A stretch of DNA of 64,000 nt from NCBI GenBank assembly GCA_004123355.1, contig SCHM01000001.1, forward strand, positions 11,356,193-11,420,192. The letters are read 5' to 3'. The translations under genes were made by a program, and so were the position numbers. Below, piece after piece: positions 1 through 64,000 of the stretch (within the stretch, counting starts at the first letter, position 1; every line of letters begins with the position of its first letter). The notes under the pieces are model-generated. The model was not told the origin of the DNA. It saw only the letters and a program-made list of their open reading frames with translations, and searched no databases. This DNA comes from Amphirosellinia nigrospora. Taxonomy: Eukaryota > Ascomycota > Sordariomycetes > Xylariales > Xylariaceae.

Positions 1-2
1 CC

Positions 3-502
3 CTCCTCACTTCGGTTTTTGGACACACGGGATTGCTACACCTGGGCATGAACATGTATGGTGTGTTTTGGTTGATGCCAAGCGCTGCGCGCTCTCGAAC
101 TCTAGAGGGGAGTAGTGCACATCTCGCCGCATTCTACGCCTCGGCTGGTATTCTCAGCTCACTCGCAAGCACTCTGACAGCAATTTGGCCCGGGGGCACA
201 GCCTATACCGCAGGTCTTGGAGCCAGTGGCGCACTTTTCGCCTTGCTCGGCGTCGTCGGTGTCTCTTTTCCTCATGTTCAATTGGGGGCTCCATTTCTAT
301 CGGTCAGGCGATGGCGTGCTTTGCTCTCTTCGATGCAATTGGCATCTTTGTCCGGTATCCCTTCTTCAGCCTCGGGCACTCGGCACATCTTGCCGGACTA
401 GGTGTTGGTGTGGCATACGTGAAACTACACGGTGGGGAGAACATATGGCGTCCCGGTCGTAGAGTGGCTTTCAAGGCGATGCGTACTTTCGGAATAGTAT
501 GA
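3..502 (+). CDS. Rhomboid-family intramembrane serine protease, 5'-truncated
   Basis: The reading frame is open from the left window edge, so the N-terminus lies outside. Rhomboid hallmarks appear in order: an SVFGHTG...HLGMNMYG segment (the HxxxN helix), GLGASGALFALLG with the catalytic Ser of the GxSG motif near base 217, and HSAHLAGLGVG with the catalytic His near base 385. The layout resembles mitochondrial PARL/Rbd1-type or other fungal rhomboids that cleave within membranes. The first two motifs are in one frame. The His-containing helix, starting around IGQAMACF, is in another. The break lies near bases 285-305, just after PHVQLGAPFL. A splice there would remove conserved residues, so a one-base sequence error or a true frameshift is more likely. 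The gene ends at TGA 500-502. Family assignment is firm; whether the gene is intact is not. Confidence 0.78.
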
Positions 503-709
503 GGGGACTGCACAGTTCATTTGAACATTTGAAGGAGAATGTGTTGTCTCTTTGTTTCGAATGGCTTCGTTCAGTTTGACTCTTTACAAATGACTTCGCT
601 CAGGATGTCCGATCAAAACACGTGTGGGGTGCTTGGCATCCGGCCTGGGTATATTCTTCAGCTATCACAGCTGTCTATCATCAGGATTATAATAACATCA
701 TACATCGTT

Positions 710-1686
710 TTACACTTCGTCATCCTCGACACTGTCAGACTCGCTATCAGCACGACCTTCCTGTTTCAGCATTCCTTTTCCCTTCTTAGCCTTTCCTTTC
801 GCACCTTTGCCTCTTAGGCCTTCAGGAATCTCCTTGTGTACCACGCCATCCTCGAATAACAATCCGATATCCGGACGCCGGCAACAGCCTTCTTCCATAG
901 GCTCTGCGTACTTCTTCGGTCGTCACAATTCTTCCTGATGTGGTGAGCTGCCATTTCAACTCTGGAGCCTGCTCCATTGCAGTGCGAAGATGGATCCATA
1001 TGCTAACATCGGCCTTGCTAGGACGGCTTGTTGCTGTTGCGGCAGCGACGGGTAGGAAGGACAAATGGGTAGCACCGTCTGCCCGCTTGATGTTACCCGA
1101 GGCAACCACAAGGGGGTAGTTCTGGTAGGTTGTCTCGTAAACTATGTACTCTGGCAGGTTCTCAGAGTCGGTTTTGAGCGGCTCGCCTCTGGAATCAGAG
1201 GCGCTTGAGATGCGCTGTCACGCTTAGAGTCTCTCCGTATCTGATATGACTCAGCCTTTCTGCATCGGATTCCGGTTCCTGCCGAAGGATAAACCGTGTT
1301 TTGGTGAAGATGGGCATGGCGAATGTCGTTAAGTGTTATCCCGAGATCTTTCATTCTCGTCTGCACCAACTATAGCACGGCGTTAGCTACCATGCTTCTC
1401 GCTCGGGGCATGTGGCAAAATAGAATAAACACACCAGATCAGTAACTCCGACCCATCCCTCTGCGTCACAGATCAGATAGTCGTCCTCCTCGGCCTCTGA
1501 ATCAAGTTCATCTTGCAGGATGGCACGCTTGAGCACAAACGCTACTGCCTTGGCAACAGTTGCATCGGCATTCTCGACTACCCGGTACCCTTGCCTCCTG
1601 CACTTTTTCCGTTGACACTCATCCCTCTGCTCCGCCATGACGGGGGATTTGCTGTGAGAGTGCACTAGGCGGGAGCACGCCTCCAT
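710..1686 (-). CDS. Tpt1/KptA-like RNA 2'-phosphotransferase homologue, diverged
   Basis: The protein aligns by eye with the tRNA 2'-phosphotransferase family, which removes the splice-junction 2'-phosphate using NAD+. The N-terminal lobe reads TVAKAVAFVLKRA ... DAEGWVGVTDLLVQTRMKDL after removing a GT-AG intron at 1370-1434. The second lobe has LPEYIVYETTYQNYPLVVAS, then GNIKRADGATHLSF. A lysine-rich and then acidic tail (KGKAKKGKG, SESDSVEDDEV) follows. Two points differ from active enzymes: the LLRH motif is VLKRA, and the RxxQGHS motif reads IRYGETLSV. Frame changes occur near 1195 and 890. The start is uncertain (ATG at 1686 or 1638). Either a catalytically divergent paralogue or a decaying copy; family recognition is fairly secure, activity is not. 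Confidence 0.62.
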
Positions 1687-1858
1687 TCTGGTTGATGATG
1701 GAAAGAGGGATGAGGACAGAAGCAGCGGCCATTCTTGTATCTCTGTTATATACAGGCTATACAAGACGGGAAAGGTGAATTTGTGGTTTGAAGGCGGGTT
1801 TGCGTATGTCTGTGGGAATGCCGAGTGAGCAGTATCGCACATAGTCAGCAGAACACCT

Positions 1859-3050
1859 GTGCTAAAGGGTGACCATGTTGGTCAACTTATACATTCACAT
1901 ACACTCCTCACTGAGGCGACTCATCGAACGTCCGAAAACGGCATCCTTGCCACGACACTGCCCCTTGCAGATTGTGTTGGAGATCGTGGACTTGACCGCT
2001 CTGTGCCAGCCGGTCGTGCAGCAATGGCCGCGGGGGCCATAAACCCTGCTAGCGCTCGGCCCACACGGATAGATCCAGCTGTACCGATACCCTTGGTCGC
2101 GTGGATGCACCACGCCCCTATCAGCTGGTTATTTCTTCACTTCACTGTTCTGTGCAGTGCTGTTTGTGTGTGTGGTTTCGCCCCCAGTGATCGGTCACCG
2201 CTTCGCTTCACCACCACACCTGGCTCAATATTGCCTGCTCTCCCGGGTCGTATACGGTCACGTTATGGGCTCGCTATACTCTTCGAAGTTAGGACATGCC
2301 TTCAACGCAAGTCATACTGGCATATAAGCATGTACGTGATCGTAGCCTTAGCTTTGTTTCCCCTTTCTCCGCTTGAACCGCTTGACACCATCCTCTTTTG
2401 GGCCGAAGTCTAGTGTCGTCCAGCCCACCGAGATCTTCAGATAGAAGGCAAGCTAGGCGACCAAGCGCAGAATACATGCATTGCTGCCCCATAGAGGGGT
2501 CTATGCAGGTGGAGACAATTCGAAACCCTGAAGCTGTCGCGGAAGAGGGGTTACTGTGCCACCGAAGCGCGGACACGATACAAGTCATACAATATCGAAG
2601 GCCTATTGCGGCAGAGCGGCACGCGTTGTCAAAACAACGGGGACGACGTGTCTATTTTGAGAAATATGAGGTGAAATCGAAACCGCCTAAGCCAACAGCA
2701 TCACGATAAAGGACGCTATCGAAGCTGCTATCGCCAAGCTAGCCGAGCAGCACATAGACACGTCAAACATCTGGCGCCGGAATATCGTTGATGAGGTGGA
2801 GCATCACTTGAGCATCTCGAGGTCACGTAATTAGATCCAGTGACGACGCAAGCGGAGAGAAGAATGAGACTTGACAAATAACATTAATCAAAGGTCTTGT
2901 GGTAAGAGTTTAAGGTGGTCTTGACTCCTTTTCTTATCTGTGCAACCATGTGATTGTTCGCGGTTACACGACGCGTGTAAATGCCCCAACCAAATCCTAC
3001 CCGACGCGAAGTATTTACAAGATCCCGTATATTCAACGTCGTCTCATCAA
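1859..3050. other. Mostly non-coding spacer with one doubtful small ORF
   Basis: I see no recognisable family here. A plus-strand frame from about 2398 to 2709 continues, after a possible one-base shift near 2697, into an alanine/glutamate-rich helix-like stretch (KDAIEAAIAKLAEQHID) ending at a TAG near 2833. This could be a small hypothetical protein. A 184-codon plus-strand frame at 1859-2413 has no protein-like character. Confidence 0.25.
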
Positions 3051-4092
3051 TCATGCCATGAATGCACCTCCGTTACAGTGAATCGTTTGTCCTGTGATCC
3101 AGCCCGCCTCAGGCGACGATAGAAGTCCCACCATACCGGCAATATCGCTTGGCAACCCCATGCGATTGAATGGGCTTACTGCGCCGCTCTTTTGTATGAT
3201 TTCATCCTCGGTCATTTTGTCAGAGTCTGGGAAATAGTTCTTCGCGTGCTCGGCCGCCATATCTGTCTGGACCCCGCCAGGTGCGATCACGTTAACGGTG
3301 ACTTTTCGATCCGCGAAATCCCAGGCCAGACATTTAGCCAATCCTTGAATTGCCCCCTTCGATGATGCTGTTTAATCGCTGGGATTAGTTCATTGCTTTA
3401 AAAAAGCCCAACGCTGTCTCAGGAGTATGCAAGAGCAACGAGGCCTCGAAAGGGAAAACCACCTACCATACAGAGCGTGTCCTTTCAATCCCTTTGCAAG
3501 ATGTCACGTCAGTTTCCCTACTTAAGCTCACGATCTACGTTCGTGAAGGTTTAGGACATAGCAGAATCGCGTTACTCACCCAATTCGCCGAGACAGATCC
3601 AATCAAGAACAGCCGCCCGCCTTCTTCAATATACTTGTGCGTCTGCTGTGCGACGAGAAACTGACCGCGTACGTTGACGGCGAAGACGCGATCGAACTCT
3701 TCCTGCGATACGTTCTCCAAGGCACCGAAATGTTCGATGCCCGAGTTGCTCATCACGATGTCGATACGTCCTAGCTCTTGCTTCGCCTTCGCAAACAGCG
3801 CGGCAATCTCGTCGGCCTTGGATACATCAGCCTTGACGATAATTGCCTTGACGCCCATGTCCCGGGCTTTGTTCGCTACTTCTTCAGCAGCCGCTGCCGA
3901 TGAGACATAGTTGATAACCACATCAGCCCCACCTTGTGCTAGGCGCAGAGCAATAGCTGCTCCAATTCCGCGGCTCGAGCCCGTGACTAGTAACGATGTT
4001 TAGAGCCAGCTCGTCTTTCGGAACGGGTGTACGAAATCTAGCTCACCTAGGGCTACTTTCCCGGCTAAGGTCTTTGGAACTTGGTTGCTCAT
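3051..4092 (-). CDS. Short-chain dehydrogenase of the tri/tetrahydroxynaphthalene reductase family
   Basis: Four exons (4092-4047, 3986-3580, 3491-3467, 3367-3051) joined by GT-AG introns give an uninterrupted 264-residue protein, the normal size for classical SDRs. In order: the NADP-binding VTGSSRGIGAA near residue 18, NSG (SNSGIEHFG), the catalytic Ser in LIGSVSAN, YASSK with the catalytic Tyr/Lys (created by splicing exon 3 to exon 4), and PGGVQTDM. The C-terminus (GWITGQTIHCNGGAFM) matches fungal naphthol reductases of DHN-melanin synthesis and versicolorin-reductase relatives. These reduce polyhydroxynaphthalenes or related polyketides with NADPH. No polyketide synthase lies in this window, so a melanin role is not shown by context. 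It could equally be a generic glucose/ribitol-type SDR. This is one of the few genes here without a frame break. Confidence 0.88.
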
Positions 4093-5575
4093 TGTGAATC
4101 AAAAGCTCGTTAATGTATGCAGTTGTAAGAATGGTTCGAAGATGATGGCTCGACTGGTGTTCTGGCTACTCCTACAGCTCTCGGGTCGCCCCGTGTCTTT
4201 ATACTTGCCAACTCGCATGGATTTGGCATCACCCATGAGTGAAGAAAACTGAATTTGATCATCATGGGGACGCTCGGCCGATTGTGTAGTAGTGCCGAGT
4301 GGGCAATATCATGGACATCACTCAGCAACATGACGATATAGTGATTGATGGTCGGCGAAACTGGCCGCGCGGTAACTATGGCTCCTTCCCCACTCTTAAC
4401 AGACCCGATCGCTTGTCGGAGTTGGCGGATTTAACATTTGACAAACCACGGTTCAAACGAACGTCGGTCACCAACATGTGGTTGGCCTATCCGCTAGAAT
4501 TTGAGTTTGTAGAAGTACCTTATTGAAAGTAATGACTCGCTTCCACGCCAGAGCAAGACAAACAGAGATCGCCAATTACTAAGCAGGTCGGGAGCTCGGA
4601 TTAATCGATCAGATCCGAATTCCCAAGATTTTTTCAGATTCAATGCGTCATACAGGTCTATAGCATGATAATCGTTGGTGCCACGCTAGTAGGTCAGTTA
4701 GACCAAGAAAGCAGAGATCGATTACTCAGCGCCCTTGACAAGATCAAGATAATTAAGTCCAAGTCGATCTCATTGTCCGTTTCCGGCTCGCCAATAACCA
4801 GCCGAAGTCCTAGTGCCATCATCATCTTCATTATTTCTTGACGAAAGAGTCTTCATGTAGTTTGAAAAGGTCTTTCGGCAGTCCAGTGCCGACCCCGACC
4901 TCCTCGAGATTGTTCACGAACAGTTTGTGAATCCTTTTTTAGATCACTTGGCACAACCGAATGCTCTCTATGAATATTTCAAGCCGTCAGATCCAAGGAT
5001 GAAGACAAACTCGGCCAGACAACTTTATAGTCTTCCGGGCATGACGTTAAAGACGCTTCTTGTTCACCACAACATTATAAAGGCCCCCTACAGATATCTA
5101 TTTAAAGGGTTGTTAAGTTAGGCCAAACAGCAAAAACTTTCTGACAGCTACAGATACAATTGAAAAATCCATTGAAATCTTATTAGAAGAGTTTCGCATT
5201 TCACAACATCAAGCTTATTAATACTTCACCACACTGTAGTAGATATGTTGCAAAACACCAGGTACTCTATATCCTGCAATGACAAAATTATAGGAAGGCA
5301 CGCAGAGTAGGAGAGCACAAAGGGTAGCTATTACCTCACGAACACAAGAACCAGAGTGCCTTCCCTCAAGGATCACATAGGATATAAGAGTTTTCAACTT
5401 ACCTTAAGTAAGGTAGGTAGCAGACAGTATACCCATCACCTGCACTTTTCACTCAATTAGATAGATATTGACACAATTTTCCTGCATCGACATTCAGTCC
5501 AGCCCACAAAATAACTTGAAGATACCGTCAACTAAAACAGAATAAGCGCGAGTGTAGTGGGCCAATTACATCAGC
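4093..5575. other. Intergenic region with a possible coding relic at about 4860-5119
   Basis: Mostly AT-leaning spacer. A plus-strand frame from 4860 to TAG/TAA near 5119 reads like a real protein fragment (FEKVFRQSSADPDLLEIVHE and onward). It has no start codon of its own and I cannot name a family. A 75-codon frame at 4299-4526 is also unassigned. Around 5400-5425 there is a TAAGTAAGGTAGGTAG stretch of the kind that recurs in many spacers of this window. Confidence 0.3.
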
Positions 5576-7244
5576 ATGACTTCTCATTTCCCTTCCATAC
5601 AATCCTTTTATTCGAGGGAAGTAGCCTCGGAGGGAGGCAACAACTCTTTTCATCCCATCGAAGCTGGCGACGGCTTCACATCATCTGAAGTAGCAGCAGT
5701 TACCAACCCACTCTCGCGGCCTTTTCAGCCTTCAAGACAATACGATGTCTGCCCCATCGCAGAACTCCAGACAGGCCCGCATAATTACAAGATCACCGGG
5801 CGACTGGTCAACTTTTCGTCTACTGGCGGCCCTTGTGGGCCTGCAATGAGTCCAGAAGGTTATTATTTTCTAGTTATATGTGATGGCACAGCGGCAATAG
5901 CCGTAAGTTTTGCCACAAACCAGCTCCGATGATCATAATTGACTCACTAACAATCCAACGGCATTCTTAGATAAAGCTATACTATAACTCATCCGGGTGT
6001 CAGCCAATACTAGGCCAGCGAATCACTGTTTGGGCAACTGCCATATCGGCTGGCAACCAAGCAGAAATCGGACATATCCCGTACTGTTCTACTGCAACCA
6101 CTATATATCCCGGGCGCAACGGCGCAACAACATATAGAATTTCACACAGATGAACCTGGCTCCAAAGGCGACGACGCCTTGCGTCGTCCACTAGAAGTAA
6201 ATGTGGACCAATATGAGTACCTCCCCGGCCTCGTAACACTGAAGGCATTCCTCGCAAGCGGAAATGATCTTGAGGAGAGCAAGATTCTAGTGTGCGTGCG
6301 GAGTGTTGGGCCACGGCGAACTATTCAATCCAAGAAAGAGAAGGCACCCTTGACATGGTTGAAGTGGGCATCTACGACGACACCGCTACTACGGTTTTAA
6401 AGCTATGGGAAGATAAGATTACTTCAGCTAAATCATGGACACCAAACAAGACAATTCTGCTCTTGTCCCAACCTTTGTGTCGTGATTACACAGATCGCGC
6501 AGGCGTTACTCACGCTGAGGTTGGCATAGGGTATAGCTCGATTATTGATGTTGATCCCGATTTCCCGGACGCTACATGGTTACGTACCAAGCTTCGCGAG
6601 ATGGCGAAGAAAGAGAGAGTTATTTCCCCCTTTCCTACAGACGTTTGGGATTTGCATTCAGCTATGTACGGACCCGGCCGAACGTTGTATACACTTGCAG
6701 AGATCGAAGAACAAGTACGCAATCAAGATCCTGCCACTAATTTTACAGGCAAATTAAATGTGGTTGTTCTGGAAATGAATTTGATGGACCACTGGCGTAA
6801 ATCTAGTACATATTGTATAGAGTGGTAAGTTTACCTGAGATACCTACACAGCAGAATAATAACGAAATCATATATAGCTGCGGTATACCCATTTATGCCA
6901 ACAAGCCGGTCGCGACTTGTAAGAACTGTGATTCCCAGAGGGACCTTTCACTGAACCCTCGTGTACTCGGCTCTTTGCTTGACGAAAGTGGTCTGATCAC
7001 CGGAAGTAAGTTGGTATGGAACGATAACGCCTGGACTCAGTTTTTCTTTGGAGCGTCGAATGAAGAAATGCTCGTCCTACATGAACAATCGAACGCCATT
7101 GAGCGATCCTGGCAGGACATTGCAGCATTCGATACAAATTCGCTGAGAGATCTAGAGGCGCAACTGTTATACTGCCGTGTGACGTTAACTTTCGGATGGT
7201 CAATTGAACTTGGAAGACTATGTATTCTCGGCGCTGAATGGTGA
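5576..7244 (+). CDS. MEIOB/RPA1-like OB-fold single-stranded DNA-binding protein
   Basis: The protein resembles meiosis-specific MEIOB and the large RPA subunit. It starts with a disordered segment, then an OB-fold (PHNYKITGRLVNF ... FLVICDGTAAIA, intron 5903-5970, then IKLYYNSSG ... ITVWATAISAGN). A second OB-fold has VCVRSVGPRR, VEVGIYDDTATTVLKLWEDK and SWTPNKTILLLSQP, the last matching the SWxPxxT segment of MEIOB. A zinc ribbon of CxxC type follows. Removal of the 53-nt intron 6825-6877 completes the first pair (YCIEC) ahead of CKNC. A closing OB-like region runs to TGA at 7242-7244. MEIOB proteins act with SPATA22 and RPA on recombination intermediates in meiosis. Two one-base breaks interrupt the frame near 6140 and 6333, both without splice signals. 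The ATG at 5576 is the first in frame. Confidence 0.72.
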
Positions 7245-7615
7245 GTATCTAAATCCATATATAGGATGGGATGCTATGGATGCTACCAAATCTGGCTTGA
7301 TTGAATTCCGGGGGTTCCTCGAGACTTAAGGAAGGGATGAAACCTCGGCGAGTAATTGAGGCGACATAGTTTATTATAAGAAAAGTCCCGTTCAAAATGT
7401 TACTTCAATTGGGGGTGAATTGTGTATTCCGGGAGCAAAACCGCCGCGTCCTACGTCTAGCGTGCTGAATTGGTATCTATCTAAATCATCATCGCAGCCT
7501 CATGACTGCTGGCCCGCTCCTAATCATTAAGCGTTTAAGAGAACCTCTCGCACAAACCAGACTTTTCCCTACCGAGTCGTGAAAAAAGAACAGAAGAAAT
7601 CATTAAATACAGCAT
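7245..7615. other. Short spacer between convergent genes
   Basis: This holds the 3' flanks of the MEIOB-like gene and of the histone chaperone gene, which converge here. No coding or structured element is apparent. A GTGAGT at 7241 looks like a donor site, but the nearest AG gives only a 24-nt intron, too short to splice. Confidence 0.5.
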
Positions 7616-8603
7616 TTAGCCCTCCATCTCCTCATCCTCGTCGTCATCATCATCATCGAGATCGATATCGCTGTCGATGGTGTTACCCATGAAGTAATCG
7701 ATGGCATTGGGGAAGATGTCTTCGGCAATGGTGACGGCGACCTCGTGGCCGGCGGGGAATGTCTCGACGGCCTCCTCGGTGAAGTCCTCGTCGTCATCCT
7801 CGTCTTCGTCATCCTCCTCCATCTCGTTGCCGGACTGGGCGGCCTTGCGCTTGGCGATGAGCTCGGCCTTGGCCTCGACGTGCTCGGCGGCGCTGATCCA
7901 GCGGCCGCGGTACGAGAAGAAGTTGAAGAAGCTCAGGGCGCCCTCGACGTTGCTCTCGAGCTTCTTGGCGAGCGACTGGTACTCGGGGATCTTCTTGGCG
8001 GCGGCGTCGCGGGCGTGGCGCTGGTCGTTGGCGAGCACGCCGTCGAGCTGCTGCGAGGCGTCGGCCTTCTGGGCGTTCCAGAACGACAGGGCGGCGTCGG
8101 ACAGGCCCTGCGTGAGGTCCTTGGCCGCGCTCTTCCAGTTGATCTTGATGGGCTCCGAGACGAGGCCGGCCGAGCCGTCCTTGCCGTAGCGGAAGTAGAA
8201 GGTCTTGGTCAGCTCCTTGTCCGAGAACCACTCGTTGTCGCCGAAGCGGAAGGTGAACTGCAGGGAGCGCGGCTCGCCGAACTTGTCGAGGCCCAGGTCC
8301 GAGGGCTTGGCCGCGGCCGGGATCTCGGGCCTCGTCACCTCGACGGACGTGAGGGCGGCGGAGAAGACCTGGAGGTCGGCGGGCGTCACGGCCGCCTCGA
8401 GCTCGGACGCGGCGTTGTCGAAGGTCACGGCCCAGAAGCTGGGATCTTGGCGATGGTCTTTTGGCGCGCGGCGAAGATGTCGCGGGACATCAGGTACTGC
8501 TTCGCCGTGACCTCGGTGTCGACATCGGAGATGGGGCCTCGAAGAGGTGCAGCTCCTTGATGGTCTGCGGGTCGATGACAACGTCGGCGTCAGAGGAAGA
8601 CAT
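7616..8603 (-). CDS. NAP/SET-family histone chaperone (Vps75/SET-like)
   Basis: A nucleosome-assembly-protein family histone chaperone, expected to bind H3-H4 or H2A-H2B in the nucleus. Seen: an N-terminal helix region (IKELHLFEA ... VTAKQYLMSRDIFAARQKTI, recovered across two frame breaks), then PSFWAVTFDNAASELEAAVT. The NAP earmuff core follows with LQFTFRFGDNEWFSDKELTK and TFYFR, and SALSFFNFFSYRGRW-like helices before the tail. The tail is extremely acidic (DDEDEDDDEDF and a final run of Asp/Glu), typical of SET/NAP1. The two breaks lie in runs of G on the plus strand near 8531-8538 and 8441-8443. Each is corrected by one more base, which suggests sequencing error in a conserved gene. GC content and codon bias are high. 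A 271-codon frame on the opposite strand is a shadow. Confidence 0.87.
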
Positions 8604-8730
8604 GATGGGCGGAGGGGAGGTGAGGTTTGTTCTTTTTTTGGTTTGGATGTATGTAGGAGGGAGGAAGAGAGGATGGAAGGAAGGAGAGATGAAAGTGGGA
8701 GAGAGAGGGTATGAAATATATCAAGAAGTT
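8604..8730 (-). promoter_or_regulatory. Pyrimidine-rich 5' flank of the NAP gene
   Basis: Directly upstream of the NAP ATG the sense strand is almost pure C/T (the plus strand reads as G/A-rich over about 8610-8710). Long pyrimidine tracts next to the start are common in highly expressed filamentous fungal genes. The transcription start is not otherwise visible. Confidence 0.4.
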
Positions 8731-9930
8731 AGGTCTAAAGTAGTAAGTACGGTGGAGGACGGGGTGCTTTATAAACAGGCTTGCCGAATCTTCATTCACC
8801 TAGGCAACGCCAACGATTGTTTCTATCTCCTAATATTAAGAGGGGTTTAACACAAACGAAAAAAAAAATTAAAAAATACAGCCACCGAAAAAAATCTTTT
8901 GAGTGATAGCCAATCTCCATTGGCGGGGTGATGCTCCTCGGTCCCACCTCGAGGGGAGAGATGATGCGACCTAGTCTACGCATAGTCCCTTTACCTTATT
9001 CATTTGGGGTTCGCCACTTATACTATGTAGGAAGTGTCTATCTTAGGTAGCACATGAGGAACCTACTGGATCCATCGCGTCTCTGTGCTACCTAATTGCG
9101 GCAGGAGGACCAAGGACGATAAATTTCCAGCGTCTCGATTGGGAGAGCGACCAAGACCAGACCAGTAAACGGGCAAAGAGAAAGAAAAATTTTCTATCGT
9201 TTTTATCTATCACCTCACTGTTCCCGCGTTATAAGGTAGAGAGTTGGGTTAGAACGCGTCCAGGTTTGCGTTGGCAAAGCCTTACCTACCCCTCCTTTAC
9301 GTGGCAGCAGAGAGGGTTACTTCTCGGGATATTTTGGGGCACGGCGTGAAAAAAATAAGTGGTACGCATTCGGACCCTTGGAACAATCAGATGCAAGTAA
9401 TTGGTAACTCGCCCACAACGTTAGATTCCCGTCGCCTTTTTTCTGAAGGGTCGCGCCTTAGCGTAAAGTCGCTAGGTAGTAACATCACAAGAGCGGTCAA
9501 CATGTTCCAGTCAAGTACTTCAGATAGTCAGTCTACTATACCAACACAAATACTTCCAGTCAAAATTAAGCAGGTAGGTTATGATAATGATATCCTATTC
9601 ATGAATAAAATTCAGGTTACGCCTAGCAACCAAAAAACTCCTAAAATAACGTCTAGTCTACTACCAGTTAGGTAGGTACGGAAAATATCCATATAGGTTT
9701 AGATCTAGAGAGTGGGACAGGGTCATCTCCACTTCTATAGCCTCTATCGCCTCTATAGCTTCGGCCTTCTAGTCTAGGCATTCCTCTCTATATTAATGTA
9801 AAACACTGTACCTGTCCTGTAAGTGTTGCCGTTACTCTAATACGTGACGCAAGTGAAAAGGGGGAATTCGCTGAAAACAGGCATCATGAAAACGGGGTAT
9901 GGAAGACAACCAGTCGAGAGCCCAACCTTT
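8731..9930. other. Intergenic, no gene recognised
   Basis: Two regions between the divergent 5' flank of the NAP gene and the 3' end of the F-box gene. A 134-codon plus frame at 9271-9675 shows no family resemblance. The segment contains several TAGGTAG-type motifs (9046, 9573, 9667) and short CTATAG-rich repeats near 9725-9765. Confidence 0.4.
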
Positions 9931-11256
9931 TTAAGCTAACGTGATCGTGTAGCTGTCTCTGCGATTTCTTGGCAGTAGAGGTTGAATGCGTGCCAACTTC
10001 TTGTGGACTGACTCGACCGGGGTAGACTTAACCGCCTTAGCCGCGACGTCGCTGGTTTGCATGAGGTAATCCAACAGCTCCGTGACCTCGTCGTCCGTTC
10101 CAAGCTCGTTGAAGAACTCCAGTCGCTCGAGATGGGCCGGTACCCCAAAGGAGTCCAGGCGGGGCTTCTTGGACGACTTGCCAAATAGCTGCCAGTCCCA
10201 GTTGACGCGAAGGATTTTCAGAGCGTCAAATTCTCGCATGCGTAGCGATCGTCTGCTGCCCATAGTAGGGAAGTCGATTGTGATCTTTTCGAGGGACTCG
10301 CATTGGGATCGCAATGCTACGATATAGTCGCCCATGTTATCGGAACTCTCCTCCAAATCGGGCTTGGGCTCCGCACTCTGTGTCATGACGAATTCCTGTA
10401 GGCCTTTTGGTAGCTCGAGAACGTCGCCGAGAGCATCGTCGCTAATGTCGCACTCGATTAGATGTAATTGCTTCAAGGGAAGTTCGTGAGGACGCTCGAT
10501 GAAGTCAAAACCTCGATAGTCGAGCTTGGCTCTTCGAATAAAGAGGGTCTCAAGTGTCGGGTGCGCAAAGATGTGGATGTTCTCGCGGAGGTCCCAATAG
10601 GCGTCGTCCGGGCATTGGTAGAATAAGCTGCATGACTTGAGACAGGCTAGGTCGAACGGCCCGTTGAACAAGGCACCGATGCCATGGAGCAGGGTGACGG
10701 GGACGGAGATCTCAAGCTCCTGCAAGTTAGACATGGTGGAAATTGTGCGTGAGAGGCTGTCGAAATGCTCGGGAGTATAGTGCGAGCTGGCGATGTGGCC
10801 GTTGAGACTGAGATGCGCCAGTTCGCTGGTGGGGTACTCGAGGCTAGCGAAATGGATGGCCGACCCGCGGCGCTCACGGCGGGTGAGAGACTCGCCGAAG
10901 ACGAGATGATGCTCGGGAGTCGCGAAAAGGACATCCTTATACAGAATCGAGTCGGCGATATCGTGCCACTTCTTATTCACAAGAGATACGCTGCATAGGT
11001 CGCGCGGCGACGCAGTGGCCAGCAGTTGGAATATCCGCATCAACACAGGGTCCGGCAAGTCGGCGAAACGGCTGGGATCATTGCCACCATTAACGTTGTT
11101 GCCGTTGAGGCTGTTGTTGTGGGTGTTGGTATTGGTGCTGGTGCTGGTGCTGGTGCCGGTGCCGGTGCTGGTACCGTTGAGGCCGCTGCCACACCTCGCG
11201 GGCTCGCGGCTCTTTGCCCGCGGACTAGTCCTGTCGTCAGCGTCGTCGCGGGACAT
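9931..11256 (-). CDS. F-box protein
   Basis: A single 441-codon exon. After about 60 low-complexity residues (Thr/Ser/Asn/Gly repeats) comes an F-box: SRFADLPDPVLMRIFQLL ... DLCSVSLVNKKWHDIADS, with the usual LPxxLLxxIF...L..VSLVNKxWxxI pattern around residues 62-105. The remainder has scattered leucine-rich stretches (LAHLSLNGHI, LKQLHLIECDISDDAL, LKILRVNWDW) as in fungal F-box/LRR-like proteins. F-box proteins recruit substrates to SCF ubiquitin ligases through Skp1; the substrate here cannot be guessed. The ATG at 11256 fits, though the low-complexity N-terminus could be shorter. The frame is unbroken. Confidence 0.85.
   Translation of the reverse strand: MSRDDADDRTSPRAKSREPARCGSGLNGTSTGTGTSTSTSTNTNTHNNSLNGNNVNGGNDPSRFADLPDPVLMRIFQLLATASPRDLCSVSLVNKKWHDIADSILYKDVLFATPEHHLVFGESLTRRERRGSAIHFASLEYPTSELAHLSLNGHIASSHYTPEHFDSLSRTISTMSNLQELEISVPVTLLHGIGALFNGPFDLACLKSCSLFYQCPDDAYWDLRENIHIFAHPTLETLFIRRAKLDYRGFDFIERPHELPLKQLHLIECDISDDALGDVLELPKGLQEFVMTQSAEPKPDLEESSDNMGDYIVALRSQCESLEKITIDFPTMGSRRSLRMREFDALKILRVNWDWQLFGKSSKKPRLDSFGVPAHLERLEFFNELGTDDEVTELLDYLMQTSDVAAKAVKSTPVESVHKKLARIQPLLPRNRRDSYTITLA
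11113..11176 (-). repeat. Low-complexity codon repeat inside the F-box gene
   Basis: A tandem of GGTGCT/GGTGCC hexamers on the plus strand encodes alternating Thr-Ser and Thr-Gly on the minus strand, merging into Thr-Asn. It is in frame and probably length-variable between strains. Confidence 0.7.
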
Positions 11257-13835
11257 TTCGCTGGCGAGCCGTGTCGAATGCGGAGGTGGATCTGGGGAAG
11301 TTGATGGCGGTGGACACCGGACGACTGAGTAAGATCTTGGTGGGAATTACAGAGCCTGCCTGCCTGGGATTTTGGCTTCTGATTGTTGTGGATCGCCCCG
11401 CGCACCGCCACAACTGGCTTAGGCTGCTGACAAGGGGCCGGCTTAGTCTGCTGTCGTCTGCTACAGTTGTGGCCGTCTTTTTGTGTGTGCCGGTTCAACT
11501 TCACTTCCCTTCGTTATAGAACGTAGCGAACAAAGGGGGGTACTAGGTTTATATCACATTTCCATACCCGTCTCAGGAATGCGACCAAGCCGAAATCAAA
11601 CTAACAAAATTGGGGGAATCAAGCGTACGGTACTACTCATGCGCTATGTGAAACGGAACAGGGATGGTGAATGCATGTTTATCCTTAAACTTAGATGCGC
11701 CGTGGGGTCGGAAGCTTTTACCTTCGTGTTTGGTAGCACTTTGCGCACGCCAAAAAAAGCAACCTTAAACCCGAAGTTGCATTAGGATGCGTACTATGTA
11801 ACGAATACCAACGCATGTCTCGCATGCATGCGTCACGGAAGAAATGGCCTGCCGGGCTAGCTTGAATACCCGGCACGTGGGAAGCAACAGCGAATAAGCT
11901 CCCATTATTAAAAATATATTTATCAGGTTGACGTGCATATTGACACGTGATTTGCCATTTGGCTTAAATCTACTGAGACTCTTGGATTACTTTAGGCATC
12001 GCTTGTCTAGATCGCCGCTTGTTTACTATATATAGGAGATAGCATTCTTAGAACGTCATCTATTCCGCTTGGGCCTTGGGGGTACCTGGAGGGTCAAGGA
12101 TGAGTAGGCGGGCATAGCATGGTGAGCATAGCTTCAAGCATGAAGCTTGGAACTCTTCGTTCCACACCACGAAATGCTCTTTTTGAGAACACGTATCTAT
12201 GTTGTAATTTAGATGGTAAAATAATTGCCATGTCGCATTTCTACCTAATGACATTCTCTATTTACTAGGTGACTCTCTACTTAGGTATGTACCACTATCG
12301 CTATGGGCACAGGCGTGTGGGGTTTGTAATGAGTCTGTGATCAGGAGCCTGCCTACTCCTTACGTCCGAGAGGAATTGAATAGCGTTCCTTGATAATCGA
12401 CCCGCAGTTAGCAACCCACGCTCAAATATCAAATTCTCCGCTTCAGGCAATAATTTAACTAAGAAGTAAATAAACGTACTTCTGTAGGCAAAAAGTACGA
12501 ACCTTGGAAGTTATGCATGATGAACAATTCTACTGTATGATACGAGCTGCTTTATTAGCGCCCGAGGCTGTGTCGTGGGTGCACTATGGACCCAGCCGAG
12601 TGTGGATTATAGGGACCGATGATGCAATGCTAAAGATCTGAGAGACTAGTCAAGCCCCTCACACACAGTACATTCGAACTCAGTATATGATCTCGATCAA
12701 TGAGAAGGGGGCTCGTCCGTGTCGTTGGGTTTACCATGGAAGACATACCCGCTTATGTTAAATCAATCTTGCAGTCCGATAGCCCTGTGTGTGTTGTCTA
12801 TAAAATTCGTGAACCAGTGATTTCACCTAGTCACAATCGCCTCAAGTAAAGTGGAGAGGGTTACCGAGGCAGGACCGAGTTTTTAGAACGTAACATTAGA
12901 TCTTGATTCTATCTACACTGGGTGCAGAGATTTTGCCCGCGCTATGGATAAACACATGGCCGATAACCGCTCGAAGCCGTTTGAGGATCAAGCCAAAGAG
13001 CTCGTGATCGCATGTCCCCTAATGCATGAGTTATGTCATCAATTTGTAGGGGCAATCTCTTCATGCCATTGAATGATGGGCTGCTATTAGGAGCCTCAAA
13101 ATTCTAGTCATCCTCATGGTAATTCTAAAATAGCTGGTGTCTTATCTCATTCAACAGTACAGGGCCTCACAGATGTCAGTATTGGTCCAGATTTACTGAG
13201 TACGAGGCCTAATAACTACTTGTCAGAGCTCAACAGCCAATGGAAACTGCATAACCCTGCTACATTCTAGCATAAGCAAACCATTTACTTAGCCCAAGCC
13301 GTGCTAGTGCACTTTACCGGCCAGAGATGTTCTGAGCGATCGAGCCAAGATCCACAAGCGTGGCGGCGCCCATCGTCAGCTAAGTACAAGTTCCACCCGT
13401 TCCACCGTGACGGCGTCATCCACACGGCCCTAATCAGCATGTTAAGTACAAACAGCTATTCCTCGCAACGGGGCACGGCCTATCCCTAGGTCCCATAAAG
13501 GGACAGGGCCTTTCTTTTTCTTTGTTGTTATCTTCAACTCCCAAACACGCGTCTGTCTTTGTATCATCGCGTTTGTCTTTCTATGTCCTTGTGAATCTGT
13601 ACACCACACCCTCGTTTCATTCCGAGCTCTTCGCTGAGCCTCGACGTCATTGAGTGAACGTGATCGCTCGCCACCTGAATCCTTTCGCTCGCTCCGACCA
13701 GCTGCTCATATTTGAGCATTCCACATTTTACTGCAATAAAGTCGTATTAGTGAGACTCGATTTTTTTCAGTCTAAATTGCCAGAGGTAGACTTGGCTTGA
13801 ATCTCGTTTGACTTGTTCATCTGGGACATTTGAAC
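11257..13835. other. Long intergenic region, 5' flanks of divergent genes
   Basis: About 2.6 kb between the F-box gene and the CSC1-like gene, which are transcribed away from each other. No open frame with protein-like composition was seen; frames at 11271-11785 lie over the F-box 5' flank. The stretch 11860-11960 is AT-rich with a CCCGGCACGTGG segment. From about 13505 to 13625 the plus strand becomes strongly pyrimidine-rich, consistent with a promoter or 5' UTR of the CSC1-like gene. Confidence 0.45.
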
Positions 13836-16800
13836 ATGTCTTACTCACGGCCCCGCGTGGGTGTCCTACCCCGTGACGACGGGACCGACCAATTCCTCAA
13901 ACTCATACAGAATCCCTTCAACACACAAGTAATGCACCCCTTATGATCAGTGTCCTATAGCCATCTCTAACGGTGTTACAGTTGAGCGAAAAGGCGTTTT
14001 GGTCGTCCTTTGGCTACTCGTTTGGGGCGGCTTTACTATTCGCTCTTCTATTTTGTATACTACGGCCGTATAATGGTACCGTATATGCACCTCGTCTGAG
14101 GCACGCCGATGAGAAGCATGCGCCGCCGCCGCTAGACAAAGGTGTTTTCAGTTGGGTATCCCCGTCGTAAAAACACGCGAGCAAGTCCTGGCTGAGAAAA
14201 TCGGTGTCGATGCTACTGTATTCTTACGATTCACTAAAATGTCTCGCAATCTTATGATTGTTCTTTCTGTGGTCGGCTGCGCCGTCTATATTCCACTCAA
14301 CGTTGTCCAGAACGCGCATAATGCGGCGTTGGACAATACAAACGTCTTCATACGCCTTACTCCCCTAGGCGTCTGGGGAGCTGCATGTTGGGCACATGTT
14401 ATTGTATCATACGTATTTGATATTTCGGTCTGCTTTTTTATCTGGTGGAATTATCGCGCAGTTACTCGCCTGCGACGCCAATACCTCGACAGTCCAGAGT
14501 ATCAGGAAAGCTTACACTCCAGGACACTAATGGTAAGTTGAAATGGCAGCTGATCCGGGTTCGAATCAAGACGGACGAATTTTGCGCAAGTGACTGCATT
14601 TCATGTTGAAAACCCTCAGATTGCCAAGAGCATTTCTAACTTCATTTTAGATTACAGACATCCCCATGACATACCAGACCGATGCCGGCGTCTCACAAAT
14701 TCTGGACGAAGTCGATAACGTAGGAAATCATTCTGGAATCGTTGCTCGCAACGTCAAAGGCCTTCCGGAGCTGATTGAGGAGCATGATGAGGTTGTGAAG
14801 GAACTTGAATCAGTACTCGCCAAGTACTTGAAGAACCCAGACAAGTTGCCTGCGAAGCGACCCCAGTGCAAAACTCAAAAAGGAGACCCATGCTATAGTG
14901 TGATCACGAAAGTCGATGCCATCGATTATCTCACATCCCGGATCGAACGGCTCAAGGCGGATATTATTGAGAAGAGAAAATCGGTAGGCCAGCAAAAGAC
15001 ACTCTCTTACGGATTTGCCAGCTATACGAACATCGAAGAAGCCCACAATGTTGCGTTTGCCGCCAAGAAGAAGCATCCCCAAGGCACTACCGTCCAGCTT
15101 GCGCCAAAGCCGAGCGATTTGATATGGGAAAATCTCCCGCTAGACCGGCACCGCCGTCGTTGGGGTGCTGTTATGAATAACTTTTGGGTTGCCGTTCTTA
15201 CTGTCGTCTGGACTGTACCCAATGCCTTGATAGCTGTCTTTCTTGCTAATCTGAGTAATCTCGGGTCTGTCTGGCATGCATTTCAGGATGAACTCTTCAA
15301 AAATCAGAGAACTTGGGCCGCGATTCAGGGTATTCTTGCTCCCCTCGTCACAACATTGTTCTACCTCATCCTTCCCGTCATATTCCGTCGACTATCAGTG
15401 TATGCTGGTGATTACTCGAGGACTGCTCGTGAGAGGCATGTCACTCAAAAGTTATACGCCTTCTTCGTCTTTAATAATCTCATTGTCTTTTCTCTCTTCT
15501 CCGCAGCCTGGAAATACGTCGCAGCAGTGAAGGATGCAGAAAGAGACGGTGATATTTGGTCAGCCATCGTCAACTCGCATCCATTTAGCAACTTACTTAC
15601 TGCTTTCTGCGATGTCTCACCCTTTTACTTGAATTACCTGCTACAACGAAACTTTGGGGCTGCTCTTGATCTCTCACAACTTATTAAGCTAGCCAAGAGG
15701 TACTTTACGCGAAAGCTGCTCAGCCCAACCCCGCGCGAACTTATAGAACTCTCAGCGCCACCGCCTTTTGACTTCGCGTCATATATATAATAATTTTCTC
15801 TACTACTCTACCATTGCCTTAGTTTTCGCTCCTTTTCAGCCTCTAGTCTTACCTGTCACTGCGTTTTATTTTGCTATCGATACTTTCACAAAAAGCTACC
15901 TTCTCTTGTAAGTGTCTCCCTCGGTCGCAATGTTCTTCAACTAATCCCTTGAGTACAGATATGTATTCGTTACTAAATATGAAAGCGGTGGTGCGTTTTG
16001 GAGAGTGCTTGTCAATAGGTTGCTCTTCGCCACCTTACTTGCCAATGTTGTAACGACTATCTTTATCATTGATCGACGTCAGTCGATTACCCAGGTCATT
16101 TTGATGGCGCCTCTACTTGTGATCATTTTGGGCTTTAAATGGTTCTGTCGACGCACGTTCGATGACAGTTTACGCTTCTATACCCAAGGCTTGCCCGGCG
16201 CAGATTACGGAAAGTTACCAATGAAACCGAGATACGATATAAACCGCGTCGGCGTCCGCTTCGGCCACCCGGCACTATATAAAAAGTTGACCGTCCCCCT
16301 TGTCAATGAAAAGGCCAATCATCTTCTCAGGGAAATCATTCGCGACCAATCGGATGCTGAGTTTAGTGAGACAAATGAGTATACCGATACGTATCGAATG
16401 CAGAGGCTCTCTACCCACAAATCAGGCCAGGCCGGCGCTCCATGCGATACCACCTTCGAAATTGTCAACGAATCTCAAATGGATTTCAAAAACTTCCGCA
16501 ATCGCGAGGAGTTCCGTGAGTTTGGAGGTGATGGTGATCTCTACCGCAACCCATCTGACTCTTTAAGACCGAGCTCGCCTAGCTCTTGGCAATATACTCG
16601 CTCCAACTCGAACGTGTTGCCACCTCACGTTACAGACTTCGCACATGAGCTAGATTATGACGGGGCTACATATCCCACTGGCTATCACCCTCCATCAAGG
16701 TTTCGGCCACGATCGCTTTCACGCCAACATTCCGCAACATCAGTTGAGCAGGGCCCTGTCACAAACAGGCAAGCAAATTGGTCAGAGGTAAGCTTGCTGG

Positions 16801-16850
16801 GCGGCGCAGCACCATTGGGGAAAACGCCGTCTGGCAAATCGGACAGGTAA
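13836..16850 (+). CDS. CSC1/OSCA-like cation channel (RSN1/PHM7 family, DUF221)
   Basis: An osmosensitive calcium-permeable channel family member of the plasma membrane or endomembranes. Four exons: 13836-13928, 13982-14532, 14651-15907 and 15959-16850, all with GT-AG borders. Seen in order: an N-terminal TM segment (FWSSFGYSFGAALLFALLF), the family motif DATVFLRFTKMSRNLM, two further TM helices, a cytosolic domain with YASYTNIEEAHN-like sequence and APKPSDLIWENLPLDRHRR, and then the C-terminal multi-TM block. That block includes FDFASYYN, LYYSTIALVFAPFQPLVLPV and YESGGAFWRVLVNRLLFATL. A long polar cytosolic tail closes the protein. Two breaks need one-base changes: a C run at 14160-14163 (VSPVVKT) and an AT repeat near 15785. 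The latter restores FASYYNNFLYY and removes two TAA codons. Family identity is certain. Confidence 0.9.
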
Positions 16851-18013
16851 AACGGCCATAGAGTTAGAGAGAGATTGAATTGAATTGCATTGTTTACAGC
16901 GGGCATAGAGGGGCATATATTAGTAGATTTGGCTCAAAAAGGGGGCATTCCATCGGTAATTCATCATGAAGAGTTGACTTGATACCACGATTATCAGTTC
17001 GACAGTAAGAAGCAAAAGAAAGATTATAAATAGCAAGATTCGAAGTAATAAGTAAAATATATTTACTCAACTGGATATCCGCCATCTCTCTTTAATAGGT
17101 TAGACCCTTATGTGCTGCTTAATGTTTTAACACATGTATATCAAACAGCTTAGTAGGGAATTCCAAGGGCATTGTATGCTAGATGTGGCCTCGTAGAGAC
17201 CAAGGAAGACAGCTACGTAGTTTTCCTTACTTAAGTAACACCATAGTAAGGGGTGTCACAGAGTATGTGGGAGGATAGAATCATCCAATCAGGCATTTTA
17301 ATTATTCACTAGTTCTTAGTCATACGGCAATATCTTACTAAATAAAACGGTACCCCAATTAACATGATTCGGTACCTGCATTAAGAGAAGGACTCGAAGT
17401 GCTAGCTTTGTTTCCTTACGCGTCCCTGTAGAACACATTAGTCAGTCTCATGAAGTAGCTACTAGTTCACATGAGTCGTAACATTGGCTCCGTCGATTGT
17501 GGTAGGCCAGATCTATCGAAGTAAATGCTCTAAGTCAGGTACGGTAGATCGATGGAGATTTATCTAGGATCTCAGTCTCCAGACCATGGTTGGCCGATTG
17601 CAGTCGACATATCATAGATATGAAACGATATAGACTCGCTCACCCTTGTCGGGACGATTCAGTTGAGGCGAGTCGCTGGCACTTCACTGATGTCATGCCT
17701 AGCCATGAGCACAAGTTGATCTTGCCTAGATCTGAGGCCACCATGGAGAGCATATAAATAGGGAATTGTAGGATAGGAGATCCCAATATGGTTCCCGAAA
17801 ACCAACAACACTACTTTCGCTGTCAAGCATACTATCGCTACTCGCAATCTTTGCGAGCCACTTTCCTTCACCATTACAATCCTTTTTAGTCATCTCTGGA
17901 AGATTGACAATAGAATAACCTCGTCTATACAACAGACACTAGAACACAGGTCCAAAGAAACCACCAGGTCTAACAATTGCTACCTACGGCAAATCCCGAA
18001 CTTCCCCCCAAAA
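16851..18013. other. Intergenic; promoter side of the DPBB gene
   Basis: AT-leaning spacer without a recognisable gene. A TATAAATA box-like sequence at 17753-17760 lies about 255 bases before the next ATG and is the only core-promoter candidate visible. Confidence 0.45.
17753..17760 (+). promoter_or_regulatory. TATA-box-like element
   Basis: TATAAATA upstream of the small secreted-protein gene. Its distance from the ATG allows a 5' UTR of roughly 200 bases. Weak evidence based on motif and position only. Confidence 0.3.
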
Positions 18014-18397
18014 ATGCCTTCAATTTCCCAGGTCTTGATCGCCATCAGCGCTGCAAGCAGCGTCCTGGCAGCTCCCCTCTACGGCAACTCTACCGCCGCG
18101 GTAGTGCAGTCCCAGTCCTTCACGGGCGACATCACATACTACCAGCCCGGCCTCGGGGCCTGCGGCGAGACGAGCTCAGATAGCGACGCCGTCGTGGCGA
18201 TGTCGCCGGCGCAGTACACCGGGAACTGCGGCAAGTCGATCACCATCACCAAGGGCGGGAAGACGGCCACGGCCAAGGTCGTCGACAAGTGCCCCGCGTG
18301 CGCGAGCGGGGCGATCGATGTCTCGTCGACCGTCTTTGAGTCGCTGGTCGACTTGTCGGTTGGAAGAACTACGGTCAGCTGGTCGTTTGATTCATGA
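18014..18397 (+). CDS. Small secreted double-psi beta-barrel protein (expansin/RlpA-like)
   Basis: 127 residues in one exon. A typical secretion signal (MPSISQVLIAISAASSVLAA) is followed by a single DPBB fold: GDITYYQPGLGACGE ... CGKSITITKGGKTATAKVVD, then KCPACASGAIDVSSTVFESL. The conserved Asp of the DxCPxC-like motif is present, and four Cys could pair. This matches fungal rare-lipoprotein-A/barwin-like secreted proteins that are often abundant in plant-associated species. Relatives bind or loosen cell-wall polysaccharides, but no catalytic activity can be inferred here. GC content is well above the surrounding spacer. A possible N-glycosylation site (NST) lies near the mature N-terminus. 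No frame break. Confidence 0.85.
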   Translation: MPSISQVLIAISAASSVLAAPLYGNSTAAVVQSQSFTGDITYYQPGLGACGETSSDSDAVVAMSPAQYTGNCGKSITITKGGKTATAKVVDKCPACASGAIDVSSTVFESLVDLSVGRTTVSWSFDS

Positions 18398-19103
18398 TCA
18401 AATAGAGGACCGTAGATTGTTTCGAGGGTAGATGGAGGTTTACGGGCTGGCCCCGGACTAGAGAGCCGCGCTGGCGCGGAAGAAATGCAACTATAAGTCG
18501 TCTTGCAGGCCATGACGCTAACGGTTGAGACCTACCTCGGGGGAATTAGGGATTTCAATCACGATCGCTATACGCATACATGATACCAGAACAAGGGAAT
18601 ACAGTAGTAGATATCTGCCATGGATTCATAGAGCGAGAGACAGCGCTTGCTTTTTCTCCCATGGCAATTTACTCGTTAATACACTCGTTAGACCCTTATT
18701 AGCACACCTCCTTACGTACAGGGTTATGAATTTGTACGTCAAATGCGAGGCATATTCACTGTAAATGACTTATAAACAGAAAACTACCAGAGAAAACTAT
18801 ATAAGCAAGCACACAGAAGAGTTTGTAAGGAGTAATAAACCCTAGCTTCGTCCTTATCAACTAATTGCTCCTACGGAACCTTAAAATAATACCAATCATT
18901 ACAGTATGATTTTGAGAAAGTCTCAATCAGCCGTCTAGATAAGAAGAGAGAATAATCGCCACTGTTCTAACGGAGGTGAGGTGGTAGAGGTTCGTCTTAT
19001 TTCTCTGCGTTGCATTGACTTTCATTTGTTATGATTTTAATCGGAGCTTAGATGTAATATAAAACACAACCTAAGTCCCAACACAATCAACACATTGACA
19101 TTT
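18398..19103. other. Spacer between convergent genes
   Basis: 3' flanks of the DPBB gene and the acetylesterase gene. Nothing coding recognised. Confidence 0.45.
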
Positions 19104-20227
19104 TCATGTAAAACCAGCGTGTTTAATACACCACCGGTGGTTACTAATAATGTAGCTCCCAAGAGATGTTGTCCCGTTCAATTGCGTATAGATGGCTTGT
19201 GTAAAAGCTTGTGCACTTAAGCTAGCACCTGTAGGGCTAGTATGAGTATGATCATTAGGATATAAGGCATTTGTCGCGGAGTTTCCGAGTTTATTATACA
19301 CTATAAAGCAGACTCGTAAGTTAGATATCATTCCGTCTAGTAGTATTGGATTTATGTGCGAAGAGTAATGAGCAAAGGAGCCCATAGCCGTTCTAGCACA
19401 GCAGATATGGGTCCGGAGCAAGACTTGACTATTATCAAATTGGAGACTTACTGTTAGCGACGGCCTGGTAATGATCGACGAAAGTAACGCCACTTCCAAG
19501 GGCTTTCTGTGCGGTCAACTGGTAACCGACAAACCGCGGAGGGGCGTTGACGAAGGATCCCGTCTCCCAAAGGTTATTTGGAGTTTGAGAGCTGAGCACG
19601 ACCGTGGCTCCCTTCGCGGTCATCAGCTTGGCAGCCTGAATAACGTAGAAGACGAAAGTACTGCGACGACGCTCGGAGTCAGTTATTGTCATTTAGAGCG
19701 CAACTTGTCAGGGGTGTTAAAGCATTCAGGCACTCTTTCGTCCCAAAAACGGAGTCCAGTGTTCCATGACTGCTAACACAAAAAAAGAAAATAACTCCGA
19801 AAATTACTCACTAGACGGTCGCGCCCGTTGCATCCGAGATGCACGTCTCCGTCCCCGCGCCTGGGCAGTCCGAACGGCCATTATCACTTGATTCTGGCGA
19901 GCCCCCGTCGTTGTGACCGAATTCGATAACGACAATGTCACCGGACTGGACGACGCTGGCGACGTCCGCGAACCGTCCCTCGTCCCAGTACGAACGGGCC
20001 GATCTGCCCCCAATGGCTTTATTGACCACGCTCACGGTGGCATAGTTGCCGAAGTATTGGCCCCAGCCATCTGTATCGCCGTCGTTGGCGCCGTTCTTCG
20101 CCATCGTACTGTCACCACAAAGATAGACGGTAGGTGTAGCTCGGGGCGCTAAATCAGGCGGGGTCGGAGTAGCAACGGCCTCTAGTACGCCGAGCGCCAA
20201 TACGGCTGATACTGACGAGAACCTCAT
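19104..20227 (-). CDS. Rhamnogalacturonan acetylesterase-like SGNH/GDSL hydrolase (CE12)
   Basis: A secreted pectin-degrading esterase that removes acetyl groups from rhamnogalacturonan I. Three exons (20227-19812, 19660-19452, 19300-19104) encode 273 residues, the family size. After a signal peptide ([19 protein letters not shown]) the SGNH blocks are present: block [10 protein letters not shown] with the nucleophile Ser, block II with Gly in [10 protein letters not shown], block III GHNDGG with Asn, and block [11 protein letters not shown] with Asp/His. The segment [19 protein letters not shown] is diagnostic for this subfamily. Both introns are exactly 151 nt. The first (19661-19811) belongs to the repeated intron family described in the findings. 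No frame breaks. Expression is presumably induced by pectin, but no control site was identified. Confidence 0.9.
19661..19811 (-). repeat. Introner-like intron copy C (151 nt)
   Basis: Intron 1 of the acetylesterase gene, GTGAGTAATTTTCGG at its 5' end and AATAACTGACTCCGAG near its 3' end. Its splicing restores a family-typical junction ([17 protein letters not shown]). The 5' part (CGGAGTTATT) can pair with the 3' part (AATAACTGACTCCG), leaving a small bulge. Internal blocks (TTTGGGAC, CGCTC) are shared with the intron at 32865-33006. Confidence 0.7.
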
Positions 20228-21071
20228 TTTAATTGCGTTGATCGTGGGTAGGCTTGACTAAGGCAACAAACACATCAATTACTAAGGTATGGGTTTGTGG
20301 AATCCAGTTGTCGCACGTGGAGATATATACATATATACATATATTCTATCTGGAGATTTATCCCATCTCGGGGCGACGTCTACATAGGGAAGAATTGACA
20401 CGATGCCGTATTTACTCCACTGTCGGGCGGCGATACCTAATTCAGGACCGGAGGAAACGGAAGAACTAGGAAATCCCACCAGTCAAGTGGAAACATCGGG
20501 GTATAAGGCTCTTAATAAGACAATAGGTGACGAACGCACTCCGGAAATTGCGGCCGGTTCCTTTAACGACGAAGCTATTAAGAAGGGATAAGCTATTCAA
20601 CTTCTCCGTGCCGACTCCTGTCATGCGTTCGCGCTCGGGGAAATGATAGCCGAGCCGAGTGCGACAGATGCGACCAATGCTTATGATCTAATTACATGGA
20701 ATGCCCGTCAATGAAGGACATCATACCTACTTGGAAGAGGTCTTTGAGCGAACCTGGTGTTACATAGTTGACATGCGCACAATGAAGTTGGTAGTTTTTG
20801 GCCCTGCAACGTACGCTAAACACGTAGTCGCAGATGGCCCTAGGTATACTACTACCGGGTTAATTCACAAGAAGAAATGACTGTGAGAGTTCATAGAAAT
20901 ATATAAAAATCTATGACTTGAATATAATATGTCTATTGTCAAGGTCAATGACGCCAAGTCCCGATACCAGCATCTAGTCTAGTCTAGGTAGTTCGTGATA
21001 ATAATCGTCGTAATCATCCATCTTTCCATCGTTTAGTGTTTTTCCACCATCTATAATTGTCACATAATACG
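20228..21071. other. Intergenic, no gene recognised
   Basis: Contains a short ATAT/ACAT-rich patch near 20320-20345 and otherwise unremarkable spacer. Confidence 0.45.
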
Positions 21072-24443
<3,372 letters not shown>

Positions 24444-24656
24444 TGTCACGTATTTGTAGATACGATCTAGCATAAGAAGTAAACTAGTATATTTTTTAAA
24501 AGGGCTTAAATAAAATATATTCAAATGATCTAAAGTAAAAGTTCTATATACTTAGGATAAATATATTAAAATCTTATATAATAAACGATTATTCGGATTA
24601 TAATTAAAGCGAGCTTTAGTTTTTAAAGCTTACTATAGACTTATTTATCCGTAATA
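24444..24656. repeat. Left LTR (213 bp)
   Basis: Begins TGTCACGTATTTG and ends CCGTAATA, which equals the right-end CCGTGACA after one G-to-A and one C-to-T change. The outer half is nearly unmutated and the inner half is strongly AT-converted. Shared landmarks with the right copy include ATACGATCTAGCATAA and TATACTTAGGATAAATATAT. Confidence 0.92.
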
Positions 24657-27600
24657 TACTTTTTAGTTTTAAAGTTATTTAAAGCTTTAAAGCTATAAAT
24701 TAACTATATAAAAAAAATATTAATAATATTTCTATTAATTTATTATAGCGTAAGCTTTAGTTATAAGTATTAGCGTAAATGCTTTAAATACTTTAAAAGC
24801 ATATATTTTATAATGCTTTGCTTTTTTAACTTGTTTTGCTAGCTATTAGGGCGCTAGCAAAAATTATAATTATGTTTATTTACTTATTTAGCAAATAATA
24901 AAGCTATAAGCTAATACTTGCGTAAAAAGCGCGTAGGTTTATATTATTTATTGTTTTTAAGCTTTTTTTATTTTTTTTTTCTTTTTTTTTAGCCCGCGAT
25001 TATTTTATTTTTATAAATAAAATAAAACTAACTTGCTTTTTAGTAATTATATTAATATATTTATATATTAGTATAAAAATAATTATAAAATTTTTTTTTA
25101 TAAATAAATTTTTTTCTTAAAAACGTAACGTTATTTTAGCGCTTAGGTTAATAGTTAAAAACTGCCGATCGTTATTTTTATAAACTAACCTTAAATAAAA
25201 CTAATATTATTATTATTATTATTATATTTATTGCTGCTAATGTTAACGCTAGCTTAAGCTCGCTTTTAAATAATTTATATAATTCTTGCTGCTTTGTTTA
25301 GCTACTAAAAAGCTATTAATTTATATTTAATATTGCTGTTATTATAAACGCTATTACTGCTATTATTTAGCGCGCTATTAGTACTAATAGTAGTAATTTA
25401 TTATTATTTTTTTCTTGCTAATAACGATCCCAACGAACTAGCGACGCCGCGCTGCGCGCGCGCCACCCGCCGCCGTTCCGATCGCGCCGGCCGTTATACT
25501 ATCCTGTGCGTAGCGTACCTTACCTCGGCCTTTGCGGGTAGCTCCTCGGCGCCTGTTATAACGTAGCGCGTAATATAAAATGCTATAAATATACCTCTGG
25601 GTATATTTATTATATTTTATAAGTTTTATATAAACTACTAAAAGCTTATTAAAATATATTAATTATAATATAATAAACTATATATTATATTATTAGCGGT
25701 ACGTTTAATAGTTATTTTCGAAATAAATAATAATAACGCTATTATAAATTTAAGCTTTATTAAATATTAATTTATTTTTATATTAATATAAACTATTAGT
25801 AAAAAAACGTCCGTAGCTTTTGCGCCGCTATTTAGGTTGTTTAAGCAATTTTTGCCGCTAAGTTTGCCGGCGCGTTTGCCTTTGCTGCCGCTCCTACTCT
25901 TGCTTCGCAAGCTTTCCCTACCCTAGCCTATAAGCTCCCCGGCTCTTAGTATTAACTAAAAATAGATCCGAACTATTATTTAAAGTTTAATAAATTTATT
26001 ATAGTTTAGTTTAAATAAACGTAAGCTTAACTAAAATATAGCTTTATAATTTTTAAAATTATATAGTTATTTTTTAAAGCTTTAGCTAAATAATAAAATA
26101 ACTTTTATACGTTAATTAGCTTATTTAATTATTATAAACCGAATAATATATATTTTATAAATTAAAATATATAAAAATGTTTAAACTATATTTGCGGTAA
26201 ATTTTTAATAAGTTTATTAGTTAATATTTAATTTATAGCTAAATATATAACTTTAAAAAACTTTTATAATATTTTTATTTAATTTATATATTTTATATAT
26301 TTATATAGCGTAGCTAAATATTAATTTGTTTATTTTTTTTATAATTAAGTAGATCGTTTAAATATTATTTAAATAAATTATTTATTTTTAATAAAACTTT
26401 AGCTATATATTTTTAAAAAGCTTTTTTAATATTATAGTTTTTATTTTATTAAGCTATAATATTAATTTTGGTTTTAATAATTAAAATAAATATTATATTT
26501 TGCTAAATAGCTTTTTAAACGATTGTTTTACTAAATAAAAAAATAATATACTTGTAAAATAATTTCTATTTTTTTATTATTGTTAAACAAAACGTTTTTG
26601 CTATAAAAATATTTAAGCGCTTTATTTATATTATTTATAAATAATACTTAAATTTTTATATAATATAAATATTTAATTATTTAATTAGCTATAGCTAAAT
26701 AATTTAAATTTAAATTAATAAAATATTTAAATAGTTAAGTAGCTATAAAAGCTATATTTAGCTAGATTATAATAATAATATATAAATAAACTTTATACGC
26801 TTTTAAAATATTTTAATTTAAATTTTAATAGTTTATTTTAAATATTTTTTAGTTTTTTAAATAATAAAAAATTACTAAAATTTAGCTATTATTATTTAAC
26901 CTGTAATATTATACGATTTTTTTAATATATTAATTATAAAATAGCATAAACGTTTTAGCTTTACGGTTTTTAATTTTTTATTTTTAAAAACTAGTATATA
27001 TTTTTTATTTTTTAAGTTTATATACTTTTTAATTTTATTAATTATTTTTTAGCTTTTTTTTTATGCTTTTTATAATATAGTATTAAAAAGTTATCTATAT
27101 AAAATATATATATATTTTACTTTTTTAAGTAAAATAAATAAAGCTTTTTTAATAATAAAATTAAACTAAAGCTTTTTAAAATATTTAAAAATTTATTATA
27201 TTATAGTAATAATAAGTCCTTTAAGCTATATAGCGTTTTTATAAGTAGCATTATATTTTTTTATTTAAAACTATTAAATAATTTATACGCTATAAGCGTT
27301 TTTTTTTTTTAAAAACGTTTAAAAACGCGCTAATAATATTAAACTATTTTATTTTTAAATCGAACTATATAACTATAGCTATTATAATCCTAAACGTTTT
27401 AGCTATAAATATAGTAGTATATATTAACTAAATATATTTTATACTAAAATCTCTTAAACTATTAAACGTATTTATATATGTTTAAATACTTTTTTTGTTA
27501 AATTTATATATAATACTTATTTTAAAAGTAATAAGTTATATTTAGTTTTATAGCGCGGTATAAGTTTTATTATTTTAAGCCGTTAAAAATTAGCGATTTT

Positions 27601-30600
27601 TTTAAAAGTATTATTTTTAAATCGATTTTTTAATAAATATTTAGCTAAATCTTTTTATATTTTTAAAATAGCTTAAAAAAATCGTTTTTATAGATTTTAA
27701 GCTGCTAAAGTATAGCTTTAAAACGTTTTGCTTTACTTTAGTACATTATTACTATAATTATTATATATAGTATTTTATACTCTCGGTTTTTTTTTATATT
27801 ATTTTTAGTTAATTAAGCATAAAAATTAATAAAAAATTAAACTAATTATAATTATTAAAAATAATAATTTTTTAATCTTTATAAATCTATTTAATAAAAA
27901 TAATAAAAATCGCGTATTTTTATTTTTACTCCTAACTTTATAATTAAAAGGCTTTTCTTTAATTTTTTAATTAAATCTTATTTTTTATTTAAAGATCTTA
28001 TTAGTCCTTAAGTTTAAAGCCGAATACTTGCTTACTACCTATATAGTTTAGTTAGGTTTTTTTATATATTTTCGGTTACTTCCGGTTTTACTAAATATAT
28101 TTTATAAAAAAATCGAAAATTATTGCTTATTAATTTAGTTATACCTAAAATTATTTCTATATTTATAAGATTACTTTTTAGCGTATTAGCTAATTTAAGC
28201 TATTTTTCCGCCCTAATAAGTTATTATTCTAAATTAAGTATTTATCGAAAAATTAAAAGTCCTAGCGTTTAATCTTTATAAACTTTTAAATATTCTTTAA
28301 TTTATTTTTTAAATTATTTAAGCGATTTTACTTTTAACTTATATTTTTAGTTAGCTTTTAAGCAATAAATTTATAATTATAAAATTATCTTTAGTTTCGC
28401 TAGAAATATTAGCGTTTTTTTTAAAATATATTAGTTATATTATTTTTTACACGTTAATTATATTTAGTAGATTTTTAATATAGGTTTTTTTATAATAATT
28501 TGCTATAATTTTTAGTTGATTTTAAAAGCTAATTTTCTTGCTTTTTATTATAGAAAATTTTCTTATTAAATATAACATTATATATAATAATTATTTTATT
28601 TAATTAAAAATTTATACTTAGTATAAGTTAAAAGTTATCCAACTTATTAAATATTTAATATAAATATATAAATTAACTTTATATATTTATTTATGCTTAT
28701 TTGCGAGCTTATTTTTTTTATTAAATATATTTTATAGCTATATATTTAAATTATGCTCCAATTTAACCATAGATTTATTATTTAGCTAATTATTATTTTT
28801 AGTATATATTACCGAAATAATATTAAAACTAATTAAAAAACATTTTAATAAAAAAATAAAAATTATAAGCTTTAGAAAAGCTTTTATTATATAGCTATAA
28901 AGCTTTATAAACTATTTTTAACTAAAGCTCTTTAAATAGTCCTGCTTTTTAAAGCATTTTTAAAGCTTTTAATATAATCTTTTAGCTTATTTTTTTTTTT
29001 ATTTACGAGCTTTTTTATATAGCTTAAAAATACTTCAATATTAATACTATAATTATTCTTTTAATATTAAAAATTAATAAAGCTTTTGCTAGCGATTACT
29101 ATAGTTTTTTTATTGTTATATATTTTATATATAAAAACTTATATTAATATATTATTTAGCGCTTAAACCGCATAATATAATAAATATTATTATTTTAGTT
29201 TTTTATACTAAAATAAAAATATAAATTATTTTGCTATATTTATTTTTAATCCTAAGTAGCTAGGATATTTTATTATATTTTTTAAAATAATCGAATAAAT
29301 TTTAATTAATTTTCTAAAATAGCCGCGCTATACGCCGTTTTAATAGTTTGCGCGAAATAACGCTTTTTACGTACGCCCTAGTATATATTTTATAATTTTT
29401 TTTTTATTCTTTTAATTTTAATACTTTTAGCTATATAAACTAAAGCTTTTAATAACTTTAGTTTTAAGTGCTTTAATTTTAAATATTATAACTTTTTAAT
29501 ATTTTTATAGGGCTTTATTAAAGCTTTTAAAATATGTATTAAAAAAGTTTTAAAATAATAATAATTATTTTAGCAGTATTATAATAATTTTTTTAAATAT
29601 ATTATTAATTATTAATAGTTTATTTAAATAAATAAAAATAAGGCTATATTTAAAAAAACTAAATTATACTTTTTAATAAAAATTTTATTATAATATTTTA
29701 TTAAATATTTTTAAAATAAAAAAATAGTTATATTTATAGTATTAAATTTTTATATTTTTAAATCGAGCTTTTAAAACTATATTTATATAGAACTTTTTTA
29801 TTAATGCTATGTTTTTAAGCGTTAAATTTTTTATATTGCTCCTTTTAGCGCTAAAAAATACGTTTTTAATAATTTTTTATTTTTACTAAAAATAAAAAAA
29901 AACGTAATATTTACGTTTATAAAATCTTTTTTTAAAAAAAGCATTAATAAACTTTATATTAAAAAATCCTTATTATTAATTAAATATATAGCGCTATAAT
30001 TATTTAATACTATACTTTTAAAAATATATAATAAATATACTTTAATATTATATAAATCTTTAAATTAATTAAAAAGTTTTTTATAAAAGTTTTATCGATT
30101 ATAATATAAGCTAAATTAAGCTTTAGCTATTTATTATTATTTAATCTTTTATAAATAAAGCGTTTATTTATATAGTTTTAAACTTTTTAGCTTTTTTTTT
30201 AATCTTAGCGCGTAGTTTTTTTAGCGCTTATAGCTTTATTTAGTTTTAATTTTAAAAATCTTATTAAATAAAAATATCCTAATTTTAAAATTTATAAAGC
30301 TTATAACTACTTTTTAAAAATGCCTATACTTTTATAAAATTTATTTATAAATATTATTAATATTTAAAATATAAAAATAAAAATACTTATTTAATTTATT
30401 TTTATTAGTAGATTTATTTTAGCTTTTTTATAAGTTTTTTAATTAATTATCCGATTTTTTTCTTAGCGTTATAAAAATCCTGCTGCTGCTATATTTATTA
30501 CGTATAATCTTTTAATAGATTAAAGTTTAAAAAACTTTATTAAACTGTTCTATAGTTATTATAGGTTTTTAAGCTATTCTTTTTTATAAGCTTTATAAGC

Positions 30601-31477
30601 TTTTAGCGTGCTTAATTAGAAACTATTTTTATTTTAATAGCTTTTAAAAAGTTTTCGTTATAAGTACTTTATAAACTTTAAATAAATTTAGTATTTATAT
30701 TTATAAATATACTTCGTACTATTTAGCATATATTCTTTTATTTAATTTTTTTAAAAATAGTTTATTTAAATGTTTTTTATAAATTTATTATATATAGAAC
30801 TAGTAAGCTAATTCTATAAATGCTAAAAATTTTTATAGCTTTTATAAAAGCTTATAAATTAATTGTTTTATATGCAATTAACTAAATAGTTATTAAGTTA
30901 AATATATTTAATAATATAGTTTTTTATATTTATATAAATAAAACGTTATATTTATTAGTTTAGCTAAACTATATAGCTAGAACTATAAAAAAGTTTTTAA
31001 GCTAATTTTATATTTATAAATAATTTTTATATTATTTATAAAAACTAGTAATTTCGGCCTAATAAATATTCTAGCTATAAAAAATATATTTAGCTAAGCT
31101 TTATAAACTATTTAATACTTTTTTTATTATTATTTATTAAGTTCGATTATTATAGCTTTTTTTATAAAAACTTTAAGCGTATATTTTAGCTAATAAATTA
31201 AATCCGGTTTATTTGGGTCGATTAGCTTTTATATTTTATAATCCTAAATAAAATTATAACTTAATAATCTACGTAAAATAGTTTATAAGCATTTAAAAAA
31301 ACGTATCTTTAGTAATAATTTTTTAGTTAATATTTTTAATTAGTTAGATAATATTTAAAATAATCGCGCTACGATTTAATAAAGTTTATTAAAATAAAAT
31401 AAAATTTTAAAAGTTTACTTTAGTAGCTTTTGCTTTAAAAAAATAAAGCACTAGCTTTAGCGAACCGGGCTTATAAT

Positions 31478-31691
31478 TATTATATATTTATAAATACGAT
31501 CTAGCATAAAAAATAAACTAATACACTTTTTAAAAAAGCTTAAATAAAATATATTTAAATAATCTAAAATAAAAATTCTATATACTTAGGATAAATATAT
31601 CAAAATCCTATATATATAAACGATCACTCGGACTATAGTTAGGGCGAGCCCCAGTCCCTAGGGCTCACCATAAACCCACTTATCCGTGACA
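31478..31691. repeat. Right LTR (214 bp)
   Basis: Starts TATTATATATTTATAAATAC. Over the first 23 bases it differs from the left LTR only by G-to-A and C-to-T changes. Its outer half (GGGCGAGCCCCAGTCCC region near 31645) keeps the original G/C content and ends in CGTGACA at 31691. Confidence 0.92.
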
Positions 31692-31738
31692 GTTGTTAGC
31701 TAACTTCAATAGATACCCCATGGAGTTGATCCTGAAGA

Positions 31739-34700
31739 ATGGCTACGAATGAGGTGCGAGTCACATTACCCTTTCCCTACTCCAGCGATCAGGATGGAAC
31801 TAAAGTGATGTAGGGAGCGGAAATCAATTAATCAGTTGCTATACGCAAATATACCCTCACCAGAAGTCATCCAGGCTGCAAAAAGCCAAGCTGAAATAGA
31901 TGCTTTCAATGCCAGCGAACAAGACCTCCTTGCATTCGCATTAGGTGCGCCCGCTCGTCAGGTTATGCTCCGCGCAGAAGAAATCGGCCCCAGGACTGGT
32001 TGGATAGACGGATACCTTAGCAGAGAACATGGGTTCTGCCCCCCAGACTACGAAGCAGCTGGAGCTTTGGCTAAAACGCCTGGACGTGTTTGGTCCGATC
32101 TGTGTGAACGAATGCCCGGCTGTGTCGCTCGCGGGCGTGTTCGGGAGTCTGTCGCAGCATTACCGCTAGTTGAGGGTATAGAGGAGAACATTCCGAACCA
32201 AGCGCTATGGCGGCGGTGGTGGCTTTGGGTATGCTGTGTCATATCTATCGCTTTCATGAGAAGTATGATGGGAACGATGGTGTCACGTCCAACCGCTCGA
32301 AAAAGGCGAGACTGAACTGTCCAATGGGTGACGACCTTGGGGAAGAATTGGTCGGCATTCCTCTAAGTCTTGCCCTGCCATACTATCAGATCTCGCGGCG
32401 CATGGGACGAGCCCTGCCACATCTCACTTTTGTTGACCAGTCATCCTACAACTTGAAGATAAAGGATGCTACGTCAACCTACCCATACGTCGCACGCTTT
32501 GACAATATAGAGCTTCGTTGGCCGATGTTTGGCGAACAGGCTGAGGTCGCGTTCCTTAAAGGAGTAGCAGACACGTCGGGTAATGATGTTCTTTTCAGCC
32601 GTTTATAAAGCGACTTGCTAATAAGCATTTAGCTTCTTTCCAACATGGGCCTGACGCGATAGCGCCTGCCAAGAACATGTCATGAATAGGAATGTCGAAG
32701 GTCTTCTGAGGGAGATGATCCGATTAAAAGAGATATTGGAGCGAATGCCTAATGCTTTCCATTCTATTTCGACAAATCCTAATGCCGGGGAGAACTACGT
32801 ATCAGCTCAAAAATGGGTTCGCTGGGCTAAGTTCTCAGCTCCCCTATCTACAAGATGCCCAGCTGTGAGTATTCTTGGAGCGATTTTCTTTTTGGTCTCG
32901 TAAATATCAGAGCGTAATATTTTCCTTTGGGACAAGGACTGTGGGAAAAGATTTTAACGCTACAAATTCCGCTCCAGACAGTGATAACTGACTCCGAGTG
33001 TTCTAGTCATCGGGCCTTCAATTTCCTCCATATTTAGTAATGGATGCCTTTCTAGGACGTAAGAAGTAAGTTTCTGGGAAGATTAGCTTTGGCCTCTCTT
33101 GAGTCAGGAATGTGCTCGAATAGCCATGTGATTAACCAAAAGTATCAGGTACTCTAGCTTTCTCGGCGCTGAAGGTGTACATCTTCGAGCATGGTTGCCA
33201 ACTAACCTTCGCGCATTTATTGCATCTATCGAGTATCATTACCGAATTCCAGAGTTCGTGGAACAGTCGGGTGACCCACGTCTCTTAGGTGTCTTGGATG
33301 GCATTGTTGAGGCATACACCGGTGAGCGAGGTTTTATGGGCGTTCACAGATATAAAGTGTTCGGAATACTCGAGGTTGCTGGGAAAACTGGGCGAACAGA
33401 GACAAATGGGGCGTCGGGGGCAAGCGATCAGACGAGACCGTGGGAAGAAACCCATCGCCAGTTTTCGGAAGCCATGAAGGAGCGTCTCGAGCCATTTCGT
33501 AAGTAGCCAGCTCACCAAGGGGTCTGTATTCATTACTAATAACGCTATAGGGGGCACGTTAAACGTAGAACCCCATCAAATGCGCGGGACTTTCGAAGAG
33601 TGTCGATACGTTTCACGAGTTCTTAACCGATCATTTGTCGACTCGGATGCGAGTCGAACGATTGCTCTAGTAACCCTCGATCTTCAAGAAACTGGCATAA
33701 CATTTATGCCCGGCGATCGCCTGGCAGTCATGCCCGTTAATAGCTGGGAAGAGTGCGCCAAAGTAGCCGCTGCGCTTGGGTTGGAAAACCTCGTTGATAG
33801 CCAGGTCAAGACCAAGGGGACTTGGTCCCGATTTGAGCGTCATTTAGCCTCTGTGAGAAGAACAAAGCTGCAAAACCTCACTGTTAAGGATATCCTTCGT
33901 CGTGGGCACTTGGCACCAATCACCCGAGAACTTGCTTTGAAGGTTCATAATTTGCTCTGGGCTTCGTCCAATACGGTTTTACAAGTCTTGGGAACTGACG
34001 AGTGGCCGGTACGCGGATCGCTAGGAGATCTACTCCAGAGTGCCTTGATGGATACTCCGCCTCAGGTTTGGGACAAGGCATTTGACCTGGACGACCTTTC
34101 GTGGCTAACCGATCTAATTTCCCTCGAAGTACCACGAACTTACTCAATTGCCAGCTACACGGAAGAACTCCTCCCGAGCACAGTCGACCTTGCAGTTTCT
34201 AGAGCCGAGTATAAGCTGTGTTCCACTTTTGCAGGCCAGGAAGATGTATCCCGTGCAGGCGTTTCTAGCGGATTCCTCAATCCACGGCCATCTATGGACG
34301 AGATAGCGGCTGATGATGAGGTATTAGTTGGTGTGTCGCGCCCAGCTGCATTTCAACTTCCCCTGGATACGATGGCTCCTTGTGCTTTTTTCGCTGGTGG
34401 TAGCGGTATCGCCCCATTCCGAAGCTTCTTACAATCTCGTCTTATAAAGGGTGGCCTGTCGGGAGGGAAAAACTACCTTTATCTCGGTGTTCAATCCCGA
34501 GAAAAGTTTTGCTTCGAAGAAGAGTTGCGCGAATATGTGAATGCTGGTTCATGGAGGTACATCTTGCCTTCTCACGGGATTCACGAGGTCTTGCCTATGA
34601 TCCCTATCTACGCGACCTTGTTGAGAGACCTACTCCTCCTCGCTATATTGATGTTCTTATCCAGGAACAAGGTGCTACCGTCTCTGAACTTGTCATGTCG

Positions 34701-35961
34701 AAGAAAAATGGAGGTCTCGGTGGATACCTCTATATATGCGGCTCCGTCTCGGTATTTGACTCCGTTCTGAATGGTGTTCGGAAAGCTATTTATACACATT
34801 GCACAGCAACCATGGAGAAGGTCGATCTCATCGTCAATAAAGCGTTCGCAGAACGCAGGTTTATGCTTGATGTTTTTATGACCCCCAAGCCTCTCCCTTG
34901 CAACATGCCGACTATTCCCATGTCGCAGCTTGCCATGCATACCGGTCACAGGCCTGGTTCTCGCATGTGGATTGGAGTCCACGGCTCTATTTACGATGTT
35001 ACGGATTTCTCTCCCATGCACCCCGGTGGAACGATGATTATTAAATCTAACGCAGGCGTAGACTGCACTGAATCATTCGACAACCTTGCTCACACGAATA
35101 ATCCGGAGGTCTCAAGTCTACTCACAAAGTATTTCGTAGGGCACCTCCCGGAGCCTGATTTTCGCGATGATAGCGATGAGAGAAACCTTTATTTGACCTG
35201 TGGGCGGCGTATCTACGCACGACGGTCGAGACATTGGTGGCACACCAGTTTGAGATGTATGAGATTATGGCGCATCATTGGATTCCTCATCATCGCATGA
35301 CCCCGCCGGGAACAACAATATCTGGCTGCGAGAGAGTCTGCCAAGCACCATTGCTGTGCGAACCTTCTATGGGTACCAAAGCCGTCTCTTACAAGGTGGA
35401 TTTGCGGCACTCTTCGGTCCCAAGCTACAGGAAATCGTCCTCAAGCTATCATTCAGCTTGGCAAATGCGAGCCAGCCTGGTGCCCAGACCCAGGTTCCCG
35501 ACATTCTAGGTGCGGTAGCGAGAGCGAAGACTAGTGCTGATGCTGTTACTTGTACGAGGGAGCTGGCTCTCGTCGGTCAATTGGTTTCTGATACGGATAG
35601 CTCTCTTCGCTTCCAAGACCGCGGTGTGTTTGCCTATGCATCGAAGAGCGTCGAACTGGACATCGAATTATTAGAAGGCCTCCGTCAAGAAGCCTGCGAC
35701 GGGATGGATGCCTTCGACAACATTGCTACAACATATTCCTCGCTCGATAGGACGGCAGACCCTGATCTCGCGACTAGCAAGCTTAACGCCCTATGCACGT
35801 TTCTTCTTCAGATCCTCGAACGAATGTCTCGGCGCCTCGGTATTTTCTACGCCCAATTAGCACAGCATTCAATATACCATCCCGAACTCGAGAGCAACCC
35901 GGCCCGGACAAGATGGATGTTTGTGCGTCGACTTATCCGTGATGCAGCTTTTTCGTCTTAA
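31739..35961 (+). CDS. Heme dioxygenase-like / CPR-like reductase / cytochrome b5 fusion protein
   Basis: Proposed exons are 31739-31753, 31836-32579, 32633-32864, 33007-33065, 33149-33498 and 33551-35961, about 1270 residues. Residues ~1-465 resemble the IDO/PrnB heme-dependent oxygenase superfamily: LWRAVVALGMLCHIYRF, IPLSLALPYYQISRRMGR, LTFVDQSSYN, and GFMGVHRYKVFGI with a candidate proximal His. Residues ~470-920 form a CPR/CysJ-type FAD and NADPH module: GDRLAVMPVN, PRTYSIAS (RxYS FAD motif), GGSGIAPFRSFLQSR, YLGVQSREKFCFEEEL, LAFSRD and GYLYICG. No FMN flavodoxin domain is visible. Residues ~920-1000 are cytochrome b5 (MWIGVHGSIYDVTDFSPMHP then GG, plus LAHTNNPEV for the second axial His). 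A helical region follows. Electrons could pass NADPH-FAD-b5-heme within one chain. One-base breaks lie near 32212, 32655, 34553, 35195 and 35270. The substrate is unknown. Confidence 0.8.
32865..33006 (+). repeat. Introner-like intron copy B (142 nt)
   Basis: Splits the heme domain of the fusion gene between GCT and TCA codons (CPA|SSGLQFPPY). 5' end GTGAGTATTCTTGGAG, 3' end GATAACTGACTCCGAG then TGTTCTAG. The other introns of this gene are 52-83 nt. Confidence 0.7.
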
Positions 35962-36904
35962 CCCATAACATGAGGCCCGATGTCCTTCAGAATGGGCAGT
36001 CATCTTCGTTCTACGTATCGCGTACTAATGTAAACCAGAACGTTGGGTTTGATAGAGTGATGTCACAGGTACAGGCTGACTTAGTGGCCAGTCAACAAAT
36101 GACGCCGTATAACACGCAGTCTCACTCTCCATTGAGCCTCAATGCGGTGCATCAGACGCGAGGTAGAAGCACCGGAGATGCTAGCGCCGTAGCAACTCGG
36201 GAGAATGCCAGTGCTCTGAGAGCAATAAGTAACTTTGTTGACACGAACAACAAGGCAATCAGAAGACTGAGCAAACTACCCGCGACAGCGATGAGTTTTG
36301 ATGAGTTGAAGCAGACATCACAGGCAATTTCCCAACTTGCGCTTACGTCGAATCAAAATCTCGAGAGTTTATCAACAATAGACAAGACTCTGAATAGTAG
36401 TATTCCCACGCCACCTCAGAGCCGGGGTTCTAGCCGAACACGTAACTACCCGAGACAAGGTTCCATTCATCACCCGTCCGCGGAGATGCTTCTCAGTAAA
36501 CTGCAACAGCAACGTCACCGTTCCAGTTCGAGACAAGGTTCGCGCTCTGTCTCGCCCGTCGGAAGCGTCTACTACCCGGTGGTGAGGGGAGGGCCAACAA
36601 CGCCACCCCAAGGTCATGTTTCATTGCATGGGCAGCCAAACCATGCACTTAATGCTATGATGGGTCAATTCAATTCACGCCTGCAGAGGAGACACACGGT
36701 GGGTCGTCTAAGAGCGCCATTGCATCTGCCAAGTCTATGACTGGCAGCTTGGGAGGTCGGATGAGATCTTTTTCGAGTGTTCATGACATCCCTACTCGAG
36801 CAGCGCGTGAGAAGGGCCACACGTCAGTTCCAAGCACAAATTCGCTGCGCGCTTTCAGACTGAAGGGACTGGCCGAGCGGGAGCACATTGTGCCAACATT
36901 TTAG
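35962..36904 (+). CDS. Low-complexity Ser/Gln/Arg-rich ORF, separate gene or tail of the fusion protein
   Basis: A frame from ATG 35970 encodes a polar, probably disordered protein with a short helical core (ENASALRAISNFVDTNNKAI, MSFDELKQTSQAISQLAL) and Ser/Arg stretches (QRHRSSSRQGSRSVSP). Near 36700 the frame shifts by one base in a G run and continues (GGSSKSAIASAKS) to TAG 36902-36904. If the T run at 35949-35953 were one base longer, the stop of the upstream fusion gene would vanish and this segment would be its C-terminal tail. No promoter-like gap separates the two. No family recognised. Confidence 0.45.
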
Positions 36905-37125
36905 AGCATTATTTTATTTCTTATTATCCTAGTATTTAATTTAAGACATTACTCGCTCATAGAAATAATTAAGTACCACTATGCATTTTTTTCGAGGTGA
37001 ATAGGCGCGTTGTTGCCTATCATGAATGCTCAACCCGCTTGTTAATCCCAATATGCGCCATCTTGATTTATCGATGAATTCATAGAGAGCATCGTCGCCG
37101 TCGTGAAAAGTCGTAAAAGCAAGCC

Positions 37126-38598
37126 TTACTGCTCGAACTCGCCAGCGTCGAGGATATCAGCCGCTCCGCCATTCATGGCCTCCCAAACAGCCGAGGGTCA
37201 AGCTCAAAGTCTCTCTCCTCCACAGTCGTGGCATTGTGCTGTGCTATTATCGTAGCCGTTTCTTGCCGAGCTAGTGCAACTGTTCGCAATCATGTATGAG
37301 CATTGATTCACATCGATTGTTTCCTGTGTCTACGTATCAAGTAGCGAATAGAAAACGGACTTACCATGCAAGAAGACGGCAGATCTCTTTCCAGAGAACA
37401 TGGCATGTGGGACGTTGGTGATATTGTCGGCGTTCGCATCACCAATTGCGTAGACACCGGCGATATTCGTCATCAAGCCCCTCGTAGGGTCAGCCGCGAG
37501 CCTGCCACCGTCGAGCCGCACGCCCATGTCGGCGCCGACGCTCGAGTGCTGCTTGTTGGGGAAGCTTGCGAAGAAGGCCGCTCGCTCCACGCTCGGGCCC
37601 TCGGTGAAGTCGACGCGGAACAGGTCGTGCTCGGGGAACGTCGGCGCCTCGGGTGCTCGTCGGCGCCGCCGTCCGCGAGGCGCACGAGGGCTGAGATGGT
37701 GCGGTTTTCCACCGTGATGTTGCGCGCCTCGAGGTATTGCTCCCAGCCGGGAAATTTTTGTCCGTCGTCGCTCGCAGCTCGGGGGTGTTTGTCCCGTTTA
37801 CGAAGGCGATGATGTTGTTGTTCAACGTCGAAATCTCCTGGAGAGACTGGCGGCCTCATCTAAGCCGCTGAAAATACCAAGGGCTGGTCAGCGTGCTCAT
37901 TTCCGTCGCACCACTTTTCAACAGTATCCATACATTAGCAGGTTTCATTTTCTTAAAAGGGATGTAACGAACTATTGAAGTATTAGAGAATTACTCACAG
38001 GGCACCAGAAGATTCCCTTTCCCCAGTTCTCTTGGATGCCAGGCGTGCTCGGTATAATATCACTGAGCCCCGTAGCCAATATAACACCCCGTGCACCAAC
38101 CGTCATCTCCTCGCCCGAAGGGAGCTTTGCACTGACGGTGAACGGTTGAGTTGTAGTGTTGCCTTCCGGAACATCAACCTTCGTCACCGTCCCGTTCATT
38201 AACGTGGCCGATTGGTAGTACGCAAGTTGCCCGCGAGCCTTCCATCGGAAATACGCCGGGGCCACACCGTCGGTACCGATGACATCGTGCATGTGCCGGG
38301 TCGGGTCATTGCGGTACACGCCAGAATCAATGAGCAACACGTTGCGACGCACTCGTGCTAAGCCGCTTACTAGAACAACGCGCCGAGGTCAGCGCTACCG
38401 ATTTCTAAACAGACCAAGAAACCATATATAGTATTTACCCGCGCTGAGCCCAGCCGGGCCACCACCGATTACGACAGCATCATATACCGTCGAGCCATAA
38501 TTAACGGCGTCCTTCTCGAGGCCGACTGATGCAGTGGGCAGAGCCGAAATTGAAGAGAGCAGGAGCTGTAGAGCTACGGCGGCCTTGATGAAGCCCAT
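37126..38598 (-). CDS. Secreted thioredoxin-reductase-like FAD oxidoreductase (GliT/HlmI type)
   Basis: A flavoprotein of the class-II pyridine nucleotide-disulfide oxidoreductase fold. A signal peptide (MGFIKAAVALQLLLSSISA) precedes YDAVVIGGGPAGLSA, the FAD-binding GxGxxG motif. Next come VRRNVLLIDSGVYRN, RGVILATGLSD, and IFWCP|WCDGNEHADQPLG, whose CxxC redox pair is split by the intron at about 37929-37998. Then come LNNNIIAFVNG, FRVDFTEGPSVERAAFFASF, and the C-terminal GVYAIGDANADNITNVPHA FAD motif. Related enzymes oxidise dithiols to disulfides during epidithio-metabolite synthesis or act on unknown substrates. Export is unusual for TrxR folds. The last exon runs FELDPRAVWEAMNGG to TAA 37126-37128. 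Breaks near 37176, 37645, 37755, 37845 and 37895 are mostly missing single G or C bases. Confidence 0.8.
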
Positions 38599-40330
38599 GA
38601 TGAGATATGGCGAAGGTTTTTGGGGGAGCGATGAACCTAAGGATATCCTGATTTCTGCTGCAACTCAAGTGGCAGCCGAGCACTTTATACTATCGTATTA
38701 CGGCCAGAATATCGGGCCCCTTGCTGATCACCATCGCAGCCCGTAAAACAACATTGGACGAACAATCAATAAACAAAATATCTATTCGTCAGCTGCAGTA
38801 GGCCGATGCAGTACCACGGTTCATCGGGTGACTAGCGTTGTTGGCTGAACCCTACGAACGAGGGACACCGTGACGCCAAGGGACGCTTGCAGATCATAAC
38901 TGCCGGTCGCATTGCATAACGCTGCGAGATGATTCAATATTGGCACGAAATGAGGCAAGACGTCCCACTTGATCCATTTAAACGCAAGACGAATTCAGCT
39001 GAAGCTTCAAATCAGGTAAGTAGCTGTGATCGCTGGCTGAGACACAACTGCAAGTGGCTAGACCAGGAGACTAGAGTTGTCTTGTATTGTTCTGGATGCG
39101 CAGCTCAGATGCACATTATCATATGACGAACACGACGAGTCCTGAGCGCACTGCAGGTTCATCCAGACAAGAAAAAAGCAAGGTTGCAACGAGCGTCGTG
39201 GTGACATCATTAATTTAGGCGACCCAATACGCTGTTTGGCTGCACGATGTAGCTACACCAGGATACCTACCGCAGACCAGTCGCATACTTTTCTTGCCAA
39301 TGTGCTAATGCATCGAATGATGAACCCAAAGGGATTTTCCTTGGTAATTTATACTAGAGGCTTGACACATTGCTTGATAGAGTAGTATTATTAGATGCAA
39401 TACGCTGTTTACAATGAGATGCCGCATGAAAACTACTTACTCAGTAGGCAGATCTACGGCTCCCGTACAACCAGATCGGGGAGTGTGCATACAGTTGTAA
39501 TCTTCACGCATCTCCATAAACCTTCCAGTATGAGCTCGCTCAGCGACCACGAAGAATCGAAGAATCCTAGTGTTCGGGCTTATTGGAGGCTCTACTTCGG
39601 GACCCATGTGTTTACGGGCCCGAATCATTAATAGGCGAGGCGGTACATGCTCCCGACCCTTGATGCATTTCCAGCCGGACGAGGCGGGTCCTCTTAGAAA
39701 CCAACCATGGTTGCTCCGGCTTCGGCACCGATCTTATTGCAATCCTCCTCCTTTTCAACATCCCACCGAACCTAGTGTAGAGCAGATGAGCCGGAGTACG
39801 ACGTAGCATCAGTCGTTGAGTGTGCTGCGTTGCTGGCCTTACTTCGGAGCGTACCAGAGGCGAACGGGCGGCAGCATAGTGTGTAGCAGTTGTCCGCTAA
39901 AGGGTCCGCGCAGGCCATACCATTTTACCTAAATGGCAGCTCTTCCCGTAGTTGACAAAGAGAACGTGCATGACATCCATAAGAGGTCTATCTAGGCCAT
40001 CGATTAGGGTGTTGGAACCGTCTCTCAGGGACCTCGGGATCATGTAGTCTTACGAGTTTTCTACTTGTAGTAATCAGCTCCGTCCACAGGGCACTACCGG
40101 CGATGGCCCTGGGTAGAAAAAGAAGATAAAGAAAAACATTCCTAGTGCCCTCGCTGGGGATTAAATCATCCCGTGGGCTTTCGTGCAGTGCTCTTTGTCT
40201 TATACTTGCCATCTTCAACTCCGAAAACGGTTATACGTACCATGAAAGGCTTGAGCGCACTCATGATTACGTTGTATCGAGTTCAAACTCGTACAGGTTC
40301 CACGTCCCGATTAACGCCGGTACAATAATC
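38599..40330. other. Long intergenic region, no gene recognised
   Basis: About 1.7 kb between divergently transcribed genes. Short frames at 39395-39631 and 39570-39806 have no protein-like features. Confidence 0.45.
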
Positions 40331-42212
40331 ATGGCAACCGAAGAGCAACACTTCAACTCGGCCGCGAGGTGGCCGAGTATTTCACTCGCCGTCCAAATAT
40401 TGAATTCGTGGGTTTGCCGGGTTAGGTCGACACGGAGGTGCTCGTACGTAGTTCCCAGAACCATATTTTTTCCAGCAAGCTTCAGAGTAGAAGATTGTCT
40501 TTCTTAAGAGAGAGTGTTAATATGTTTCCGGAGTCCTCATAAACTACGCTCCGTGTGAAAATAACTGACTCCGAGTGTTGCAGTGATACTAGAGGAGAAG
40601 GACAATCTGGGGCAGCTTTTTCGAAAGCTTGTGATAAAATACTCTCTCGGCGCATTAAGCAGCGATGCTAAATCAGACGCGGACGCCGATCTTCGAAACG
40701 AGTACATGTGGCTAGAAATGCTAAGGGGAGCCGAGCACATTGTCCGATTGGTGCCTTTTGCTGATTGCTCGCTGAACCTGCCGGGGATATCTACCGGCGA
40801 GACTACGTTCGAGGACTCGTTGGACAAAATGAGGATCACACAAGAAGCTCAGAAGAATGAAGGAGAAACAAGTGTCAGAGGTGCCAAGATCTCCAAAATA
40901 CCTGTACCAGTTCGGAGGAGTCCTACCTTTGCCTTAGAATATGTTCCGAATGGCACGGTGTTCCATTTTGTAAACAGGCTCAGAAGGGCAAGCAGCTCAT
41001 TCCTAACCGGATTATGTGGAGATTTTGGCTTTGCAGTAAGCGATCGCGTGATGTCTGGTGTTGTTCCCCCTCTTATATGTAAAATGCTAATTAATGCCAA
41101 TGGCAGTGGTTCGCCAGTGCGTGGCAATGGCCTTCCCACCTATGCAATCAGCCGAAAACTACAGTCCAATACGAGAACGAATTGACTTGAATCGCGAATT
41201 CTTCACACTGACCCAGAATTCGCCACAGTTAGTATTATTAGTTGTTTATTCCTCGATTTGGGAAAGTTTTTGCTACTGTATGCCATGTATTATGCATACT
41301 CCCGAAGAACCCCTATTTAGTCAGTTTCCTTTTATGAACGGAAGTTCCTAACTTGTAGTTTCTCAAAGCATGGAAAACTTCCTGATTGCAGAGCAATCAT
41401 CCCTATTCCCAGATAGCGACCATGACCCAGGTGTACCTCCAGTTAAGGGCACGTATAAAACCTTTCCGTACTTAATTCTTTACTCTTTGCGAACACTCCA
41501 AGATCTCGGCTAACTTGTTTTATTCATGCAGTTAGTGAGAAAGTGTCCAAAGAATTAAAGGCTGAAATAAATCATTACGTGGTCATGGTGAATTAAGCGT
41601 AGTATGCCGGCTAATCCTAACTATAGCTGATCGACTTTGGCCGGGGAAAATGGAAAATCCAGAGGATTACAAAGACGAAAAGTGGGTTAAATATTCACCT
41701 TGGTTGAAGAACTACCCTTGTACTGATAGCATCACCTCTACCAGCCTTGCCAATATCTACGAATGTGGAACCAGGATAAATCTCTGGGGTGCCGCCACTG
41801 TAATGTTGCCTCCCTGGTTATAATTAGAACATGAGAGCCGTCTAACTTAAACTAGGCCATGATGGAGGTAGCCTGTCCTCTCGCGCCTGACGATGAACTC
41901 GAGATTGACGAGGAAGTTCCCTATAGTTACTGGAAGGATAACAGACAGGAGGTGGTTGTGACGCTTGCCTCTCAAGCTCTGAGGGAAAGTGCTGAGATGG
42001 ACCAGGACTTACGAGATATTCTTGCTAGGTGTATGGCACCGAATGTAGAATATATCCCACCCATATCAGAGGTCCTTGCTCAGGCTGAAGATAAAGTCGC
42101 CAATAGAGGGGCTCATGACGACCCATGGCTCGAGGGGATGATGGATGTTGAGGAGACGGATAGCTACATCCGAGGGTTTCTCCAAAATTTCATATTCAAT
42201 GCATCAACTTAA
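40331..42212 (+). CDS. Fungal protein-kinase-like gene, possible pseudokinase
   Basis: A kinase fold of the fungal-expanded family with long inserts. Seen in changing frames: REVAEYFTRRPNIEFVG, a glycine loop GLGRHGGA, and then, after the intron 40444-40583, VIKYSLG (the ATP-site Lys). Next come LRNEYMWLEMLRGAEHIVRL, the insert LNLPGISTGE, PTFALEYVPNGTVFHF (hinge), IPNRIMWRFWLC, and MVRQCVAMAFPP after a 70-nt intron. The catalytic loop reads VSQSMENFLIAEQ, where the HxD Asp position is Ser, while LIDFG (the DFG motif) is intact near 41626-41643. A closing helical region (MMEVACPLAPDDELEIDE ...) is followed by TAA 42210-42212. Breaks near 40360-40440 and 40990 were bridged by eye. Function unknown; such kinases are often lineage-specific. 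Confidence 0.68.
40444..40583 (+). repeat. Introner-like intron copy A (140 nt)
   Basis: Lies between the glycine loop and VIKYSL of the kinase-like gene. It starts GTACGTAG and ends AATAACTGACTCCGAG followed by TGTTGCAG. The preceding CTACGCTCCGTGTGAAA block matches the same position in copies B and C. Confidence 0.68.
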
Positions 42213-44238
42213 CCAAGATCGGGGACTACATAAGGGCAGATCCCGACCACTTGCTTTTGTCCCAACTACAATTTACCATTCTGTACCCCGGGAGTGGAAT
42301 TAAGGCTAGAAAGCGTTATGTGTCATGGAACGCTACGGCAAACTCTGGGTAGCTCAGGGCTATGGGTGTGGGATGAGGTTCGTGTGTATATACTAAGTAA
42401 TAGATTCTAGCGATAATTAGACTGGGGTTTCTCTCCTCAATACGCCATACCCAAAACACTAGCAGTGTGGAATGTGGCGATATGATGGGACACTAGGAGT
42501 ACTGGACGACAAGCGCATTCTGTACGACATAAGCATGCTTGACAGTCTTTTAAGCTCCATAAAACTCAAGCGAGAAAAGCCGAGATCCATCTTCGATAAC
42601 AGTGCGCAATTTACCACATTAAGACGTTCCAATTAGTTCTCGCTGGCCCAGTGCAATGAGCAAAATAGTATAAATTATACCTTATCGTACCCTTGTATCA
42701 AACAGTCAGATATCGTTTTAAGATAGTGCACTGTTAGCCTATCATCATCGATATCATACATCGCGAGGATATGGGGGTGCCTCGAAGGAAACTATGATTA
42801 CCCCCCGGCATATTGCTCATTTGTCGGTCTTCTCGATAATTATAGATATAATCATCAACCCTAACGTACCACATTCTCATATTATTGCTCAAACGTTACA
42901 TCCGAGTATTCCAGTGAAGCTTATGGAATGTGAGACAAAAAAGGAGACTGCGTGAGCAAAGAACTAGGCCTCTTTAAACGGAACATGCCCTCAACTCGAC
43001 GCCATCTATTTGGCGTCATCGAGGCAAAGCGGCCGGCTTAATCGCAATGCACTATCGGCCCTCTTAGAGCACAGGTCTCGAGTAATACGTCATACAACAT
43101 AACAGCGTTGTGCGCAGAAACCCCCTAATCTAACGCCTTCTGAAATTTAATATCATGCTGCGTTAAGACGTCGGTTTTATGGTTAAGAGGAGATTAAGCC
43201 TAGTGATATAGTACCTAAAGTTTAGAGATGTTCACATAACTTTACGGGGGGTAAGGTGGGAATTATGAAGTACTCGATCCCCAAAGCAGAGCAACATATC
43301 TAAGGGCATTGAATGAAAGAGCATCGAGAACAACATGGCATCGGTTCCCGTTGTTATATATTCGTGTCAATTATTATTCTGCGATCAACCACTTCACACG
43401 GCGTCGAGTTGCCTGGGCTCCATTACCAGCAGTCCGGAGCAGACTGCGGCCATTCGAAACCGACTTAAACCCGATTAACTCGGTAATTAATCAGCTAACC
43501 TTGCGCTACGGCCTAGTGTGGACCTCGGCTCCGGCTGTAAAGAGCTGTGGAATTATGCTCTACCTCCTCCGCCGCTAGGTTAGTGTAGGATGTTCCCCAG
43601 TTAACGCTACCGTAAATATTGTCTCCATTAAGCTCGCGCCTGCAGGGGAGTATGCGCCAGATCGTACACTACGCTGTACCTCCTGGACACCGCTTAGTCC
43701 AATAACACTCAATCAACCTGTTCGTTGGCTAGTTGTATGTAGCTTGGTGAGATGAGACCTATGTCACGCCCAATGGAAACTTTCCTGTACCGAAGGAGAC
43801 GAAGCCACAGGGGGTACTAGAATGATAGGAAAGCGGTGAGCGATAAGAGGTAGAGGGTTGAGTTGCTATGGCTAGTATATTTCCACTATCGATGGAGGGA
43901 CATTGACGACTCCATTATGCTGCGATCCTAGCTTAACCTTTACCGCTTCGAGCATTCTAAGATAACCCCCGGTCATTCAGCAATATTTGCCCCAACAGGA
44001 TAACTAAGTAGTATCTACTCTGGGATAAGCCTACTTCCCTCATTTTCTCCAATATCCTTGCTGTCCATTTTACCTAGGTAATTTAGATGAGTAAACAGAT
44101 CTCTACCTTCTCGGCCCATATTATAAAGTAGATTCGTTCTCATTAATTAGGAGTGTATATATCACATCCTGTTTTTAAGTTGTATTATTGTCATTGTCTC
44201 CTTTGACTTCGGTTCTTCCGAATTCAGGTCATTTCGCA
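42213..44238. other. Intergenic, 2 kb without a recognisable gene
   Basis: AT-leaning spacer. One 89-codon frame at 43309-43578 has no motif. TTACCTAGGTAA at 44070-44081 is an example of the recurrent palindromic TACCTAGGTA motif. Confidence 0.45.
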
Positions 44239-45993
44239 ATGGTTATTCATTCGAGATGGGAGGCTCCCATCCCTAACGGCTCTCTGCCGAAATGGGTGTT
44301 TGGGTCTTCGTTTGGCTCTCTTCCGGCCACACCTCAATTCATAGATCCGGATCGCCCGGAAAGTCGTGTTATCACAAGAGCCGGTTACCGATTATGGTCG
44401 AAGCGGATAGCTTTAGGGCTGCAGCGGGCGGGTCTGAAGACGGGTGACCGCGTACTGCTCTTCTCGGGAAACAACATATTCTTCCCCTCGGTTTTCATGG
44501 GCGTTCTTATGGCCGGGGGTATTTACTGGCGCAAACCCTAGCTTCGTAGCCCGAGAGCTTGCTTACCAGTTGAAAGACAGCGGGCGTATATTCTTATCGC
44601 TGCCGACGCCAGCATGGAGATTGCTATAGAAGCTGCGGAGCAGGTCGGGCTACCGAAAAGCCGCGTGTATAGCTTCGACGCGACGGGGTTAGACGAGCAA
44701 AAAGGCAAGGGCCGTCTGGGATCTCGGCACTGGACAGACCTTCTCGCATCCGAAACTGATGCCGCCAAGTTTGACTGGGTTGAACCTACAGACTCGAAAA
44801 CAACTACGTGCTGTTTGAATTACAGCTCGGGAACGACGGGTGTTCCTAAAGGTGTCGAGGTCACTCATTATTCCTATGTGGCTAATGGCGCACAGGTGAA
44901 ATTTCTCGAGGACTTGGATCCTGAAATTGCAGACAAAAGGAAGACATATCGTCACCTGTGTTTTTACCTTGCTATCATGCATACGGCCAGACATACTTCT
45001 CGTCGATTTTCCCACATATCGGAGTTCCGGTGTACATCATGCCCTCATTTGACTTCGAAAAAATGCTGCAGCACATCCAAAAGTATCGCATTTCGCATAT
45101 AGTAGCTGTCCCGCTATCATTTATTGCGCTTGCGAAGCATCCATCAACACGGAAATACGACTTGAGCAGTGTACAATCTGTAGGCTCCGGGGCTGCTCCT
45201 CTTGGCCTTGAGATCTCCGATGAATTATCGAAGCTATGGCCAGCAGGCGTCATGAACGTCCGTCAGGGTTGGGGTATGACCGAATTGACGTGCACGGCTA
45301 CTTCTTGGGACCCTAACAGCGAGTCACTTCGGACGTCTTCGGTCGGCGAGATTATGCCCAACTGTAAGGCGCGTATAATTAGTACAGACGGTTCCGGTGA
45401 AATCACGAAGCCAAATGAAAGGGGCGAGATATGGGTCTCAGGGCCACGGTAATGAAGGGTTATTGGCAGAAACCTGAAGCTACGGCCAGCACCGTCCACA
45501 CCGACCCCGATGGAACGCGCTGGCTAAAGACGGGCGATGTCGCATATATTGAGAAGTACGAGCCGGAGGCAGGTGGTTCATCGTTGATCGTATCAAGGAA
45601 CTTATCAAGGTGAAGGGTAATCAAGTAGCGCCGGCTGAGCTCGAGGCACTCTTACTTGACAACAATGCTGTTGTAGACGCGGCTGTTGTCGGAGTTACCA
45701 TTAATGGAGGGAAGTCCCACGAGCATACATTGTCCGGAATCCCGCAGTCAATGTAACGGAACAGGAAATCGCGAAATGGATGGAGAAGCGGGTTATCCAC
45801 TACAAAAGGTTGAAAGGTGGCGTCAAGTTCGTCGACGCCATCCCAAAGAACCCAGTAAGTTTCCCAATGGTGTTTAGAAACTCTCAAAGCTAACGTGAGT
45901 GCCTAGTCTGGCAAGATCCTGCGGAAGCAGCTTAGGGATCTCGCTGCGAAAGAAGTTGGGGATAGAAAACCGACGGATTCAAAGCTAGCTTGA
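44239..45993 (+). CDS. 4-coumarate-CoA-ligase-like acyl-activating enzyme (AMP-binding)
   Basis: An ANL-superfamily ligase that adenylates a carboxylic acid and transfers it to CoA. Seen: [20 protein letters not shown]; the P-loop [103 protein letters not shown]; and, after the intron at 45856-45905, SGKILRKQL with the catalytic Lys. Length (about 560 residues) is normal. The C-terminus ends ...DSKLA, one residue beyond the peroxisomal SKL tripeptide typical of relatives. One-base breaks lie near 44515, 44583, 44963, 45445, 45573 and 45710, nearly all in G, C or T runs. Substrate unknown; fungal relatives activate phenylpropanoid or fatty acids. Confidence 0.88.
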
Positions 45994-47040
45994 AAAGCGG
46001 CATCACTCAGTTTCATGACGAGTTGGGTACTATACTACACCGGTGTAGAAATAAGATTTATGAAGGGAGTCTGCGTGCTAAAACCCAATACTGGTTTCGA
46101 ATAGCCTCACTACTGTTTGTTGCACTCGGGTTTAGCCTTGGCCTCGTTTAGGTATTTTAGTGTAATATACTAGACAAGTGAATCCAGATTAGTTGAGACA
46201 TGCAGGTCTTCACAGTATTCATGATATGCAGGGCCGAGTCTCAAGGATGCATGACACTTGTCGATGGTTATTGATACAGCTACTCTGTCATACTGTATTA
46301 GAAATGACACTTCGGATACAATTACGATCTACAGAGGAGTGCTAATCCGATAAGGTTTCGTTATTCGATGTCACATGGCCAAGCTATAGACAGGTAAGAG
46401 CATATTGCTAGAGATAATTGGGCTATCGGTGGAAGTGGCCACGATGAGATAGCACCTACTCGAGGGGTCATTTCACACATCGTGCCAGCCCCTTTCGCGT
46501 CTAGGTTTTCGAAATGATAGTCAAGCTCGACCAAGGCACTCGAACTGAAACGACAATTCTATAGTAATGCTATCAAATACTTAAGCACAATCCCCCATTT
46601 TTTCTTACCTACCTACTCCTGTGTCTACATCTAGTTCCACTCCGATCTTAACTTCAACCTCGACTAGAACTCCGAAGCCAGCTGGTCCGTAAACAAATAG
46701 TTGGTACAAGCATATCCGTGTCGCTTTAAAATTCTCGCTGAAGACTGGCTGCTTTTTACGCGAGTACAATATAAAGCGGTCTAGATAGTACCCTCACCCG
46801 GTCCATCTCACGCCACAACAACGTCCAAAGCCAAGCTATCCTCAAAATCTAGTCAGAATAAGACTCGACAATCAATTCTCGCCGTTGACAAAACTCTCCC
46901 GGAGATAGGGCGACTTTACGAGCTAGCCCCATAGAGAGAAAAGGGTTTTGTTCGACACTCCAAAACCCGGATCATAACAATAGTGATGACGAGCAACTCT
47001 GTTCCAACTATCAGGTCGGCAATGAGGTTCCTGAGCTAGG
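45994..47040. other. Intergenic, no gene recognised
   Basis: AT-leaning spacer with CTTACCTACCTACT at about 46605. No protein-like open frame. Confidence 0.45.
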
Positions 47041-48606
47041 ACTTGAAGCACTTGGATCAAATGGAATGTGGTATCTCTAATAGTGAGGAGATTGATGATG
47101 GCGCCATTCCTATTCTATCACCCCGGACCCCGAGACTTGAACTAGGATTGCTGAACCATGCTATAGAAAGCTTGAAGCCTGGCGAATGGCCAAACGGGAC
47201 GCGGTTGACTTGGCGATACACCAGCCAGCGACTGAACCTTGAGTTCGGTCTTCATTTGCTCTCATTCTTCGCTCCTCGGTGCCAAGATAATGGAATGCTC
47301 GAGCTCTGAGGTGACGATGGACGAACTGACACGTCGCCACAATTGGCTTCATGTTATTCTGCCTGGCCATCTATTGATTCCCGTTAGTTGGACGAATCAC
47401 TGGGTCCTCTATCTCACGGAGTAAAAACGACGCCATTGAGAGCATTAACGGTATATATCTACATCCACGGGACACTCTCCCATCGGGACGGTACTCAAGG
47501 CAAACTCCTCCGCTATAATTTGAGCCAAAAATCGCAAGACCCTACACTTCTTGGCTATACCGGTGTATGCCTCCGCACTTTTATAGGTCGGTTCCATCAT
47601 AGCCACGAACGTTCGTCAGGTTCCGACATGCCAAATCAGCCGCTCATAAGCTCTCGGCCTCACTTGCAAAAGGATACCGCACCATATCTGGACACTATGT
47701 TGTTAGCACTACCTCGACTGTTTTTGACCTCCAGGAGCCCAGTCAGCATCGACGTTCGCCTTCATCGTTCTATCATGCCTGGTTCCTAGAACCTCCTGCC
47801 ACGGTCTTTTTTAGCTGCTCGTTTCTTGACTGCGCCACTTGTGGTCCCGACTAGTCCATTTACCCCATTAGGCGGTAACTTAGAGCAAGCATTGATGCGC
47901 GCCTTGCTACTGAAAGAGAGCGCTCATACTGAACTTGTCGAAGACGAGCTGTTTTACGAAATCAAATCCTACGTTTTTCGTCAGTGCGAATTTCTCGATC
48001 GTATAGGAGGAAGGATGGGGGTGAGAGAATTCCAGATGTGGGTGGCAGCGACGATGAAGGCTAAGGGAGTCTCCATACATCCTCCAAGAAAACAGTGCGC
48101 GGGAATGAGCGTGCGGCTCGAGTTGATGGGAGTAACCGCGGGCCTCGCCCCTCTCTACGCTACCCATAGCAAGAACTTTATTGGATACCTAGTACCGGCT
48201 TCAACAAAATATTGACCGAAAGTATAGCCACAAAAGCATAGCGTTGGAAGCATGCGTATCCACTATTCGGAATCCGAACCAAGCGGCAGCCGCCATTGAT
48301 TGGGATTTTCACGCCGGCAGCGAGGACAAGCAAGCTATAGACAGCATGGGGCTTACTAGTGATCGCGTCGAGAAGTTCGGTCTATCTTATCACGAAGTCA
48401 CGAACAGACTATCTGTATATAGCTATGTTACGTCTACGGGGATAGTTCTAGTGACCTTCAAGCAACAACAAGTATCGATGACCTACTCCATATATCATAG
48501 AATACTTGACACGTCTATAAATTACATAGTAACCCTTGACGCCAGGGCCTTGTATTTTCTGCGGGAGTTGAATGGCATCACGCAGGCCATCTCGCTTGTT
48601 GTATAG
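47041..48606 (+). pseudogene. Decayed gene region, possibly Ulp1/C48-protease-like
   Basis: Protein-like stretches occur in several plus-strand frames but no continuous gene can be built. One part reads ILSPRTPRLELGLLNHAIES ... LKPGEWPNGTRLTWRY, then ILPGHLLIPVSWTNHWVLYL. The latter resembles the catalytic-His NHWVL block of Ulp1-like (C48) proteases common in fungal mobile-element-associated genes. It continues with KNDAIESINGIYLHPRDT. Further frames (47826-48215 and 48244-48606) look protein-like (EDELFYEIKSYVFRQCEFLD) but are unassigned. The C48 assignment rests on one short motif and is weak. Confidence 0.35.
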
Positions 48607-48759
48607 CGCGTAGAGGCGTAGTATCGGTCAAATTATCCGCGTAACTCGCCACAATCAGACAAGAGCAGTAAAGAATCGAGTGCTGGGGAGGTATGGTTAC
48701 CTCGCGAGTCTAGGTGAGCGCCTCTTCAAATCGGATGTTCTCACGGAATAAAAACGACG

Positions 48760-48786
48760 CCGTTAATACTCCGAGAGTATTAACGG
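48760..48786. repeat. Perfect 12-bp hairpin inside a duplicated fragment
   Basis: CCGTTAATACTC and its reverse complement GAGTATTAACGG flank a 3-base loop (CGA). The surrounding sequence (TCTCACGGAATAAAAACGAC at about 48740) is a second copy of TCTCACGGAGTAAAAACGAC at about 47413. Similarity between the copies runs on to TATTAACGGTATAT/CATTAACGGTATAT and beyond. Confidence 0.6.
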
Positions 48787-48924
48787 TATATGTATCCACT
48801 TCTACGCGACAGATGTCGCCGAGTTTTTGGTGAACTGCTGATTGAAAAGCCAGAGCAGGATGTCAGAAAGATCACCCAGATGGCAGTGCGAATTATAATA
48901 ATTCCTATCATTTTAGAAGCCTAA

Positions 48925-49066
48925 TCGGTATAACGATTGAATAAGTAGAATAACAGAGCCGTATAAATAGATAAATACAACCCATGATACAACTATTCAA
49001 GCACTATTTATTAATTAATCGGGCATATACGGTTCTATTGTTCTACTTATAAAGCCGTTGTGCCGA
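48925..49066. mobile_element. MITE-like inverted-repeat element, about 142 bp
   Basis: Two arms of about 43 bp are inverted copies: 48925-48967 (TCGGTATAACG ... AAGTAGAATAACAGAGCCG) and 49025-49066 (ATACGGTTCTATTGTTCTAC ... CCGTTGTGCCGA). About ten mismatches separate them, mostly transitions, around a 57-bp AT-rich centre. No coding capacity. It lies just beyond the 3' end of the DUF1996 gene, so a long terminator-like hairpin is an alternative, but the arm length favours a miniature transposon. A target duplication is not clear. Confidence 0.55.
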
Positions 49067-49086
49067 ATTGTCGGTAAACAAGTCCC

Positions 49087-50870
49087 TCATTTGTCCACAG
49101 GCATGCCTCCAGGAAGCTCATCAAGCCCTGTACAGCAGAATATCAGTATGATTTATTCGCACGGGAATCAATAACTGGGAATTATACTTACAGCCGTCAA
49201 TAGTCTCATCAACGACAGCCTTGACGGAGCACTGGTTTCCTTGCGGGATGCTCTGACTCTTGAGCTGAGGACAATTGATATTACAGTTGGTGTCCATTGC
49301 AGTTTGCAGAGCATTGCCTCGCCACCCGAACACGTAGTCTCCATGGTTTCCAAATCCGGCTATATAATATCGATTAGCAAAGCACAGCGAACACATATCA
49401 CGTAGGAAACAAAAAGGGGGGGAGAGGAGCCTGGGTAAGGCAACTTATTGGGGAATGAATCGACGAGAAAGAAAATATTGGATATAAATGACACACTCTT
49501 ATCACCAAACGACCATACGAATGGTTGGGAACCGTCCTCGGGCCAGTCTGCTTGGTTATTGAACTGTGTCGTATCCCAAATCACCTCGTAGAACACTGTG
49601 GGATCTTGACGGGATGAGTTGCCGGGCACTGGGTATTCGATATTAGTAATTACTTATCAAAACGTCCGGATAGGTGTTCCTTACGGGTCCATTCGACTCA
49701 AATGTTCCACTGGACGGGTACGCAACGTGGCTTGAATGGTCCGGGGGATCAAGAGTCTTGCCATCCCAGCAACTGCGTAGAGCGGGCCATTGAGTCAATA
49801 AAGGTGATACAGGCTATAAAATAATGAAGAAAGGGCCGAATTGACTTACGTTGGGAAGCGAACGTTAACCATAATGCCGTACGGGCAGGCCTGTTTCGGG
49901 AAATATGGGGTCTCGCCGTCGCGTGTCATCGGGCTTTTCAGACACTGCAACACTCTGAGTTAGTTATTGCTATTTAAAGCTAATATGTAAAAATTTTCGA
50001 TTTCGAATGTTCTAGATAGTCTCTTGACCAAAAGAGACGCATGGTGCCCAAAAGGTTGCCAAACTAGTAGGAAAATGACATCGAGAATTACTCACGGTGT
50101 ATGTAAGCTGGCGGGGGACCTTGCTTTGATCCCGGTTATTAGGGTCGCCGACGATCATACGGAATCCCTTTTATGATTTGAAAATTAGCTTGGGGGATGC
50201 CCTACTGTAAGTCTATTGAGCTTAGTTGCAAGAAGACGGAGAATACGTACAGGCTTAAACGCCGTCACCTTGCCCTGGCCGCTGATAACTGGCGTATAAT
50301 AGATCGTCATCCCGCCGGAGGACTGCTCAAATCCTACATTGCCCTTCTGCGGAACGCGCTTGAATGTTCCGTTGCGGGCTTGGAAGTACAAGACTGCTGT
50401 CTGCCTTGTGTAAGCGTCATTCACCTCGGTAGCGACCCTCGCGGCGTAGAAGAACTCTAGCGCAACACCGGGATTATAATAATCAACGCACTAAGATATA
50501 TCAGCATAATTCCAGAGCTAGGTATACGCGTGTATACTGACCCCAGTAGTTTGAGAAGTCTTCTGCAAAAGTACACGTGGTACAGGTTGCTTGCGACGGA
50601 ATGTCAAGACTCGCCGGGTCCATCGAAGCCTTAAAGGCATTCTGTCCCGAAATGTTAGTTAGTACACTTGATCTCCTTTGAAGTCAGTCTTGATTTAGCA
50701 CGTACGCCGCCGATGATCTGGTGAAGATGCGGGCTACCCGTCACGCCAGGGTTGACTAGCGGGTCGAGTCGCTCTACCACAAGTTGAGAGCACGAGAACC
50801 GAAGAAGAGCCAAGGCATTAGGCACTAATAGCGCCAACCCAGCAGCGGTGTATCGTAGCTGAAGCTGCAT
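49087..50870 (-). CDS. Secreted DUF1996-domain protein
   Basis: A fungal extracellular protein of the DUF1996 family (function not established; members are often secreted and some carry WSC domains). Exons joined by eye give a signal peptide (MQLQLRYTAAGLALLVPNAL) and then LRFSCSQLVVERLDPLVNPG. Next come SPHLHQIIGGNAFKASMDPA, ATCTTCTFAEDFSNYWGA, VLYFQARNGTFKRVPQ, GGMTIYYTPV, KVTAFKPGFRMIVGDPNNRD and CPYGIMVNVRFPSCWDGKTL. The C-terminal part has DPPDHSSHVAYP, GNHGDYVFGWRGNALQ and the final LDELPGGMPVDK. At least seven introns are needed. One (49945-50095, 151 nt) is of the repeated intron type, and two others are about 137 and 145 nt. The stop is TGA 49087-49089. No WSC domain seen. Confidence 0.88.
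49945..50095 (-). repeat. Introner-like intron copy D (151 nt)
   Basis: Within the DUF1996 gene between ACC and TGT codons (RQLTYT|CLKSP). It starts GTGAGTAATTCTCGATG and ends AATAACTAACTCAGAG then TGTTGCAG. It has the same length as copy C and differs from the shared 3' block by two substitutions (TGACTCC to TAACTCA). Confidence 0.68.
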
Positions 50871-52691
50871 TTTGGAAAATTGTTCGCTATCAATAGCACA
50901 ACAGCAGAACCAGGAGACAGAAGGTCAGCATGCCTGGCGAGCAGACACCGTAACCCCCGAGGGTGTGAGCGGCATCTTAAATATAGACATTGCGCATGGG
51001 GCATAGCCCGTCCAGTTATAACATGGGAAGCGCTAATTTCGGCTCTTGCTGTGACTGTCCGCCTCCGAGTCCGTCGTCGCTTAGGAACCATTCGGTTAAT
51101 ACCAGAGTTGTATTTGACCTGCATTACCGGGATGAAGAGCCCCAACCGGCAAGGTAGATCGATCAGGAAATTCGGCACAAGTACTGACTACCGCAAAGGG
51201 ACAATGATGGTCATGTAAGTCAGAAAGATATTACAAGGGGTTCGTTTGCATGGTCATGCTTCTATACTATAGTTTGTGAGCACGGGATATCATGTGTCAA
51301 GTGCATCCGACCTTGACCCAACGACCAACGTATGCTAGATCAAGATCATCATACAACCCAACATGATAGTATTAAAGCTGTTTTTAAATGCATTATAAGG
51401 CTCCGAAACCGCCGTGTGCCATTCTCTGCGTAGGATTGCATGTCTTGATCTTAGTTATAAGGTTATCTAATGCCAAGAACACAGGTCTAGATACACAGGA
51501 ACGAAGAGACGACACGTATATAGCTGTAAAGTAGATAGCGCCCATGGATATAGCTTCATACCTTCGCCCGACAACATATGTTTTTACCTGCCAGGAACAG
51601 GGATCAGAGACCAGTTAGACAAAGAGACTCCTCGTATATAGCCATATGGTCACGTAGAGCCCACGGAGATGACTTCACTGGTCCTCTGTGCAACAACAGA
51701 TGTTTACACCCTACCCTTGCGTGGATCGTGACATTACCTTATTTATACCAGGTCCCTGACATCCGGAGCTGTATCGAGGCCTCTTTTCGCTACTTGAGCG
51801 TCTCGAAGGTTACTCGCCCTGTTTTACCAATTGCTAAGAATAACTAATGATAGTCACATGAAGAGGGAGATTGCTAGTCTATATATGTAACAAAAGCATG
51901 TGTTCAAGGGCTTGGAAAGAGATCAAATTGTAAGAATTGACTATGAGATCAAGGGTGTATGAAGATCGATCTTCCTCTATCTTCAGGTAAGATATTTCTA
52001 AATCTTCCCTAGTCCTATAGCCGTATTCCGGTTTCACATAGTTTCGCAGGCTTGTGCTTCCGGAGTCTAACCTGTCTCGGACTTTGGTGTAGGCTTCGGT
52101 GTAGGCTCTGAGACTCGTACGATTTATAAACGTAAGCTCGTATTTTACGTCTATAATGTAGATCCGTGTAACAATATACTTCGATTGCCTCACTCCCCCT
52201 TGAATCCTTGCTTTCGCCAGCTGTCGTATAGCATGTCTCGGAAGTCAGTAAGTGTGGATGCCCGAATAGCTAAGAGCTTGTACGAAGGGCCACAACCATA
52301 TAATAATAAACATGATAGGTAGCTTCCGTATTTGCGACGTCTTATGCGCTATCGTTTTAATACCAGAGGTGTCATGGCCAACACGAGGGCAATTGAAAAA
52401 TGAAGTTAGTTCGCAGCTATGTAGTGTTGGCTATTAAAACTGGTGTGTCCAGCTAAAGTGCGTCGAAGGTAATGAGGTATAATTGTATATCGAAGAAATC
52501 AACGCAGTACGCGCACAACTTGTCAGCTCATATTTACTTAATTAACTCCAGATAGTAGGTCAATCCATGCGCACTACTGATTGTCCTCAGTCATGTTCCT
52601 CTTTCTATAGAAACCCCTGACTTCGAAATAGTCCAAGAACGCCACGCTAGCCCACGAAAAATAAACAAACACGAACAAACGGTTTCGAGTC
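50871..52691. other. Intergenic region with a diverged tandem duplication
   Basis: No recognisable gene. Two similar blocks of about 100 bp follow each other at about 51496-51592 and 51612-51712. They share AGAGAC-CGTATATAGC, a GCCCA-GGA segment and ACAACA-ATGTTTxACC landmarks in the same order. A 104-codon minus frame at 51879-52193 is unassigned. Confidence 0.45.
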
Positions 52692-54980
52692 TCATATTCC
52701 AAATTTGTCCATGTGGAATTTTCGGACTTCAGAGTTCCCGCCCTTGCCAACAGTCAACCCCTTTGGATCTCCCTCGATCTTAAGGCCGGACAAGCTCGTT
52801 GCTCTAGATAGAGCAACATAAACTTGTCCTTCCTCCCAAGCCCTAGTCAGATCGACAATAACGCGGTCGAGTGTGAGACTTTGACTTTTGTGAATCGACA
52901 TAGCCCATGCCGCAGCTAAGGGGATTTGGGTTCTGCTCAGGCGACTGTAGGGTTCCTTATTCCCCACAGTGTGTATTGAACAGTCCGCAAAAATGGTCCG
53001 TACCTCGCCATTGTGGAACCTAACAACGGGCCAGAATTTCTTGCTGACATTTTGCCTTTCCATAAAAACCCGTATGTTCATCTCTCTTATCTCTGCGTAA
53101 TCGCCGTGGATACCATTTTCTGGCGAAGGGTCTTTCTTTGTAGGTACTTTCGGGAGGTTTTTTGGGTCAAAAGCCTCATATCCGCAGATCACGCCTTGAC
53201 TGCCGTTGCACAGTTTTCGGCCTAGGTCTAGATTGGTAAGGAGAACAACCAACATACCCCTCTTGAATTCAACAAGAGCTTCATAACGATGGTCCCTGAG
53301 CGATTCCAGTGATCCATCGTGCGAGCGCCTAGTGTGCCTCTCAAGATGTTGATGTTCGGGCTGCATGTAGAATTCGTCCATGCAGGGATAAGAATATTTC
53401 TCTGACACGAGTTTATCGAAGCGTATTCGGTTCTCCCTACGAACTTCCTCTCGTCTAGCATAGAGTTTTGTCGCGTTCCCGGTTCTACATGGGTGGTTCA
53501 TGAGTATGTCCGTATCTTCGCCGGTCAAAGGTTGTCCTATCCGACATTTTTGCAAGATCTTAATGAACGTCTCGTCATTCTGACGGTGGATTGTCCGAAG
53601 ATGGAAATTAACAAAATTGCATGCTCCCCAACTTTCACTCTTGAATGCCCATTTATCCTCGTCGTGAAAAATTCCATGTTTCTTGCACTGCGTAGCTCGC
53701 TGTCAGCGATCGCCGCCTTGGAGTTGGTCGAACAAGATACATATGTACTCAACTAGTATAGGGAGAGAAAATGACTACTGAAAGTGACTCACCGCATACG
53801 ACTCCTCCGACCGGTTAGCTTCTAGCTCATCCCGCAACGGAGGCAATACTCAAAGGGCTTCACAGGAGGCAGCTGATGAAAATCACCAGTGACAACAATC
53901 TGCGCGCCGCCAAAAGGTTCATACGAGCTACGAGCTGCTTGCATGACGGCGTTCAGTCGTTCGAAATGAAAATTCTCCACCACTAATACCCCAGGTCAGT
54001 AATCGCCACTTCGAAAGAGAGTACGTCCCACAACATGACTTTAGCTAAAACAAGAGCTTTTGTGTTCTCAAAATTGTCGAGACGAGCAGTAAGTCCTGGC
54101 GTGTATTACTTACTGCTGATCTCGTCAATGACTAGGACATCTGTGGACTTTAATCGTTTCCGGACATGTTTTCCATGAGCTCCCGCTGAAGCTTTTCCAG
54201 CGACAGCTTGAAGCTACTCAGATTCCAACCAGCGTACACAAATGTAGTAGAGCCGCCAACTCCCAAGGCCGAGATACCAGTGGGTGCAACGATGTCGACA
54301 CATAACCCTCTGTCACGCAAGCGTCTCGTGAATGCTTTTAAGACGGTGGATTTACCGCAACCCGCCGATCCGGTATAAAAGACATTTCTCCCGGACAAAA
54401 TGAGGTCAACCAATTCGGCTTGCTCCGGGCAGAGTGGGGGTTCTTTAACTGGTATGCGGACCCGAGACGGCTCTTCACTTTGGTCTATGTGTTGCGATTC
54501 TAGGCTAGCCGAAACCGGAAACGTATCGGGAGTGAGGATCGAAGGTTCGGTAGTAGGCATCCATGTTTGTTGACTAGGCGTCGGGCTCAAGTTCGTACCA
54601 GCATCTTCGGGGTCTCCATCGAACAGATACTCTATGCTGTCGCGTACAGTTTCGGCATCGGTACCCTCTACAGTCTGCCCTGGCCTCAGCGGGATGGCTG
54701 TCCCGGAAGATTCTACATTGAGGACGCTGTCTTGGTCGGAGGGGTGTTGTAACTGGCTCTGGGGTCGTGTCGCTCGCCGAACGGGGCTATCGGCCTCTTC
54801 GTCGTCGCTTAACAGACTGATCACCTCGGGTCCGGGTGGCGGGTTTGTATAGACACGGCGCCGCTTTGGTTGAGGTTCGTCATCTTCCGGTCCGTCGTTC
54901 GTCTGGGCTGCGAAAGCTTTGCTGTCAAGGAGCTGCGAGTCACTTGATTGCGCTTTTGCACTTTCATGATCAGGCAGCAA
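52692..54980 (-). CDS. Pif1-family DNA helicase
   Basis: An SF1B 5'-3' DNA helicase paralogue. The N-terminal ~160 residues are polar and disordered (PKRRRVYTNPPP, ISLLSDDEEADSP). The helicase core follows with CPEQAELVDLILSGRNVFYTG, Walker A GSAGCGKST, VDIVAPTGISALGVGGSTTF (motif Ia), VLVIDEIS (Walker B), IVVTGDFHQLPPV (motif III), NFVNFHLRTIHRQND, and LGRKLCNGSQGVICGYE. It ends with RTQIPLAAAWAMSIHKSQSL (motif V) and QVYVALSRATSLSGL (motif VI). Introns lie near 53688-53792 and 54000-54120. One-base breaks near 54175 and 53808 fall in A and G runs. The Pif1 signature is complete, so an active enzyme is plausible. The first exon may begin upstream of 54980. Many fungi carry several such paralogues, some linked to mobile DNA. 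Confidence 0.85.
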
Positions 54981-55474
54981 ATTTGACAGGAAGCCTGGTG
55001 CAGGGCGATTAGCATCTGTATGTACTTGGAGGTAGGTCGCCAGTGGAATAGTACAACGAGCAGGATGACGTACTTGTAGACAATCCAGGCATATTCGCTA
55101 ATTGTCACGGTGGAAGGTGCGAGAGGTTTAATAAAGGAACACCTTCTTGCCTGATTAGTTAGGCGCTTACCCAGTAGGTAGATACTTTACGCGGTGGCAA
55201 GCAGAAGGTTGCTTAGCGTGTCGCATGCTAGCATCCCGGTTAGGGTCCGGCAATGCCACTGTGTGATTAAGGCAACCGGAGATAAGACTGCTTTCTTCGG
55301 GCACTGTAATCAGGTATAATGCTACAACTGAAACCTCGATTTCCTTATTTCACTAAATCTTACCTGAAAGAACAACCACGAGTATGGATTTTCCAAATGG
55401 TGTTTTCAGACAACTAGGCAATGGTAAATCGTGACGATTAGCTGTCTATTGGGAGTCTAGTAGACACGAGGCGA
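54981..55474. other. Spacer between the helicase 5' end and the AKR-RidA 3' end
   Basis: May hold a short 5' exon of the helicase gene: an acceptor-like CATACAG precedes the DANRPAPGFLSNLL frame near 55015. Otherwise nothing recognised. Confidence 0.35.
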
Positions 55475-57126
55475 TCAAGTGGAGAGGCGAAGGACGCCGT
55501 CAGATCCAAGACGAGCTTCTACCTCGATCTCCACAAGATATTCCGCCCCAATCAAGTTCGCTACGAACAATGTGTTGGAGGGTCGAATGCCCTCGCATTG
55601 GAACACCCAGCCGTGAGCCCTGCTGACCTCTTCGCAGTCCGCTTCGTGTCTAACGAGAACCCGCGTGCGTACGACATCTGAGAGCCTGCCTCCTAGAGCC
55701 TTCAGTGCCCGGCTGATGATATCAAGAATGGCAACAGTCTGGCTTCGGGCCGAACGGCCGCCAAGGGAGGCTTATGTTACCAGGACTGTTCGCCGTCGTC
55801 CCGAAACGTAGATACAGCAGTCGATACGAACTGCTCTACAGTAACCTGCGATAGGCTCCCATGAGCTACCTGTAGAGTATTCTATTCTCTTCCCCGTAGC
55901 AATAGCATGAGCCAACTTGTCATTCTGGTGATCTTCCAGATGATGTGAGAGATCTCCAGCTGCCGTCAGATAAGGCCGCCTCCGATACTCATCACCACAG
56001 TCACCTGGGATGTCCACGAGGGCCAGCTGCGCCTTTTGTATAAGTCCATGATTGCCTTCGGTCAATGCAAATGAGAACGCCTCGAGATTTCTCCTAGCGT
56101 ACTCAGATGATTCTACCGACAGTCGAGAGCCAACAATAATTGCACTAACTGTTGGTATATCGAGGACATATCTCGTCGCTACAGCGGCAATAGAGACGCC
56201 GTGTTCATGAGCAATTGTTGACAAAGCTCGTAACAAGCCCTGAAACGGTTCCCAGCCGCCGGCAGCTCGGATGAATCGAAGGTACTTTCGAAGACTCCAG
56301 TTTATCTTGTCTATGTCTTGGGGTTCAGGCTGATTAAGCCATTTCTCGCTGAGAAATCCCCAAGGAGAGTACCATAGGCAAGCACACCTACCTTGGACTT
56401 CTCACACACAGATGCTAATCTCCCGCGCACAAGACGTTGATCTAATACGGAACAAGAGACCTGGTTTGTTGCAATCTTGAAGCCACTTTCAATTAACAGC
56501 TCGAGATGTGCAGCATCAACGTTTGTGACCCCAATGTGCTTGATCTTTCCACCCTTCTGCATTGCGCAAAGATGGCTGAGATTGTGCCAATAGGTATCAT
56601 CCGAATAGTCCCAAACATGATCTACATAGCATGTTAGCTTCTAACACGCCTAGAAATAGTAGCCTATTTTCGCCAACAGAGCAAACGTGCGCACCCGTCA
56701 TAAGAATTAGGATGTGAGAGCGACTGACATTGCATCAGCGGGATTTGTTTTTGCCCCATCCTCCGGAGCGCGAGGTCGACCGCTGCCTCGGCCGCCTGGA
56801 ACGATTTAGTCCCATTTTCAGGAGGACACCACTTCGTAAAGGCAAGCAAGTTACTGGAAGAAATGGCGTGAAATCTGCCTACGACAAGTTCTTTAAGCGA
56901 TGTTAGTGGTGAGTCGGGCAGATTGCTTGACTAATAATGCCCTACCTGCATCCCCATAGTGATCAGCCATATCAAAACAGCTAAATCCCAAGTTTATCAA
57001 GGGCTCCATTGCGCATGCGGCTGCATCAATATCGACTTTTTCATCATGACCTCCAGCAAGCTGCCAGAGCCCCGAGATTATTCGAGGAATTAAAGTATCC
57101 CACCGATAGTAACTTGCTCAAGCATG
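55475..57126 (-). CDS. Aldo-keto reductase fused to a C-terminal RidA (YjgF/UK114) domain
   Basis: The N-terminal part is an aldo-keto reductase barrel: LIPRIISGLWQLAGG, FDMADHYGDAG (Asp/Tyr pair of the AKR active site), LLAFTKWCPPENGTKSF (catalytic Lys), DLALRRMGQKQIPLMQ, and KHIGVTNVDAAHLELLIESG. NQVSCSVLDQRL and AIIVGSRLS follow. After a linker the frame continues as a RidA domain: RIEYSTGSSWEPIAGYCRAV, IYVSG, SQTVAILDIISRALKALGG, LSDVVRTRVLV, and IRPSNTLFVANLI, which holds the conserved Arg of RidA imine deaminases. It ends at TGA 55475-55477. RidA hydrolyses reactive enamines/imines, so the fusion may couple a redox step to imine clearance. Breaks near 57090, 55800 and 55770 were bridged by eye. 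The exact start is uncertain. Confidence 0.78.
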
Positions 57127-58441
57127 GCTAAGTAAAGAACGTGAATTCGTTTTCTCGATTCGCTAATTTACCGATGAATAGAAAGGGCAAGAGTTATGTC
57201 ATCAGTTCTAGTCGCCGAATTTGCGGGGTCAGACTGTTGCATTGCAGCTCGAGAGCCAAGCAGCCCTATCACTAGGCTTTGGCTAGAGCCCCAAAACTGG
57301 CAAGGTTTCATTTGCCTCAACCTCACGCAGTGTATATACGGCCATGTGTAAGTAGTCACCTAGGTAGGGCCTACAAATACTCCCAAATCTAGTAACCAAA
57401 GCATATTATCCTTCATGAGAGCGACAACGCCAAAGGCTCCGAGCACGTGTGCATGTATTAATATCTTTGTCATGTGTCCAAAGTATAAGTTATTTTAGAA
57501 ACCCTATACTGGGTCAGTTTCTGTAAGTTGGTCTCAGGTCTGCCACCGCGGTGATGCTAGAACTTCTACATCTCGTCATCAATCGATCAATTGGTCCGGG
57601 TAAGCACTAACGACCCGGCTAAGACAAGGGTCAAATTCATGGATTTCTCAGTCGGATGGGCGGTGGCAGTGTCTTATACTGACAGCCTCGTCGCCGGCCT
57701 GGCCTCTAGAAGTCACCTATTACAAGCGTACAAAATACATTGTCCGGCCGTACAGCATACGGATATGCACCATTACGTGTCTATTCGGGTTTGATAGAAG
57801 AAATAGTATAGACACAAAGCGTTCGCTTTTTTAAAAACAGGCTATCAGACCCCGTATTGACAGGTCGGAGCCAACAGGTCAACTCACCGTGGCAAGTCCC
57901 ATGGCGTCTGGTGGCGCCTGCTATGGGTGACACAAGCGTTCGGAGAACAGAAAAAGAACCCAATGTAGGTACTTGCCGTCTTAGTGAGATCGCAGAGCAA
58001 GATAACGATGATTATTCGGTCATGGCTCAGGAGCTAATAACAGTAACAGCACCACCGCCATTTCATCCTCATTTCATCCTCGGGGGAATAAGCAAAATTC
58101 CACAACAGACGGCTACGTCGAAGTTACCATGCATACTTGCTCCTGTTAGTCGCTTGGAACTGGGATTGCCGTTTGCTGGAGCCTCTAACCCAGCCAGTTG
58201 TCCTATTTGCCTCCGCTCATGAGAACAACTAACCGTACGTGGGCCGATTAACATAAATAAGAGAAGAGACTCACCAATATCAGTGGCCATCCTCCTATTG
58301 AATTAGTACGAGCAAAATGGCCTCGGCAACCCCCAAAATGGGGGAGGTTACGACTTGTTACCATCAGTATTCTCGCCATTATATAGAGACGAGTCGATCG
58401 ACCTAGCAGACAGCAGCATCAAAAGTACGACAGCTTCACAT
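57127..58441. other. Intergenic region between divergent genes
   Basis: About 1.3 kb. A 121-codon frame at 57857-58222 shows no motif. Contains CCTAGGTAGGGCC at 57359-57371. Confidence 0.45.
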
Positions 58442-61400
58442 ATGGCGGGGCTTGACATGGAATCTCCGGCTTCTCTCAGTCCCATTCCATCGCCCGCATC
58501 TAGCCATGCCTCAAGTTCTGTTCTTGGAAGGCGAGCCTCCTCGGCTTTTCGTTCGCCACAACCTCTTAACATGCCGTCGCCCATTGTATTACGAGAGTCA
58601 CCCAACATGCGCGCTTTTACTGAGCTACCACAGATAGCCATGTCCCCCTCAAGAAACTTAACGTCGGCCACCTCGGCTAGAACTATCAGCAGTATTCATT
58701 CCTCTGAAACTGAACGACAGTCCAGCCAAAGCTTCTCGGCGCCACCTACAGGGCGGGATGGCCCAGCAGCATCGGCCTTCTCAAACGTTGATGCCCAGAG
58801 AAGTGCGGCCATCATGCCAACGCCTCTAGGTGCCGAATCAACTCTACTATCGGCGGTATACAATCCAGGCCCCTCACCCAGTATCACGATCAGCGAAGGC
58901 GAGGGCGAAGCGGACACCTTGTCCTCACGATATAGTACGTCTAGCAAGTTCTTTTCCGATGACTATCGCTAACCTACGTTCTAGCCAAGTCGCATCTAAA
59001 CTGCTGCTCGAGACGAGACGTCTATATCAAGCGTTGGAGTTGGTATATATGGCGCTCATTTTCTTGTCCATCTACTCTACCGTGTTTAGTGGAATTTGGC
59101 TTGTTGTTTCGATTATCCAACCACAATACGGGAGAAGTATCTCCACCGGAATTGGATGGCACATCATGCCCGCGACGGCAACTTTACTCACTACTCTGGT
59201 TGCTAAGACGATTGAGTTGTCATTTGTTACGGTATTCGTGGCGGTCTTAGGACAGGTGTTGACTAGAAGAGCCTTCAGCAAGCTCTCGCCAGGCGTAACC
59301 TTAGCAGAGATGACGATGAGAAACTGGGTAATCGTAAGTAACAGACCAATATTACCGATTACCGCCATTGGGGTTTCGCACCCTAGATGCTTAAATCATT
59401 TCATCGACTGACCAACTCTCACTAGCAACCTGGCTCTCTCATTACCCATTGGGAAAACATTTCGAACGCCGCAACAACATTCCTTGGTGCGCTAACATTG
59501 ATCGCTACCATATGTAGCTTATTCTATACCACGGCATCGGATGCTAGTAAGTTTCTGTTCTCATTCAGTCTTGCATCGTTGCTCGAAAGGTCGTTCTTAA
59601 GTTGGAACAATGTTGGGGGCGTTCCGTGCATCTGGGACGATTACGAACCAGATTCATGATGACAGTAATTAACTAAATGCTACAGTGGTGAGCCCAAAGC
59701 TGGCGCGTGGTGAATGGATCATGCGTGATCTCGAGGGTCTGGTGAAGACGTCCTATGCTAACCCATTCTATGTATTGGACACTTGCCAGACCCCTCTAAG
59801 GACATTTAAGATAGGTAGTGCGGGTGCAGCTGATGACATTGATGCAGGTGCGTGTTTGGAAGTTTTGTTCTCAGGCCAATGTAAGTCAGCTATTATTCTC
59901 CAAACATTCCCGGTACTATTAGAGAATACTAAACCTGCATAGCATACCAGAGTCTCGTCGCCTTCATGTGAGTTTGAGCCAGACTGACACCCTTCTCCAC
60001 TGAAATCCTAACCCGAATCTCCTAAAGGGCGGAATGGGATGATATATATACGGCTGGAAATTATACTATGCGCCAACTCAAGACCCGGCCAATCGGCAAG
60101 CATAATCTTTTCGACAATACAACAATGGACTCCTCATGGATCGAGTCAGAGTACGGAGACATGACAGCCAACTTCAACACTCATAAGCGAGTTATCAACA
60201 ACGTGACTCTTGCCATGCCCCACGCTGGAGTCTATGCAGCGGCGACAGATCCTATCAATAGTATCTTGCAACCAAACGAGTTGATGGGTGTTGGAGAATA
60301 CTCAATAAAGGCGAGCGTTGTTTCCCCTGTGGTGAATGTCATGTGCGTGAATATGAAGGAGGATGAGTTAGCGCCCCTTGTATACACAAGATGGCCTAAT
60401 GCCCGAACTAGAGATGTGACCGACACCTCCGAACAGAAGATCGGAGTGTCTGACTGGCAACTAGACGTACCGGCAAGCTGGTTTAACCATACAGTGGTCG
60501 ACGACATATTTAAATGGGAGGAGGGGCCAAACGGTCGTCGGCCACCGGCTTTTCCGCTTGTGCGTGATCCCTTTTCTTTCCATTTTGTTTTGTAGTGAAT
60601 TAAGCCCTACGTTATCCATGATACCGCGTGTCCTAACTTTATGGTACTCTAGTATCCCATCGATTACAATATGGTAACAAACGCCACATTTAACTACACC
60701 AACCCACTCTACATCCTCGCCAAGAACGGCGCCATTTCAAATTACACACTCTGCGAACTACGGTCATGGGTCACGCCAAATTGCTCTACAGAATTCAACC
60801 TCTCCGGTACCTCAGGCGGCCACATGAAAGCGCACTGCGAGGATCCAAACGACTCGAACGCTTACCGGCACATTAATGACTCAACACCGGTCCCGTCAGG
60901 CGACTGGCGGAATTTAGCAGAGAGATGGCGTCTGTCGATGGATTTGAACGGCGGAACAGAGAGCAATAACGCAAGTAACGCAAGAGTGCTAACCCGCCTG
61001 ATCCTCGACAAGCCGGAACTAGACCCGCTGCTCCCGTCCATGGCAGAGGCGGTGGCGGTCTTCGCATCGAGCACGCTTGTCGCAGGCTCTATGGACAGTA
61101 CCTTCAAGTCCGCCTGGACGGACGGCGACGTACAAAAATTGGTAGATGATGATAGAGGTTACAACATAACCGGCACCTACGAGACCTTTAAAGCGCAGGT
61201 ACAAACGCAGCAATACACCTCAGGGCATACGGCGTTGTGGCAGGTCATCTTCTACCCCGTTCTCGGTCTCACATTCATGCTCAACGCGCTATGCTTCCTC
61301 TATCTGGTCTCCGGTACTGCTCTTACCTCCGAAACATACCCACCATTGTCATCGAAGAGGAAGCGACGTTCTTTACTCTCGCCCACGCTTCCCTTCAGGA

Positions 61401-61831
61401 CCTCCTTCAAACAGAGGACCCACGATCCAGTGAAGACGTCTCCATTCCTCGAAAGCGACAGTGACAACGACATGAGCGAATATCCTAGCGGAGTGAAACC
61501 AAAAAGCAAGGCGGCCAAAGGCCTCGTGACGGATTACACGGAGCCGCAGAACCTGTTCGCGCTCGCCGTCAACTCGCCGCCGTCTCGCGCCCTCGCCGGG
61601 TCCTGCGGCCACGGACCCGACGCCTCCGAGATGAGCGTCCCCTGGCACGTGGGCTACGCCGCGGGCACGAACCACTACTTCTTCGAGGAGGAGGAGCGTG
61701 GCGCCATCGAAATGAGAGGCGGGGCGATGAGCAGTGGGGCTGACTTACTCGGTGAAGATAAAGACGGTGGCAGTGATGGGCATTACGGAAAGAGTTATAA
61801 GCGCCTTAGTTCGCGACGACCTTGGCTTTAG
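58442..61831 (+). CDS. Fungal-specific membrane protein with large glycosylated ectodomain
   Basis: The family has no agreed name. The start at ATG 58442 (MAGLDMESPASLSPIPSP) opens a Ser/Pro-rich cytosolic region of about 170 residues. Three TM helices follow (ALELVYMALIFLSIYSTVF; a second around HIMPATATLLTTLV; a third after the intron, TTFLGALTLIATICSLFY). A long extracellular region carries many N-glycosylation sites (NYT, NTT, NVT, NHT, NAT, NCS, NLS, NDS, NAS, NIT). It ends in a final TM helix (VIFYPVLGLTFMLNALCFLY) and a basic cytosolic tail. Introns fall near 59335-59425, 59550-59685, 59880-60030 and 60590-60660. One frame change near 58970 joins the first exon (FFSDDYR|NLRSSQVASK). 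Such proteins are frequent in Sordariomycetes genomes with no known role. Confidence 0.68.
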
Positions 61832-62279
61832 ACATGTCCGGCATATTAGAATGTGTTATGGGGCGTTTTAATGTGTTGATTGTTTCTATCTCTCTTGGAG
61901 AGGTTGGAATGGCTGGAAAGGTAAATTGACAAGGCGCAAACTGCACGGCTGAAATGGAGTTTATGCACTACATTAAGTGATGGATATGTATAGATTCATG
62001 AATTTATCACGCGGCACAGTTGTACTTGCAAAGTTCGGGCTCATCGCGGTTTAATACAGTCATGATAAACGAAGTATCAAATAAAATGTAAATTGATGAT
62101 TTCAATAGCTCCAAAAAGCACCAGGATGTTGAAGTCCATGGTTGCATGATAATTGAGGTTGAATAATCTGACAAGATCGAAATAACCATGGCGAGAAGGC
62201 AACTGTGCCATGACTCCCACGCAATAGTTGAATAAGCACCAGGTAGCTACCCGTTGGTTTGTTACGGCCAGATCATATC
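61832..62279. other. Spacer between convergent genes
   Basis: 3' flanks of the membrane-protein gene and of the inositol synthase gene. No coding sequence recognised. Confidence 0.45.
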
Positions 62280-64000
62280 TTAAAACAGCTTGTGCTCAAG
62301 TGTCATGTCCGACTCAGGCTCCAAGCCAACACAGGCACGGAAGATATTGGTCAACGCAGCACGCTGTTTGGCGAGCGAGTTAATGACTGGCGTACCCGGA
62401 GGTGTAAGTGGCGCCTTGAGCATGTAGGAGAGAATGCTTAGGACGCTGTGGAAGCCCTTATATCCATCATTGGCGGCCTCGGAGCCGCTCGTCTGTGCCT
62501 GCCATTGAATACGCGTCATGATCTCGGTCACGAGCACTAGGTCAATGATGAGAGGCGAAGCTAGCAGTGAATCTTCACAGACGTTGAAGATACTATATTT
62601 CAGATACGTTAGTATAGAGGGATTTTATCGGAATAAGCGGTCAGTGCACTTATACTTACGAAATGGTCTGGTGTCCGCCGAGGAAGATTTCAGCATAGTA
62701 TTCATCGAGAGCACGTTTGTTGTCCCCGACGGCTGGCATGTATTTGATGACGACGGTGTGGTCCGGGTGCTCGCCCTTCTTGTATAGGACTGTGTTTGCC
62801 TCAACCATGTCGTCAACGACGTTGGACTTCGAGATCTCCTTGGAACGGAATTGCTATGGGAGCTCAAGTTCTTGCCGTCGTTGTTTCCAAGGTGGTTGTA
62901 GCTCGCGATTGACGTAAGCTTGATACCTGCGTTGATGAGGAAGTCTACGAGCGCCGACTTCATTTTCGTCTGTCCAGACTTGAAGTCGTCACCACCGATG
63001 AAAGCACCATGCTTCGAGGCAAGCTCGATCGCACCGGGTACGAAAGTGTTTTGAGGGGAGCCGTTGATGAAAGGTGCATTCTCCAGAATACAAGCTACGG
63101 CAAAGACAGTCGAAGGTGAAACCTCCTCGTGACCAGTTTCGATGGCTTTTAGCAAGTTCTCCGCGGTGTCATTCACTCCGGGGAGGATATCAGCATATCG
63201 TTCAGTGTTGGCAGTCCACTGAACGATAACCTTGTCAAGGTTGTTCTGCGCCTTGAAATCCCTACATAAGATAAGCATCTATTTTTATGCGGAGGAAGTG
63301 ATCATACCGAATGTCTTGACGGATCTTCTCGACATGTGCCATACAAGCCTTGTTACCAGGAATCAAATTGTCAGCTCGATCCTCCTGGTTAGCAGCAATG
63401 AAGTCGGGATAGTATATGCTGGGCAAAGGAACCATCCGGCTCATTTCCTTCTTGACCTGTGCCTTCAGAGTAGGCTCCAGGACGGCAGCACGATCCATAG
63501 CCGCAGCGAGATCCATGGCGCTAATATCCCATCCACCGATAACGAGGTCATTGGATGAACAATGGGCAAAACCTCATTGAAAGGAATGTTGACATCTTGC
63601 CTAGTATGGGCATCAGTTCCAAGCTTCATAGTGGAACCCATCAGGACAGAGCCGTAGTAGTTGGCAGCACGAGGCCCTTCGCGCGTTTCCCACACAAGGC
63701 CTCGACGATTAGCGATGATGCCAGCGGTGACGGTGGTGCCATTGTTGCCACCCCATCCCACCAACATCATTCCCGTCTTGGGAATTTTGCGATCAACCTT
63801 GAAGTTGTAGAGCGTCTCCTTGGGCGTGGCCACATATTTTCCATCGGCGCCCTTGGTCACACTCGTGGTCCGATAGGTATACTTGGACTGAATCTCGCTA
63901 TCCGTATACGTCACATTGGGAGAGTCGACTACAAAGACGTCCCGTTCGTAGAAACATGAGATGAATCCGAGACATGTATGTCCTTCCCGTACGCAGTGCC
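62280..64000 (-). CDS. INO1: Myo-inositol-1-phosphate synthase, N-terminus outside window
   Basis: Converts glucose-6-phosphate to inositol-3-phosphate with bound NAD+, the first step of inositol synthesis in the cytosol. Seen: [18 protein letters not shown] near the right edge, [15 protein letters not shown] (NAD-binding loop), [98 protein letters not shown], and the C-terminal [20 protein letters not shown]. Introns lie at about 63262-63307 and 62595-62660. Two one-base breaks (near 63548 and 62868) each fit one missing base in a conserved segment. The stop is TAA 62280-62282. In fungi INO1 is repressed by inositol, but its promoter is outside the window. Confidence 0.95.

Follow-up and report, generated by a model that had tools for sequence, protein, structure and literature searches.

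The window, i.e. the whole 64,000-nucleotide stretch of Amphirosellinia nigrospora DNA that was analysed, lies in a 48 Mb, Xylaria-like genome. Using tblastn of related proteins against the window, we found a gene on the plus strand that spans positions 24,284 to 36,904, where its stop codon ends. The initial annotation had placed it at 31,739–35,961, which is too short at both the 5' and the 3' end: the stop codon falls outside this interval, and the ATG at 31,739 is not the start of the gene, exon 1 (M1 to D43 of the relatives) being located far upstream. The gene and its domains are organized as follows:

24,284–24,412 (+): exon 1, Cys-Pro-rich leader, separated from the remainder by a retrotransposon (tblastn with the first 60 residues of 12 relatives, best E 5.1e-25)
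24,413–31,712 (+): intron 1, 7,300 bp, with no GT right after exon 1 and an AG right before the I44 codon (exon 2)
24,444–31,691 (+): decayed LTR retrotransposon inside intron 1, termini TGTCACG..CGTGACA
31,713–31,753 (+): exon 2 (tblastn match; downstream intron GT..AG)
31,814–32,579 (+): exon 3, initial part of the IDO-family heme domain (tblastn; frame change near 32.21 kb)
32,633–32,864 (+): exon 4, heme domain (tblastn; frame change near 32.66 kb)
33,007–33,065 (+): exon 5, heme domain, with the Asp of MDAFLG (P0002 D404), aligned with an IDO1 Asp
33,149–33,498 (+): exon 6, heme domain, carrying the conserved H422 and, within GVHRYK, the candidate proximal His (P0002 H477)
33,551–36,904 (+): exon 7, FAD and NADPH domains, cytochrome b5, C-terminal region and low-complexity tail (tblastn; frame changes near 34.55, 35.18, 35.27, 35.95 and 36.70 kb)
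33,580–34,880, approximate (+): FAD/NADPH half of a diflavin-type reductase (RTYS, GGSGIAPFRSF, AFSRD, YICG, RRFMLDVF; Pfam on window frames)
34,923–35,147 (+): cytochrome b5 domain (PF00173), with HPGG and a second His (LAHTNN)
35,183–35,960 (+): C-terminal region of undefined fold, partly conserved across 113 relatives

The five introns after exon 2 are short (52–142 bp) and all GT..AG, as deduced from tblastn of P0002 and P0005 and from frame-1 reading. Intron 1 contains a retrotransposon that separates exon 1 from all later exons. Its LTRs measure about 213 bp and its flanks (ATTGT and GTTGT) are alike at 4 of 5 positions, while direct repeats of 130 nt at the element ends are 88% alike. 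Transitions account for 40 of the 41 substitutions between the LTRs. Per kb of the core (25,001–31,000), TA/AT is 1.28–1.44, (CA+TG)/(AC+GT) 0.14–0.44 and GC 0.11–0.29. This decay is of the RIP type, RIP being the process that we take to be its source. Because a decayed element occupies intron 1, the copy in the A. nigrospora genome may be weakly expressed or yield a product without the N-terminal leader.

The coding sequence does not form a single open frame in the assembly: the alignments with P0002 and P0005 reveal seven frame changes where no intron would fit, at the sites listed above for exons 3, 4 and 7 (1 per 686 coding bp). Together with an intron 1 of such length that has no GT at its beginning, and with an element flank that appears compatible with RIP, these breaks could indicate a dead gene. 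However, the gene for acetyl-CoA carboxylase, an essential enzyme, shows about one change per 550 bp in the same assembly (4 in 2,212 bp, with overlapping neighbouring segments), and the RPB2-family genes (C8 and C6) show the same kind of split. The seven breaks are therefore most likely sequencing or assembly errors, and we do not accept them as proof of a pseudogene. Moreover, no in-frame stop interrupts the exons in the alignments with P0002 and P0005, and the exon pieces that cover the heme and reductase parts, from residue 192 onwards, are 90–100% identical to P0002. The retrotransposon insertion remains a possible lesion, so that death of the locus is a serious though minority hypothesis. 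It concerns the window copy only and is compatible with any reading of the enzyme.

The best relative is a Xylaria scruposa protein of 1,645 aa (90% identity across the searched piece), in which an IDO domain is followed by the FAD, NADPH and cytochrome b5 domains, then by the C-terminal region of undefined fold. The motifs named in the initial annotation are present in the order given there, on the plus strand, and its proposal of one gene combining an IDO-family heme domain, an FAD/NADPH half and cytochrome b5 agrees with the Pfam matches and with a conserved junction. In the open frames of the window, FAD_binding_1 scored 40.8 bits (cut-off 32.3), NAD_binding_1 32.7 bits (cut-off 22) and Cyt-b5 59.0 bits (cut-off 23.7; 61.7 bits in the genome search). 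To describe conservation, we aligned 113 full-length relatives, i.e. 88 of 94 new proteins (6 dropped for their length) and 25 picked from an earlier set of 120. No majority-gap column occurs at the heme–FAD junction in this alignment, and invariant junction residues are seen among the 61 sequences of a separate one. The conservation of this junction makes a single predicted chain of heme domain, reductase and b5 far likelier than an accident of gene modelling. Two or three separate genes were rejected on the same ground and on the presence of the four Pfam families in single predicted proteins (89/120 and 105/120 among the relatives listed).

The FAD/NADPH half resembles that of the diflavin reductases (NADPH-P450 reductase, the reductase half of NOS, CysJ), with which it shares the signature motifs RxYS, GxGxAPFR, SRD and CG, all present. 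Searched against the PDB, this piece of P0002 matched neuronal NOS reductase best (1f20, E 6.8e-16), then sulfite reductase (1ddg, E 6.5e-14), and bifunctional P450-reductase entries were also hit. FAD_binding_1 fell just under its cut-off in 4 of the 10 relatives scanned with Pfam (P0002, P0258, P0277 and P0257; the others were P0038, P0095, P0108, P0261, P0247 and P0242). Unlike the diflavin reductases, none of these ten has a flavodoxin family at E <= 0.1, in accordance with the FMN domain being absent as initially proposed; cytochrome b5 follows instead and could plausibly take over as the one-electron carrier. Both axial b5 His are found in the window, the first one in HPGG. They are kept in 109/113 (4 gaps) and 112/113 (1 gap) of the relatives, the Ser and Arg of FSRD in 112/113 (1 gap), while all 113 have the YICG Cys as well as the Asp and Phe of MLDVF. 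For the C-terminal region, the PDB search returned no convincing kin: its sole match was lysozyme (145 residues, E 0.0021), with no stretch significant by itself.

The N-terminal heme domain is, by its sequence, IDO-type. The initial annotation had named it IDO/PrnB; the IDO part of this assignment holds, through Pfam in the relatives and IDO1 in the PDB, and kinship with PrnB was rejected, PF08933 not being listed at E <= 0.1 in the window frames or in the ten relatives. The Pfam IDO family (PF01231) exceeds its cut-off of 26 bits in all ten (36–66 bits), which were picked from entries already listed with this family and are thus not a survey. The match spans approximately positions 7–228 of the 412-position model. 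The two IDO pieces of the window itself score 14.6 and 16.1 bits, under the cut-off, and the third heme-domain frame (33,195–33,503) has no Pfam match. Among the matches listed, IDO does not appear for 29 of the 120 relatives, mostly shorter proteins, yet P0028 reaches 1,666 aa. A heme-domain profile built from three sequences retrieved human IDO1 (E 4.1e-12) and IDO2 (E 1.7e-4) from the PDB, and no other entry below 0.1. The comparison of this profile with the IDO proteins of the same genome was not significant. At E <= 0.1, no NOS oxygenase family is listed in the ten relatives.

The fusion aligns with IDO1 over about 240 residues, including the Asp common to both, which is kept in 113/113 relatives. 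The alignment ends just ahead of the proximal heme His of IDO1, which we take to be H346, and in the fusion just ahead of GxHRYK, whose His (P0002 H477) is conserved in 112/113 relatives. Since this residue follows the aligned segment and is offset by three residues relative to IDO1, we propose H477 only as a candidate proximal heme ligand. The Arg of IDO1 that binds the substrate carboxylate, presumably R231, lies in a segment that is inserted with respect to the fusion and has no partner in this alignment, the conserved R377 (104/113 relatives) being located elsewhere in it. Tryptophan binding in the manner of IDO1 is therefore doubtful. Besides the fusion, this genome encodes three IDO-family genes whose best Pfam IDO matches reach 438, 338 and 117 bits, against 36–66 bits in the fusion relatives, and these could serve tryptophan breakdown.

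Unlike IDO1 and IDO2, the fusion has its own reductase and b5. We infer from this set of domains an IDO-family heme oxygenase that reduces itself within one chain, with a probability of about 0.62. NADPH would hand electrons to FAD, FAD to the heme of cytochrome b5, and the latter would reduce a heme bound in the IDO domain, which would bind O2 and oxidise a substrate. Human IDO1 is reported to work in vitro with P450 reductase, either alone or together with b5, and b5 to be a major IDO1 reductant in human cells (PMC13142367 and PMC4032907); the first of these, a preprint, considers the in vivo relevance of the P450 reductase/b5 route uncertain. Given this reported precedent, reductive activation is the most economical reading: the built-in chain would most likely hold the IDO-type heme in its ferrous state, as P450 reductase and b5 are reported to do for IDO1 in trans. 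The initial proposal of a self-sufficient heme oxygenase is thus retained for the FAD/NADPH half, b5 and IDO-type heme domain in one gene, and not for a nitrogen-oxygenating reaction, for which no evidence was found. Which partner reduces IDO enzymes inside cells is a matter of debate (PMC13142367). If correct, our reading would provide a natural single-chain counterpart, with reductase and b5 both built in, of this disputed pathway, and would make the electron supply of IDO testable in one purified protein.

P450BM3-type self-sufficient P450s and NOS also combine a heme oxygenase and an NADPH reductase in one chain. The fusion shares this plan; their heme is ligated by Cys, whereas the fusion is IDO-type with a candidate His ligand and has b5 replacing FMN. 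Fungi also have fusions of cytochrome b5 with b5 reductase, in which b5 is N-terminal and which likewise unite b5 and a flavin reductase in one chain; unlike here, no oxygenase heme domain is mentioned in the accessible part of their description (PMC4557397).

Instead of a chain that keeps the heme ferrous, the fusion might be a true monooxygenase with P450-like stoichiometry, in which reductase and b5 would supply two electrons per turnover and the IDO-type heme would insert one O atom into a substrate of aromatic or nitrogen type. A dedicated NADPH chain would be costly if it merely repaired an autoxidised heme, the wider superfamily of heme-dependent aromatic oxygenases has monooxygenase members, and the carboxylate Arg of IDO1 has no partner in the profile alignment. 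However, the sequence kin are IDO1 and IDO2, and we found no feature separating mono- from dioxygenation, so that we consider this unlikely. An NO dioxygenase or another gas-handling enzyme, in which an IDO fold would replace the globin, is less probable still. Flavohemoglobin is a heme and an FAD/NAD reductase in one chain, a similar logic of parts, and conservation from chytrids to ascomycetes would suit a housekeeping role in stress; however, b5 and the C-terminal region would then be superfluous, and the 'nitric oxide synthase' names of some relatives can be explained by the likeness of the reductase half to NOS reductase, the NOS oxygenase family not being listed. Finally, a heme- or redox-sensing regulator, with a pseudo-enzyme IDO domain and a signal relayed by the leader and the C-terminal region, would account for the Cys-Pro motifs in the first 80 residues (at least two in 75/113 relatives, at least one in 92/113) and is very improbable given the nearly full conservation of the tested redox motifs, NADPH contacts included.

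The single-chain, self-reducing oxygenase that we favour would belong to a family present across fungi. Chytrids and basidiomycetes have the four-domain set, and so do ascomycetes of at least five classes, the lineage having been checked for seven species. In a tree of 37 of the 113 relatives, chytrids and basidiomycetes cluster together, apart from the ascomycete clades. The best reading is that the fusion family is old. More tentatively, an IDO-type oxygenase may have been fused to its reductase and b5 before the major phyla split, as a new self-sufficient class whose substrate would not be tryptophan. A search for stand-alone heme domains listed 105 matches of 257–820 aa, some of stand-alone length (e.g. 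P0133, 481 aa), which may mix exon pieces with true stand-alone members. In bacteria, a weak search with two short patterns gave 590 matches, none of which was confirmed as a relative of the heme domain. No description of the fusion family was found in a literature search that covered largely journals open without subscription. The database names of its members are misleading ('sulfite reductase', 'nitric oxide synthase' or 'nitrate reductase'), and this possible self-sufficient oxygenase is thus widespread in fungi yet hidden by its names.

The fusion gene was delimited with tblastn, using two fungal relatives, P0002 (Xylaria scruposa, 1,645 aa) and P0005, as queries against positions 31,001-38,000 of the window. 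Together with the upstream exon, the locus comprises:

24,284-24,412 (+): exon 1, encoding the first 43 residues (best E 5.1e-25)
24,444-31,691: LTR retrotransposon (7,248 bp), presumably RIP-decayed, making up most of the 7,300 bp between exons 1 and 2
31,713-36,901 (+): exons 2-7, matching residues 44-1645 of P0002 and directly followed by a stop codon

The start (31,739) and end (35,961) proposed in the initial annotation are therefore both internal to the gene. Intron 1 keeps its 3' end (branch-like site, AG), and the GT sought directly after exon 1 is absent. The remaining five introns (52-142 bp) are all of the GT..AG type. From the organism's own genome (48.1 Mb, 11 contigs), the heme piece retrieves only itself, and the reductase piece retrieves three weak matches (22-26 bits) besides itself, so the gene looks single-copy.

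Exons 2-7 contain seven frame changes without room for an intron in 4,802 coding bases (1 per 686), and the sole stop in the tblastn alignments with P0002 and P0005 is intronic. Conserved genes of this assembly served as a control. In acetyl-CoA carboxylase, the central domain (726 positions) is covered by five consecutive, slightly overlapping matches, with four frame changes in 2,212 bp. RPB2-family genes are likewise split, into three segments on contig C8 and six on C6, the one on C1 being in a single frame except for one stop. Many of 120 ketoacyl-synthase matches are partial, introns and errors not being told apart there. The frame breaks therefore say little about gene death, and gene calls in this assembly need care.

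We then considered the domain content. In P0002, Pfam identifies IDO (42.0 bits, residues 126-371), FAD_binding_1 (32.1 bits, 547-621, just below the cut-off of 32.3), NAD_binding_1 (30.7 bits) and Cyt-b5 (58.6 bits, 987-1060). Six relatives from other groups give 42.9-66.4 bits for IDO, 29.6-42.3 for NAD, 41.2-63.0 for b5 and 28.9-43.9 for FAD, the latter below cut-off in three (P0258, P0277 and P0257). Ten relatives were scanned in total: nine have the four domains in identical order, and the tenth, P0108 (1,028 aa), is without a b5 match. In these ten, no FMN family was detected at E <= 0.1, as initially claimed, nor any NOS-oxygenase family. The initially proposed kinship with IDO and PrnB holds for IDO, and PrnB gave no match at the same threshold. 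Matches to the reductase half include neuronal NOS reductase (1f20, E 6.8e-16; the alignment extends into RRFMLDVF) and sulfite reductase (1ddg, 6.5e-14). NCBIfam yields sub-threshold models only, sulfite reductase being the best, which may explain the misleading source names of the relatives. In P0134 (Didymella keratinophila), IDO is joined directly to b5 without the reductase, by real loss or gene-model error.

To find relatives, we used residues 614-965 (one open frame) of the single-frame reading, with X at stops; among 8,000 candidates scored, 370 proteins passed E <= 0.001. P0002 shares 90% identity over 92% of this piece, and the closest relatives listed are Xylaria proteins, suggesting a Xylaria-like host. 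A second search used a piece of the divergent relative P0142 (340 passing). All four Pfam families were present in 89 of the best 120 proteins from the first search and in 105 of the best 120 from the second; the organism names read among them were all fungal. Lineage look-up placed hosts in Chytridiomycota (Gaertneriomyces, Cladochytrium), Basidiomycota (Volvariella), Eurotiomycetes (Polytolypa), Pezizomycetes (Ascobolus), Leotiomycetes (Cadophora) and Dothideomycetes (Periconia). Beyond these seven species placements are assumed, Xylaria, Colletotrichum and Fusarium being taken as Sordariomycetes. We aligned 113 full-length relatives, i.e. 25 from the first search's 120 and 88 of the 94 new proteins from the second (six outside 1,390-1,830 aa were left out). 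In a FastTree tree of 37 of them (1,400 columns, midpoint rooting only), chytrids and basidiomycetes group together (support 0.992) and ascomycetes are spread over several clades. Two copies, placed in separate clades, occur in each of Leptodontidium, Amniculicola lignicola and Lindgomyces ingoldianus. The pattern is consistent with an ancient fusion that was later followed by duplication; transfer between lineages could also be a source of the distribution.

A single heme-domain sequence finds IDO1 in the PDB (E 7.4e-5), and a profile built from three diverse heme domains retrieves IDO1 (4.1e-12), IDO2 (1.7e-4) and nothing else below 0.1. The alignment ends at ...SLRSY of IDO1 and ...GERGF of the fusion. 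Just past this end lie the IDO1 proximal His, which we take to be H346, and the GxHRYK motif of the fusion, offset from it by three residues. The candidate proximal His of this motif is kept in 112 of the 113 relatives. All 113 keep a second His (H422 of P0002) and the MDAFLG Asp, which aligns with the Asp of FDVLLG in IDO1. The IDO1 substrate Arg, presumably Arg 231, falls in an insertion relative to the fusion, so tryptophan binding in the IDO1 manner is doubtful. The own genome's IDO proteins gave no significant match to the fusion heme profile, which counts against the IDO reading. Three further IDO-family genes lie in this genome (C1:12.79 Mb, C4:4.137 Mb and C1:11.547 Mb), none adjoined by any of its 26 cytochrome b5 matches. 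The leader (24,284-24,412; first 80 residues in relatives) is Cys-Pro-rich (CP..CP..GPRGC.F) from basidiomycetes to ascomycetes and could bind heme or a metal; of the 113 relatives, 75 have two or more CP and 92 have one or more.

Domain order, intact motifs and the absence of FMN suggest that electrons would pass from NADPH via FAD and b5 to the IDO-type heme. According to a preprint (PMC13142367) and PMC4032907, ferric IDO1 needs reduction and is supported in vitro by P450 reductase with or without b5; b5 is reported as a major reductant in human cells, and the in vivo relevance of this supply is called unclear. These reductants are separate from IDO1, whereas equivalent parts are joined in the fungal chain. 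Reductive activation of the heme is the simplest reading, by analogy with IDO1; stoichiometric monooxygenation and NO oxidation by the fusion protein are less likely alternatives. Fungal b5-reductase fusions are already known (PMC4557397), and no description of an IDO-reductase-b5 fusion was found in the titles and abstract beginnings of papers listed from an open-access library. The parts are known; their combination and its breadth appear undescribed.

Finally, we looked at the surroundings. The 30 of 41 listed open frames inspected, with a few shorter ones, held no substrate clue. They include NAP, F-box, a calcium-channel-type membrane protein, GDSL lipase, AMP-binding enzyme, aldo/keto reductase and myo-inositol-1-phosphate synthase. 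Weak, sub-cut-off Pyr_redox_2 matches in two frames (37,330-38,352, -) may mark an FAD/NAD(P) oxidoreductase whose 3' end faces that of the fusion gene. Two other open frames (52,692-54,980, -) hold PIF1-like helicase pieces, which may come from a cellular Pif1 or a mobile-element helicase. The retrotransposon in intron 1 has direct repeats of 130 nt (7,034 bp apart, 88% identity), terminal heptamers TGTCACG/CGTGACA and flanks ATTGT and GTTGT, alike at 4/5 positions. Between its LTRs, 40 of 41 substitutions are transitions, and the GC content of its core is 0.11-0.29 per kb; we take this low GC and the dinucleotide ratios of the core to reflect repeat-induced point mutation. One patch within the element (about 25,402-25,560; roughly 150-200 nt) is GC-rich and has four diverged relatives elsewhere in the genome (69-75%).
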